This document shows, one piece after another, positions 1-64,000 of a DNA stretch of 64,000 nucleotides. The stretch comes from Methylophilaceae bacterium (GTDB taxonomy: Bacteria; Pseudomonadota; Gammaproteobacteria; Burkholderiales; Methylophilaceae). Within the stretch, counting starts at the first letter, position 1. Each line of letters begins with the position of its first letter. The stretch lies in NCBI GenBank assembly GCA_017858095.1, contig JAFMCB010000001.1, forward strand, positions 62,001 through 126,000, written 5' to 3'. The notes below the pieces were generated by a model. The model did not search any database. It saw only the letters and a list, made by a program, of their open reading frames with translations, and had not been told where the DNA came from. The position numbers and the translations under genes were made by a program.

Positions 1-2
1 AC

Positions 3-947
3 TCCTCAATGTTGTCACACCAAGAGCTAATAAGTGATGAAATATCATTACCCTTAAGCCGTGATCAACTCATGCTAAAAAATGGTATTCGGACACTTGA
101 AAATCAAAAAAAATGTCCTGCGTGGGCATTTTATGAAAACCGATGTGGTGCACTTAGTTTTTCCATTGATGACCCTGATGAGATGACAAAAATGGAGGAA
201 GGCAACTTCATTCATCATTGCTTGGAGCGCTTTTGGTTAAGGTATAAAAGTCATTCTAGCCTGCTTAAGCTAAATGATCATGAGCTCATGCATATTTTAG
301 CGAGATATGTTGATGATGAACTGAATAAGCTTAGAGATACAAAAACGAATTTAAGTAATGATCTTTTTGATTGTGAAAAAGATTATCTCCTAAAAGTACT
401 CTTTCATTGGTTGAATTATGAAAAAGAAAGGAGCCCCTTTGACGTTCTGGGTGTTGAGGAAAGGTATGACATAGAGATTGAGTCATTAAAATTTAAAATT
501 CGCATTGACCGCATTGACCAATTATCAAAAAATCAAAATATCATTTTAGATTATAAAACTGGTGCAAATATTCCAACACGTAAAAGTTTTTTTGCTGTTG
601 ATATAGTGGATCTGCAATTACCAATTTATGCTATTTACGCGCCGATAAAAAATATTTCTGGCATTGGTATTGCAAGTATCAATCGTAATGGCAATAAATT
701 ATTAGGCGTCACATCGGATGAAAAAATCACTATAACAAAAACATTTAACGGCAAAATTGATTCCGATTCAATTAAAAATTGGCATGACTTAAAGTTGCAA
801 TGGGAAGAAATAATTAAAACTACCGCTGACTCCTATTTAAAAGGCGAATGTGCTGTTCAATTTAACGAAAAAACTGATTTTACTTATTGTCAAATTCTCC
901 CACTATTAAGGCTTCCGGAAAAAAAATATCAATTTGAAAAACTATGA
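3..947 (+). CDS. AddB-like / RecB-family PD-(D/E)XK nuclease, C-terminal part (gene continues upstream of window)
   Basis: Frame is open to the window edge; nuclease motif 'IRIDRIDQLSKNQNIILDYKTG...LQLPIYA'; 4-bp ATGA overlap with the downstream UvrD/AddA-like gene. Confidence 0.8.
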   Translation, partial: SSMLSHQELISDEISLPLSRDQLMLKNGIRTLENQKKCPAWAFYENRCGALSFSIDDPDEMTKMEEGNFIHHCLERFWLRYKSHSSLLKLNDHELMHILARYVDDELNKLRDTKTNLSNDLFDCEKDYLLKVLFHWLNYEKERSPFDVLGVEERYDIEIESLKFKIRIDRIDQLSKNQNIILDYKTGANIPTRKSFFAVDIVDLQLPIYAIYAPIKNISGIGIASINRNGNKLLGVTSDEKITITKTFNGKIDSDSIKNWHDLKLQWEEIIKTTADSYLKGECAVQFNEKTDFTYCQILPLLRLPEKKYQFEKL

Positions 948-3900
948 TTAAAAAGAATCCAATTGATTATTTGGTAAGAAAAAAAGCAATAGGTCCAGGT
1001 TCATTTATTGTGAATGCTCCCGCGGGGTCTGGCAAAACAAGCATACTTATTCAACGATTTTTAAACCTATTATTAAAAGTAGATAAACCAACAGCAATCA
1101 TTGCTATCACATTCACAAATAAGGCTGCAATGGAGATGAAGCAGCGCATTGAAACAGCACTTAGTAGCGAAATTAAAGGCTCAGATAATGATGTGCTTAT
1201 AAAAAAAATTAAACATAAAGCGCAAGAATTAGGTTGGCATCCACGATTCTATGAGGAATTAAGGATTCTAACAATTGATAAATTAGCTCATCAAATCATC
1301 AATCAAACCTCCATCTTTGAAAATCATGGAAGAAACCTTACTACGGAGGAAAATCCAGAAGATTTATATGCTGACTCCGTTAAAGAAATAATTAATGAGT
1401 GTAAATACATAAAAACGATATTTACTTACCTAAACAATGATTATGCAAAAATCATTCAACAACTCGTCAATGCATTGAAGAAAAGAGGTCAGTGGTTACC
1501 AAAAATAATAGAGTATAAGAACAAAGAAATGAATCAACTTAAGAAAGAATATGAGAATTATGCTGAAAAAGAAATTAAAAATATTTTTGAACAAATAAAT
1601 GCTAGTTTTACTCGCGATGAAAAAAAAGAGATTAGATCTATCATTGAAGCTACCCAGGGGATTAATTTAAGCCAAAATGAATATCAATACTGGCATGATT
1701 TTGCCAAATTAATTTTCACGAATAATTATGAAATAAGAAAGCAGTTTGATAAAAGACAAGGGGTGAGTAACGACCAAAAAGGGGAGGATATTAAATTAAA
1801 AATAATAAATTTTATTAAAAATAATTACAATAAAATCAATATTTTAAAAAAGTTATCTACAGTGAATTATCTAAAAAAATATGATGATTTTTTACCTATT
1901 ATTCCAGACCTTATACTTATTCTTGCATTAATTTATCAACGGTTGAATGAAAAATTTACCGTTCAAAAAAAACTTGATTTTGAACAAGTCATGATTAATG
2001 CTAATCAGGTTTTAGGTCAAACCAATCTTGCTGAAATACTTGATGAAAATATTGATCATATCCTGGTCGATGAATTTCAAGATATTAACTATAACCAACT
2101 TTACTTTCTGGAATTACTCACACAAAACTTTGCCTCCAATAACAAAAAAACGTTTTTTGCTGTTGGCGATCCGATGCAATCAATATATCGTTTTCGTAAA
2201 GCAGAAGTTGAAATTTTTCATCAATTGCAACTCAATGAGACTTTGGGTGAAGATTTAAAATTACAATCTCTGCGTCTTAATACCAATTTCAGATCAAACT
2301 CTAATATTATTAATTGGCTAAATGACTCTTTCTCTATTCTTTTTCCAAAAAGTAATGATTTTCATCTGGGGAAAATTACTTACCAAAATGTCATGCATGG
2401 TAATAACCAGATTCAAGGTAATGGTATTCATTGCAATCTTTTGCAGATTGACACAGCCGATAATCGTGAGCAAAGTCAAGCTGAAGCAACATATGTGGCT
2501 AATTTTCTCAAGGAGCTCAAAAAAGAACGGCCATTGGATAGTATTGCTGTATTAACAAGATCAAGAGCACATTTGAATGATTTGCTTTCGTTAATTAATA
2601 AAAAATACAGTTCATTGCCAATTGAAGCTATTGAAATATTTCCTGTAAAGGAAAATCAAGCCTTTATTGATATCCTGTCGCTCACAAAAGCTTTATTTAA
2701 TTTTGATGACAAAGTCGCCTGGATGGCAACATTAAAAGCACCTTGGGTTGGATTAACAAACATTGATTTTGCAAAACTATTTCAAACTACTCATAAAAAA
2801 ACTGCATGGGATATCCTCAATGATAAAAAACTTGTTACTTCGTTGTCAAAAAATAGTCAGGTAAGACTAACCCATTTTGTTAAAGTTATTCGCAGAAATT
2901 TAAATTTTCGCTCACGACTATCAAATAGATTTTTTATTGAGGCAATTTGGAGACAATTAAGTGGGCCATACACCTTGATCAATGAATCTGATAATCCAGT
3001 CATTGATCTTTTTCTTGAATTAGTCGACAAGTACAGTAAATCATTGATTTCTATTGATTTTGTTAGCCTTGAGCGCCAAATAGAGCAGGAGTATCTCAAT
3101 ACAACCACCCATCTTTCCAATCCGATAAAATTTTTAACTATCCAAAAAGCTAAGGGTTTAGAGTTTGATGTAGTCGTAATTCCAAATATGAATAAACAAG
3201 TTAGAAATGAAAATAAATCATTATTTCATATAGAAAAAGGATTGATATCAATCATTAATCCAAACGAAGAAAAAAATTTATATGATTACCACAGAGAAAA
3301 TGAGTTAGAGCGATTAACAAATGAGCAAATAAGATTGCTTTATGTAGCTATTTCACGGGCAAAGCAAGATTGTTATATGATTGGCTCTATCAAAAAAACC
3401 ACAAAAAATATTGAAGAAGCTCTAGAATCGGGGTCATTTCAAAAAATTATTTGGCCCGCTATTCAGCCAGAAATAATACCTATATATCCACATGAAAAAA
3501 TAAGAAGTTATGGCCAATTTATACCTAAATTAAGGCGGTTAAAAGATGTTTTTTACACTGATAATGAAGACGCTTATAGCGAAATCAATAGAGAAGATCA
3601 TACAAAAAATGAAAATAATAATACCTCTACTATCTATACTTTTACTGGCGAAATTATACATAAATATTTAGAATTAATTGTTAAAAAACAATTAGATATA
3701 AATTTTATTTTAAGTAATAAATTAAGATATATTGAGCGTCTTTTTATCAATAAAAATTTTACAAAGCCCGAAACAAACCTTGGTATTGAGACTTTTACTC
3801 AATCCTTAAATCATTTGTTAGAAAAAGATATTGGAAAATGGCTTTGTACAATACATGAAGAGGATTATATGGAATCAAAATATACTTTATTCCATGAGCA

Positions 3901-4120
3901 AGGAATGAGAAAACAATTAATTCCAGATCGCTCTTTTATTGACAAAAATATACGATGGGTAATTGACTACAAGACAGTTTTTAATGAGAAAAATTTAGTT
4001 AGTCACGCTAAAATGTATAAAGCTCAACTGGATGGATATGAAAAGATTTTTAATAAAAATTATTCAATTAAAAAGGCAATTTATTTTTGTAAGGATGGAG
4101 AATTAATCACGCTTGACTAA
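944..4120 (+). CDS. UvrD/AddA-like helicase-nuclease (ATP-dependent exonuclease subunit)
   Basis: Walker A 'NAPAGSGKTS', 'DEFQDINYNQ', 'GDPMQSIYRFR', 'RLLYVAISRAK'; C-terminal nuclease motif 'WVIDYKT...Q..GY'. Confidence 0.9.
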   Translation: MIKKNPIDYLVRKKAIGPGSFIVNAPAGSGKTSILIQRFLNLLLKVDKPTAIIAITFTNKAAMEMKQRIETALSSEIKGSDNDVLIKKIKHKAQELGWHPRFYEELRILTIDKLAHQIINQTSIFENHGRNLTTEENPEDLYADSVKEIINECKYIKTIFTYLNNDYAKIIQQLVNALKKRGQWLPKIIEYKNKEMNQLKKEYENYAEKEIKNIFEQINASFTRDEKKEIRSIIEATQGINLSQNEYQYWHDFAKLIFTNNYEIRKQFDKRQGVSNDQKGEDIKLKIINFIKNNYNKINILKKLSTVNYLKKYDDFLPIIPDLILILALIYQRLNEKFTVQKKLDFEQVMINANQVLGQTNLAEILDENIDHILVDEFQDINYNQLYFLELLTQNFASNNKKTFFAVGDPMQSIYRFRKAEVEIFHQLQLNETLGEDLKLQSLRLNTNFRSNSNIINWLNDSFSILFPKSNDFHLGKITYQNVMHGNNQIQGNGIHCNLLQIDTADNREQSQAEATYVANFLKELKKERPLDSIAVLTRSRAHLNDLLSLINKKYSSLPIEAIEIFPVKENQAFIDILSLTKALFNFDDKVAWMATLKAPWVGLTNIDFAKLFQTTHKKTAWDILNDKKLVTSLSKNSQVRLTHFVKVIRRNLNFRSRLSNRFFIEAIWRQLSGPYTLINESDNPVIDLFLELVDKYSKSLISIDFVSLERQIEQEYLNTTTHLSNPIKFLTIQKAKGLEFDVVVIPNMNKQVRNENKSLFHIEKGLISIINPNEEKNLYDYHRENELERLTNEQIRLLYVAISRAKQDCYMIGSIKKTTKNIEEALESGSFQKIIWPAIQPEIIPIYPHEKIRSYGQFIPKLRRLKDVFYTDNEDAYSEINREDHTKNENNNTSTIYTFTGEIIHKYLELIVKKQLDINFILSNKLRYIERLFINKNFTKPETNLGIETFTQSLNHLLEKDIGKWLCTIHEEDYMESKYTLFHEQGMRKQLIPDRSFIDKNIRWVIDYKTVFNEKNLVSHAKMYKAQLDGYEKIFNKNYSIKKAIYFCKDGELITLD

Positions 4121-4122
4121 CT

Positions 4123-7100
4123 TTAATGCAGGTTCTTTATAGTTTCTTCTACAAACTCTACCCTCTTGTTGAATTCACTTATCGACTTTATTACTTTTAT
4201 TCTATTGGGTCCGTTCATTTTATATGAGCGATCAGACTGAATTAGATCAATAATTTTCGTTGGGTCAACTGTTGCATGTGTATTAAATGTTATCTCTATA
4301 GAAGAATTTCCTGCATCAATTTTTTCAATGTCATAGTTTTTTATTAGTACCCTTAATTTATGTAATCTAATTAAATTTTGAGTTTGTTCGGGTATTAAAC
4401 CAAACCGATCTATGAATTCCTCTTCTAATTCTTTTAACTCATCAACGTTACTGCAGCTTGAGAGTCTCTTATAAAGAATTAATCTTTCATTTGTATTAGG
4501 CACATAATCATCTGTAATTATCGTTGGGGCATGTAAATTGATATCAGTATTTGCTTTTATTGGATCCTCCAGGTCTAATACTTTACCCATTTTTAATTGC
4601 CTTACCGCATGATTAAGCATATCGATATATAAATTAAATCCAATTTCATGGATTTGCCCACTTTGATTATCACCTAATAATTCTCCCGCTCCTCTAATTT
4701 CAAGATCATGAATTGCAAGATAATAACCAGAGCCCAAATCCTCTAGCAACTGGATTGCCTCAAGTCTTTTTTTGGATTGAGATGAGAGTTTTCTGTCCTC
4801 ATCTAAGAGCATGTATGCATAAGCTTGGTGGTGCGACCGCCCTACTCTTCCTCTAAGTTGGTGTAGTTGTGCAAGACCAAACTTATCTGCACGATTTATA
4901 ACAATCGTATTTGCTGTAGGTATATCAATTCCAGTTTCAATTATAGTAGAACAAAGTAAAAAATTAATGCGTTGTTGGTGAAAATCTTGCATGACATGTT
5001 CTAAATCTTTTTCTCTTAGTTGCCCATGCGCTATACCAATTCTTGCTTCTGGTAGTAATTTTGATAATTTTTCATATTGCGATTGGATGGTATTAACTTC
5101 GTTATGAAGATAATAAACTTGGCCGCCACGGTTAAACTCCCTTAATACAGCCTCACGAATAATACCTTGGCTATGATTCACAACAAACGTTTTGATTGAC
5201 AGTCTTTTCTGTGGTGGAGTGGCAATTATTGAAAACTCTCTTAGCCCTTCCATTGCCATAGATAATGTTCTTGGAATTGGGGTAGCCGTTAGCGTAAGGA
5301 CATCAACATTGGTTCTAAATTTTTTTAATTTTTCTTTTTGCCTGACTCCAAATCGATGTTCTTCATCAATAATAATTAATCCAACATTTTTAAATTTAAC
5401 ATCGTCTTGAATTAAACGATGTGTCCCTATGACGATATCGACATGCCCTGTTTCTAATTGCTCAAGAATCTCTTTTTGTTGTTTTTTTGACTTAAATCTT
5501 GAAATTTCTTCAACGCGAATTGGCCAATTAGCAAAACGGTCACTGAAATTATTGTAATGTTGTTCGGCTAGTAACGTTGTTGGGACAAGGATAATAACTT
5601 GCTTTCCATTCATGGCGGAAATGAAAGCGGCCCTGAGTGCAACTTCTGTTTTACCAAAACCGACATCACCACAAATTAGGCGATCCATAGGCTTTTTTGA
5701 TTCCATATCTTTAATGACATTCTCAATCGCTTCTTTTTGATCAGGTGTTTCTTCAAAAGGGAATCCTTCAGCAAAGCGCTCATAATCATTCAGGTTTATG
5801 GAAAATTGGTTGCCTTGCTTTAATGCCCTTTTAGAATATAAGTTTAAAAGTTCTGCGGCAGTATCATGAATTTGCGTTAAAGCTCTTTTTTTTGCTTTTT
5901 CCCAGCTTCCGGATCCCAATTTATGTAAAGGTGCTGTCTCAATAGGCCCACCTGAGTATCGAGAAATATAATGAAGCTGTGAAACAGGTACGTATAATTT
6001 ATCTTCGCGGTCATAATGAAGCAATAAAAACTCACTTTTTCCATCTCCAAAATCTAAATCAACCAATCCTTGGTACCTACCCACTCCATGTTGCTCATGC
6101 ACGATAGGGTCTCCAATATCAAGCTCTGTCAAATCTTTTACAATTGCATCACTATTAAAGTTTTTATCCCGCGTTGAACGTTTTTTTTGCTTTACAAAAT
6201 TGGGAAAAATCTCATTTTCCGTTATTACTAAGTAATCGCTTGTTTCAAAACCATTATGCAAAGGACTTACAATTAAGTTTATAAGCTCCGTTGAGGTATT
6301 AAATTGATCCCAGCTATCTAATTTTTTGAAATGAAATTTATTTTGCTCAAGTAACTGACTTAATGTCTCTCTGCGCCCTAACCCCTCTGCACAGATTAAT
6401 GTTTTTTTATTTCTTTGTAATATAAATTCATGTAATTTTTCTAAAGGTTTTTGATTTTCACGATCAATAGATATGTTCTCAAAAAAATAATCCTTTTTGT
6501 TTATATGTTGAACATGTTTAAAGTGCTGCAATTTTTTAAAGAAAATATCTTGAGTAATTAATATTTTTTCAGGTTTTAATATTGGACGCTCACTATCATA
6601 AGCAAAGAGCTTGAAGCGGTTTTGAGACTCAATCCAATAATCATCTGCAGACTTTTGAATATTATTTAAACAAATTATTGGATCATCTGAATCAAGATAG
6701 GTAAATATAAGATCGCAATCATCATAGAAGAGAGGGAGGTACCATTCCATCCCGGAAAAAGGAATGCCATCACTTATAGTCTTATATATTCTTGATTTTG
6801 ACGGATCACCTTCAAAATTTTCACGATAATTTTCTCTGAAAGTTCTTATTCCCTCCTCATCCAAGCGGCATTCTCTAGCAGGTAATAGCGATATCTCTTT
6901 TACTGGATATAGACTTCTTTGCGTATCAACGTCAAATGTTCTTATGCTTTCAATTTCATCATCAAAAAAATCGAGCCTGTAAGGAATTGAAGAGCCCATG
7001 GGGTATAGATCAATAATTCCACCCCTGACAGCATATTCTCCATGATTGATCACCTTATCTACATATCGATATCCCGCTGAAATTAATTGGCTTTTAAAAG

Positions 7101-7515
7101 CATCTAAATTTACGCTCTGCCCCTGAGTAAAAAGAAAACTGAATTTTTCAATATAATTTCTCGGGGGCAAGAGGTGCAAGCAAGTTGCAATTGGCAAAAT
7201 ATTGATATCAAACATCTTAAGAGACATTTGGTACAAAGTTAAAAGTCTTTGTGAAATTAAATCAGGATGGGGTGATATTTCGTCATACGGTAATGTTTCC
7301 CAATCTGGCAAAATATTGATATTAATTGTGGGAAAAAACCACTTTATTTCTTCTTGAAGCTGTATTGCTTCAAAAACAGTAGAGGTAAAAATATTTAATG
7401 ATCGTTTTTTTGGCAACAAATTATCATTAAACAATTTACCCAGTTCAACTGGAAGGTATCCATCCTGTTTTATCATAAAAGAAAGTTGCTTATAATCATT
7501 TACTGCTCCATCCAT
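4123..7515 (-). CDS. mfd: Transcription-repair coupling factor Mfd
   Basis: 1130 aa; 'GDPIVHEQHGVGRYQGL' RNAP-interacting domain, 'DRLICGDVGFGKTEVALRAAF', 'DEEHRFGVRQKE', TRCF C-terminal domain. Confidence 0.97.
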   Translation of the reverse strand: MDGAVNDYKQLSFMIKQDGYLPVELGKLFNDNLLPKKRSLNIFTSTVFEAIQLQEEIKWFFPTININILPDWETLPYDEISPHPDLISQRLLTLYQMSLKMFDINILPIATCLHLLPPRNYIEKFSFLFTQGQSVNLDAFKSQLISAGYRYVDKVINHGEYAVRGGIIDLYPMGSSIPYRLDFFDDEIESIRTFDVDTQRSLYPVKEISLLPARECRLDEEGIRTFRENYRENFEGDPSKSRIYKTISDGIPFSGMEWYLPLFYDDCDLIFTYLDSDDPIICLNNIQKSADDYWIESQNRFKLFAYDSERPILKPEKILITQDIFFKKLQHFKHVQHINKKDYFFENISIDRENQKPLEKLHEFILQRNKKTLICAEGLGRRETLSQLLEQNKFHFKKLDSWDQFNTSTELINLIVSPLHNGFETSDYLVITENEIFPNFVKQKKRSTRDKNFNSDAIVKDLTELDIGDPIVHEQHGVGRYQGLVDLDFGDGKSEFLLLHYDREDKLYVPVSQLHYISRYSGGPIETAPLHKLGSGSWEKAKKRALTQIHDTAAELLNLYSKRALKQGNQFSINLNDYERFAEGFPFEETPDQKEAIENVIKDMESKKPMDRLICGDVGFGKTEVALRAAFISAMNGKQVIILVPTTLLAEQHYNNFSDRFANWPIRVEEISRFKSKKQQKEILEQLETGHVDIVIGTHRLIQDDVKFKNVGLIIIDEEHRFGVRQKEKLKKFRTNVDVLTLTATPIPRTLSMAMEGLREFSIIATPPQKRLSIKTFVVNHSQGIIREAVLREFNRGGQVYYLHNEVNTIQSQYEKLSKLLPEARIGIAHGQLREKDLEHVMQDFHQQRINFLLCSTIIETGIDIPTANTIVINRADKFGLAQLHQLRGRVGRSHHQAYAYMLLDEDRKLSSQSKKRLEAIQLLEDLGSGYYLAIHDLEIRGAGELLGDNQSGQIHEIGFNLYIDMLNHAVRQLKMGKVLDLEDPIKANTDINLHAPTIITDDYVPNTNERLILYKRLSSCSNVDELKELEEEFIDRFGLIPEQTQNLIRLHKLRVLIKNYDIEKIDAGNSSIEITFNTHATVDPTKIIDLIQSDRSYKMNGPNRIKVIKSISEFNKRVEFVEETIKNLH

Positions 7516-7576
7516 GCTGCACTATTATTAAAAACGTGACATTATAAACAAATTAAACGCGATCAAGAGGTTATTC

Positions 7577-8248
7577 ATGAATGATAAAGAATTAGTTGCT
7601 CACGAGGTTCTTGGATTAGTTAAAAATAATATGACCGTTGGATTAGGTACTGGGTCAACAGCAAATTTATTTATTGAGGCACTTGCAAAAAAAATTAAAG
7701 CAGAGTCCCTAAATATTGCCGTTGTAGCAAGCTCAACAGTTAGTCAATTAAAAGCTCAAGAAGCAGGATTAAATTATATTTCTCTTGACCAAATTTCTGA
7801 GATTGACCTTTATGTCGACGGTGCAGATGAAATAACAAAAGAATTAGAGATACTTAAAGGCCGTGGCTATGACCTTGTTCGTGAAAAGCTTTTAGCACAG
7901 TCAAGTAAATCCTTTATTGTGATTGGTGATAAATCTAAAATTGTGTCTAAAATCGGTGAAAATTACCCTATCCCCGTCGAAATTACACCTATTGCGTGGA
8001 AAATAACAAAAAATATTATTGAAAATATTGCTGAAAATTGTGTTTTACGACCAAATGCCGCGGGCGATGCATTTGCTATTACTTCTTATGGTAATTATGT
8101 CTTAGATTGTGAATTTAAATATGAAGATTTATCAAAGTTAGCAAACGAAATTTCAAGTATTCCTGGCGTATTTGAACATGGGATTTTTCTTAATTTAGCA
8201 AAAGTTGCGTTAATTGCAAATGATGGCGTCATCATTAAATATAATTAA
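7577..8248 (+). CDS. rpiA: Ribose-5-phosphate isomerase A
   Basis: 'VGLGTGSTANLFIEAL', 'DLYVDGADEI', 'LKGRG' motifs; 223 aa. Confidence 0.96.
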   Translation: MNDKELVAHEVLGLVKNNMTVGLGTGSTANLFIEALAKKIKAESLNIAVVASSTVSQLKAQEAGLNYISLDQISEIDLYVDGADEITKELEILKGRGYDLVREKLLAQSSKSFIVIGDKSKIVSKIGENYPIPVEITPIAWKITKNIIENIAENCVLRPNAAGDAFAITSYGNYVLDCEFKYEDLSKLANEISSIPGVFEHGIFLNLAKVALIANDGVIIKYN

Positions 8249-9532
8249 TTACGGATTAGATTGTATTACTTGTTGACCATTCATATAAGGCACCAAAGCA
8301 GTTGGTATATTGATAGTCCCTTCCTTTGTTTGATTATTTTCAATGATAGCTACAAGCGCTCTACCAACAGCCAACCCAGAGCCGTTTAAAGTATGAAGTA
8401 ATGTATTTTTTTTGTTTTCATCTTTAAACCTTGCCATCATGCGCCTTGCTTGAAACGATTCGCAGTTGGAGACGGATGAGATTTCACGATAAGTATTTTG
8501 CGATGGCAACCAAACCTCAAGATCATAGGTCTTTGCTGCACCAAATCCCATGTCACCAGTGCAAAGAGTTACCACACGATATGGCAAATCAAGTTTTGTA
8601 AGAATATTTTCTGCATGCCTTACCATCTCTTCAAGGGCCTCATAGGACTGATCAGGATGTGTAATTTGAACCATTTCAACTTTTTCAAATTGATGTTGAC
8701 GAATCATTCCACGGGTATCTTTTCCATATGACCCAGCCTCGGAACGAAAACATGGAGTTAAAGCTGTTAATTTAATTGGCAAATCATCAATATTTTGAAT
8801 TGAATCTCTTACAATATTTGTTAATGGCACTTCCCCAGTCGGTATTAAATAGAGTAAATCATTTTCCCCTCGCTTTGTGACAAATAAATCTTCTTCAAAC
8901 TTAGGCAGTTGCCCTGTGCCAATTAATGATTCTGGGTTTACTAAAAAAGGGGTATAGCATTCTTCATAACCGTGCTCATTAACCTGAACATCCAACATAA
9001 ATTGGCCTATTGCTCGGTGTAACCTGGCTATTTGACTGCGCATTAAAGTAAATCTTGAACCTGATAATTTTGTCCCCAAATCAAAATCTAGTCCATATTG
9101 CGATGCTACATCAACATGATCTTTTACCTCAAAATTAAAGGTTTTTTTCTTACCTATCTCCCTCACCACTACATTATCTTTTTCATTTCTCCCGAAAGGA
9201 ACTGAATCATGCGGTATATTAGGAATCTCCAAAAGGTAATTATTTAATTTTAGTTGAGTCTCATTAAGGCTTATTTCAAATTTTTTTAAATCTGCTGATA
9301 TGTCTGATACTTTAGCCATTAACTCATCAATATTTTTTCCTTGCGACTTTTCAACTCCAATATTCTTAGATAGTTGATTGCGCATCTCTTGTAATTCCTG
9401 GGTTTTAATTTGAAAACTTTTTCTATCTTTCTCAAGATTAATAAAAAATTTAGTATCAAATTCATAACCTCTTGATTTAAGTTTTTTAACAACTTCATCT
9501 AAGGTTTCTCTTAATAAATTTATATCAATCAT
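8249..9532 (-). CDS. serS: Seryl-tRNA synthetase
   Basis: Class II aaRS; N-terminal coiled coil; '[12 protein letters not shown]', '[26 protein letters not shown]', '[19 protein letters not shown]'. Confidence 0.98.
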
Positions 9533-10832
9533 GATCTTTACTTTCTTTTTTTCTTTCCAAATCTAATTTTTTAAGAAAATCTTTCTTTTCATTTATTTTC
9601 TTTTCCAAACCTCTGTCTGTTGGTTTGTAGAATTCTACAGGTTCAAGCTCATCAGGGAAATATTTTTCACCTGCAGCATAAGCATATGGTTCATTATGCG
9701 CATATCGATAATTTTTACCATAATTGAGATCATTCATTAATTGCGTTGGTGCATTTCGCAAATGCATTGGAACATCATAATGTCGTTGATCTTTTATGTA
9801 AGCCTTAACTTCATTGTAGGCGACATAAGCACTATTGCTTTTAGGTGCCATCGCTAGATAGATTATTGCGTTATTGAGTGCTAGCTCTCCCTCCGGAAAT
9901 CCTAACCTTTCATAAATTTGATAGGCCTCAAGCGCAATAGTTTGTGCTCTAGGGTCAGCTAATCCAATATCTTCAATTGCAATACGCACTATTCTTCTTG
10001 CTAAATATAATGGGTCAGCTCCCCCATCAAGCATTTTAAAAAGCCAATATATGGCAGCGTTAGGATCAGAACCTCTTACTGATTTGTGCAGTGCAGAAAT
10101 TTGATCATAAAACTGCTCGCCACCTTTATCAAAATTTCGTGATTTATTTGTAATAACTTTCTTAACGATTTCATCAGTTATTTTTGTTAAATTATCTGCA
10201 TCTAATCTCTGGAAAATAATTTCAATAATATTGATCAATCTGCGTGCATCACCGGATGCATATTCTAATAATATTTTTTTTGCCACATTATCAATCTGAA
10301 AATTAGCAAAATTTTCTAAAATACGTGAGACTAATAAATCAAGCTCCTCCTCAGATAATGCCTTGAGTGTAAAAATTTGGCACCTACTTAGGAGTGCTTT
10401 ATTTACCTCAAAAGATGGATTTTCAGTCGTTGCACCAATAAATGTCACCAGTCCTGACTCAATATGAGGTAAAAAAGCATCTTGTTGACTTTTATTAAAT
10501 CTATGAACCTCATCCACGAATAAAATAGTTTTCTTTTCTTGGTGCTCTAACAATATTTGTGCTCTTTCAACTGCCTCTCGAATTTCTTTTACTCCTGCCA
10601 AAACTGCCGATATTGCCATGAATTCATAATTGGATGACAGGGAAATTACATGCGCAAGAGTGGTTTTTCCAACACCTGGAGGTCCCCATAAAATCATGGA
10701 TGGTAAATTACCTGTTTCAATTGCTACCCTTAATGGTTGGCCAGCTCCAAGAATATGTTGTTGCCCAACGACCTCATCAAGAAGTTTTGGTCTTAATTTT
10801 TCTGCTAGTGGTGAATTTTGTTTGGGATCCAC
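9525..10832 (-). CDS. rarA: Replication-associated recombination protein RarA/MgsA (AAA ATPase)
   Basis: '[17 protein letters not shown]', '[15 protein letters not shown]', '[19 protein letters not shown]'; GTG start; conserved neighbourhood ftsK-lolA-rarA-serS. Confidence 0.96.
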
Positions 10833-11441
10833 TTAATTGCTTATGACATCTACGTCATCTGGTGTATTAAAAAGAAAAAAAGCGTCGTTGATAGGTGCAT
10901 TATTTTGAATTTTATTAAATTTAATCCTTGTGGTATTTTCAAAATTATCTAAAACAAGCATTTCTGAGAGTGTGTCTACTGTAAATAATATTTCTATACT
11001 TTTAAAGCTTGTAAGCTCGGTATTTTTAGGAATCGCTCTAAACCAAGTATTTTTATTTTTATCAAGTTTTTCTATAACAAAAAATTTCCTTGCTTTTTCA
11101 CTTACTAAAAGCATAGCTGGGCTCACTCCACCCAATTTACTAAGCGAACTCATAATGACTTGTTTTAACTCAGGGTCAAAGAGGTAAAGAAGTTCGCCAT
11201 CACTAATAATTTGGTTCGTAAAAGGCGCCTGGTAGTTCCACTTAAACATATTTGGCTTTTTAAAATAGAAGCTGCCCTCCACTTCTTGAATAATTTCGCC
11301 TTGATTATCTACTACCGTTTGTTGAAAATTTCCCTGGACAGTTTTCATTGAATCTACAATGTCAGAAAAACTACGTGAATCTTTTGCTAATGGAAGGGTA
11401 AAATATATTAACAAAAAAAAAGAAATTAAAAATCTACTCAT
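10833..11441 (-). CDS. lolA: Outer-membrane lipoprotein carrier protein LolA
   Basis: Start moved to the internal ATG ([19 protein letters not shown] signal peptide) rather than the longest ORF; '[40 protein letters not shown]' LolA core. Confidence 0.9.
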
Positions 11442-13731
11442 CTGATCCTGATGGGGAAATAATCTCTCGATTACCATTGCTTTGCATCGGTGAAACCAAT
11501 CCTGATTTTTCCATATCCTCAATAATTCGTGCTGCACGATTGTATCCAATTCTTAAATTTCTTTGAATGTATGAAATAGACGTTTTTTTAGTTTTTAGCA
11601 CGATAGCTACTGCTTCATCATACAAGGGATCCTTCTCACCATCGTTCACGCTGTCAGACCCTTCAGCAGCATTAAACTCATTTGGGTTTAGCACTTCCTC
11701 AAGATAGTGAGGCTCACCTTTTGCTTTTAAAAAATTAACCACTTTATGAACTTCTTCATCTGATACAAAAGCACCATGAATTCTATTTGGGTAACTGCTT
11801 CCTGAGCCCATGTACAACATATCACCTTTGCCTAACAAAGTTTCTGCGCCCATCTGATCAAGAATAGTTCTTGAATCTACTCTGCTGGAAACTTGAAATG
11901 CAATTCTCGAGGGTATGTTGGCTTTAATTAAGCCAGTTATAACATCGACTGATGGACGTTGTGTTGCTAACACTAAATGAATTCCAGATGCGCGTGCTTT
12001 TTGTGCTAAGCGCGCAATCAATTCTTCAACCTTCTTGCCAACTACCATCATTAAATCAGCCAATTCATCAATCACTATTAAAATTTGAGGCATTTCTTCG
12101 AGAATATCAGGGTTTTCAAGATCAAGAGAAAAAGGGTTTGTTAGTGGATTATTTTTTTCTATGGATTCATGTAGCTTTTGATTAAATCCAGTGATATTCC
12201 TTACACCAAAAGTAGACATTAATTTATAACGTCTTTCCATTTCAGCAACTGCCCAATTAAGTGCATGCCCTGCTTGTTTCATGTCAGTAACTACAGGAGC
12301 TAAAAGATGAGGAATTCCTTCGTACACAGAAAGTTCTAGCATCTTCGGGTCTACTAATATCATCTTTACTTGATTCGGTTTCGCTTTGTACAAAATACTG
12401 AGTACAAGCGCATTAATGGCTACAGATTTTCCAGAACCTGTCGTTCCAGCAATTAATAGGTGAGGCATTTTAGTAATATCTGCCACTTCAGGTTTGCCTG
12501 CAATATCTTTACCGAGAGCAAGAGTTAATAATGCCGATGTATCTGCAAAAACTTTTGAGCTCATTATTTCCGAAAGATAAACAACTTGTCTTGAAGAATT
12601 TGGTATTTCAAGGCCCATGCATGTTTTACCAGGAATAGTTTCAACAACGCGCACACTTATTACAGAAAGTGCCCGCGCTAAATCTTTTGATAAATTTGTA
12701 ACTTGACTTCCTTTTACCCCTGGCGCTGGCTCAAACTCATATCTTGTAATAACTGGACCAGGCTGCGCAGAAATAACTTTTGCCTCGATTCCAAAGTCAA
12801 GCAATTTTTTTTCAATTAATCGAGAGACAAATTCAATGGTTTCTGGTGATTGAGATTTAATTTGGTTAGGAGGCTGATCTAGTAAATGTAGTGGAGGTAA
12901 TTCAGCATCATTATCGCCAAACAAATTTGTTTGTTTTTCTTTGATAACCCGAATACTTTCTTTGATTTTATTTTTTGCTTCAATGATAGTAACTGGCGAT
13001 CTGTCTTCTAATTTTTTTCTTTCTAATTGAACAAACTCTGTTCGTTGCTGTTCAAATTTTTTTCCTTCACGCCTGTCTTGCCAATCAAGATATCTATTGT
13101 GCGTGTAATTAATTAAATTAAATAAAAAATTTCCAATGCCCTCTGAAATAGTGATCCATGACCATCCAGTAAACAAACTAAAACCAATTGCAAAGGCAAT
13201 GACAAGAAAAATTAAAGAACCTATATATCCAATTGTAGAATACAGACCCACATGAATAAGATGGCCTAAAAAACCACCTTGGCCGGCAGGAAATTGTGCA
13301 GAAATATTAATTACATGGCCAGCCTCTAGCGCTGCTGATGAAAGAATTAAAACAAAAAAGCCAAAATAATGAACGGCTAAAATATGTTTGGTATGATAAT
13401 CCGCATTTTCTATTCTTGGGTAAATAAGAAAAATGCTGTAAATACTGAGGAATACTAGCCACCACGCTGAAATGCCAAAAGCATAAAGAGTTAAATCAGA
13501 TAAATAGGCTCCTAGAATGCCTCCCATATTATGAATATTTATATTGTTTACTGCGTTTGACCATGATGGGTCAATTGGTGAATAGCTGCCAAGGGCTAAT
13601 GTAATATAAAGTCCCAAAAATAAAAGAACAAACCAAGTTGCCTCTCGAAAAATTCTATTAGCTAAAATTTTAGGGACTTGGTTATTAATTATTTTTTTCC
13701 CAATTTTTTTGGATCTTTTTTTTGCAAACAC
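11434..13731 (-). CDS. ftsK: DNA translocase FtsK
   Basis: 765 aa, N-terminal TM segments, '[21 protein letters not shown]', C-terminal gamma winged helix '[24 protein letters not shown]'; GTG start. Confidence 0.97.
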
Positions 13732-13822
13732 GTTAATTTACTTCATAGATAAGACAAGTAAATTATATCAGTATGTGAATGAAATAAATCTGCAATTAAT
13801 TTTTTAAAAAATAATTTTATAT

Positions 13823-15345
<1,523 letters not shown>

Positions 15346-15349
<4 letters not shown>

Positions 15350-15825
15350 TTTTTTTCTATTAAGCAAATCACATGCGCCGCAATACCCTCACCCCTTCCT
15401 AGATATCCTAATTTTTCCGTTGTTGTAGCTTTAATATTTATTTGTGAAATATCGCAATCTAACGTCTGTGCAATATTCTTTTTCATTTCTTTAATATAGG
15501 GTGCTATTTTAGGTTCCTCACATATGATTGTAGCGTCTATATTGCCGACTTTAAAGCAAGCATCCAACATCAGAGATTGAATTTTTTTCAAAATGATCTT
15601 TGAATCAATACCCTTATGAACTGGGTCTTTATCTGAAAAAAAATGGCCGATATCCCCTTCACCAAGTGCTCCAAGAATCGCATCAGCAATTGCATGAATT
15701 AGAACATCAGCATCTGAATGCCCCAGCAGACCGCGAGTATATTTGATTTCAACACCACCAATAATACATCGCCGATCTTTTACCAGAGGATGCACGTCAA
15801 AACCATGGCCTACTTTATATGTCAT
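15346..15825 (-). CDS. ispF: 2-C-methyl-D-erythritol 2,4-cyclodiphosphate synthase
   Basis: 'GHGFDVHPL', 'GLLGHSDADVLIHAIADAILGALGEGDIGHFF'. Confidence 0.97.
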
Positions 15826-16511
15826 TATTTTTTTCCTAAAATTTCAAGTGATTTTTCAGCGCGAATTAAGTCTTCAGCAAAAGTAACTTTAAAGTTTAAT
15901 GGGTTGCCTTTAAATACTTTTGGCTTGAGGCCAAGTGCTTCAACAGCCTGAGATTCATCTGTGGAATTACCTTTAAACTCCATCAAAGCTTTTTTTAAAA
16001 TAGCATATCTAAACATTTGTGGAGTTTGCGCAAGCCATAATTCCTCTCGATCCTCCGTGTTTATTATTTCATTATTTTTATTAACACGTTTTACTGTATC
16101 TGAGGCAGGAATCGCCATAACACCACCAACTTTTTCAGTTGCCAAATAGTCAATAAATTCTCTTAAATTTAGTTCAGTTAATCCAATTCTTGCAGCATCA
16201 TGCACTAATATCCAGTCACTCGAAGAACACTGAATATGGTTTAATGTATTAAGAACAGTTTCACATCTGCTCTCCCCTCCTGAAAAAAATATTTTAGTTT
16301 TTTTTGAAAATTTATGGCTGATGTTATCGATCGACTTTTCAGAATTACTTACCGCTATTGATATGGAATTAATCGCAAGGCTATGGGAAAAAATAGACTC
16401 AACGTACTCTAATAAGGTTTTATCACCAATCGAGATAAATTGTTTTGGTATTTGCTGCTGCATCCTTGATCCAGATCCAGCAGCAGGAATAATTACATGA
16501 ATTTTTGCCAT
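15825..16511 (-). CDS. ispD: 2-C-methyl-D-erythritol 4-phosphate cytidylyltransferase
   Basis: 'IPAAGSGSRM...PKQF', 'VHDAARIGLT', 'IPASDTVKRV'. Confidence 0.95.
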   Translation of the reverse strand: MAKIHVIIPAAGSGSRMQQQIPKQFISIGDKTLLEYVESIFSHSLAINSISIAVSNSEKSIDNISHKFSKKTKIFFSGGESRCETVLNTLNHIQCSSSDWILVHDAARIGLTELNLREFIDYLATEKVGGVMAIPASDTVKRVNKNNEIINTEDREELWLAQTPQMFRYAILKKALMEFKGNSTDESQAVEALGLKPKVFKGNPLNFKVTFAEDLIRAEKSLEILGKK

Positions 16512-16538
16512 GCATAAATTTTAGCATGGCAACTTTTA

Positions 16539-17729
16539 TTAATCTCTAGGCGTTGCATTAATTTTATGTATAGATAAATCAGCGCCGTCGTATTCTTGTT
16601 CCAGAGTCAAGCGAACATTAAAGAGCTTATGCACAATACCGTAAATAATAAATCCTCCAACGAGAGCTATCAAAATACCAGAAAGTGTGCCAATAAATTG
16701 TGACATGAAGGTTACTCCTCCAAGACCACCAAAAATTTCCAGGCCAAATATACCTGCAGCAATGCCACCCCATGCTCCACAGAGCCCATGCAATGGCCAA
16801 ACCCCTAATACATCATCAATCTTCCACTTATTTTGTGCTAAAGCAAAAGTCCAAACAAATAAAGCGCCAGCGATTAATCCAACAACGAGTGCGCCAAGAG
16901 GATGGAATAAATTGGAACCTGCACATACTGCCACAAGGCCAGCTAAAGGTCCGTTGTATAAAAAACCTGGGTCATTCTTACCCACAACCAAAGCAGCTAA
17001 AGTGCCCCCAACCATGGCCATTAATGAATTTACTGCAACAAGGCCTGAAATACCATCAAGCGTTTGAGCTGACATCACATTAAAGCCAAACCAACCTACA
17101 GTAAGAATCCATGAGCCCAACGCTAAAAAAGGAATGCTGGAGGGGGGGAAAGCAACCAACTTACCATCCTTTGTATAGCGACCAGTTCGGGCTCCCAACA
17201 CAAGGACTGCAGAAAGAGCAATCCAGCCTCCCATACCATGGACAACAACAGAGCCTGCGAAATCATTAAATGGCGCTCCAAATTGAGTTTCTAGAAATTC
17301 TTGAAACCCAAAGTTACCATTCCACGCAATGCCCTCAAAAAAAGGATACAAAAAACCAACTAATAAAAAAGAGGCAATTAATTGCGGATTAAAACTCGCT
17401 CTTTCTGCAATGCCGCCAGAAATAATTGCGGGGATAGCGGCTGCAAAAGTCAATAAAAAGAAAAACTTTACCAGCTCGTAGGCACTTTTATCAGTTAAGG
17501 ATGAAGCTACTGCAAAAAAATCTAAGCCATAAGCCAAGCTGTAACCAATGAAAAAATAAGCAATTGTAGAAATAGAAAAATCAGCCATAATTTTGGCAAG
17601 TGCATTTACTTGATTTTTTTCGCGCACTGTTCCTACCTCAAGAAAAGCAAATCCAGCATGCATGGCGAGTACCATTATGGCACCCAATAAAATAAATAAG
17701 ACGTTACTTTGATCAGCCATTGATTCCAT
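16539..17729 (-). CDS. amt: Ammonium transporter (Amt family)
   Basis: Multi-TM 396 aa; 'GGIAERASF', 'FNDFAGSVVVHGMGGWIAL', 'VWPLHGLCGAWGGIAAGIF'. Confidence 0.95.
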   Translation of the reverse strand: MESMADQSNVLFILLGAIMVLAMHAGFAFLEVGTVREKNQVNALAKIMADFSISTIAYFFIGYSLAYGLDFFAVASSLTDKSAYELVKFFFLLTFAAAIPAIISGGIAERASFNPQLIASFLLVGFLYPFFEGIAWNGNFGFQEFLETQFGAPFNDFAGSVVVHGMGGWIALSAVLVLGARTGRYTKDGKLVAFPPSSIPFLALGSWILTVGWFGFNVMSAQTLDGISGLVAVNSLMAMVGGTLAALVVGKNDPGFLYNGPLAGLVAVCAGSNLFHPLGALVVGLIAGALFVWTFALAQNKWKIDDVLGVWPLHGLCGAWGGIAAGIFGLEIFGGLGGVTFMSQFIGTLSGILIALVGGFIIYGIVHKLFNVRLTLEQEYDGADLSIHKINATPRD

Positions 17730-17831
17730 TACTTCCTCCTAAACTTTTATTAAAAGTATCATAATTCAACAGATTGATATTCGCATCTTTTGCACACAAA
17801 AATTTTTTAAAAATTATAAAAAAAGTAAAAA

Positions 17832-17848
17832 TGCATTACTTTGGTGCA
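17832..17848. promoter_or_regulatory. Putative NtrC-binding site upstream of amt
   Basis: TGCATTACTTTGGTGCA, 17-bp dyad; one mismatch to TGCACYANNNTGGTGCA; about 100 bp upstream of the amt start. Confidence 0.5.
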
Positions 17849-17893
17849 AAAATAATATTTTTTTTTATTGTAAAACTTTATATGATGTTAACG

Positions 17894-18202
17894 ATGAATG
17901 AATTTTTTCTTTTTTTTGTTTTTGCTGGAATTATTTTATTTTGGCTCGATACCACTTCAAAGAGAGAGCTTGCATATAAACATTCATTCAAACTTGCGAA
18001 ACAATTTAATCTGCAGTTACTCGATGATAGTATTCATTGTACAAAACTCGCTTTAGTCAAAACTGTTAATTTACCCAAGATCAAAAGGGTTTATCGTTTT
18101 ACTGTCTCATCAAATAACGATGATCGAATGCAATGCCACTTAATATTAATCGGTGCAACAATGGTAAGCTGGTATATCCCACCTTACCCACAAATTAATT
18201 AA
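17894..18202 (+). CDS. DUF3301-like small membrane-anchored protein
   Basis: Start moved to the ATG at 17894 (MNEFFLFFVFAGIILFWLD); N-terminal TM helix, C-terminal 'Y.F..S......C.L.L.G..M..WYIPPY' pattern; 1-bp overlap with gluQ. Confidence 0.7.
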   Translation: MNEFFLFFVFAGIILFWLDTTSKRELAYKHSFKLAKQFNLQLLDDSIHCTKLALVKTVNLPKIKRVYRFTVSSNNDDRMQCHLILIGATMVSWYIPPYPQIN

Positions 18203-19098
18203 TGTATATTGGTCGATTCGCTCCTTCGCCCACGGGTCCGCTTCATCTTGGATCCATTATGATTGCAATTGCGAGCTTCCTAGAAGCAAAAGTTAATAAT
18301 GGATTATGGCATCTTAAGATTGATGATTTAGATCATTTTAGAGTAAAACAAGAATACATAAACCAAATCAAAGAACAACTTTTAGAATTAAATTTATCAT
18401 GGGACGGTGAAATTATTTTTCAAAGCAAAAGAATAGCTAATTACAATTTCTTCCTACATAAAATTGAAAGTTTACGAAGAACATACATTTGCACTTGTTC
18501 CAGAAAAAAAATTTTAACGAATAGTGAGCCTGGTATTGATGGAGGAATATACCCTGGTACTTGCAGACATAAAAATAATACTCGCAAAAAAAATCATGCA
18601 ATCCGCGTGCTCACAAATAAGGAAATAGTTGCTTTAAACGATGGGCTCCAGGGTCATTATGAACAAGATATTGAAGAACAAATTGGCGACTTTATTATTA
18701 AACGAAGCGACAATATAGTTTCTTATCAACTTGCCGTCATTGTTGATGATTATTTAGATAAAACAACACATATCTTAAGAGGTGCTGATTTGCTCGAATC
18801 TACACCCAGACAAATTTATCTTCAAAAAATATTAAGCCTACCTCAGATAAATTATATTCATTTACCAACCCTTAATATTGCGGGAAGAAAATTAAGTAAA
18901 AGTAATGGGGATGATTTAATGTATAAAAACGATCCAAAGAAAATATGGTTAACTGTTCTTAAATTTCTTGATCAAAAAATTCCCCCTAAAAATTTAACAT
19001 TGAATGAAATCATTGAATTTGCAATAAAAAACTGGTGTGTAAAAAACATAAAATCGAAACGTTTTATTGATATTGACGATTATATTCATACATCATAA
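18202..19098 (+). CDS. gluQ: Glutamyl-Q tRNA(Asp) synthetase
   Basis: 'GRFAPSPTGPLHLGSIMIAIASFLEAK', zinc motif 'CTCSRKKI...YPGTC', 'KLSKSNG'; lacks the anticodon-binding domain. Confidence 0.95.
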   Translation: MYIGRFAPSPTGPLHLGSIMIAIASFLEAKVNNGLWHLKIDDLDHFRVKQEYINQIKEQLLELNLSWDGEIIFQSKRIANYNFFLHKIESLRRTYICTCSRKKILTNSEPGIDGGIYPGTCRHKNNTRKKNHAIRVLTNKEIVALNDGLQGHYEQDIEEQIGDFIIKRSDNIVSYQLAVIVDDYLDKTTHILRGADLLESTPRQIYLQKILSLPQINYIHLPTLNIAGRKLSKSNGDDLMYKNDPKKIWLTVLKFLDQKIPPKNLTLNEIIEFAIKNWCVKNIKSKRFIDIDDYIHTS

Positions 19099-19831
19099 TG
19101 CTTGCAGCACTGGCAACATTAAGTGACTCAACAGAAATATGCATTGGGATAGAAATTTTAGATTTGACTAATTGCCGAAGATCCTCATTTATGCCATTGC
19201 CTTCATTACCAATAATGATGATCATGTCTTTTTTAAATTGTGTTGAAGTTAAGGCCGTTCCTTGCAAATCAAGTGCAAATACTGGTAAAGATGTATTGTT
19301 AACCAAAGAAACTAGATCTTGTTTTTCATGGCAATGGATTGAAAACTGTGCCCCTTGACTGCCCCTTAGGGTTTTAGGTGCCCAAACATCTGCACAATTA
19401 ACTGATAGGTAAATAGCATTAACATTAAACGCCTGCGCAGATCTAATTATTGAACCTAAATTTCCAGGATCTTGTACGTCATCTATAAAAAGGTTTAAAT
19501 TTTTTTGCTCATCAAAATCTGTAACCGGAATATCTATGATTGCCAATAATCTTGGGGGGCTATTAAGAAATGAAATTTCCCTCATGAGGCTGCTGGATAA
19601 AAGATAATGTGGTATTTTTTCAACACTTGCTAACAAATTCTGATAAGTCTTTAATTGGGTAGATTTATCAATAAATAAAGCATGGATTTTCACTTTGCTT
19701 TGCAAGCAGCACTCAATTAAGTGTTCGCCCTCTAAAATTGTTTGATTCTCATTTTTTCTAAAAGTAGGATTTTCAGAAAGCTTTTTTAGTCTTTTAAAAA
19801 TTTTATTTTCTTTTGAGGAGATTTCTAACAT
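19064..19831 (-). CDS. SpoU/TrmH-family RNA 2'-O-methyltransferase
   Basis: 'DDVQDPGNLGSIIRSAQAF', 'IIIGNEGNGI', 'ISIPMHISVESLNVASAASIMMYE' SPOUT motifs. Confidence 0.92.
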   Translation of the reverse strand: MLEISSKENKIFKRLKKLSENPTFRKNENQTILEGEHLIECCLQSKVKIHALFIDKSTQLKTYQNLLASVEKIPHYLLSSSLMREISFLNSPPRLLAIIDIPVTDFDEQKNLNLFIDDVQDPGNLGSIIRSAQAFNVNAIYLSVNCADVWAPKTLRGSQGAQFSIHCHEKQDLVSLVNNTSLPVFALDLQGTALTSTQFKKDMIIIIGNEGNGINEDLRQLVKSKISIPMHISVESLNVASAASIMMYEYNRQYQ

Positions 19832-19842
19832 GATCTATAGGC

Positions 19843-20697
19843 CTAATTAAAAGCGCTCAAAGGCGTCAATTCAAATCCCATCAATTTAAATTGACTGATC
19901 AAGCCATTTTCTCCACCCAAATGTGAGGCACCCACCGCGATAAACAATTGGTTATTTTTAAGCTTTGACTTTATTCGATCAGCAAATAATTTATTTCTAT
20001 CGACGAGCAATTTTTTTTTCATTTTTAACCACAATTGAGCTGAAACTAAATTTTTCGTATTTTGCTGATCTATCAGCAATATTTTATCAACATTCATTTC
20101 CACATAATTTTTAATTAAATTTTCATAATCTTCTATTTTATTATTCTCTGTCTTTGCCAATACAGCCCTTAAGATGCTTAATTGTTCATTATCTGAAAAA
20201 AAATCTAAAGTTTCAAAATGCTCATTCACTGTTTCAATGCCCAAAGTTTTAAGCCCTTTATCAATTGCTTTACTTTTTAGAAGGTTATCCTGATTAAACG
20301 GTGTTATTGGTCTTGGGGAATTAAATATAAACGCCAGCAGCCATGGTTTCATTTTAATAGTATTTTCATAAGGCATCGTATGAAAATATGAGAGTTCTTT
20401 TATTTTTTCTAATTCTTCACTTGTAAAATTTTTTTCAATAATCGCCTCTGGATGAAATAAGATCGAAAAGTCATCAATTGCATCTGTTTCATTTAAAAAT
20501 AATGTTGAAGTTGATAAGGCCTCATAAACATTATGGTGAAAATTTGTAACACGGCTATCGTCAACATGAATTGTTCCAAATATATAATGTGCTTGGCCAT
20601 TTAAATCTTTCATGTGCCAAAAGATAGAGTTTTTTTGCTCGGCATTAACTGATAAACAAATTGATATCAGAATTAAAAGTATGATTTTATTCAGCAT
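19843..20697 (-). CDS. TraB/GumN-family protein
   Basis: 'LNGQAHYIFGTIHVDD...', C-terminal 'LFIAVGASHLGGENGLISQFKLMGFELT'; signal peptide. Confidence 0.85.
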   Translation of the reverse strand: MLNKIILLILISICLSVNAEQKNSIFWHMKDLNGQAHYIFGTIHVDDSRVTNFHHNVYEALSTSTLFLNETDAIDDFSILFHPEAIIEKNFTSEELEKIKELSYFHTMPYENTIKMKPWLLAFIFNSPRPITPFNQDNLLKSKAIDKGLKTLGIETVNEHFETLDFFSDNEQLSILRAVLAKTENNKIEDYENLIKNYVEMNVDKILLIDQQNTKNLVSAQLWLKMKKKLLVDRNKLFADRIKSKLKNNQLFIAVGASHLGGENGLISQFKLMGFELTPLSAFN

Positions 20698-20767
20698 TTT
20701 AAATTTATTTAATTGTTAGTGCATAATAACAGTATAGTTATTAATAGTTAATTCAAGATATTTATAT

Positions 20768-21493
20768 ATGAGCATTGTTGAAAAAAATGAATTAAATAAT
20801 ATTCAATTTTATGTAACAACAAAATATGCTTGCGGTTACATTACCAACCAAAGTGCTCAATCAATAGTTGCCACACCTTACAAAGAGATTGATGCAAAAG
20901 TTTACAATGATTTGATAAAAAGGGGGTTTCGACGGAGTGGTCAATACATATATAAACCTCATTGCAGCTCTTGCAACGCATGCATTCCTATAAGAATTAA
21001 TGTCAATGATTTTAAATTAAGTCGTTCACAAAAGAGAGTACAGAAAAAAAATTCACATTTATCAATCAAAATACTTCCTCTAAATTTTAATGAAGATCAT
21101 TTTGAGTTATATGTAAATTATCAAAAAGCAAGGCACCTCTCAAATGGAAAAAATAATGATGATATCGCCGACTACAATGACTTCTTAATTAAAAGTAATG
21201 TAGCAACAAAAATTATTGAATTTAGAGAAGATGAAGCATTAAAGGCAGTATCCATAGTTGATTTCCTGGACGATGGGCTATCTGCCGTTTACACATTTTT
21301 TGATACTAAAAATAGGGCTGCTAGTTATGGTACCTTTTCGATTATATCTCTCGTTCAATTATGTATTGAAGAAAAGATGACGCATTTATATTTGGGTTAC
21401 TGGATAAATGATTGTAAAAAAATGGCTTACAAAATTAATTTTAAAGATTACGAACTTATGATTAATGGCGTTTGGCAAGCCTCTTCGAGCTGA
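20768..21493 (+). CDS. bpt: Aspartate/glutamate leucyltransferase (Bpt)
   Basis: 'YVTTKYACGYI', 'GFRRSGQYIYKPHCSSCNACIPIRINV', 'YLGYWINDCKKMAYKINFKDYELMINGVW'. Confidence 0.94.
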   Translation: MSIVEKNELNNIQFYVTTKYACGYITNQSAQSIVATPYKEIDAKVYNDLIKRGFRRSGQYIYKPHCSSCNACIPIRINVNDFKLSRSQKRVQKKNSHLSIKILPLNFNEDHFELYVNYQKARHLSNGKNNDDIADYNDFLIKSNVATKIIEFREDEALKAVSIVDFLDDGLSAVYTFFDTKNRAASYGTFSIISLVQLCIEEKMTHLYLGYWINDCKKMAYKINFKDYELMINGVWQASSS

Positions 21494-21533
21494 TAACGCA
21501 TGATACAATTTGCTTTTCTTTAAGTTCTTACAA

Positions 21534-22394
21534 ATGAATAAAATTCTTATTTTCGGTGTTGGTTTAATTGGAGGATCAATTGCCCTAAAAGCAAAAGATC
21601 TTCGTTTATGTAAAGAGATTGTTGGTATATCAAGATCGAATGGTACTGATCTGTCACCTTTTGTTAAATCAGGAATGTTAGATCGAGCATCGTCGAATTA
21701 CCAATCTGAAATTCAATCAGCAGACCTGATTGTGCTAGCAACACCCGTTGCACAAATTGAAATCACACTAGAAAAAATATACCCTCTTTTAACGGCGAAT
21801 ACCTTAATCACAGATGTTGGCAGTACAAAAACCAATATTAATCAAGCAGCAAAAGTATTTTTAAAAGAAAAATATAGTCAGTTTATTGGGTCACATCCAA
21901 TTGCTGGCTCGGAGAAACATGGGCCCCAATCAGCCATGGCAGATCTTTTTGAAAATAAAAATATAATAATTACACCTCATACACAATCTAAAAAAGAAGA
22001 TATAAATAAAATTGAGAATTTTTGGAAAAAACTTGGTGGCATCACATCTATTATGGATGCAAACTTGCATGATGAAATATTTTCAACAGTAAGTCATTTA
22101 CCTCATCTTTTAGCATTTAGTCTTGTTAACTTAATAAATGATAAAAACAATAAAGAAACTATGCTGGAATATGCCGCTAGTGGATTTAGAGATTTTTCAA
22201 GAATTGCAGGAAGCTCAGCTGAAATGTGGAGAGATATTTGTTTGGCAAATAAAGATGCCATACTTACAGATCTTGAATTATATAAAAAAGAAATAGAGGC
22301 GCTCAGTAATCTTATAAAAAATAATCATCATGAAGATCTTCTTAATTATTTCTTAAAAGCAAGTAAAACAAGACAAAATTGGAGTAAAGACTAA
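21534..22394 (+). CDS. tyrA: Prephenate dehydrogenase
   Basis: 'IFGVGLIGGSIALKAK', 'DVGSTKTNI', 'FIGSHPIAGSEKHGPQSA', 'HDEIFSTVSHLPHLLAF'; ATG at 21534. Confidence 0.93.
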   Translation: MNKILIFGVGLIGGSIALKAKDLRLCKEIVGISRSNGTDLSPFVKSGMLDRASSNYQSEIQSADLIVLATPVAQIEITLEKIYPLLTANTLITDVGSTKTNINQAAKVFLKEKYSQFIGSHPIAGSEKHGPQSAMADLFENKNIIITPHTQSKKEDINKIENFWKKLGGITSIMDANLHDEIFSTVSHLPHLLAFSLVNLINDKNNKETMLEYAASGFRDFSRIAGSSAEMWRDICLANKDAILTDLELYKKEIEALSNLIKNNHHEDLLNYFLKASKTRQNWSKD

Positions 22395-22398
22395 GTAA

Positions 22399-23679
22399 GT
22401 GGATCAACTAAAATTAACTGCATGTTCAAATTTCCATGGCAGTATAGAGCTGCCTGGTTCTAAAAGCATTACCAACCGAATTCTTTTACTTGCCAGCCTT
22501 GGCCAAGGAAATGTTCTCATCAAAAATTCATTACAATCAGATGATACTAATCATATGATCAAAGCTTTAGAAGAACTTGGTGTAAAAATTAAAAATCAAA
22601 CAGAGGGTATGGAGATTGAAGGTTTATGTGGAAAATTTCACACAAAAAAAGCTGATTTATTTTTAGGAAATGCTGGCACTGCTTTTAGGCCACTCACTGC
22701 TATTCTTTCAATAATGCAGGGACAATATATCCTTTCAGGAATTGATAGGATGCACGAGCGACCAATAAAAGATTTAGTTGATGCATTGTCTCAAATAGGA
22801 GCAAATATTAAATATCTCAAAAATGAAGGCTATCCTCCATTAGAGATTCATCCAGCAAATATTTCCTACAGATCACCTATCAATATTCGTGGTGATGTAT
22901 CAAGTCAATTCTTATCCGCATTGCTGATGGCATGCTCACTTTTAAAAGATGAAATTGTCATAAATATTAATGGTGATTTAATATCAAAACCATACATAGA
23001 TATTACGCTCAAGTTACTAAGAAAATTTGGTGTTAATTTCATTAATAAAGATTGGAAAGTATTTTCGCTGGTGCAGCCTGCAAATTTAAAAAATCCTAAC
23101 ATAATTGAAATTGAAGGTGATGCATCATCTGCTTCCTATTTTTTTGCAGCTGCTGCCATTGCCGGTAATGTTGAAGTGAAAGGCCTAAGCAAAGATAGCA
23201 TCCAAGGAGATATTGATTTTTTAAAAGTGCTTAAAAAAATGGGGGCTAATGTTAAATACAAAAAAAATTCAATAGTTGTAAGTCAAGCAGTCACTCTTAA
23301 AGGATTAACAGTTGACTGTAAAATGATTCCTGATGCTGCTATGACTTTGGCTACCTTAGCCCTTTTTGCTCAAGGGCCTACTGAATTATTAAATATTGGC
23401 AGTTGGCGTGTTAAGGAAACTGACAGAATACATGCTATGACAACAGAATTAAAAAAAATAGGTGCTGAGGTGGTTAATAATCTTGATAGTATTAAAATTT
23501 TTCCTCCACAAGAAATAAAAAATAATATTGCTATTGATACATATGATGATCATAGAATGGCTATGTGTTTTTCCTTAGTTTGTTTAGCAAACAAAAATAT
23601 ATACATTAATGACCCAAGTTGTGTAAATAAAACCTTTCCAAATTTCTTTCAAGAATTTACCCGCCTACTAAATGAATAA
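22399..23679 (+). CDS. aroA: 3-phosphoshikimate 1-carboxyvinyltransferase (EPSP synthase)
   Basis: GTG start; 'LPGSKSITNRILLLASL', 'LGNAGTAFRPLTAIL', 'WRVKETDRIHAM', 'DTYDDHRMAMCFSL'. Confidence 0.97.
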   Translation: MDQLKLTACSNFHGSIELPGSKSITNRILLLASLGQGNVLIKNSLQSDDTNHMIKALEELGVKIKNQTEGMEIEGLCGKFHTKKADLFLGNAGTAFRPLTAILSIMQGQYILSGIDRMHERPIKDLVDALSQIGANIKYLKNEGYPPLEIHPANISYRSPINIRGDVSSQFLSALLMACSLLKDEIVININGDLISKPYIDITLKLLRKFGVNFINKDWKVFSLVQPANLKNPNIIEIEGDASSASYFFAAAAIAGNVEVKGLSKDSIQGDIDFLKVLKKMGANVKYKKNSIVVSQAVTLKGLTVDCKMIPDAAMTLATLALFAQGPTELLNIGSWRVKETDRIHAMTTELKKIGAEVVNNLDSIKIFPPQEIKNNIAIDTYDDHRMAMCFSLVCLANKNIYINDPSCVNKTFPNFFQEFTRLLNE

Positions 23680-24367
23680 TGAAAAAATTTATATCATTGC
23701 AATTGATGGGCCTGCTGGGTCTGGCAAGGGGACTGTAGCAAAAGAAATTAGTAAAAAATTACATTATCACTACCTAGATTCTGGCGCAATTTATCGAATT
23801 ATTGCTCTAGCTTGCTTAAAACAAGATATTAATTTCAAAGATAATCAAGAACTCATAAAGTTATTACAAAAAACATATATTTCTTTCAAGCAAGGTGATT
23901 CTTTTCTCGACAAGCAAAATGTTTCAAATGAAATTAGAGATGAGCAAGTTGGAAAGGTTGCTTCTCAAATTGCGCAAAACATTAATTTAAGAAATTCGAT
24001 TCTTAATTACCAAAGAAATTTTGCAAAATTTCCTGGCTTGGTTGCTGAAGGAAGAGATATGGCAACAGTAGTATTTCCTCAAGCACATTTAAAAATATAC
24101 CTTGATGCATCAGTAGCTGAACGCGCAAAAAGAAGATATAAACAGTTGATACTAAAAGGAATTAATGTTAATATCGGCACCCTTGCTTCAGAAATTATAG
24201 CAAGAGATAAGCAGGATATGGAAAGAGAACACTCTCCACTTGCTGTTGATAAGGATTCAATAGTTTTAAATACAGATAATCTAAGTATTGAGCAAACTGT
24301 AAATAAAATTTTAGACTATATCAATACTACAGGGGCTGATGGCACCAAACCGTCAGCAAAAAAATAA
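23672..24367 (+). CDS. cmk: Cytidylate kinase
   Basis: '[34 protein letters not shown]', '[14 protein letters not shown]'. Confidence 0.97.
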
Positions 24368-24405
24368 CTACCCCATCGCACGTTGGGATTTTTAAGGTTT
24401 TATTA

Positions 24406-25899
24406 ATGGTAACCACAGATAAAGTACAAGTATCATCCGAGAATTTTGCAGCAATGTTTGAAGAAAGTATGGCACTTAAAGAAATGCGTCAAGGAGAAAT
24501 TATTACAGCAGAAGTTATTTCTGTAGATAGTGATTTTATTATTGTTAATGCAGGTTTAAAGTCAGAAAGTATTATTAAAACTGAAGAGTTTTTAAATGAT
24601 CAATCTGAAATAGAAGTTGCTGTTGGTGATCATGTAAAGGTTGCTATCGAGAAATTAGAAGATGGTTATGGATCCACTGTTCTTTCAAGAGATAAAGCAA
24701 AAAAAATGCAGGCTTGGATTGATCTTGAACAGGCAATGACAGATGGAACAATTATTAAGGGTTTTGTTAGTAGCCGCGTTAAAGGTGGCTTACGAGTAAC
24801 AGTAAATGGAATTACTGCATTCCTCCCAGGTTCTTTGGTTGACGTTAGACCCATTAAAGACACATCACCTTATGAAAATAAAGAGTGTGATTTCAAAGTA
24901 ATCAAAATAGATAAAAAAAGAAATAACGTTGTTGTATCAAGAAAAGCGGTTTTAGAAGAACAGTCTGGCACAGACACAGAAGCAATAATTGCATCACTTA
25001 CTGAGGGTGCAAAAGTTAAAGGTATTATTAAAAATATTACTGATTATGGTGCTTTTGTTGACCTTGGTGGGATTGATGGATTATTGCACATAACGGATTT
25101 AGCTTGGAAAAGAGTAAAACACCCATCAGAAATACTCAATATTGGCGATGAAATTGAAGCCAGTGTTCTTAAATTTGATCAAGAAAAAAATCGCGTATCA
25201 CTTGGTTTAAAACAACTGGATGATGACCCATGGGTTGGTTTAAGCCGTCGTTACCCTCTTAATTCAAAAGTATTTGGAAAAGTTTCAAATCTTACGGACT
25301 ATGGTGCTTTCATTGAAATTGAAACAGGCATTGAGGGATTGGTTCATGTATCTGAAATGGATTGGACAAATAAAAACATTCATCCAACAAAAGCTGTAAA
25401 TTTAGGTGATGAAGTTGAGGTAATGATTCTTGAAGTTGATGAAGATCGAAGAAGATTATCTCTCGGTATGAAACAATGTCAACCTAACCCTTGGCAAGAA
25501 TTTGCAGATACCCATAAGAAAGATGATAAAGTTTCTGGATCAATTAAATCAATAACTGACTTTGGAATTTTTGTTGGTTTAGATGGTGGAATTGATGGAC
25601 TAATTCATCTATCAGATATTTCCTGGACAGAATCAGGTGAAGATGCAGTTAAAAATTACAAAAAAAGTGATGAAGTTGAAGCGCTGATCATTTCAGTTGA
25701 TGTTGAAAAAGAAAGAATATCTTTAGGTATTAAGCAGTTAACAGAGGATCCGAATGTAGGTTCTGTCTCGACAAAAACTGAAGAAACCAAAGAGAAAAAA
25801 ACAGCTAAAAAGAAAACTGAAAAGAAAGAGGAAGTTGAGGGTGGAACCACTAATCTAGGGGCACTTTTAAAAGCAAAACTTGATGACAAAAATGACTAA
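24406..25899 (+). CDS. rpsA: 30S ribosomal protein S1, five-domain form
   Basis: 497 aa; five recognisable S1 repeats ('[28 protein letters not shown]' etc.), then a Lys/Glu-rich tail. Confidence 0.96.
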
Positions 25900-26170
25900 A
25901 TCAAAACTTATAAATTCTTTGGCCAGTCGATTTGCGCAACTTGTTCATAAAGACGCTGAATTGTCGGTCAAAGCAATTTTAGATGCAATGAGTGATGCAT
26001 TAGTCAATAAGCAGAGAATTGAAATTCGAGGTTTTGGTAGTTTTAGCTTAAATTATCGCCCCCCTCGTGTTGGTAGAAATCCAAAGTCGGGTGATTCAGT
26101 AAATGTGCCAGAGAAATATGTACCACATTTCAAAGCTGGCAAAGAGCTTAAGTCAAGAGTTGATAAGTAA
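25892..26170 (+). CDS. ihfB: Integration host factor subunit beta
   Basis: '[14 protein letters not shown]..', '[40 protein letters not shown]'; start chosen at the 8-bp overlap ATGACTAA with rpsA. Confidence 0.95.
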
Positions 26171-26187
26171 TAAAAGTATAAATAACA

Positions 26188-26220
26188 AAGCATATCTTAA
26201 AAAAGATATGCTTTTTTTTT
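26188..26220 (+). terminator. Rho-independent terminator after ihfB
   Basis: Perfect 11-bp stem AAGCATATCTT (26188-26198) / AAGATATGCTT (26203-26213), AAAA loop, followed by a T run. Confidence 0.85.
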
Positions 26221-26241
26221 AAACTAAAGTAATCTTTAAAT

Positions 26242-27414
26242 ATGGTTGAATTTGAGTTTTGGTGGTTGCTTGTAATTCCATTTTTCTTTGGGCTTGGCTG
26301 GTTTGCAGCACGAATAGATATAAAACAAATAATTTCTGAGAATACTGATTTTCCTGTCGCCTATTTTAAGGGGTTACATTACCTCACAACAAATCAGTAC
26401 GAAAAAGCAACCGAAGCATTTAGTGATGCAGTTAAAATAAATAATAATTCAATAGAATTACACTTTGCATTAGGCAATCTTTTAAGAAGGACCGGGCAGA
26501 TTGATAAAGCAATTAATCTTCATAATGATATTCTAGAATCTAGGGAATTGACAGAGAGCCAAAGGGACTCAGTCAAAGCAGAATTGGCACAAGATTATTT
26601 CAAAGCTGGACTTTATGATCGCTCAGAAGAATTATTGTTAAATCTCAAAAAGAATAAATACTATCAATACAGCTTAGGCACACTATTACAAATCTACGAA
26701 AGGCAAAGGGATTGGCCTAAGGCGATTTCTACTGCTCTAGAATTAGAGAAAAATTCAGGGATATCTTTTAGGAAAAATATTAGCCACTTTAATTGTGAAA
26801 TTGCTACGGAGCATCTTTTAAATAATAGTTTTATGGAAGCAAAAGATGCCCTAGAAAATGCTCTTAATGAACACAAAAACTGTGTTCGCGCCAATATTCT
26901 CCTTGGGGATATTGCTAATAACCAAGGTAATTTTGAAGATGCAATTACGTTTTGGAAAAAAATTGAATACCAAAAACCAGAATATTTAGGATTAGTTGCC
27001 TCTAAGATTCTTAATACCCTTCAAAGACAAAACAAAATTAATGAAGGACTTTCACTAATATCAAGATATTTTGATATTTACAAATTAAAAACACTCCTGA
27101 ATATATTGTACGAAACTATTATTCTCAATGAAGGTGCGTTAGAGGCAGAAAAAATTGCTCGCAATGAATTAATACAACGCCCAAGTTTAGTTGCTCTTGA
27201 GCAATTATTCCAAGCAAAAGCAATGCGGAATTCAAATGAGCTTGAAAATATTGAACTGATTCAACAAACCTTAAAAAATGCTATTGGTAATAGAAAATTT
27301 TATGTATGCAATGAATGTGGTTTTAAAGCACGTCAATTTCACTGGCAATGTCCTGCATGTAATGCCTGGGAGTCACTTCCATCTGAACCTGTTGATATTA
27401 TTTTAGATGAATAA
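26242..27414 (+). CDS. lapB: LPS assembly protein LapB (YciM)
   Basis: N-terminal TM, TPR repeats, C-terminal rubredoxin-like 'YVCNECGFKARQFHWQCPACNAWES'. Confidence 0.93.
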   Translation: MVEFEFWWLLVIPFFFGLGWFAARIDIKQIISENTDFPVAYFKGLHYLTTNQYEKATEAFSDAVKINNNSIELHFALGNLLRRTGQIDKAINLHNDILESRELTESQRDSVKAELAQDYFKAGLYDRSEELLLNLKKNKYYQYSLGTLLQIYERQRDWPKAISTALELEKNSGISFRKNISHFNCEIATEHLLNNSFMEAKDALENALNEHKNCVRANILLGDIANNQGNFEDAITFWKKIEYQKPEYLGLVASKILNTLQRQNKINEGLSLISRYFDIYKLKTLLNILYETIILNEGALEAEKIARNELIQRPSLVALEQLFQAKAMRNSNELENIELIQQTLKNAIGNRKFYVCNECGFKARQFHWQCPACNAWESLPSEPVDIILDE

Positions 27415-28114
27415 ATTACTTAATCTCCCTAAAATCTTTGTTGCAATGGATTTTAACGACATTAATCTAGCAAAAGAATTTACAAAAAAAATTGACCCAA
27501 AGCTTTGTGGCCTCAAAATAGGAAAAGAATTATTCACATCGACAGGACCAGATTTAATTAAATGGTTTCATGAAAAAGGTTTTAAAACCTTTTTGGATTT
27601 AAAATTTCATGATATTCCAACCACAGTAAAAAAAGCTTGCATAAGTGCTGCAAAACTTGGTGTTGCCATCGTCAATGTTCATGCATTAGGTGGTGAAGAA
27701 ATGATGAGAAGCGCTAAAGAAGGGCTCAAAGAAATTAATAGTGATACATTGTTAATTGGCGTAACCATTCTAACGAGCCACGATGAAAACTCACTTCAGG
27801 CCATTGGTTTAAGTCGTGGTTTAAAAGATAGCGTAAAATCATTAGCCCAGCAGGCAGTAAACTGCGGCCTTGATGGTGTCGTATGTTCCGCGATGGATTT
27901 AGAGTTTGTTAAACCAATTTTGCCGAATAATTTTATCTTCATCACACCTGGAATTCGACTTCATCCCACAAATGATGACCAAAAAAGAATAATGACTCCT
28001 GCCCTAGCTATCAACGCAGGGGCAACCATATTGGTCATTGGAAGGCCAATAACGGAAGCTAAAGATCCAAATGAAATAATTAATCAAATTTATTCAAATT
28101 TAAACGCAAATTAA
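27407..28114 (+). CDS. pyrF: Orotidine-5'-phosphate decarboxylase
   Basis: 'IFVAMDFND', 'FLDLKFHDIPTTVKKA', 'FITPGIRL', 'LVIGRPIT'. Confidence 0.97.
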   Translation: MNKLLNLPKIFVAMDFNDINLAKEFTKKIDPKLCGLKIGKELFTSTGPDLIKWFHEKGFKTFLDLKFHDIPTTVKKACISAAKLGVAIVNVHALGGEEMMRSAKEGLKEINSDTLLIGVTILTSHDENSLQAIGLSRGLKDSVKSLAQQAVNCGLDGVVCSAMDLEFVKPILPNNFIFITPGIRLHPTNDDQKRIMTPALAINAGATILVIGRPITEAKDPNEIINQIYSNLNAN

Positions 28115-29772
28115 TTGAGATTAAGATTAATCATTGCATCAATATCTTTTTGCTCAATACGCGATAATAAATGTTCATATTTAGTAATTGTTTTTGCGGA
28201 TAATTCTACTTGATCAAAACTTTTAAAATTATCATTAAAAAAACTTTCAATTTTTATTACAAGACCGGGAAAAACTGGGGCTAAATATATTGAAATAAGC
28301 CTAAAAGCTTGCAAGGCAGTTGAGCATACTTCGTGGAGATCAGAATTCATTTGTTGTTGGGAGTCTTGCTTTGCTAAAATCCATGGCTCCCTTTTGTTCA
28401 CAAATTCATTTATTACCTCTACATGAGACATAACTAGCCTCGTCAACTTACTATATTGACGTGCGTCGTAAAGTGAAATAATTTCCTTTTTTAATGCAAC
28501 TAGATTATTGATATAGCTGATTGAGTCTTCATCAGTAAAATCATTTGCCTCAATTAAAATATTGTCAAAATATTTCACAATAAAACCCGAAGTACGACTC
28601 GCAATATTTATAAACTTGCCTACCAAATCGCTATTAACTTTAACAAGAAAATCATCGAGATTTAGATCAATATCTTCCATCGAATCATTTAATTTACTAA
28701 AAAAATAATACCTGAGCAAATCAGGGTTTTTTAAGGTATCGAGATAGCTACGGGCAGTAATAAAAGTACCACGTGACTTTGACATTTTTTCACCATTAAT
28801 TGTTAAAAAGCCATGCGCATATATTTTGTCTGGCAATCTAAAATCTGAATACTTAAGTGTTGCTGGCCAAAAGAGAGCATGAAAATATAAGATATCTTTG
28901 CCAATAAAGTGGACGAGTTCTGCATCGGAGTTAATATTCCAGTATTCATCAAAATTAACAGAGTTTTTTTGGCAGAAGTTCTTAAAACTTGCCATGTAGC
29001 CAATTGGCGCATCAAGCCACACATAAAAAAACTTACCAGGTGCATCAGGTATCTCAAAACCAAAATAAGGTGCATCTCTCGAAATATCCCAATCTGTCAG
29101 TCCTGCTTTAAACCATTCTTTTAATTTATTTGCCGCCTCTTGCTGAAGCGTTCCAGATTGTGTCCATTGTTCTAAAAAATCTGAGCATTCTGATAATTTA
29201 AAAAAATAATGATCAGTTTTTTTCTTAATTGGCTTTGATCCAGAAACAACCGAATATGCATCAATTAAATCCGTTGGGGTGTAGGTTGATCCACAAATCT
29301 CGCATGAATCACCATATTGATCTTTTGCTTTACATCTAGGGCAGCTGCCCTTAATAAAGCGATCAGGTAAAAACATATTTTTTTCTTCATCAAAGAACTG
29401 TTCAATTTGTTTTTTCTCAATTTTGTTATAGTTTTTTAATGTCAAATAAATTTGCTCTGATAACTCTTTATTCTCTTGAGAATTTGTTGTGTAGAAGTTA
29501 TTAAATCTAATATTGAAGTCAAGGAAATCAGCTGAATGCTCTTTATGAACCATATTTACAAGCTCATCTGGAGAAATATTCTCTTTTTCAGCACGAAGCA
29601 TAACAGGAGTTCCATGCGTGTCATCGGCGCAAATATAATACACATCATTATTGGCAAAACGTTGTGCACGAACCCAAATATCTGTTTGAATATATTCGAC
29701 TAGGTGACCAAGGTGTATACTTCCATTTGCATAAGGGAGTGCCGAAGTAACGAGAATTTTACGCATGAACAA
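28111..29772 (-). CDS. metG: Methionyl-tRNA synthetase lacking the C-terminal tRNA-binding domain
   Basis: 'TSALPYANGSIHLGHLVEYIQTDIW', zinc motif 'CPRCKAKDQYGDSCEICG', 'KMSKSRG'; ends at 553 aa. Confidence 0.96.
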   Translation of the reverse strand: MFMRKILVTSALPYANGSIHLGHLVEYIQTDIWVRAQRFANNDVYYICADDTHGTPVMLRAEKENISPDELVNMVHKEHSADFLDFNIRFNNFYTTNSQENKELSEQIYLTLKNYNKIEKKQIEQFFDEEKNMFLPDRFIKGSCPRCKAKDQYGDSCEICGSTYTPTDLIDAYSVVSGSKPIKKKTDHYFFKLSECSDFLEQWTQSGTLQQEAANKLKEWFKAGLTDWDISRDAPYFGFEIPDAPGKFFYVWLDAPIGYMASFKNFCQKNSVNFDEYWNINSDAELVHFIGKDILYFHALFWPATLKYSDFRLPDKIYAHGFLTINGEKMSKSRGTFITARSYLDTLKNPDLLRYYFFSKLNDSMEDIDLNLDDFLVKVNSDLVGKFINIASRTSGFIVKYFDNILIEANDFTDEDSISYINNLVALKKEIISLYDARQYSKLTRLVMSHVEVINEFVNKREPWILAKQDSQQQMNSDLHEVCSTALQAFRLISIYLAPVFPGLVIKIESFFNDNFKSFDQVELSAKTITKYEHLLSRIEQKDIDAMINLNLN

Positions 29773-29867
29773 CTTGTCTGTATTGATTATCGAAGGCTCT
29801 CATTTTATCAAATCCTTTGTCGTATGGCTCGACATTATTTTATTATTTTTATGATTGCTTAAATTTT

Positions 29868-30944
29868 ATGGAAACACAAATCAAAGAATTTTTAATTAAA
29901 TTAAAACATCCAGCATTAAATGAAGAATTTATTAGTGAAAAATCAGTAAAAAAAATTAATGTTCATGAGGAATTAATTGAAATAGATTTAAAACTAGATT
30001 TTCATGACGATAAGAACAAGGATGAAATTAAAAATATCATCACAGAATATGTGAAAAATACATTTTCAAAAAAAACAAAAATTGAGATAGCAACAGAAAT
30101 TAAAAATCATAAAGTGCAATCAAATTTATCTCCGATGCAGGGTATTAAAAATATTATTGCTGTGGCCTCAGGTAAAGGGGGTGTGGGTAAATCTTCAGTT
30201 TCAGTTAATTTGGCCATCGCCTTATCAAAATTAGGCGCCTCAGTCGGCATCCTAGATGCTGATATATATGGGCCTAGTCAGCCAATGATGTTGGGTGTCA
30301 ACAAAAAACCAGATAGTAAAGATGGACGATCGATGGAGCCAATTGATATCAACGGTATTCAAGTTATGTCGATAGGATTTTTAGTAGATCAAGAAACACC
30401 TATGATTTGGCGTGGCCCTATGGTTACCGGCACTTTAGAGCAACTGTTAAAAGAAACCAATTGGAAAAATTTGGATTATTTAATTATTGATTTACCACCA
30501 GGCACAGGCGACATTCAATTAACACTTGCTCAAAAAATACCGTTGACTGGTGCAATTATTATCACAACACCTCAAGATATTGCCCTTCTTGATGCTAGAA
30601 GAGGTCTAAAAATGTTTGAAAAAGTAAGGGTGCCAATACTAGGAATTGTAGAAAATATGTCCACACATATATGTTCAAAGTGCGGTCATGAAGAACACAT
30701 ATTTGGACAAAACGGCGGCACAAAGATGGCGAAGGATTACAACATTGAGTTATTAGGCTCGCTACCGCTAGACATTGTAATTCGAGAAAAACTTGATAAT
30801 GGAAAAGCTTTTGAGCTTCATGAAGAACAAACTCAAATTGCAAAAAACTTTTATTCTATTGCTCTTAAAACAGCATTTAATATATCGAAACTTGGAGTTG
30901 ACTTACAAAGTAAATTCCCAAAAATAGTCATCGAAAAAAATTAA
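29868..30944 (+). CDS. apbC: Mrp/ApbC/NBP35-family Fe-S carrier P-loop ATPase
   Basis: 'IIAVASGKGGVGKSSVSVNLAIALSKLGASVGILDADIYGPSQPMMLG', 'ENMSTHICSKCGHEEHIFG'; ATG at 29868. Confidence 0.95.
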   Translation: METQIKEFLIKLKHPALNEEFISEKSVKKINVHEELIEIDLKLDFHDDKNKDEIKNIITEYVKNTFSKKTKIEIATEIKNHKVQSNLSPMQGIKNIIAVASGKGGVGKSSVSVNLAIALSKLGASVGILDADIYGPSQPMMLGVNKKPDSKDGRSMEPIDINGIQVMSIGFLVDQETPMIWRGPMVTGTLEQLLKETNWKNLDYLIIDLPPGTGDIQLTLAQKIPLTGAIIITTPQDIALLDARRGLKMFEKVRVPILGIVENMSTHICSKCGHEEHIFGQNGGTKMAKDYNIELLGSLPLDIVIREKLDNGKAFELHEEQTQIAKNFYSIALKTAFNISKLGVDLQSKFPKIVIEKN

Positions 30945-31618
30945 GTTAGATCAAATGAAAAAATTTTTATTTCATCTTCGGCGCATACTTTACTTGCAGG
31001 TAAATCTTTTTTTGCTAACCATTGATTGAAAGCGATTTGCTTGTTTTGTCCTGTAACTAAAAAAAATATTTTTTTAGTTTTACTAAGTCGTGATGGGGTC
31101 AAAGAAACTCTTTTAGTTGGTGGCTTTGGTGCATGATCGACTGGAACAACTGATTTATCATTATTCCAATGATGCCCTGGAAATAAGCTGGCGATATGCC
31201 CATCTTCACCAAACCCAAGTAAAACCAGATCAAATGAAGTAACAGAAGACAGCAGTTCGTCATATTTTTTTGCAGCTATCTCAGGACCTAACTCAGCCTG
31301 AATAATATGTTTTTGATTGCCAGGTATTGGCACTAAATTTAACCATGCTTCATCGGCCATTAAACTATTACGAGCAGGATTTTTTTCATCTAGACAACGC
31401 TCATCCCCAAAATAGATATGCCATTTACTCCAATCAGTTTGCTGATTTACTAATTTCTTAAAAATCCCTTTGGGCGTGTTTCCACCACACAAAACTATTG
31501 AAAAATTTTGTTTTAAAGCAATACTTTTGTTTGCACACTGCATAATTGCATTACAGGCATTATTTTCAAAAGCTTCAAGTGTTTCATGTTTTAAATGTTT
31601 AATTTGTTGTGGGTTCAT
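30941..31618 (-). CDS. pgl: 6-phosphogluconolactonase
   Basis: 'VLCGGNTPKGIFKKL', 'WHIYFGDERCLDEKNPARNSLMADEAWL', 'LLGFGEDGHIASLFPGH'. Confidence 0.95.
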   Translation of the reverse strand: MNPQQIKHLKHETLEAFENNACNAIMQCANKSIALKQNFSIVLCGGNTPKGIFKKLVNQQTDWSKWHIYFGDERCLDEKNPARNSLMADEAWLNLVPIPGNQKHIIQAELGPEIAAKKYDELLSSVTSFDLVLLGFGEDGHIASLFPGHHWNNDKSVVPVDHAPKPPTKRVSLTPSRLSKTKKIFFLVTGQNKQIAFNQWLAKKDLPASKVCAEDEIKIFSFDLT

Positions 31619-31735
31619 TAATTATTATAAATGTGAAGTAATTTGGTTAGTATTTGTTATAATTCGTGCTCAAATTTGCGTAAAAAATTTAATCCAAAAG
31701 ATTAACAAATTTTAGACTTTAACAAAAGGAAAAAA

Positions 31736-32656
31736 ATGAAAATTGCAATGCTCGGGCTTGGAAAAATGGGTGGCAACATGTCTGCTCGCCTTATAAGAAA
31801 TGGGATCTCAGTTGTTGGTTACGACTATGATCAAACAGTTGTTCAAGATTTAGTAAATAAAGAAAATTTAATACCTGCATCATCGGTAGCAGATGCGCTA
31901 TCAAAATTAGATGGGCAAAAAATTGTATGGATGATGCTCCCCGCGGGCGATGTTACAGAAAAACAAATTCACGATCTAATTCCATTGCTAAATCCAGGCG
32001 ATATTATTGTGGATGGTGGTAATTCGAATTACAAACGCACTGTCAAAATGGGTAAGTTGCTTGAGGAGCACAATTTAGGCTTCATGGATTGTGGTACCTC
32101 TGGTGGTGTTTGGGGTCTTGATAATGGTTATTGTTTAATGGTTGGTGCTTCAAACGAAGTTGCTTCAGCAGTTGAGCCTGTTTTAAGAGCATTAGCAGTA
32201 ACACAACAAAATGGTTGGGCGCATGTAGGGCCTGTTGGATCTGGACATTTTACCAAAATGATTCATAACGGAATTGAATATGGGATGATGGAGTCGTTAG
32301 CTGAAGGTCTCGAATTATTAAAAGGTAAAGAAGAGTTTAATTTAGATATTGCCAAGGTAACAGAGTTGTGGAGGCATGGTTCAGTCGTTAGGAGCTGGTT
32401 ACTAGACTTAACTGCCGAGGCTTTAGCCGCTGGAGAGGAAAGTATGGATGATATCGCTCCATATGTTGCTGATTCTGGAGAGGGCCGCTGGACCGTGGTT
32501 GAGTCGATTGAACAAGGTATCCCTGCCCCTGTTTTAACCCTAGCATTGCAAGTTCGCTTCCGTAGTCAAGAGAAAAATCAAAAGGGTTATGGCTATAAAT
32601 TACTTTCCGTCATGAGAAATGCATTTGGTGGGCACGTTATGAAAAGGAAATCTTAA
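31736..32656 (+). CDS. gnd: 6-phosphogluconate dehydrogenase, decarboxylating (short GndA-type)
   Basis: 'MLGLGKMGGNMSARL', 'VDGGNSNYKRT', 'DCGTSGGVWGLDNGYCLMVG', 'GSGHFTKMIHNGIEYGMM'; 306 aa. Confidence 0.95.
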   Translation: MKIAMLGLGKMGGNMSARLIRNGISVVGYDYDQTVVQDLVNKENLIPASSVADALSKLDGQKIVWMMLPAGDVTEKQIHDLIPLLNPGDIIVDGGNSNYKRTVKMGKLLEEHNLGFMDCGTSGGVWGLDNGYCLMVGASNEVASAVEPVLRALAVTQQNGWAHVGPVGSGHFTKMIHNGIEYGMMESLAEGLELLKGKEEFNLDIAKVTELWRHGSVVRSWLLDLTAEALAAGEESMDDIAPYVADSGEGRWTVVESIEQGIPAPVLTLALQVRFRSQEKNQKGYGYKLLSVMRNAFGGHVMKRKS

Positions 32657-32658
32657 GT

Positions 32659-34131
32659 ATGATCGATAGCGGTACACTTGTCTTATTTGGCGCCAAAGGT
32701 AACCTCGCTCGAGTCAAATTAATTCCAGGACTTTTTCACCTCGATGCTTGTGGTAAATTACCTCCGGCAATGAAAATTTTATCTGTTGGTCGTCAAGAGG
32801 TCTCAGACGATGCATGGGTTGCTGAAATAAAAGATATGCTTGAAAAAAAATTTAAAGGCAATTACGATCAACTAGTCTTTGACAGATTTATCAAAAGAAA
32901 CATTTACCATTGCAATTTGCCCGATGATCCAGACGCCTTCAAGAAGTTTGCTTTAAAGTTAAATGACGACAAAAAATTTACCAAGAATTTTGCTTTCTTT
33001 CTATCTGTAAGACCGTCCGATTTTGCTTTAATTGTTGATCAATTAGCTGAACAAAATTTACTAGATGAAAGTCAGGGTGGTTATCGCCGCGTATTAATAG
33101 AAAAACCTTTTGGGACTGATCTTGAAACTGCAATTGAGCTGCAAACTTCAATTGAAAAACATCTTAAAGAGTCGCAAATATATCGAATTGATCACTACCT
33201 TGGCAAAACAGCATTACAAAATATTTTAATTACACGTTTTGGAAATTCTATATTTGAGCCTCTTTGGAATAATCAATATATTGATCATATTCAAATTACT
33301 AATCATGAACAACTTGGTGCGGGTGACAGAACAACTTTTTACGATGCTACGGGAGCGTTGCGAGATATGATCCAAAGTCATTTACTGCAAATGCTAGCGT
33401 TGACTACAATGAATAGGCCAAAATCTTTTAGCCCTGACGCCATCCGTGAAGAGAAAATAAAAGTTTTAGAGTCAATAAAAGCAATCCCTTCTGCAAGTTT
33501 TGATGATTTTACTTTTAGAGCGCAATACAAAAGTGGAAAAATTGATGGGGAGAATGTTCCTGGTTATCTTGAGGAATTAGAGAGGGATGGCTTGAGTCCT
33601 TCCAGTGTGACTGAAACTTACGCCGCAATAAAGCTATTTATCGATAATGAAAAATGGAAAGGTGTTCCAATCTATTTGCGCACAGCAAAGCGCTTACATG
33701 AGGCAGGGACATATATTTCAATTAAATTTAAAAATGAAAACTCAATAATAAAAAATAGCAATGCGAATTGGTTAATAATGAGTATACAGCCTAAAGAGAC
33801 GACACATTTTGAAATTCAAACAAAAATTCCTGGGCTAAATGATTTCGATTTTAGAACGTCGAACTTAGAGTGCTTTAATCGTCTTGATGGTGATGAGAGT
33901 ATTGATGCATATGAAACATTAATGCTTGATCTAATGAGCGGAAATCAATCTAGATTCCTGCATATTAATGAAGTGAAAGCACAGTGGAAATTAATTGACC
34001 CAATCATAGCTCACTGGATGAAAAATAAAACACCGGTTGTTCAATATCCGGCAGGCTCCTGTGATCCGATAGAGTCAAAAATTATATTTGAAAACAATGA
34101 GCAATTTTGGCGCAAAAGTCTGCATGAATAA
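32659..34131 (+). CDS. zwf: Glucose-6-phosphate 1-dehydrogenase
   Basis: 'LFGAKGNLARVKLIPGLF', 'EKPFGTDLETA', 'YRIDHYLGKTALQNIL'. Confidence 0.97.
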   Translation: MIDSGTLVLFGAKGNLARVKLIPGLFHLDACGKLPPAMKILSVGRQEVSDDAWVAEIKDMLEKKFKGNYDQLVFDRFIKRNIYHCNLPDDPDAFKKFALKLNDDKKFTKNFAFFLSVRPSDFALIVDQLAEQNLLDESQGGYRRVLIEKPFGTDLETAIELQTSIEKHLKESQIYRIDHYLGKTALQNILITRFGNSIFEPLWNNQYIDHIQITNHEQLGAGDRTTFYDATGALRDMIQSHLLQMLALTTMNRPKSFSPDAIREEKIKVLESIKAIPSASFDDFTFRAQYKSGKIDGENVPGYLEELERDGLSPSSVTETYAAIKLFIDNEKWKGVPIYLRTAKRLHEAGTYISIKFKNENSIIKNSNANWLIMSIQPKETTHFEIQTKIPGLNDFDFRTSNLECFNRLDGDESIDAYETLMLDLMSGNQSRFLHINEVKAQWKLIDPIIAHWMKNKTPVVQYPAGSCDPIESKIIFENNEQFWRKSLHE

Positions 34132-34189
34132 AGATGCTATATTTTTTTAAATTCATATACAATTCAAAAAAAATAAGAAAAAGATATTA

Positions 34190-34756
34190 ATGACAATTAA
34201 ATCTGATAAATGGATTAGAAAAATGGCGCTTGATCATGAAATGATTAGTCCATTTGAACCAAATTTGGTGCGCGAACAGAATAATAAAAAAATTGTATCT
34301 TATGGCACATCAAGTTATGGCTATGATATTAGATGCGCTCCTGAGTTTCGTGTTTTTACAAATATCAACAGTACTATTGTGGATCCAAAAGCATTTGATC
34401 CTAACTCTTTTGTTGAGTTTAATGGTGATCATTGCATCATCCCACCAAACTCTTTTGCGCTAGCCAGAACAGTGGAATATTTCAAAATTCCTCGTAATGT
34501 TTTAACTATTTGTGTTGGCAAATCAACCTATGCAAGATGTGGGATTATTGTTAATGTCACACCTTTTGAGCCCGAATGGGAGGGATATGTCACGCTTGAA
34601 TTTAGCAACACGACCCCGCTTCCAGCAAAAATTTATGCTGGAGAAGGCTGCGCCCAAGTTTTATTTTTTGAATCAGACGAAGTCTGCGAAACCTCCTATA
34701 AAGATCGTGGGGGAAAATATCAAGGGCAAAGTGGTGTCACACTTCCAAAGATCTAA
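34190..34756 (+). CDS. dcd: dCTP deaminase
   Basis: '[22 protein letters not shown]', '[55 protein letters not shown]'. Confidence 0.97.
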
Positions 34757-34758
34757 AA

Positions 34759-37002
34759 ATGAAATTTAATTTTCCCATAATTATTATAGATGAGGACTTT
34801 CGATCCGATAATTCATCGGGTTATGGAATTCGTGTGCTAGCTGATTGTATTGAAAAAGAAGGTTACGATATTATTGGAGTGACTAATTATATTGATTTAA
34901 CATCTTTTGCGCAGCAACAAAGCAGAGCTTCCGCATTTATTCTTGCCATTGATGATGAGGAATTTATCGAAGAAAATCCAGAAGCCCTAAAAAAATTAGG
35001 TCTTTTTGTTAAAGAAATCCGATACCGTAATGATGAAATACCAATCTTCCTCCATGGTGAAACACGAACCAGTCGGCATATCCCAAACAATATTCTAAAA
35101 GAATTAAATGGTTTTATTCATATGTCGGAGGATACACCCGAGTTTGTTGCGAAACATATTGTTAGAGAGGCAAAAGTTTATTTAGACAGTCTTGCTCCCC
35201 CATTTTTTAGAGCATTAACGCATTATGCAAGTGATGGCTCATACTCATGGCACTGCCCTGGTCACTCTGGAGGTGTTGCATTTCTCAAATCTCCCGTGGG
35301 TCAAATGTTCCATCAATTTTTTGGTGAAAATATGCTGCGTGCAGATGTTTGTAATGCAGTTGAAGAGCTTGGTCAACTTTTAGATCATACTGGCCCTGTT
35401 GAGGCGTCAGAAAAAAATGCAGCCAGAATCTATCGATCGGACCATTGTTATTTTGTCACCAACGGAACTTCAACATCAAACAAAATGGTTTGGAACTATA
35501 ATGTTGCCCCTGGCGACGTTGTAGTGGTTGATCGAAACTGTCACAAATCAGTGTTGCATTCCATTATCATGACTGGTGCAATCCCTATATTTCTGATGCC
35601 AACGAGAAATCACTTTGGAATTATTGGTCCTATTCCTAAGGAAGAATTTTCCTGGGACCGTATAAAAGAAAAAATTAATCAGAATCCATTTATCAAAGAT
35701 AAAAATGTAAAGCCACGCGTCTTAACAATCACCCAATCAACTTATGATGGTATTTTATATAATGTAGAAGATATTAAAGAAATGTTGGATGGAAAAATTG
35801 ATACGTTACATTTTGATGAAGCCTGGTTGCCACATGCAGCATTCCATGAATTTTATGGGGATTATCATGCAATTGATTCGGACCGGCCACGATGTTCTGA
35901 AAGTCTCATATTTTCAACGCAGTCAACACACAAATTACTTGCTGGACTAAGTCAAGCCTCTCAAATTCTTGTTCAAGATGCGTTAATGAACAAACTGGAT
36001 AAAGAGCTGTTTAATGAATCCTACCTTATGCACACTTCAACAAGTCCGCAATACTCAATTATTGCAAGTTGTGACGTTGCAGCCGCTATGATGGAAGCTC
36101 CGGGTGGGACCGCATTAGTTGAGGAGTCAATTCTAGAGTCACTTGATTTCAGACGGGCCATGAGAAAAGTTGATGATGAATGGGGGCAAGATTGGTGGTT
36201 TAAAGTTTGGGGCCCAAAAAATCTATCGGAAGAAGGTTTAGAAAACAGAGATGCCTGGATTCTTAAACAAAATGAAAAATGGCATGGTTTTGGAAAACTA
36301 TCTAAAAATTTTAATATGTTAGACCCTATTAAATCAACCATCATTACTCCAGGATTAAACGTAGATGGGGAGTTTGATGATAGGTTTGGCATTCCTGCCA
36401 TGATTGTTACCAAATACCTTGCTGGGCATGGTGTTATTGTGGAAAAAACAGGCCTCTACTCATTTTTTATCATGTTTACGATTGGCATTACCAAAGGTAG
36501 ATGGAATACTCTTGTGGCTGCATTACAGCAGTTCAAAGATGATTACGATAGAAATCAACCTATATGGAAAGTATTGCCAGAATTTTGTCAAAAATATCCA
36601 ATGTATGAATCTATGGGATTAAAAGATTTATGTGACAAAATACATACAGTCTTTAAAGAAAATGATATTGCAAAACTAACTACTGAAATGTATCTATCCA
36701 ATATGGAGCCAGCCATGAAGCCAACAGATGCTTTTGCAAAAATGGCCCATAAAGAAATAGAGAGAGTACCTATAGATGATTTAGAAGGCAGAGTGACATC
36801 CGTTCTTTTAACGCCATACCCACCCGGTATCCCGCTTCTTATTCCAGGTGAACGGTTTAATAAGATAATTGTGAATTATTTAAAATTTGCACGATCATTT
36901 AATGAAAAGTTTCCTGGTTTTGAAACCGACAACCATGGCCTCATCAAGAATTATATCGATGGAAAATTAACTTATTACGTTGATTGCGTAAAGACTAAAT
37001 AA
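34759..37002 (+). CDS. Orn/Lys/Arg decarboxylase (PLP fold I, with N-terminal receiver-like wing domain)
   Basis: 'YSWHCPGHSGGVAFLKSPVGQMFHQFFGENMLRADVCNAVEELGQLLDHTGP', PLP-lysine 'STQSTHKLLAGLSQASQI', 747 aa. Confidence 0.93.
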   Translation: MKFNFPIIIIDEDFRSDNSSGYGIRVLADCIEKEGYDIIGVTNYIDLTSFAQQQSRASAFILAIDDEEFIEENPEALKKLGLFVKEIRYRNDEIPIFLHGETRTSRHIPNNILKELNGFIHMSEDTPEFVAKHIVREAKVYLDSLAPPFFRALTHYASDGSYSWHCPGHSGGVAFLKSPVGQMFHQFFGENMLRADVCNAVEELGQLLDHTGPVEASEKNAARIYRSDHCYFVTNGTSTSNKMVWNYNVAPGDVVVVDRNCHKSVLHSIIMTGAIPIFLMPTRNHFGIIGPIPKEEFSWDRIKEKINQNPFIKDKNVKPRVLTITQSTYDGILYNVEDIKEMLDGKIDTLHFDEAWLPHAAFHEFYGDYHAIDSDRPRCSESLIFSTQSTHKLLAGLSQASQILVQDALMNKLDKELFNESYLMHTSTSPQYSIIASCDVAAAMMEAPGGTALVEESILESLDFRRAMRKVDDEWGQDWWFKVWGPKNLSEEGLENRDAWILKQNEKWHGFGKLSKNFNMLDPIKSTIITPGLNVDGEFDDRFGIPAMIVTKYLAGHGVIVEKTGLYSFFIMFTIGITKGRWNTLVAALQQFKDDYDRNQPIWKVLPEFCQKYPMYESMGLKDLCDKIHTVFKENDIAKLTTEMYLSNMEPAMKPTDAFAKMAHKEIERVPIDDLEGRVTSVLLTPYPPGIPLLIPGERFNKIIVNYLKFARSFNEKFPGFETDNHGLIKNYIDGKLTYYVDCVKTK

Positions 37003-37477
37003 TACGCTTGAGATCCACAAAAGAATATCTTAAGCCTTCTTCGTTTTCTGCATTTGTGTGACTTGTCTCTTGCCATTGTGCAAAATCAATTTCTGGAAAA
37101 AAGGTATCGCCATCAATTTTAATATCCACAAAAGTAATTAATAAATGTGTGGCTAATGGCAATGCTTGTTGATATATTTGTCCGCCACCGATAATAAACA
37201 CACTATTATTAGCAGAGAGCTTTAAAGCCTCAGTTAGTGAATGAGTCACACTAACGCCCTCTGCTTGAAAATTTAAATTCTTAGTTACGATGATATTTTT
37301 TCTGTTAGGTAAAGGTTTTCCAATCGACTCATAGGTTTTTCGACCCATAATTATTGAATAACCAGAAGTGAGTTTTTTAAACCGCTTCAGGTCTTCTGCG
37401 ATATGCCATGGTAGTTTATTGTTTATACCAATGACACGGTTTTTTGACATGGCAACAATGATTTTAATCGCTTGCAT
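36995..37477 (-). CDS. folA: Dihydrofolate reductase
   Basis: 'IVAMSKNRVIGINNKLPWHIAEDLKRFKKLT', 'IIMGRKTYESIGKPLPNRKNIIVT', 'FIIGGGQIYQQAL'. Confidence 0.97.
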   Translation of the reverse strand: MQAIKIIVAMSKNRVIGINNKLPWHIAEDLKRFKKLTSGYSIIMGRKTYESIGKPLPNRKNIIVTKNLNFQAEGVSVTHSLTEALKLSANNSVFIIGGGQIYQQALPLATHLLITFVDIKIDGDTFFPEIDFAQWQETSHTNAENEEGLRYSFVDLKRII

Positions 37478-38271
37478 TAAACTGCAACAGGTGCCTTAAT
37501 TAGTGGGTAAGGGTCATACCCAATTAATTCAAAATCATCGTATTTAAAATCAAAAATATTTTTAATTTTTCTATTAATTTTCATTTGCGGTAATGGTTTA
37601 GGTGCTCTTTCAAGCTGTTCATTTACTTGATCAAGATGATTTATATAAATATGTGCATCGCCTAATGTATGAACAAATTCTCCGTATTCTAAATTACAAA
37701 CCTCAGCCACCATCATGGTTAAAAGAGCATAAGAAGCAATATTGAAAGGAACGCCCAAAAAAATATCAGCACTCCTTTGGTATAACTGACATGAAAGTTT
37801 TTTTTCCGCAACGTAAAATTGAAAAAAAGCATGGCATGGAGGTAACTTCATTTCTGCTAGGGCACCAACATTCCATGCAGAAACAATTAGCCTTCGAGAA
37901 TCAGGATTGTTTTTTAGCTGATCAATAAGTTGTGCTATCTGATCAACTGATTCACCCGAAGCTGTGTCCCAACTTCGCCATTGATGGCCATAAACAGGAC
38001 CAAGGTCTCCGTTTGTATCAGCCCATTCATCCCATATTGAGACGCTATTATCTTTTAAATATTTGATATTGGTCTCACCAGAAAGAAACCAAAGTAGCTC
38101 ATGAATAACCGACTTTAAGTGAATTTTTTTTGTTGTTAAGAGTGGGAAGCCATCCGCTAAATTAAACCGCATTTGGTAACCAAAAACAGATAGCGTCCCG
38201 GTACCTGTTCGATCTTCTTTTTTAATCCCATTTTTTTTTACATGTGAAAGAAGATCGAGATATTGCTTCAT
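37477..38271 (-). CDS. thyA: Thymidylate synthase
   Basis: '[18 protein letters not shown]', '[12 protein letters not shown]', '[29 protein letters not shown]'; 264 aa. Confidence 0.98.
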
Positions 38272-38273
38272 CT

Positions 38274-39698
38274 TTAATTATTAGCTTCAATGAATGATTT
38301 TATTTGATCAACATCATTACCAAAAACTTCGTATCGTTGCGTAAGTGCTTCAATATTTTTAAGCTGTTCAGGGCGTTCTGGTTTTTTTCCTATGGCTTCT
38401 TCAATTGATTCTTCAAATTTAATTGGTAGTGCTGTTTCAAGAACCATCATAGGCACCCTGCTATCAAAATGATCTAACGCTGCTTTAATTCCGTCAGCAG
38501 TATGGGTATCCATAATAACATTATATTTTTTATAAAAATTGGCAATCAATTGAATTCGATTTTCATGTTTACTGGACGACGATACAAAACCAAAATCTTG
38601 AATTCTTTTAAATGACTTAGCATTTAATTGAAAACTTCTGCCTTTATCTATCTCTAGCCATAATTTTTTTAAAGCTTCTGAATCACGATCAAGTAGATCA
38701 AAAATGAAGCGCTCAAAATTGGATGCTTTAGATATATCCATTGATGGGCTTGAGGTTTGAAAAGTCCGTGATGAGCCCCTTGGAGCATAATTACCAGTTT
38801 TAAAAAATTCATCCAAAACATCATTTTCGTTTGTCGCCACAACTAACTTCCTAATCGGTAATCCCATCATTCGGGCGATATGTCCCGCACAGATATTGCC
38901 AAAATTTCCTGTAGGAACGGTGACATCAATAACTTCTTTACTGGATGATGTTATATCTAAATAGCCTTTAAAATAATAAACAATCTGTGCAAGAATTCTG
39001 CCCCAATTAATCGAGTTCACTGCACCTATTTTATTTTTGTTTTTAAAAGCTAGATCATTTGAAACGGCCTTCACAATATCTTGGCAATCATCAAAAACGC
39101 CCTCAATAGCTATATTAAAAATATTTTCGTCTTGCAAGCTAAACATTTGCGCAGTTTGAAAGGTGCTCATTTTTTTATGTGGGGAAAGCATAAAAACCTT
39201 TACACCCTCTTTACCTCGCATTGCATACTCTGCAGCAGATCCAGTGTCACCTGATGTTGCTCCTAAGATATTGAGTGTTTGATTCTTTCTGCCTAAGACA
39301 TACTCAAACATATGGCCAAGGAACTGCATAGCGATATCTTTAAATGCAAGTGTGGGGCCATTTGATAAAGAGAGTAAATATAAATTTTCATCAAGTTCGA
39401 GTGTTGGAGTTATTTGTTCCGCATCCTGATTTGATCGAGCGTAACCATATACCTCTTTGGTATAGGTTTTATATACAATCTCTTTAAGGTCATTAACTGG
39501 TATGTCGTCAATAAAAGTCTGAAAAATAATTAGTGCTAATTCTTGATAAGACTTAGCTCTGAGTTGTTCCAGGCTGCTATTAGAAAATTTTGGGTATGTT
39601 TCAGGTAAGTATAGCCCTCCATCTGGAGCTAAACCGGTTAACAAAACATCTGAAAAGCTCAATTTAGGCGAGCCACCTCTCGTTGAAATGTATTTCAT
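38274..39698 (-). CDS. thrC: Threonine synthase
   Basis: '[33 protein letters not shown]', '[15 protein letters not shown]', '[18 protein letters not shown]'. Confidence 0.97.
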
Positions 39699-39703
39699 TA
39701 TTC

Positions 39704-40993
39704 CTAATTTAACTCTTCTACACGAATTTTAATTATTTTTTCTTTGTTGTCAGGTAAAGATTCGATTTCCTGGATTATCTCATTAATTTTTCTTTCTTCT
39801 ATTTTTGAGGTAATTAAAAATATATCAGGGTCTTTACTTTCATCCGAAATTTCTTTGTGAACCATTGCATCAATAGAGACATCGTTCTTAGCAAATATAT
39901 TAGTTATTTTTGCTAATAAACCTGCTTTATTGCTCATAGATAGACGCAAATAGAACTCTGATTTAACTTCTTCAATAGGTAAAATTTTCTTTGCACTAAT
40001 ATATTCATCAACAAAGCCGAGTGTAGGGATATTAAAGGTAGATCCTCTTGTGATGTCGATGATGTCTGCCACAACAGCACTGGCAGTTGCTTCAGCGCCT
40101 GCCCCGGCTCCATAATATAAGGTAGGGCCAACCATATTTCCTTTAACCAAAACAGCATTCATGGGACCATTTACATTGGCAACTAATCTTTTCTCAGGAA
40201 TTAAAGTAGGATGAACTCTTAATTCCACTCCATCAGAAACTAATTTTGTAATCGCTAATAATTTAATTCGATAGCCCAATTCCTCGGCATAGGTAATATC
40301 TTTTTGCGTCAACTGGGTAATGCCTTCAATATAGGCTGCATCAAAATTAATCGGTATTCCAAATGCCAATGAGGCTAATATTGTAATTTTGTGCGCTGCG
40401 TCAATTCCTTCTATATCAAATGTTGGGTCAGCCTCAGCAAACCCAAGTTCTTGTGCTTGTTTTAATGCCACGTTGAATGATAAATTATTCTCTTTCATTT
40501 CCGAAAGAATGTAATTTGTAGTGCCGTTAACTATCCCTGCAATCCACTCAATTTTATTTGCTGCCAATCCTTCACGAACTGCTTTAATAATGGGTATACC
40601 TCCAGCAACGGAGGCTTCATAAGCCAAAATAACATTATTTTTTTTTGCAAGCTTTACTAATTCTTCACCGTGCATCGCTATCAAAGCTTTGTTTGCTGTT
40701 ACAACATGCTTCTTATTTTCTAATGCCTGCTGCACAAATGTTCTAGAAATACCAACGCCTCCAATAAGCTCTATAACAATATCTACTTCATTGCTTTGGA
40801 TTAATTTTGTCGCGTCATCAGTAATGGTTACCGGGGCTTTAACAATATTTTTTGCGAGTGATAGATTTGTATCAGCCACCATCGTTATTTCAATTTTTTT
40901 TCCTGTTTTTTTAAAAATCTCTTCTGAATTTTCAGTAAGAATTTTGTAGGTACCTCCACCCACTGTTCCAATACCAATTAGTCCAACTCTCAT
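39704..40993 (-). CDS. hom: Homoserine dehydrogenase (with C-terminal ACT domain)
   Basis: 'GLIGIGTVGGGTYKIL', 'VTANKALIA', 'EASVAGGIPIIKAVREGLAANKIEWIAGIVNGTTNYIL', 'GFAEADPTFDIEGIDAAHK'. Confidence 0.97.
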   Translation of the reverse strand: MRVGLIGIGTVGGGTYKILTENSEEIFKKTGKKIEITMVADTNLSLAKNIVKAPVTITDDATKLIQSNEVDIVIELIGGVGISRTFVQQALENKKHVVTANKALIAMHGEELVKLAKKNNVILAYEASVAGGIPIIKAVREGLAANKIEWIAGIVNGTTNYILSEMKENNLSFNVALKQAQELGFAEADPTFDIEGIDAAHKITILASLAFGIPINFDAAYIEGITQLTQKDITYAEELGYRIKLLAITKLVSDGVELRVHPTLIPEKRLVANVNGPMNAVLVKGNMVGPTLYYGAGAGAEATASAVVADIIDITRGSTFNIPTLGFVDEYISAKKILPIEEVKSEFYLRLSMSNKAGLLAKITNIFAKNDVSIDAMVHKEISDESKDPDIFLITSKIEERKINEIIQEIESLPDNKEKIIKIRVEELN

Positions 40994-40999
40994 ATTTAA

Positions 41000-42217
41000 T
41001 TAATTCCTTCTTTTTTGGGCAAGATATTTATCTACTCTTTTTATAGCTTCTTTTAATTCATCTTCATTTGGTAGAAAAACAATCCGTAAATGATTATTAT
41101 CATCCCAATTAAAGCCAGAGCCTTGAACAACTAATACTTTTTGATCAATTAACAAATCTAAGATAAATTTTTGATCATCATCAATGGTATAGAGCTTTGG
41201 ATCAAGTTTTAAAAATAAATACATAGCAGCAAGAGGTTTCACGCAACTCACACCAGGTATTGATGTTAAGCCATCATAGGCTATTTCTCTTTGCTTAAAT
41301 AATCTTCCAGAAGGCGCAACCAAATCATTAATGCTTTGGTAACCTCCAAGCGCTGTTTGAATTGCCAACTGACCTGGTACATTGGCACAAAGTCGCATGG
41401 AAGCGAGCATATTTAACCCCTCCATGTAATCTTTTGCCTTATCCTTTGCGCCCGAGAATACTAACCATCCAGAACGATAACCACACGCACGATAATTTTT
41501 TGATAGGCCATTTAATGTGACAAACAGCACATCCTCTGCAAGTGAGGCAATTGACGTATGTTGATGCCTGTCATACAACACCTTGTCATAAATTTCATCT
41601 GCAAAAATAATAAGGTTATTTTGTCGAGCAATTTCAATAATTTCTTTTAATAGCTCATCTGAGTAAAGCGCACCAGTCGGATTGTTAGGGTTAATAACAA
41701 CAATGGCTTTTGTTTTGTCGGTGATTTTCGCTTTGATGTCATTAGGGTCAGGGAACCAATTAGCGCCCTCGTCACAGACATAATGTACTGGTTTTCCTCC
41801 AGCTAAAGTAACCGATGCTGTCCATAATGGGTAATCAGGTTTTGGTATTAAAACTTCATCATCATTATTGATCAGTCCCTGCATAACCATAACGATGAGC
41901 TCGGAAACTCCGTTACCAATAATGATATCGTCCACATCAACATTCTTGATAGATTTTTGTTGTGTGTAGTGCATAATCGCTTTTCGGGGTTCAAAAAACC
42001 CATGGCTCTCAGTATACCCAGAGGCTTTTGCCATGTTTCTTATAACATCTTGGGTGATCTCATCAGGCGCTTCAAAACCAAATGCAGCTGGATTGCCAAT
42101 ATTAAGCTTAATAATGCGATGGCCCTCTTCCTCCATCTTTTTAGCATGAGCAAGCACTGGGCCACGAATATCGTAACAAACATTATCTAATTTTTTGGAC
42201 TTTAGGACAGATTTCAA
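41000..42217 (-). CDS. alaA: Alanine-synthesizing aminotransferase (AlaA-like, PLP fold I)
   Basis: 'KSKKLDNVCYDIRGPVLAHAKKMEEEGHRIIKLNIGNPAAFGFEAPDEI', 'GLSKNYRACGYRSGWLVFSG'; resembles E. coli AlaA/YfbQ. Confidence 0.88.
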   Translation of the reverse strand: MKSVLKSKKLDNVCYDIRGPVLAHAKKMEEEGHRIIKLNIGNPAAFGFEAPDEITQDVIRNMAKASGYTESHGFFEPRKAIMHYTQQKSIKNVDVDDIIIGNGVSELIVMVMQGLINNDDEVLIPKPDYPLWTASVTLAGGKPVHYVCDEGANWFPDPNDIKAKITDKTKAIVVINPNNPTGALYSDELLKEIIEIARQNNLIIFADEIYDKVLYDRHQHTSIASLAEDVLFVTLNGLSKNYRACGYRSGWLVFSGAKDKAKDYMEGLNMLASMRLCANVPGQLAIQTALGGYQSINDLVAPSGRLFKQREIAYDGLTSIPGVSCVKPLAAMYLFLKLDPKLYTIDDDQKFILDLLIDQKVLVVQGSGFNWDDNNHLRIVFLPNEDELKEAIKRVDKYLAQKRRN

Positions 42218-42306
42218 AACGGTCGTTAATCAATGAGTTAAATTATGTGATATCTTACCTTTGTATTGACTTTAAGCCAATCCAAAGGCTAGAAAAAATT
42301 TGTATT

Positions 42307-42681
42307 ATGGAATTTAATGAAATACAGTCTTCAACGAGAAATCTTATAACTGCTTATGATAAAGATTACCTTTCTATTCATGATAAAAAAATTACTGAAA
42401 ACGTTTTAATATATCCAGAGACTATAAGTCTTATTTTAGATATCAAAACCATCCATGATATTAACGAATTGACGATACAAAAAGCGATTAACTTTAATCC
42501 CGAAATTATCCTTTTTGGTTTTAATAGTCCAAATCTTTTTTTATCCGCCAATCAAATTAAGATATTTCACGACCATAATATCGCTGTTGAAAGTATGAAT
42601 TTGATGTCCGCTTGTAGGACGTTTAATATTCTTTTATCAGAACAAAGAAAAGTGATTTTCTTTGCTTTTTTAAACCTATAA
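42307..42681 (+). CDS. Mth938-like domain protein (DUF498 family)
   Basis: Start moved to ATG 42307 (MEFNEIQ...); C-terminal '[31 protein letters not shown]' matches the family pattern 'GVEVMDT.AACRTYNIL..E.R.V'. Confidence 0.8.
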
Positions 42682-43905
42682 TTTCTTAGTTGAAAAAATT
42701 AAAGATGCATTCGTCCCACCAAAACCAAAGCTATTAGACATCACGGTAAATACTTTTTCATCATGTCGATGCGTCAGGATTGGTAAGCCCTCTGCGGCAG
42801 GGTCTAGCTCTTCAATATTCGCCGATGCTGCAAGAAACTCTTGATCCATCATAATGAGGCTGTATGCAGCTTCATTGGATCCTGCGGCACCCAACGCGTG
42901 TCCTGAAAGAGACTTTGTTGAGGCAATTGCAGGTATTTTTCCATACTTATTTGATGTAAAGACAGCTCTAATCGCTTCAAGCTCTTTTATGTCACCTACT
43001 GGTGTACTTGTTCCGTGCGTATTAATGTAATCTATTTGCTCTACCTTTGCTTCTTCTAATGCTAACGTCATACATCGTTGTGCACCCTCGCCGCTGGGTG
43101 CAACCATATCAAAGCCATCTGAAGTGGCGCCATAACCAATAACCTCGGCATATATTTTTGCTTTTCGATTAATCGCATGCTCGTATTCTTCTAAAACTAA
43201 AATACTTCCCCCGCCTGAAATAACAAAACCGTCACGATTTACATCAAATGTTCTAGATGCCTTTTCTGGATGATCATTATATTTCGATGACATAGCCCCC
43301 ATAGCATCAAATAAGTAACTCATAGTCCAATGTTCTTCTTCAGCACCACCTGCAAATATAATATCTTGCTTACCCATTTGAATTAATTCGTAAGCATTAC
43401 CAATACAATGTGCACTTGTTGAGCAAGCGGAACTAATGCCATAGTTAATGCCTTTAATTTTTGCCCCGGTAGCTAAGCAAGCAACAACCCCACTGGACAT
43501 GGTTTTCGTTACCATGTAAGGCCCTACGCGGCGTATACCTTTCTCACGCAAAGTATCTGTACCAGCTAACATGCTCTCCGTCGAAGTGCCGCCAGCGCCT
43601 ACAATAATTCCTGTTCGAATATTTGAAACCAATTCTTCAGGAAGACGTGCATCATCTATTGCTTCTTGCAAAGCGATCCATGCATAAGCATGTCCTTTTG
43701 CCATAAAACGTAATAGTTTTCGATCAATTAACTCTTCCACATTAATATTTACTGAACCCGCAACCTGACATCGCAAGCCATGCTCTTGATACTCAGGTTG
43801 AAATGTGATGCCTGATTTAGTTTCTCTTAGACTTGTGGCTACCTCTTTAGCATTGTTGCCTAAGCTTGAAACAATTCCTAAACCGGTTACTACGACTCTT
43901 TTCAC
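42676..43905 (-). CDS. fabB: Beta-ketoacyl-ACP synthase I
   Basis: '[15 protein letters not shown]', '[20 protein letters not shown]', '[14 protein letters not shown]', '[23 protein letters not shown]'. Confidence 0.96.
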
Positions 43906-43919
43906 AACTTTTCCTTTTT

Positions 43920-44435
43920 TTAAAAATTGTCTGTGCGGGTAAATAAACCTACTTTTAAATCTTCTGCTTGATAGATCGGGCGTCCATCAACCTGCATGGT
44001 TGCATCTGCTATTCCCATAACTAATTTGCGCATAATTACACGCTTCAAATCAATAATATAGGTGACTTTCTTTGCGGTGGGAAGTACTTGCCCAGTAAAT
44101 TTTACCTCATTACTTCCTAAAGCCCTGCCTCGACCAATACCACCTTTCCACGCAAGATAAAAACCTAATAATTGCCACATGGCATCCAATCCGAGGCATC
44201 CTGGCATAACAGGATCGCCCTCGAAGTGACAATCGAAAAACCAAAGGTCTTCCCTGATATCAAGTTCTGCAATCATTTGGCCATTATTATACTTACCACC
44301 ATCATCCGTAATAGAAACAATGCGATCAAACATTAACATGGGTGGTAATGGTAATTGCGCATTACCTTCACCAAAAAGTTCACCTCGACCGCAGGTAATT
44401 AACTCTTCTTTACTATAACTATTTTTTTTTGTCAT
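43920..44435 (-). CDS. fabA: 3-hydroxydecanoyl-ACP dehydratase/isomerase
   Basis: '[15 protein letters not shown]', '[55 protein letters not shown]'. Confidence 0.97.
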
Positions 44436-44534
44436 TATTATTTAGTCTTTATCAAAATATACTGTTTACGGGAATTTAAATCTAATTTATAGTGAATGTA
44501 CCATTTTGTATTAATTTTCTAGGAATATATCATA

Positions 44535-45551
44535 ATGAGCGACCAAAATCTGGCCGAATGGAGAAAACTTGCGCTCTCTTTAGAGGGCGAAGTAAATAAA
44601 GTTATCGTTGGGCAAAGTGAAGTAATTAGATTAATTACTACCTCAATTTTTGCACGGGGGCATGTATTACTTGAGGGGGATGTTGGTGTTGGTAAAACAA
44701 CCATACTTAAGGCCTTTGCCCGATGCATAGGTGGCGGCTATGAACGAATTGAGGGTACAATCGATTTAATGCCCAATGATCTTATCTACCATACCTATTT
44801 GGGTGATGATGGAAAGCCACATGTGGATAATGGTCCTATTCTCCGATCCGGTGAAGATCTCTCCATTTTTTTCTTTAATGAAATAAATCGAGCACGGCCT
44901 CAAGTACATTCGCTGTTACTTAGAATTATGGCTGAAAAAACTTTATCTGCTTTTAACAAAGAATATTCATTCCCACACTTGATTGTTTTTGCTGATCGAA
45001 ATCAAGTTGAAAAAGAAGAAACGTTTGAAATACCCTCAGCTGCAAGAGATCGATTCACCATGGAAATTCCAATTGGTATTCCAACAGATGATAAAATCAT
45101 GACCGATTTGGTCTTCGATACAAAATTTCACGATGCAGACAAGCTTATTGAAAAAGCAAAAAGTAACCTCTTGAAGTTTAATAAACTGAATCAAATATCC
45201 AATGACATACAAAACAACATTGACGCAACCAAAAAATTAGAAACTTATGCGCTTAATCTATGGAAAGCTTCCAGCCACCCTGAGTTATTTAATATTAAAA
45301 TCAGTGGTGTCGATACAGGTCGCCTGATCATTTCTGGCGCAAGTCCTCGTGGCATAAGTATGATGATGAAATGTGCTCGAGTGAATGCTTGGTTTAATAA
45401 TCGCTCATCCGTTTTGCCGGAAGACATCCATGCAATATTCCATGAAACGATTGCTCACCGTCTTGTTTTTAATCCAGTTTATGAATTAAGGCGAACAGAA
45501 ATTGCAAGAGAACTCACACATGAGATGTTAAATAAAGTCAGCGCACCCTGA
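44535..45551 (+). CDS. mxaR: MoxR-family AAA ATPase, methanol dehydrogenase maturation (MxaR-like)
   Basis: 'HVLLEGDVGVGKTTILKAFAR', 'FFFNEINRARPQVHSLLLRIMAE'; first gene of a six-gene R-S-A-C-K-L syntenic block. Confidence 0.9.
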   Translation: MSDQNLAEWRKLALSLEGEVNKVIVGQSEVIRLITTSIFARGHVLLEGDVGVGKTTILKAFARCIGGGYERIEGTIDLMPNDLIYHTYLGDDGKPHVDNGPILRSGEDLSIFFFNEINRARPQVHSLLLRIMAEKTLSAFNKEYSFPHLIVFADRNQVEKEETFEIPSAARDRFTMEIPIGIPTDDKIMTDLVFDTKFHDADKLIEKAKSNLLKFNKLNQISNDIQNNIDATKKLETYALNLWKASSHPELFNIKISGVDTGRLIISGASPRGISMMMKCARVNAWFNNRSSVLPEDIHAIFHETIAHRLVFNPVYELRRTEIARELTHEMLNKVSAP

Positions 45552-46411
45552 TGAAATATATTGCGGAAACTTTTGATTATCATATTAATTGGAAATCCAG
45601 AGGACACCACCCTGGCCAACACAAAAGTGACCAACGCGGAATGGGAATAGAATTTGCTGGGCACGCAACATTAATTGATTATCCAGACCCACGTCGAATA
45701 GATATTAGACAAACCATGCGTGATCCAATGGAGCAGATTCATGTTCGCATCTTTAATCAACGAAGTGCAACTCCTGTCTTTATTGCCAATGACTTATCAG
45801 CAAGTATGAATTTCGGTCTTACTCAAACAAAATTTAAACAAGCCTCAGACATATCTGAAATAATAAAAAATTCTGTTATTGGTAAAAGTGACGCTATTGG
45901 TTTTATTGGATTTAATGATCGTATTGATTCAAGCTGGATTGCGCCTCTCTCATATAGGCCACAAAGAACAGAAGCATTAATTGAAAGACTTGACCATTAC
46001 CATGCCAGAAATGCTAGTCATGAAGGTATTAAGGGTCTGTATCAATTTATTCCAAAAGATCAAACCTTAATCTTTATCATTTCTGATTTTCATATGCCAA
46101 TCTATGATATTGAGATATGCCTTGGACATTTAAGAAAGCATCGCATCATACCAATAATATTGTGGGATAAAAATGAGTATGAAAATTTACCCAGATTCGG
46201 CATCGTGTCTGTAAATGACCCAGAATCAGGAGAAGAATCGACACTATTCTTAAGAAAAAAAACGTTAGCAAAAATTAAAACGAGATTCGCTAACCGTAAA
46301 GAAGAATTAGAAAAAGTTTTTCTAAAATATGATTCGCCTCCTTTTTTTGTTGAGGATAAATTTGATACAACTGCGATGACACAATATTTTAATGAGTATT
46401 TCCATGCATAG
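45551..46411 (+). CDS. mxaS: MxaS-like DUF58 protein
   Basis: 'WKSRGHHPGQHKSDQRGMGIEFAGHATLIDYPDPRRIDIRQTMRDP', MIDAS-like 'NDLSASM'; position in mxa block. Confidence 0.88.
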   Translation: MKYIAETFDYHINWKSRGHHPGQHKSDQRGMGIEFAGHATLIDYPDPRRIDIRQTMRDPMEQIHVRIFNQRSATPVFIANDLSASMNFGLTQTKFKQASDISEIIKNSVIGKSDAIGFIGFNDRIDSSWIAPLSYRPQRTEALIERLDHYHARNASHEGIKGLYQFIPKDQTLIFIISDFHMPIYDIEICLGHLRKHRIIPIILWDKNEYENLPRFGIVSVNDPESGEESTLFLRKKTLAKIKTRFANRKEELEKVFLKYDSPPFFVEDKFDTTAMTQYFNEYFHA

Positions 46412-47393
46412 ATTCATTCAACTATGCATTTTAATTTTCTTTGTTCATTCACTATCAGCTTATGAAGATCCAAGAAAATATCCTGATATTGATCCCAGTT
46501 TTGCAACTGTCTCAGTGATTGATCCTGAACAAAAGGTTGGATATACAGTTGGGGATTTATTGGATCGAACAATTGTAGTTAAAGTAAAAAAACCCTATCA
46601 ATTAATTGAAGAGTCCTTACCGATTGTTGGTTATGAAAAACGCTATCGAGGCCAATTACTTGGTATGGATCTAAATAAAATATCTTTTATCAAGCAAGAT
46701 GATAAGAGAGAGAGTGTTCACACCATCCAGCTGCAATATCAAATATTCACAAATAATGTGGTTGCAAAACCAGCCTTTGTCACCGCTGATTATTATCGTA
46801 TTATGGATCCAGCCAAACCTGATGATGTCTTTAAGTTACGTATTCCGGAGCTCACAATTGCAATTTCACCTATTGCTATTTTTGGTGATATTAAAGTTGA
46901 AAACGATATGAGTGGTTACCGTGGCCCTATCCTTATTAATGCAGCACCTTATTTAAAAAATTTAAAAGTAGCGATATTTGTTTTACTTTTTTCTATTTTT
47001 ATTCTTATTTACATTTATAGTCGCTTCACGTGGGTACCCAAACAAAATAAATATTTTAGTTATGTCTATCGAAAATTTAAGAAAACTAAAGTATCACAAG
47101 ATAATCTAGAAGACCTGTTAAAAGCTTTGCATGATGGTTTTGATAAAACATTAAATCAAACTTTGTTTCTTGAAAATCTACATCAGCTCTATCAACAAAA
47201 TCGAGCATTTAAATATATTCATAATGAAATAGAAATATTTTTTCAAATTTCACGTGGTGTATTTTTTGAAAAAAATAAAAAAATTGATAATGAGACGATC
47301 TATGATTGGTTAAAACAATTTGCTCTACATTGTAGAATGTGTGAGCGAAAACTGATTGTGGATTCCAATGATCTAGTTAAGCTTAAAATTTAA
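46404..47393 (+). CDS. mxaA: MxaA-like methanol dehydrogenase maturation protein
   Basis: Signal peptide, periplasmic domain, single TM, cytoplasmic tail; position in mxa block. Alternative start at 46392. Confidence 0.83.
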   Translation: MHRFIQLCILIFFVHSLSAYEDPRKYPDIDPSFATVSVIDPEQKVGYTVGDLLDRTIVVKVKKPYQLIEESLPIVGYEKRYRGQLLGMDLNKISFIKQDDKRESVHTIQLQYQIFTNNVVAKPAFVTADYYRIMDPAKPDDVFKLRIPELTIAISPIAIFGDIKVENDMSGYRGPILINAAPYLKNLKVAIFVLLFSIFILIYIYSRFTWVPKQNKYFSYVYRKFKKTKVSQDNLEDLLKALHDGFDKTLNQTLFLENLHQLYQQNRAFKYIHNEIEIFFQISRGVFFEKNKKIDNETIYDWLKQFALHCRMCERKLIVDSNDLVKLKI

Positions 47394-48367
47394 TGAATTT
47401 TACTTATCCGATATTCCTTTTTTTGATTCCTTTTGCGCTCGTTCCTATCTTGTTAGCAAATCCAAATAAAAATCACTACTCATGGAATGAAATGCTACCC
47501 ATTGATTCACTGTCACGAGTCATTGGTTTTTTACTAAAAGTGCTAAGTTCGTTAATAATACTATTAATTATCTTGGTACTTAGTCAACCAACTTCAGACC
47601 AACGTGTTGTTGAAAAAATTGGAGAAGGGGCACAGATTGGGTTAGTTTTAGATCGCAGCGCCTCTATGGATGACCCTTTTTCCGGTAGTAATGATAAGGC
47701 AGGAGAGACGAAATCTGGTGCTGCTAGTCGATTAATTATAAATTTTTTTGAAGCAAGAACTAATGATATGGTTGGTGTTATTACCTTTAGTAATTCTGCA
47801 ATGTATGTATTACCTTTAACACAAAATAAAGAGGCCATTAAAGCTGCTGTGAATGCTACTGCAGGAAATGCTCTTTTTCAAACAAATATTGGTGCTGGTC
47901 TAACGAGTAGCGCAGCCTTATTCTCTGGAATAGCTGATACGGGTTCTCGTGCCATTATATTGTTATCCGATGGCGCAGGTAGAATTGATGCCCCTACGCA
48001 ACAAAAAATAAAAGACTGGTTTAATCGTTTTCAAATTGGTTTGTATTGGATTGTTCTTCGACAACCAGGTGGTATCAGTATATTTGATGAAAATTTTGTT
48101 CCGAGAGATGATGATCAACTTCCACCTCAAATAGAACTTTATGAATATTTTAAAACGTTTAAATCACCTTTTAAAGCATATGAAGCTGAAGATCCAAAAT
48201 CTTTAGAGCTTGCCATTCAAGATATTAGTTTGAAAGAAAAAAAACCGATTACTTATACGGAGCGTTTACCAGGTAAAAATTATTCTTTAATCTTATTAAT
48301 CTTTGCGCTTGTACTTGCGTCTCTTCTTTTATGTTTAAAAATACTTGAGGTAAAATCGTTTAAATGA
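47393..48367 (+). CDS. mxaC: MxaC-like VWA-domain membrane protein
   Basis: MIDAS 'LVLDRSASMDDPF', TM helices at both ends; position in mxa block. Confidence 0.88.
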   Translation: MNFTYPIFLFLIPFALVPILLANPNKNHYSWNEMLPIDSLSRVIGFLLKVLSSLIILLIILVLSQPTSDQRVVEKIGEGAQIGLVLDRSASMDDPFSGSNDKAGETKSGAASRLIINFFEARTNDMVGVITFSNSAMYVLPLTQNKEAIKAAVNATAGNALFQTNIGAGLTSSAALFSGIADTGSRAIILLSDGAGRIDAPTQQKIKDWFNRFQIGLYWIVLRQPGGISIFDENFVPRDDDQLPPQIELYEYFKTFKSPFKAYEAEDPKSLELAIQDISLKEKKPITYTERLPGKNYSLILLIFALVLASLLLCLKILEVKSFK

Positions 48368-48912
48368 AACCTATCAATTTAATTTCAGTTAAAAAAATTA
48401 CTTATTTTTCTTATTTAGTTATCATTTTTTGTGGATTTTTTATAATTTCCTCTAGTTATAATCTTTATAAGATTAATAGTTTTAACGAAAGCATTTCTGC
48501 TGGTGATACCTCAAGCTACTTTAAACAAAGTTTTGAATCAAGGTTTTCTATTGCCTATTGGTTGGCAAATGAAGGCATGTTTAAAGAAGCGACCATATTA
48601 TTTAATCAACTTCTCGATGAGGCTGATGATAATCAAAAGTCAGCAATACAATACAATATTGGAAATATTTTCTTTAAAAGAGGGTTAGAAATTAATGGCT
48701 CAAATATGAGTGTTAGGGATGAAGCAGAATATCTATTCAGGCAAGCAAAGAAAGCATACGTTCAATCGCTAAAAGCTAATCATCAATATTGGGATGCAAA
48801 ACATAATTTAGACCGTTTATTAACAATGTTACCACCAGACCCTACTCCAGGAGTTGGTGATTCCGATTCACCAGGACTTATTATGGGTAATATACCTGTT
48901 GGTCTGCCGTGA
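48364..48912 (+). CDS. mxaK: MxaK-like TPR-type protein
   Basis: TM anchor, TPR-like 'AIQYNIGNIFFKRGLE...YVQSLKANHQYWDAKHNLDRLLTMLPPDP'; position between mxaC and mxaL. Confidence 0.83.
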   Translation: MKPINLISVKKITYFSYLVIIFCGFFIISSSYNLYKINSFNESISAGDTSSYFKQSFESRFSIAYWLANEGMFKEATILFNQLLDEADDNQKSAIQYNIGNIFFKRGLEINGSNMSVRDEAEYLFRQAKKAYVQSLKANHQYWDAKHNLDRLLTMLPPDPTPGVGDSDSPGLIMGNIPVGLP

Positions 48913-49874
48913 TGAGTTTCTACGAAAAATTAAAAGAAGATATTAATTTTCTTTTTTTATTCCTTGCAGTTATTTTCTTAGTTATTGCAATTATTAATCC
49001 AAGCATTCCAATAACTAAAAATATCTATAATTATATTTTTATTGTTGATATATCTCAGAGCATGAATACCGAAGATATGACAATCAATAATAAAAAAGTC
49101 TCAAGAATGGAATACTCGAAAAATCTTCTCCATAGAATGCTCGAAAGATTACCTTGTAAAACGAAAGTAAGTGTTGGAATGTTTGCTGGAGTAAGTATCG
49201 CAGCAGCCTACACACCAATTGAGGTATGTGATAACTTCAGTTCAATTAATAGCACCATTGAAAATCTTGATTGGCGTTCAACATGGTCCGGAAATACTCG
49301 TATCAGAGAATCAATGGTAAATTTGGCACGATTAATTCGAAGTTTTCCTGAGTCGGCACAAGTTGTTTTCCTGACGGATGGTGAAGAAGCACCAAAACTT
49401 CATGTATTTAACACAAGGGATTTAAGTCAATTTCAAGGAGGGCAAGATTGGTTATTTGTAGGTATTGGTTCAGATGAAGGCGCCCCTATACCTAAGTATG
49501 ATAATAAAAATCAACTTATTGGTTATTGGTCAAATGAAAGTTTTGCTCTGCAACCAGGTATTGCACAAATTTCAGAATCTAATCTTGGAACCCGTGACAA
49601 TAAAATTGCATCGAGTGTTAGTGATCGTTATTTATCCAAACTTGATGAGGAGTATTTAAAAAATCTCTCAAGTGAAGTAAAGGGTATTTATGTAAAAGGC
49701 GATAGCCCGGACAATATTCTTAAGATGATGGAAAAACAAAAACCAGCATGGCGTGATCAATCCGCTTACCCGCTTCGGTATATTTTTGCTTTTGCGGCTT
49801 TAGTATTATTTCTTTTACGATTTATTACTATGGAAAAATTATTACAAGTGATTCGAGTAAAAAAACATGCTTAG
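48909..49874 (+). CDS. mxaL: MxaL-like VWA-domain membrane protein
   Basis: MIDAS 'FIVDISQSMNTEDM', 'VVFLTDGEEAP'; last gene of mxa block. Confidence 0.87.
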   Translation: MMSFYEKLKEDINFLFLFLAVIFLVIAIINPSIPITKNIYNYIFIVDISQSMNTEDMTINNKKVSRMEYSKNLLHRMLERLPCKTKVSVGMFAGVSIAAAYTPIEVCDNFSSINSTIENLDWRSTWSGNTRIRESMVNLARLIRSFPESAQVVFLTDGEEAPKLHVFNTRDLSQFQGGQDWLFVGIGSDEGAPIPKYDNKNQLIGYWSNESFALQPGIAQISESNLGTRDNKIASSVSDRYLSKLDEEYLKNLSSEVKGIYVKGDSPDNILKMMEKQKPAWRDQSAYPLRYIFAFAALVLFLLRFITMEKLLQVIRVKKHA

Positions 49875-50778
49875 TTCACTAATTTTTTTTAATCTAAAAG
49901 ATCACTATAGCCTCATACAAGTCAGTGGAGATGATGCAAATTCCTTTCTGCAAGGTCAGCTCACGAATGATATTAATTTAGCTAGCGAAAATAAGTTAAT
50001 ACTGAGTGGATTTTGTAATCCCAAAGGTCGATTGCTTGCAATATTTCAGATAGCAAAAATAAACAATATTTTTTATCTTATTTGCCCAAAAACGATTGCT
50101 GAAACAGTCTGCAAAAAACTATCGATGTATATCTTGAGATCGAAAGTAAAAATAGATATTAATCCAGAGACCATTGCGTTGCATGGTTTTATTATTAGCT
50201 CACAACAGCTGTTAACAGATTTTTTTAAAAATTTTCCAAATACAAACTTTGCTGCTCAACAAGATAATATGAATCTTCTCATCAAACTTCCGGGCTATCC
50301 TGAGCGATATATGGTTATCTGTTCAGGGCAAACTTCATCAGACATGATGATAAAATTTAAAGAAAATTCTGGCAAAATTGACGAATGGAAGTTGCATGAT
50401 ATTGAAGCAGGTATTCCAAGTATTTACCCTAATACACAAGAGGTTTTTATTCCTCAATCACTTAACTTAGATCTTTTGCAAGCTGTTAATTTTAAAAAGG
50501 GTTGCTACACTGGCCAAGAAATAATCGCACGCACCCATTATCTTGGTAAAGTAAAACGCCGGATGTATCGTGCAGCCATAAAAATATCTTCGCTAATCAA
50601 TATTGGTGATGATCTCTATGTAAATGATTTGATAGTTGGTAAGGTGATTGATTTCGCGAAAGAAAAAAATAGCTTTAAATGTTTAATTGAATTAATTGTT
50701 GAGGAAAAAGATAAGCAACTTACTCTGAATGGTAGTAATGTAAATATTAGTGGTTTAGCTCAAGAAAATCCGAATTAA
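49867..50778 (+). CDS. ygfZ: YgfZ/GcvT-like folate-binding protein (Fe-S cluster assembly/repair)
   Basis: 'LIQVSGDDANSFLQGQLTNDI', 'LSGFCNPKGRLLAIFQI', signature 'KKGCYTGQEIIARTHYLGKVKRRMY'. Confidence 0.94.
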   Translation: MLSSLIFFNLKDHYSLIQVSGDDANSFLQGQLTNDINLASENKLILSGFCNPKGRLLAIFQIAKINNIFYLICPKTIAETVCKKLSMYILRSKVKIDINPETIALHGFIISSQQLLTDFFKNFPNTNFAAQQDNMNLLIKLPGYPERYMVICSGQTSSDMMIKFKENSGKIDEWKLHDIEAGIPSIYPNTQEVFIPQSLNLDLLQAVNFKKGCYTGQEIIARTHYLGKVKRRMYRAAIKISSLINIGDDLYVNDLIVGKVIDFAKEKNSFKCLIELIVEEKDKQLTLNGSNVNISGLAQENPN

Positions 50779-50846
50779 TTTTGAAATCAAAAATAGTAAA
50801 AAAACTGATAGGGACCAAATTAAAAAAAAATATAGGATCTTCTTAA

Positions 50847-51848
50847 TCAATGATAAAAATCTTCTTGTTTAACCTTACCTCTAAATACCCAGTAAGTATA
50901 GCTTGTGTATAGCAAAATAATAGGTAAAAAAATAACGACCCCTACAAGAAGGAATTTTAAACTTTTCTGAGGTGATGCTGCATCCCAAATAGTAATAGAG
51001 GGTGGCACAATATCAGGATAAATACTAATAATTAATCCAATAAAAGATAATAAAAACAATAAAACTGACATTATAAAAGGCTTGGTATCGAGTTCTTTTT
51101 TTAAAGAATAAAATAGTGTTGCACTAACTATCATTACCATGATGGGTACTGGTAACACGTAAATCATATAGGGCCATGAAAACCATTTATCAAAATATGC
51201 TGAATTAAGTAAAGGGGTCCAAATACTTACAATAATAATTGCTAATAGCATTAAGAATGCAAATAGTTTTGAAAGCTTTATTGCTAATTTTTTTAAATCC
51301 CCTTCCGCCTTCATAATTAACCAAGTTGACCCAAGCAGAGCGTAGCCAGCAACTAAGGCAAGCCCAATAAAAATACTAAATGGCGTTAACCAATCCCACC
51401 ATCCACCAGCATAGGATCTGCCTTCAACATTAATGCCTTGAATAAATGCACCTAAAGCAATACCCTGCATAAGCGTGGCTATTAATGATCCAATAATAAA
51501 GGCTTTATCCCACACATTGTTTTTTGCAGTCGACTTCCAGCGAAATTCAAATGCAACGCCTCTCAAAATTAAACCTATAAGCATAGCCGTCAAAGGAGCA
51601 TAAAGTGCTGGCAAAATAATGCTGTAAGCAAGAGGAAATGCAGCAAATAATCCTCCCCCACCAAGAATTAGCCAGGTCTCATTACCATCCCAAATTGGCG
51701 CGACAGAATTCATTGCTGTATCACGGTCTATTTTTTTGGTTAAAAAGGGATAAATGATACCAATACCCAAATCAAAACCATCTAACACAATGTAAGCAAA
51801 AACAGCAAAAGCTAAAATCATTGCCCACAATAATTCGATACTTATCAA
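50847..51848 (-). CDS. cydB: Cytochrome bd-type quinol oxidase subunit II
   Basis: 'VLDGFDLGIGIIYPFL', 'SVAPIWDGNETWLILGGGGLFAAFPLAYSIILPALYAP'; TTG start proposed, overlapping the cydA stop (TTGA). Confidence 0.93.
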   Translation of the reverse strand: MISIELLWAMILAFAVFAYIVLDGFDLGIGIIYPFLTKKIDRDTAMNSVAPIWDGNETWLILGGGGLFAAFPLAYSIILPALYAPLTAMLIGLILRGVAFEFRWKSTAKNNVWDKAFIIGSLIATLMQGIALGAFIQGINVEGRSYAGGWWDWLTPFSIFIGLALVAGYALLGSTWLIMKAEGDLKKLAIKLSKLFAFLMLLAIIIVSIWTPLLNSAYFDKWFSWPYMIYVLPVPIMVMIVSATLFYSLKKELDTKPFIMSVLLFLLSFIGLIISIYPDIVPPSITIWDAASPQKSLKFLLVGVVIFLPIILLYTSYTYWVFRGKVKQEDFYH

Positions 51849-53245
51849 AGTTTTTTTCCTATCTTTCCAAAGAAATTTACGATGCAACTCATCAAACCGC
51901 GCTCTATTAACGTTTCTTTCAGAACCTCATTTTTATCTGGATCAAGTTGGAATTGTTTAAATATATAAAACACACCCGCACCAAAAATAATAAAGTAGGT
52001 GATAATAAAAGTAATTAGTGATAAACCTACAGCAGGTGCGTCAATTGGAGCAACTGACTCAGCTGTTTTTAATAAACCGTACACCGTGTATGGTTGGCGT
52101 CCAACTTCTGTTGTAATCCATCCAGCAATCACGGCAACAAAACCTATCGGTCCAGATACCGTTAAAATTCGACTAAACCAATTACAGTTATATAACTTAC
52201 CTTTGATTCTTAGCCAAAGGCTTGTAAATCCAATAAATATCATTAAAAAACCAATTCCAACCATAAGTCGAAATGTCCAAAATATTATCTCTGCTGGTGG
52301 GCGTTCATCTCGTGGCCAATCATTCAAACCCTTAACTTTTCCGTCCAGTGAGTGTGTCAAGATAAGACTACCTAATTTTGGAATTGAGATTTCATAATCA
52401 ATTTGTCCTTTATTATCATCAGGTATGCCGAATAAAATTAATGGCGCACCTTTTTTTGACTCATAATGACCTTCCATTGCTGCCACTTTTGCTGGTTGAT
52501 ACTCCAATGTATTTAATCCGTGAAAATCGCCAGCAATCAGCTGTAATGGCGCTACAATTGCAATCATCCAGAGCCCCATTGATATCATGGTTTTTGCATT
52601 CTTATTATTAGCATGCGCCTTTAATAAATGAAATGAGCCTACAGCCACAACCACAAAGGCTGTAGTTAAATAGGCAGCCATAAGCATATGAATTAAGCGA
52701 TATGGGAAGGAGGGATTAAAAATAATTTTAATCCAATCAATAGGAATAAATTGACCCGCTGCATTGATATCAAATCCTGCTGGTGTATGCATCCAGCTAT
52801 TAACTGATAAAATCCAAAAGGCAGAAAAAAAAGTACCGAAAGCTACCATTAATGTAGCAAAAAAGTGTAGTTTTTTACCTACTTTATTCAGACCAAACAA
52901 CATGATTCCTAAAAAACCTGCTTCTAGGAAAAAGGCAGACAATATTTCGTAACCCATCAAGGGCCCTAAAACTGGTCCTGTTTTATCGGCAAAAACTGAC
53001 CAATTTGTTCCAAATTGATAGCTCATGACAATACCTGAAACCACACCCATGCCGAATGCAATGGCAAAGATTTTTAGCCAATATTTAAAGAGGTCTAAGT
53101 ATCGCTGTTCTTTTTTCCAAAGCCATAACCCTTCTAAAACGGCAAGATAGGATGCTAAGCCAATCGTAAATGCTGGAAAAATAATATGGAAACTCACTAC
53201 AAACGCAAATTGAAAGCGAGCAAGATCGATTGCTTCAAACATCAA
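51845..53245 (-). CDS. cydA: Cytochrome bd-type quinol oxidase subunit I (short Q-loop, CioA-like)
   Basis: 'DLARFQFAFVVSFHIIFPAFTIG', 'DFHGLNTLEYQPAKVAAMEGHYESKKGAPLILFGIPD', 'FWTFRLMVGIG'; 466 aa. Confidence 0.94.
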   Translation of the reverse strand: MMFEAIDLARFQFAFVVSFHIIFPAFTIGLASYLAVLEGLWLWKKEQRYLDLFKYWLKIFAIAFGMGVVSGIVMSYQFGTNWSVFADKTGPVLGPLMGYEILSAFFLEAGFLGIMLFGLNKVGKKLHFFATLMVAFGTFFSAFWILSVNSWMHTPAGFDINAAGQFIPIDWIKIIFNPSFPYRLIHMLMAAYLTTAFVVVAVGSFHLLKAHANNKNAKTMISMGLWMIAIVAPLQLIAGDFHGLNTLEYQPAKVAAMEGHYESKKGAPLILFGIPDDNKGQIDYEISIPKLGSLILTHSLDGKVKGLNDWPRDERPPAEIIFWTFRLMVGIGFLMIFIGFTSLWLRIKGKLYNCNWFSRILTVSGPIGFVAVIAGWITTEVGRQPYTVYGLLKTAESVAPIDAPAVGLSLITFIITYFIIFGAGVFYIFKQFQLDPDKNEVLKETLIERGLMSCIVNFFGKIGKKL

Positions 53246-53269
53246 AAAAACCTTTTTTTATTATTAAAA

Positions 53270-53547
53270 TTATTTCTCGGTATTAATTATCTCAAAAAAA
53301 ATTTCACCCTCTTTGATCATACCTAGCTCGTCTCTTGCTCTTTCTTCAATTGCATCTGTGCCTTTTTTTAAATCATTCACTTCTGCTCTTAATGCATCAT
53401 TTTGCTTTTCTAATTCTTGATTGATTTCCTTTTGGAGTTGATATTGGCTTTGTAAGTCAAATACATTTATCCAACCGCCACGCGCAAACCACAAGGGATA
53501 TTGAATCAGTATTACCAGTACGACAAATAGAAACGTTAAAAATTTCA

Positions 53548-53548
<1 letters not shown>
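53270..53548 (-). CDS. ftsB: Cell division protein FtsB
   Basis: Small TM + coiled-coil protein 'QYQLQKEINQELEKQNDALRAEVNDLKKGTDAIEERARDELGMIKEGEIFFEI', directly downstream of eno. Confidence 0.92.
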
Positions 53549-54849
<1,301 letters not shown>

Positions 54850-55680
54850 TTAAAATAAATTTTTTCTTGATTTAACTAAATGGTCCAGCTCTTTTAAAAC
54901 TGATAAAAGATCGTACATCTGATCTAAAGGAACAGCATTTGGTCCATCTGAGAGAGCTTCTTTTGGGTTAGGATGCGTTTCCATAAAAATTCCTGCTATT
55001 CCAACGGATACCGCTGCGCGGGCCAATAATGGTACAAATTCACTTTGTCCCCCACTACGATCCCCCTGCCCTCCAGGTTGCTGAACAGAGTGAGTTGCGT
55101 CAAAAACGACGGGGCAGTTTGTTTCCCTCATAATTGATAAGCTTCTCATATCAGAAATTAGAGTATTGTAACCAAAGGAAGCGCCTCTTTCGCAGACCAT
55201 TATGTTATCAAGCCCCCCATTTGCGTCTTTTGCTTTTTGAACAACTTGTTTCATATCTTGAGGTGCTAAAAATTGGCCCTTTTTGATATTTACTGGCTTA
55301 CCCGAACTAGCAACAGCAGCAATAAAATCTGTTTGACGGCATAAAAATGCAGGGGTTTGAATTACATCAACAACGTCAGCAACAGCCTTTACTTGATCCT
55401 CTGTATGAATATCAGTCAAAACAGGGACATTAATCTGTTGTTTTACTTTTGCTAGAATTCGCAATCCCTCATCAATACCAAAACCTCGGAAAGTTTTATT
55501 CGAACTTCGATTTGCTTTATCAAATGAGGATTTAAAAATAAATGGTATCCCCAATTTATCCGTCATCTCTTTTAATTGCCCGGCGACATCGAGTGTCATT
55601 GATTCTGATTCGATAACGCATGGTCCCGCGATTAAAAAAAGGGGTTGATCTAATCCAGCATTAAAATGGCATAGTTTCAT
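54850..55680 (-). CDS. kdsA: 3-deoxy-8-phosphooctulonate synthase
   Basis: '[11 protein letters not shown]', '[12 protein letters not shown]', '[10 protein letters not shown]', '[19 protein letters not shown]'. Confidence 0.98.
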
Positions 55681-55685
55681 TTTTC

Positions 55686-57359
<1,674 letters not shown>

Positions 57360-57388
57360 TTAAAGGCTTCCTTCTCACAATGAATACT

Positions 57389-58042
57389 TTAATCTTTTCG
57401 CCACCGACTGTAGGATTGAAAACGATTTACAACTTCCTCCATTTGCACATCAGTTAAAATTTCAGGTTCACCTAACTTTTTCGCATTGAGGTACACCATA
57501 CATAAATGTTCAATCTCCTCAGTTATGTCGAAAGCAATATCAAGATTTTCCCCTACCGTTAACAGTCCATGATTTGCTAACAAGCATGCTTTGCGGTCTT
57601 GCATCGCTTTTAAGATGTGGTCTGATAGCGCTTGTGTTCCAAACAATGCATAATCAGCACAACGAATATCTTTTCCACCTGCAACTGCAATCATGTAATG
57701 AAAGGGTGTTAAATCTTTTTTTAAAGTGCTCACAGAAGTTGCATAAGGGGCATGTGAGTGAATCACAGCATTTATATTCTCATTTGCCAAGTATAAGTCT
57801 TTATGAAAAAGCCATTCGCTTGAAGCATTAAAGTCACTGGGAGTTATTTTTTCCCCCTCCATATTGAGTTCGACTATAGTTTCTGGAGTTAAATTTCGGT
57901 TAGCAACGCCAGATGGTGTTATCAAAAAACCTTGCGCTGTTCTTACACTACAATTTCCTGTTGCACCGTGATTCAAACCAGTGTCGTTTAATCGAATAGC
58001 AACATCACATAAACTCGCTCTAAGTTGCTCCTGATTATCCAT
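57389..58042 (-). CDS. Class II aldolase (FucA-like), possible 5-(methylthio)ribulose/5-deoxyribulose-1-phosphate aldolase
   Basis: 'RLNDTGLNHGATGNCSVRTAQGFLITPSGVANRNLTPE', 'SSEWLFHKDLY', 'AVIHSHAPYATSVSTL', 'LLANHGLLTVGENLDIA'; 8-bp overlap with mtnA. Confidence 0.85.
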   Translation of the reverse strand: MDNQEQLRASLCDVAIRLNDTGLNHGATGNCSVRTAQGFLITPSGVANRNLTPETIVELNMEGEKITPSDFNASSEWLFHKDLYLANENINAVIHSHAPYATSVSTLKKDLTPFHYMIAVAGGKDIRCADYALFGTQALSDHILKAMQDRKACLLANHGLLTVGENLDIAFDITEEIEHLCMVYLNAKKLGEPEILTDVQMEEVVNRFQSYSRWRKD

Positions 58043-59096
58043 TAATGAGGTCTCCCATGCTTTGTGGTTCTAAAATACCTTTTTCACATATTACTCTGGT
58101 AATAAATTTTGCAGGCGTTAAGTCAAAAGCAGGATTTAACGCTGGTGACGAACCAATTTCTATAGACTCCATCATACCTTGATTATTTTTACCGGATATC
58201 ATTAGTAATTCGTTTGGGTGTCGGTACTCTATTTCAAAGGGTTGATGTTCACCAATAAAATTGCTGTCAAAAGTACTGATTGGCGCAGCAACGTAAAAAG
58301 GAATATTGTGCTCAAAAGCAGCTAGTGCTTTCAAATATGTACCAATTTTATTCACCACTTGACCATCATAGGCTATGCGGTCCGCGCCAACAAGAACACA
58401 ATCCACATTACCTTCCTGCATCAAAAGTCCAGCAGCATTATCAGCAATAATTGTGTGTGGAATTTTGGCTTGTGATAATTCCCAGGCAGTAAGACTCATG
58501 CCTTGATTACGGGGGCGTGTCTCACTAACCCAAACATGAACATCTAAGCCAGCATCATGAGCCAAAAAAATTGGGCTCAATGCCGTTCCATAATCAATCG
58601 TGGCAAGCCAACCTGCATTACAATGCGTCATTACATTTAATTTATGTTTTTTATGTGTGCGAAGAAGTTGCAAGCCATGCATGCCAATCTTTTTATTATT
58701 TCTTACATCATCTTCAGCCATTTGTTGCGCAAATGACCAAGCTTCTTCAAAGCGTACTTTTGGCTCATTATTGAGTAAAAACGTTGTTAATTTATTTACA
58801 GCCCAAGCTAAATTTACTGCTGTTGGCCTAGCTTCAATTAATTGTTGGGCTACATCAGCAATGTAAGCATCCGATGCCTCATCTTTTAAGGCTAATGCCA
58901 AACCAAAGGCAGCTGTAACCCCTATCAATGGTGCGCCGCGGACTTGCATAGTTTTGATGGCCTCAACAACCTCCGCTAAAGAATATAAATCTTTAAAAAT
59001 TAACTCATGGGGCAGACGTGTTTGATCAATAATTTTGATAAAAGTCTTGCTATCAGAGGCCTGTAGAGTGCGTGTATTTTTATTATTAATTTTCAT
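58035..59096 (-). CDS. mtnA: Methylthioribose-1-phosphate isomerase
   Basis: 'QVRGAPLIGVTAAFGLALAL', 'MTHCNAGWLATIDYGTALSPIFLAHDAG', 'VWVSETRPRNQGMSLTAWELSQAKIPHTIIADNAAGLLMQ', 'VLVGADRIAYDGQVVNKIGTYLKALAA'. Confidence 0.96.
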   Translation of the reverse strand: MKINNKNTRTLQASDSKTFIKIIDQTRLPHELIFKDLYSLAEVVEAIKTMQVRGAPLIGVTAAFGLALALKDEASDAYIADVAQQLIEARPTAVNLAWAVNKLTTFLLNNEPKVRFEEAWSFAQQMAEDDVRNNKKIGMHGLQLLRTHKKHKLNVMTHCNAGWLATIDYGTALSPIFLAHDAGLDVHVWVSETRPRNQGMSLTAWELSQAKIPHTIIADNAAGLLMQEGNVDCVLVGADRIAYDGQVVNKIGTYLKALAAFEHNIPFYVAAPISTFDSNFIGEHQPFEIEYRHPNELLMISGKNNQGMMESIEIGSSPALNPAFDLTPAKFITRVICEKGILEPQSMGDLING

Positions 59097-59141
59097 TATA
59101 TTTGTCTCACAAAATCCTATATCAAATTAGTCCACAATATC

Positions 59142-59162
59142 TGTGGATAACTTTGTGAATAA
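59142..59162 (-). promoter_or_regulatory. Two tandem DnaA-box-like 9-mers
   Basis: Minus strand TTATTCACA (59154-59162) and TTATCCACA (59142-59150), 3-bp spacer; both fit TTWTNCACA. Confidence 0.5.
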
Positions 59163-59188
59163 ATCCTGTATAAAATTGCAACCTATGA

Positions 59189-59246
59189 TTTTTAAAGGAT
59201 TTTTTTTTAACGCTTAAAATTTAATCGATAAAAAAACCTTTAAAAA
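59189..59246. repeat. Long inverted repeat in intergenic region
   Basis: TTTTTAAAGG (59189-59198) + bulged A + TTTTTTT (59200-59206) pairs with AAAAAAA (59230-59236) + CCTTTAAAAA (59237-59246); 17 bp with one bulge, 23-nt loop. Confidence 0.6.
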
Positions 59247-59313
59247 ACAATAGGTTATTGTATGTCATTGTCATCATTGTGTTTTTTCAATTTAGTTAAA
59301 GTAGAACTTGAGG

Positions 59314-60093
59314 TCATGTGTATAACTTTGATAATTTGGGTAGAGCCTGATATGTATTTTCTCTAATAATAGCAGCCATTTCAGCTATTTTTAAGCCTCT
59401 AATAGTTGCTAAGAATTGGCCAATTTTAGGTAATTCCTCAGGTGAATTCTGTTCGCCTTTATTTAGCCACGCTGGCGGGATATCAGGAGTGTCTGTTTCT
59501 AACACAATCGACTCTAAGGGGAGTATTTTTGCTAATGTTTGAAGGTGTGTGGCTCTTGCATAAGTCATGGCTCCTCCAAAACCTAACTTAAAACCCATGG
59601 TAATAAATTGATTGGCCTGTTGCAGGCTTCCATTAAAAGCATGCGCAATACCTCCACAAACATTTATACGACGTAAATTTTTTAAAACATCGTCAATGGC
59701 ACCACGCACATGAAGAATGACGGGTAACTCATGTTTTTTTGCAAGTTTTAGTTGTTTGATAAAGATTTCCTCTTGCCAATCATGGTTGTTATTTTTTTTA
59801 AAAAAATCAAGCCCAATTTCACCAACTGCAACAGGTTTATAATTGGTTAAGTAACCATCCAGTAACTCTAAATCCTTGTACGTTATATCATTCACATAAA
59901 GCGGATGAAAACCAATAGCATAATGGCACCAGTCATTATTTTTGGATAATTGCAAAACATCTTGAATATTGCTTGGGCTAACTGTGGGGACTATAACCTT
60001 TTCAATATTTAATGCATCAAGACGCTCACCAAATAAACTTACCTCAGTGTGGGAAGATATAAAATCTAAATGGCAATGGCTATCAATCCACAT
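59314..60093 (-). CDS. TatD-family metal-dependent hydrolase
   Basis: '[10 protein letters not shown]', 'AVGEIGLDFF', 'LPVILHVRGA', 'GIAHAFNGSLQQA', 'LETDTPDIPP'. Confidence 0.93.
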   Translation of the reverse strand: MWIDSHCHLDFISSHTEVSLFGERLDALNIEKVIVPTVSPSNIQDVLQLSKNNDWCHYAIGFHPLYVNDITYKDLELLDGYLTNYKPVAVGEIGLDFFKKNNNHDWQEEIFIKQLKLAKKHELPVILHVRGAIDDVLKNLRRINVCGGIAHAFNGSLQQANQFITMGFKLGFGGAMTYARATHLQTLAKILPLESIVLETDTPDIPPAWLNKGEQNSPEELPKIGQFLATIRGLKIAEMAAIIRENTYQALPKLSKLYT

Positions 60094-61186
60094 GGTGGTA
60101 ATGAATTTTTGTTACATAGCGAATATCATTAGCAAAATTTCGAATATCGCTATGTTCAAGATGGATTTTATTTTTCATTGTTTCCAATACCGGCTGATTA
60201 AAGAGCCCAGCAGCTTCACCAGCCATTAGAATTGGGGCTTGATAAATTACTAATTCATCAATTAATTGTGCCTTCAGAAATTCACCATTTAGGGTCGGGC
60301 CCGCTTCAATTAAGATATCATTGAGTTCCAAATCACAACAACTATCCATTACCGCGTTAAGATCAATTCTGTCATTTGTAATTTTAGATTGAATAAGTCG
60401 AATTCCTTTTTTTTCCAAAATATCCTTCACACCAAGCGGATCATCATGATAAAAAATTAGGACATTTGCTTGGCTTAGTATTTTTGCTGCAAGATTTATT
60501 GATAAATTAGTGTCTAAAATAATACGTAACGGCTGAATATTATTTTGTAGAGGCCGTAAATTTAGCTGAGGATTATCTTTATTTATGGTGCCAACGCCCG
60601 TTATAATTGCTGAACTAATAGAGCGCCAGTATTGAACATCTTGACGTGAAGCACTCGAGCTAATCCATTGGCTATCAGAATTTTTTAGGCTAGTCCTACC
60701 ATCAAAGGAGCATGCGATCTTTGAACGAATGAATGGTTGTCCTTTTTTCATTCTTTTCATAAATCCTTTATTTATATCTTCGCATTGCGAGGACATTATA
60801 TCGAAATTCACGTTGATTCCAGCCTCGACTAACTTTTTGATACCTCTTCCATTAACAAGGGGATTGGGATCTTTTGCGCCGATGATTACCCGAGAAATGC
60901 CAGCATTTATGATTGAATCAACACATGGTGGAGTTTTTCCTTGGTGTGTACAGGGCTCAAGGGTGACATAAAGTTCTGCGTTTCTTGCTTTGTTACCAGC
61001 TTGTTTTAATGCAATAATCTCGGCATGCTCTTGCCCAGCCTTAAGATGAAAGCCTTGGCCTATAACTTTTTTATTTTTAACTACAATAGCACCTACACAA
61101 GGATTGGGGTGTGTCTTACCTAATCCTTTTTTTGCCAATGCTATGGCTTTATGCATAAAAAAATGATCAGAATTACTCAAAATCAA
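60083..61186 (-). CDS. ribD: Bifunctional pyrimidine deaminase/reductase RibD
   Basis: '[13 protein letters not shown]', '[10 protein letters not shown]', '[21 protein letters not shown]', C-terminal reductase '[24 protein letters not shown]'. Confidence 0.97.
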
Positions 61187-61629
61187 TCAAGGTCTTTAAT
61201 TGCATTATTGAAGTCCTCAACATCAGAAAAGCTGCGATAAACTGAAGCAAAGCGGATATAAGCTACTTTATCCAGCTTTTTTAACTCATGCATGACCAAT
61301 TCACCTAAATCTCTTGAATTTATCTCTCTCTCACCAAATGCGAGCACCTTGGTAATGATAGTTTCTACAGCTTGGTCAATATATTCCGCAGGTACAGGTC
61401 TTTTATGAAGGGCTCTTGCTAAGGAATGGAGCAGCTTTTCCCGATTAAATTCCTCGCGCTTAGCGTCCTGTTTGATAATTTGCGGCAAAGATAATTCAAT
61501 GTGTTCGTAGGTAGTAAAACGTTTTTCACACTTACCACATTTTCTTCGACGTCGAATTGAATTACTTTGTTCATTTACGCGTGAATCAATAACTTGGGTG
61601 TCTTCGGTTCTACAAAATGGACATTTCAT
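61183..61629 (-). CDS. nrdR: Transcriptional repressor NrdR
   Basis: '[45 protein letters not shown]', ATP-cone. Confidence 0.98.
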
Positions 61630-61634
61630 CGATT

Positions 61635-62882
61635 TTATTCACTATAAACTGGAAATTGATGAGTAAGCTCGTTCACTTTATTTTTAACCAAAGCAATATT
61701 CTTCTCATCATCAGGCTGATCTAAAACATCGGCAATTAAGTTTGCAACTTGAGTGCTCTCTTTTTCCTTAAAGCCTCTTGTTGTTATCGCGGGGGTGCCT
61801 AAACGTATACCAGAGGTAACAAATGGACTTTCAGGGTCATTTGGAATTGAGTTTTTATTTACAGTAATATGCGCCATTCCTAATAGTTGATCTGCTCGCT
61901 TTCCAGTTAAATTTTTGGGTCGTAAGTCTACTAAGAAAACATGCGATTCCGTTCTACCAGAGATAATTCGATAGCCTCGCTTTTTTAAGGAATCAACCAT
62001 GGTTTGGGCATTCTTGATAACCTGCGCTTGATAAACCTTAAATTCTGGTTTAAGTGCCTCAAGGAAAGCGGTAGCCTTGGCAGCAATAACATGCATTAAA
62101 GGTCCACCTTGAATTCCTGGAAATACAAATGAATTAATTATTTTTTCAAATTCTGGCTTCGCGATGATAAACCCACCCCTGGGACCTCTAAGCGACTTAT
62201 GTGTAGTGGAGGTAATAAAATCAGCATAAGGCGTTGGATTAGGGTACACGCCGCCTGCAATCAAACCAGAATAATGCGCCATATCCACCATAAAATATGC
62301 GCCTACTTTTTTTGCAATTTCTGACATACGCTGCCAATCAAATCGTAATGCGTAGGCAGACGCTCCTCCAATAATCAGTCTGGGTTTTGTCTCAAGTGCA
62401 ATTTTCTCCATTTCATCGTAATCTATCTCTTCCTGCTCATTTAAACCATATGGAACAATATTGAATAATTTTCCTGATAGGTTCGCCGGTGATCCATGTG
62501 TTAAATGTCCCCCGTGGCCCAAATTCATACCCATAATGGTATCTCCAGGTTTGAGCACTGCGAAATAAACTGCTTGATTGGCTTGGCTCCCAGAGTGGGG
62601 CTGAACGTTAACATATTCTGCACCATAGAGCTGTTTTAATCGATCAATAGCGAGTTGCTCAACCTGATCAACAAATTCACAGCCGCCATAAAATCGCTTA
62701 GCAATGTATCCCTCTGCATACTTGTTAGTTAATTGTGACCCTTGTGCCTGCATTACTGCTGGGCTGGTATAATTTTCTGAAGCAATTAATTCAATATGTT
62801 GTTCTTGTCGCTTGGTCTCGCTAACTATTTGACCCCATAATTCAGGATCGGTTTTTTCTAAATTTAGATCTTTATTAAACAT
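61635..62882 (-). CDS. glyA: Serine hydroxymethyltransferase
   Basis: '[44 protein letters not shown]', '[14 protein letters not shown]'. Confidence 0.99.
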
Positions 62883-62989
62883 TGGTTTTATGAGTTAATT
62901 AACTGTTATTGATTAGGCACTATTTTATCATGATGAGAAAAAATTAAGTTGCTTGACACAAACTATCTAAATGGAGATTAACTAAGATT

Positions 62990-63184
62990 ATGCAATGGAC
63001 AGATACGTTAGAAATCGCGGAAAAACTTTATGACTTAAAACCAGACGTTGATCCAAAAACGATACGATTCACTGATTTGATGAAATGGGTTATGGAGCTT
63101 GAGGGCTTTAACGATGATCCCAACAAATGTGGAGAGCGAATTCTCGAGGCAATTCAGCTCGCATGGATTGAAGAGTATGAATGA
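62990..63184 (+). CDS. iscX: Fe-S assembly adaptor IscX
   Basis: 'MQWTDTLEIAEKLYDLKPDVDPKTIRFTDLMKWVMELEGFNDDPNKCGERILEAIQLAWIEEYE', 64 aa. Confidence 0.95.
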   Translation: MQWTDTLEIAEKLYDLKPDVDPKTIRFTDLMKWVMELEGFNDDPNKCGERILEAIQLAWIEEYE

Positions 63185-64000
63185 TTGTATTGATAAAAAT
63201 ATTTTTCGTGCTTATGACATACGGGGAGTGGTCAACGAATCCTTAAGTGAGGAGAATGTTTCATTAATTGGACAGGCAATTGGGTCCGTGGCACTCGAAA
63301 AAAAACAACCTACTATCTGTGTAGGTCGGGACGGGCGTTTATCAAGTCCTAAGTTATCTGATGCACTGATACATGGTCTTTTATCCACAGGTATTAATGT
63401 CATTGATATCGGGCTGGTAGCAACGCCAATGCTGTATTTTAGTAACTTTCATTTAAAAACTAATAGCGGAATTATGATTACTGGCAGTCATAACCCTCCT
63501 GAATATAATGGATTTAAAACTGTTATTGATCAAGGAACATTATCCTCAAATGATATTCAATCTCTGCATCAAAGAATTATGGAAAAAAATTTCAAATTTG
63601 GCCATGGACAATTAGAGAAAGCAGATATACGGTCCGCTTACATAAATGCAATTATAGAAAATATTAATATTAGCCGTCCCATAAAAATTTCTATTGATTG
63701 TGGCAATGGTGCGGCTGGGGTTTGTGCAGCCGATTTATTCAGCAAACTTGGAGTAAAAACAGAAAATTTATTTTGTGAAGTGGATGGCACATTTCCCAAT
63801 CACCACCCTGACCCTTCAAATCCAAAAAATTTGATGGATTTAATTCATAATGTTAAAACCACTGACAGTGAATTCGGGCTTGCGTTTGATGGTGATGCAG
63901 ATCGTTTAGGTGTTGTCACAAAAAACGGTGAGGTTATCTACCCTGATCGACAACTATTATTGTTTGCTGATGCTGTTTTAAAAGAAAATCCTGGGGCTAC
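63177..64000 (+). CDS. Phosphomannomutase/phosphoglucomutase (AlgC/ManB family), truncated by window end
   Basis: Not in the ORF track because it runs off the edge; reads M N D C I D K N I F R A Y D I R G V V..., 'CVGRDGRLSSP', active site 'GIMITGSHNPPEYNGFK', 'FDGDADR'. Confidence 0.93.
   Translation, partial: MNDCIDKNIFRAYDIRGVVNESLSEENVSLIGQAIGSVALEKKQPTICVGRDGRLSSPKLSDALIHGLLSTGINVIDIGLVATPMLYFSNFHLKTNSGIMITGSHNPPEYNGFKTVIDQGTLSSNDIQSLHQRIMEKNFKFGHGQLEKADIRSAYINAIIENINISRPIKISIDCGNGAAGVCAADLFSKLGVKTENLFCEVDGTFPNHHPDPSNPKNLMDLIHNVKTTDSEFGLAFDGDADRLGVVTKNGEVIYPDRQLLLFADAVLKENPGA

Follow-up and report, generated by a model that had tools for sequence, protein, structure and literature searches.

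A fab-linked mxaRSACKL block of Methylophilaceae with XoxF, not MxaFI, as its likely client

In the window, a stretch of 64,000 nucleotides from a Methylophilaceae bacterium, six tightly packed genes at 44535-49874 form an mxaRSACKL block whose main client is likely the methanol dehydrogenase XoxF. This reading is based on the co-occurrence of the block with XoxF, on their physical linkage in other lineages, and on XoxF being the lone PQQ dehydrogenase in complete relatives. The six open reading frames lie on the plus strand, and neighbours overlap by 1-20 bases. The block and its surroundings are as follows.

hom, 39704..40993, minus strand: homoserine dehydrogenase, conserved locus flank
aspC, 41000..42217, minus strand: aspartate/alanine aminotransferase-like, conserved locus flank
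DUF498-like gene, 42247..42681, plus strand: named by eye from its sequence; part of the ancestral locus hom-aspC-DUF498
fabB, 42676..43905, minus strand: upstream of the block, beside fabA
fabA, 43920..44435, minus strand: divergent from mxaR with 99 bp between them, conserved neighbour
mxaR, 44535..45551, plus strand: MoxR-type AAA+ ATPase, 338 aa, Pfam AAA_3 plus lid
mxaS, 45551..46411, plus strand: DUF58 protein (Pfam), 286 aa, no TM segment
mxaA, 46392..47393, plus strand: signal helix, Ig-like domain, TM helix, C-terminal domain
mxaC, 47393..48367, plus strand: VWA protein (Pfam VWA_2), BatA-like, N-terminal and C-terminal TM segments, MIDAS DRSAS
mxaK, 48364..48912, plus strand: single N-terminal TM segment, weak TPR/BatC-like match
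mxaL, 48909..49874, plus strand: VWA protein (Pfam VWA_2), BatB-like, two TM segments, MIDAS DISQS
ygfZ, 49867..50778, plus strand: overlaps the end of mxaL, kept downstream neighbour

MxaR carries the Walker A motif GDVGVGKT and the Walker B motif FFFNEIN, and MxaS contains a MIDAS-like DLSAS together with an SDFH motif. The Walker A/B and VWA MIDAS motifs are intact in the block of the window, and almost every block compared retains its catalytic motifs. In MxaA, a signal helix is followed by an Ig-like beta-sandwich (about 38-158), a single TM helix (185-210) and a helical C-terminal domain. The Pfam search of the block proteins matched no family for MxaA or MxaK. For MxaA, a fold search returned generic Ig-like matches only, none with E < 0.001, and the comparison with PDB by sequence gave chance matches only. 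The Rfam scan of the window revealed no RNA family, and the promoter and terminator scans counted no more sites than in shuffles.

An earlier note on this DNA had recognised the mxaR-S-A-C-K-L order in these genes, and the open reading frames, Pfam domains and alignments bear it out. Each of the six proteins aligns with its counterpart in the mxaRSACKL part of the Methylobacillus flagellatus mxaFJGIRSACKLD operon, and the six-gene order is repeated in dozens of genomes, which excludes chance. The block shares its genes, order, domains and motifs with the classic operon of Methylobacillus, Methylocystis and Methylobacterium, and its MxaR is 53-54% identical. Unlike the classic operon, it has neither mxaFJGI nor mxaD beside it and no detected MxaI in its genome, belongs to a separate clade with its own conserved locus, and coexists with a classic copy in some relatives.

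The earlier note had also considered a generic MoxR-DUF58-VWA cluster unrelated to mxa by phylogeny. Such Bat clusters indeed share with the block a MoxR, a DUF58 protein, two VWA membrane proteins and a TPR protein. However, MxaR proteins of the mxa lineage share 50-80% identity, the MxaR of the block is 53-80% identical to mxa-type MxaR, and generic MoxR reaches no more than 34%. In the MxaR tree the generic MoxR proteins occupy a separate side with full support and a long dividing branch. The identity gap and the tree, in which MxaR groups with the mxa lineage, rule out a generic MoxR cluster. The NCBIfam matches to BatA, BatB and BatC are weak (23-53 bits against curated cut-offs of 175-380), with no block protein above the cut-off for Bat family membership, and a further difference from Bat clusters is MxaA, which falls in no Pfam family. 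Judged by its sequences, the block is of the true mxa lineage.

As the earlier note observed, mxaFJGI is absent from the window, with fabA-fabB flanking the block on one side and ygfZ on the other. The genome-wide comparison of mxaFI and xoxF that it proposed leaves XoxF as the only methanol dehydrogenase. A profile search for mxaI (PF02315) found no match in the source genome (G000, 88.9% complete) or in the 30 further genomes searched from its GTDB genus, so mxaFJGI was not detected elsewhere either; the same search matched G031 and G032 of the family as a positive control. The sole methanol dehydrogenase-like gene in the source genome is xoxF (G000:C18:16094-17515), truncated by the contig end. 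Its motif DEWDYDG includes the lanthanide-site aspartate, whereas the MxaF counterpart is DEWDFAG. The source genome and several relatives also encode a second PQQ enzyme, a dehydrogenase-like protein of 580 aa (G000:C30). It is absent from the complete genomes G001, G003, G006 and G016, which carry the block; in these, BamB and XoxF are the only two proteins with the PQQ_2 fold.

Across Methylophilaceae, the locus reads hom-aspC-DUF498-[fabB-fabA]-mxaRSACKL-ygfZ, and fabA is present at the block locus in 36/40 cases of the synteny comparison. The block of this family is not adjacent to xoxF; in the source genome the two lie on contigs C32 and C18. Among its three mxaR copies, M. flagellatus has both a fab-linked one and a separate classic one linked to mxaFI. 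The mxaFI-linked copy is found only beside MxaI, and the streamlined XoxF-only genomes keep one copy, the fab-linked one. Methylotenera mobilis JLW8 is XoxF-only and shows methanol growth with La. The fab-linked copies form one clade (SH-aLRT 99) outside the Methylophilaceae mxaFI clade. Every one of the 14 genus relatives with a completeness of 90% or more has the block, and this lineage is undergoing genome streamlining. By trees and gene order, the fab-linked block is a separate paralog, vertically inherited across Methylophilaceae at one locus, and no decayed classic operon.

We find an mxa-type MxaR in 23 of 300 genomes of the order, accompanied by XoxF in 22 and by MxaI in 5 of these; the remaining MxaR genome without a full XoxF (G037) has a XoxF-like fragment. 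At the genus level, all 16 block-bearing genera fall within the 20 XoxF genera, out of 139 in total (Fisher p=1.3e-17). Outside the family, several MxaI-less genomes have the block next to xoxF-xoxJ: the Rhodocyclaceae-like L121 and L148, both with an adjacent mxaD homolog, L147 (Rhodocyclaceae) and L142 (Variovorax). On the other hand, 13 genomes of the order, for example G059, have XoxF and no block, which indicates that XoxF does not need the block everywhere. Among draft MAGs with the block, XoxF was not detected in G034, G079, G080, G088 and G092, and only a fragment was found in G033. The earlier suggestion of a different client is well supported by co-occurrence and linkage as far as XoxF goes, on the basis of genome comparison.

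Other clients deserve consideration. The block may be a Bat-like MoxR-VWA chaperone with a general function in the envelope and a main client other than a PQQ dehydrogenase, in which case the co-occurrence with XoxF would reflect a methylotrophic lifestyle. The architecture shared with Bat clusters and the weak NCBIfam matches are in line with this, as are the genomes that run XoxF without the block and the separation of block and xoxF in Methylophilaceae. We consider it unlikely, given the MxaR identity gap and long branch, the restriction of the block to XoxF genera and its physical linkage to xoxF-xoxJ in other lineages. Less probable still is a client elsewhere in the Xox chain (the XoxG cytochrome or XoxJ) or the 580-aa PQQ enzyme. 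The latter occurs in the source genome and several relatives, but the complete block-bearing genomes that lack it rule it out as the sole client.

In gene order the block corresponds to the latter half of the classic operon, as would be expected of a relic left after mxaFJGI loss. Such an origin is very improbable: the tree and the coexistence of both copies in M. flagellatus rule it out, and the block persists with intact motifs despite streamlining. It is slightly less probable again that mxaFJGI is present and was overlooked in an incomplete assembly. The source genome is indeed partial and its contig stops inside xoxF, but MxaI is found in 0/31 genomes of the genus, six of them single-contig, and the search succeeds elsewhere in the family; this rules out an overlooked mxaFI at the genus level.

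With XoxF as the likely client, we propose that Methylophilaceae have in this block their own resident version of the Mxa maturation machine, serving XoxF and not MxaFI. MxaR, a cytosolic MoxR AAA+ ATPase, and MxaS, a soluble VWA-like adaptor, would drive a membrane complex of the TM-anchored VWA proteins MxaC and MxaL with MxaK and MxaA. MxaA would contribute a periplasmic Ig-like domain, one TM helix and a cytosolic helical domain. ATP-powered motion relayed across the membrane may open or remodel apo-XoxF in the periplasm, where XoxJ would act as a partner in maturation, and the active site could then be completed with lanthanide and perhaps PQQ. We infer the Mxa complex, XoxF as its physical client and the step served, be it metal, PQQ or folding. 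That this step is lanthanide insertion specifically is somewhat doubtful. The NorQ-NorD pair, a MoxR-VWA system that inserts FeB into nitric oxide reductase, offers a precedent for metal insertion (PMC13036017); the likeness is in mechanism only, with two proteins and a different client and metal.

Two reports count against XoxF as the client. A 2024 review states that XoxF has no requirement for mxaACKLD and mxaRSEH (PMC11845868), and mxaRSACKL of M. extorquens is repressed by La (PMC6414531). The order-wide association with XoxF conflicts with the claim of that review.

Contrary to the way the earlier note puts it, the situation is no peculiarity of this one genome. MxaRSACKL was already counted as Methylophilaceae core together with XoxFJG, and accessory clusters were described in the family, including strains JLW8 and 301 without mxaFJGI (Beck 2014, PMC4109929). 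Those clusters are the same thing at the family level, with a location not strictly conserved; in the present comparison, by contrast, one of the copies sits at the same locus throughout the family and goes with XoxF. This constancy of locus, the split into paralogs and the association with XoxF across the order are apparently new.

Tentatively, in a proposal we regard as almost evenly balanced, mxaRSACKL is an ATP-driven XoxF maturation machine in Burkholderiales, possibly in a role older than that for calcium MxaFI, and the maturation of PQQ methanol dehydrogenases is metal-flexible and paralog-specific. The paralog split, with a calcium-enzyme copy and a rare-earth-enzyme copy in the same cultivated bacteria, makes the idea testable. 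The most abundant transcript of OM43 strain NB0046 is xoxF (PMC5120137). If true, the proposal would place a dedicated AAA+/VWA machine in the lanthanide enzyme assembly of abundant aquatic methylotrophs.

The mxaRSACKL block occupies the + strand at 44535-49874, as the earlier note had read it, with successive overlaps from mxaR through mxaL. A gene-by-gene BLAST comparison with the classic mxaFJGIRSACKLD operon of Methylobacillus flagellatus (loci L040/L083) confirms the assignment.

Genes of the block, in order (window 44535-49874, + strand)
mxaR: AAA_3 (MoxR)
mxaS: DUF58
mxaA: no family
mxaC: VWA_2
mxaK: no family
mxaL: VWA_2

The flanks are also as first described, with fabA-fabB divergent upstream and ygfZ downstream, overlapping mxaL by 8 bp (window 49867-49874). 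In other genus members ygfZ lies a few bases from mxaL, and in most of the remaining Methylophilaceae 30-1171 bp downstream; this coupling is probably a product of genome compaction.

A generic MoxR-DUF58-VWA cluster had been the alternative to mxa descent. MxaR of the window shares 53-80% identity with mxa-type MxaR of Methylophilaceae, versus at most 34% with generic MoxR of the same genomes, which lies beyond long, fully supported branches in the MxaR tree. The identity gap and the tree support mxa descent, and the block proteins give only sub-threshold matches to BatA/B/C (NCBIfam). A tree built on MxaR+S+C+L of 60 blocks places the fab-linked blocks in a single clade (SH-aLRT 99), apart from the Methylophilaceae mxaFI-linked clade, and all three block kinds coexist in M. 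flagellatus (G032). Therefore, the fab-linked block is an old paralog, and the same observations rule out a stump of the classic operon. Its sister is a second orphan Methylophilaceae block.

Second orphan mxaRSACKL paralog
L037:5830-11110
L039:8661-14108
L042:7838-13145
L046:4659-9884

Only a few streamlined genomes retain this second paralog, and a TetR-type regulator gene lies near it in L037 and L042. In most fab-linked blocks, the C-terminus of MxaA is a conserved CxxCE(R) tail (alignment columns 401-420), a possible paralog-specific contact; its cysteines are missing in mxaFI-linked MxaA (L040). The mxa block of L105, a contig labelled as a Methyloversatilis universalis MAG, is sister to Methylocaldum (SH-aLRT 99-100), and the contig is probably misbinned.

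Among fab-clade loci, fabA is divergent from and adjoins mxaR in 36 of the 40 with sufficient upstream sequence, and ygfZ follows the block in 33 of 36. Of the four exceptions, L156 and L158 lack fabAB and carry aminotransferase and DUF498-like genes directly upstream, with hom too in L156; these genes match the neighbours flanking fabB in the window. A DUF498-like gene also precedes the block in L122, whose contig begins close upstream. From these shared genes it follows that the locus was ancestrally hom-aspC-DUF498-[fabB-fabA]-mxaRSACKL-ygfZ. For additional mxa clusters, Beck et al. 2014 (PMC4109929) found the location not strictly conserved; in contrast, the locus of the fab-linked copy is fixed.

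The genome of the window is a draft (1.15 Mb, 44 contigs, 88.9% complete), and its sole methanol dehydrogenase is an XoxF truncated at a contig end (C18:16094-17515), with the motif DEWDYDG versus DEWDFAG in Methylophilaceae MxaF. The absence of MxaI, noted for the window, holds across this genome and 30 others of the genus, 6 of them single-contig, in a PF02315 search that was positive in the Methylophilaceae genomes G031 and G032. MxaA of the block is found in all 14 genus relatives at least 90% complete. A second PQQ-type protein, a lipoprotein-like PQQ dehydrogenase homolog of 580 aa (L005:6137-7876, C30; ~30% identical to MxaF/XoxF), also occurs in several relatives, and is absent from the complete genomes G001, G003, G006 and G016. 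There, BamB and XoxF are the only PQQ_2-fold proteins; therefore, any PQQ dehydrogenase client in these genomes must be XoxF.

The association extends across Burkholderiales. MxaI is missing in 24 of 29 named genomes with the fab-linked block, and XoxF is present in every searched single-contig genome carrying the block. Of 300 genomes sampled evenly from the order, 23 have an mxa-type MxaR, 35 have XoxF and 5 have MxaI, these five all being Methylophilaceae. XoxF accompanies MxaR in 22 of the 23, and the remaining one (G037) has a 102-residue XoxF-like fragment. All 16 block genera are XoxF genera, against 20 of 139 overall (Fisher p=1.3e-17, with genera not fully independent), and each of the ten family codes containing the block includes XoxF genomes. 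All five MxaI-positive genomes carry an additional MxaR copy (50-56% identity) adjoining MxaI; XoxF-only genomes of 1.3-1.4 Mb have a single copy, 77-79% identical.

In several genomes outside Methylophilaceae, the block is linked to xoxF itself. In L121 and L148, mxaRSACKL and a group comprising an mxaD homolog, a propeller gene, xoxJ and xoxF are convergently oriented; in L147 the block is followed by one reversed gene, xoxF, a cytochrome and xoxJ; and in L142 (Variovorax) it is divergent from xoxF-xoxJ. None of these four genomes has MxaI, and their XoxF carries the lanthanide-type motif D[YF]DG. Since the mxaD homolog (33%) and the beta-propeller gene sit within the xoxF-xoxJ cluster (L148:13405-15973 and L121), MxaD may also have an XoxF-side role. 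Plasmid p3 of Caballeronia sp. Lep1P3 (L184, 9207-14410) bears an orphan block as well as heavy-metal efflux and arsenic genes; a search of this plasmid found no XoxF.

Several observations speak against XoxF as the client. Among the sampled XoxF genomes of the order, 13 (e.g. G059) are without the block, so XoxF dependence on it is not universal. The block-bearing draft MAGs G034, G079, G080, G088 and G092 have no XoxF at E<=1e-40, with weak PQQ dehydrogenase matches or none, and G033 has only an XoxF fragment. xoxF is frequently cut by contig ends (G000, G072, G074, G090, G108), and we think such breakage accounts for most block-bearing MAGs without XoxF, although G034 has a completeness rating of 99%; the five are either assembly losses or true exceptions. 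A 2024 review, citing Keltjens 2014, states that XoxF does not require mxaACKLD and mxaRSEH (PMC11845868), and La lowers mxaRSACKL transcripts, like mxaFI, in M. extorquens (PMC6414531). Both sources deal with alphaproteobacteria and with the classic operon, our data with Burkholderiales that have separate copies.

MxaACKL is known to insert Ca for MxaFI (PMC6028718). mxaRSACKL has been listed as Methylophilaceae core along with XoxFJG, including where mxaFJGI is missing (PMC4109929); pelagic forms have XoxF4-1 only (PMC6794327), and Sphaerotilus has mxa gene fragments without MxaFI, with XoxF5 present (PMC13300288). The fixed locus, the paralog-specific retention and the order-wide XoxF association are apparently new, as we found no prior statement in the part of the literature covered.

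Nearly all blocks have intact Walker and MIDAS motifs. TM segments occur in MxaC, MxaL, MxaK and MxaA, and none in MxaR or MxaS. In the AlphaFold2 model of MxaA (mean pLDDT 87.5, pTM 0.57), a helix at the N-terminus precedes an Ig-like beta-sandwich (38-158), which is followed by a single TM helix (185-210) and then by a helical domain at the C-terminus; fold matches in the PDB are of a generic Ig-like kind. Given the leading signal helix, the sandwich would share the periplasm with XoxF, and the helical domain would lie on the side of the ATPase, a predicted topology that we infer would suit a transmission element. NorQ-NorD, in which a MoxR hexamer twists its VWA partner and allows metal insertion (PMC13036017), offers a precedent. 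We propose that apo-XoxF is opened by the Mxa complex so that cofactor or metal can be loaded.
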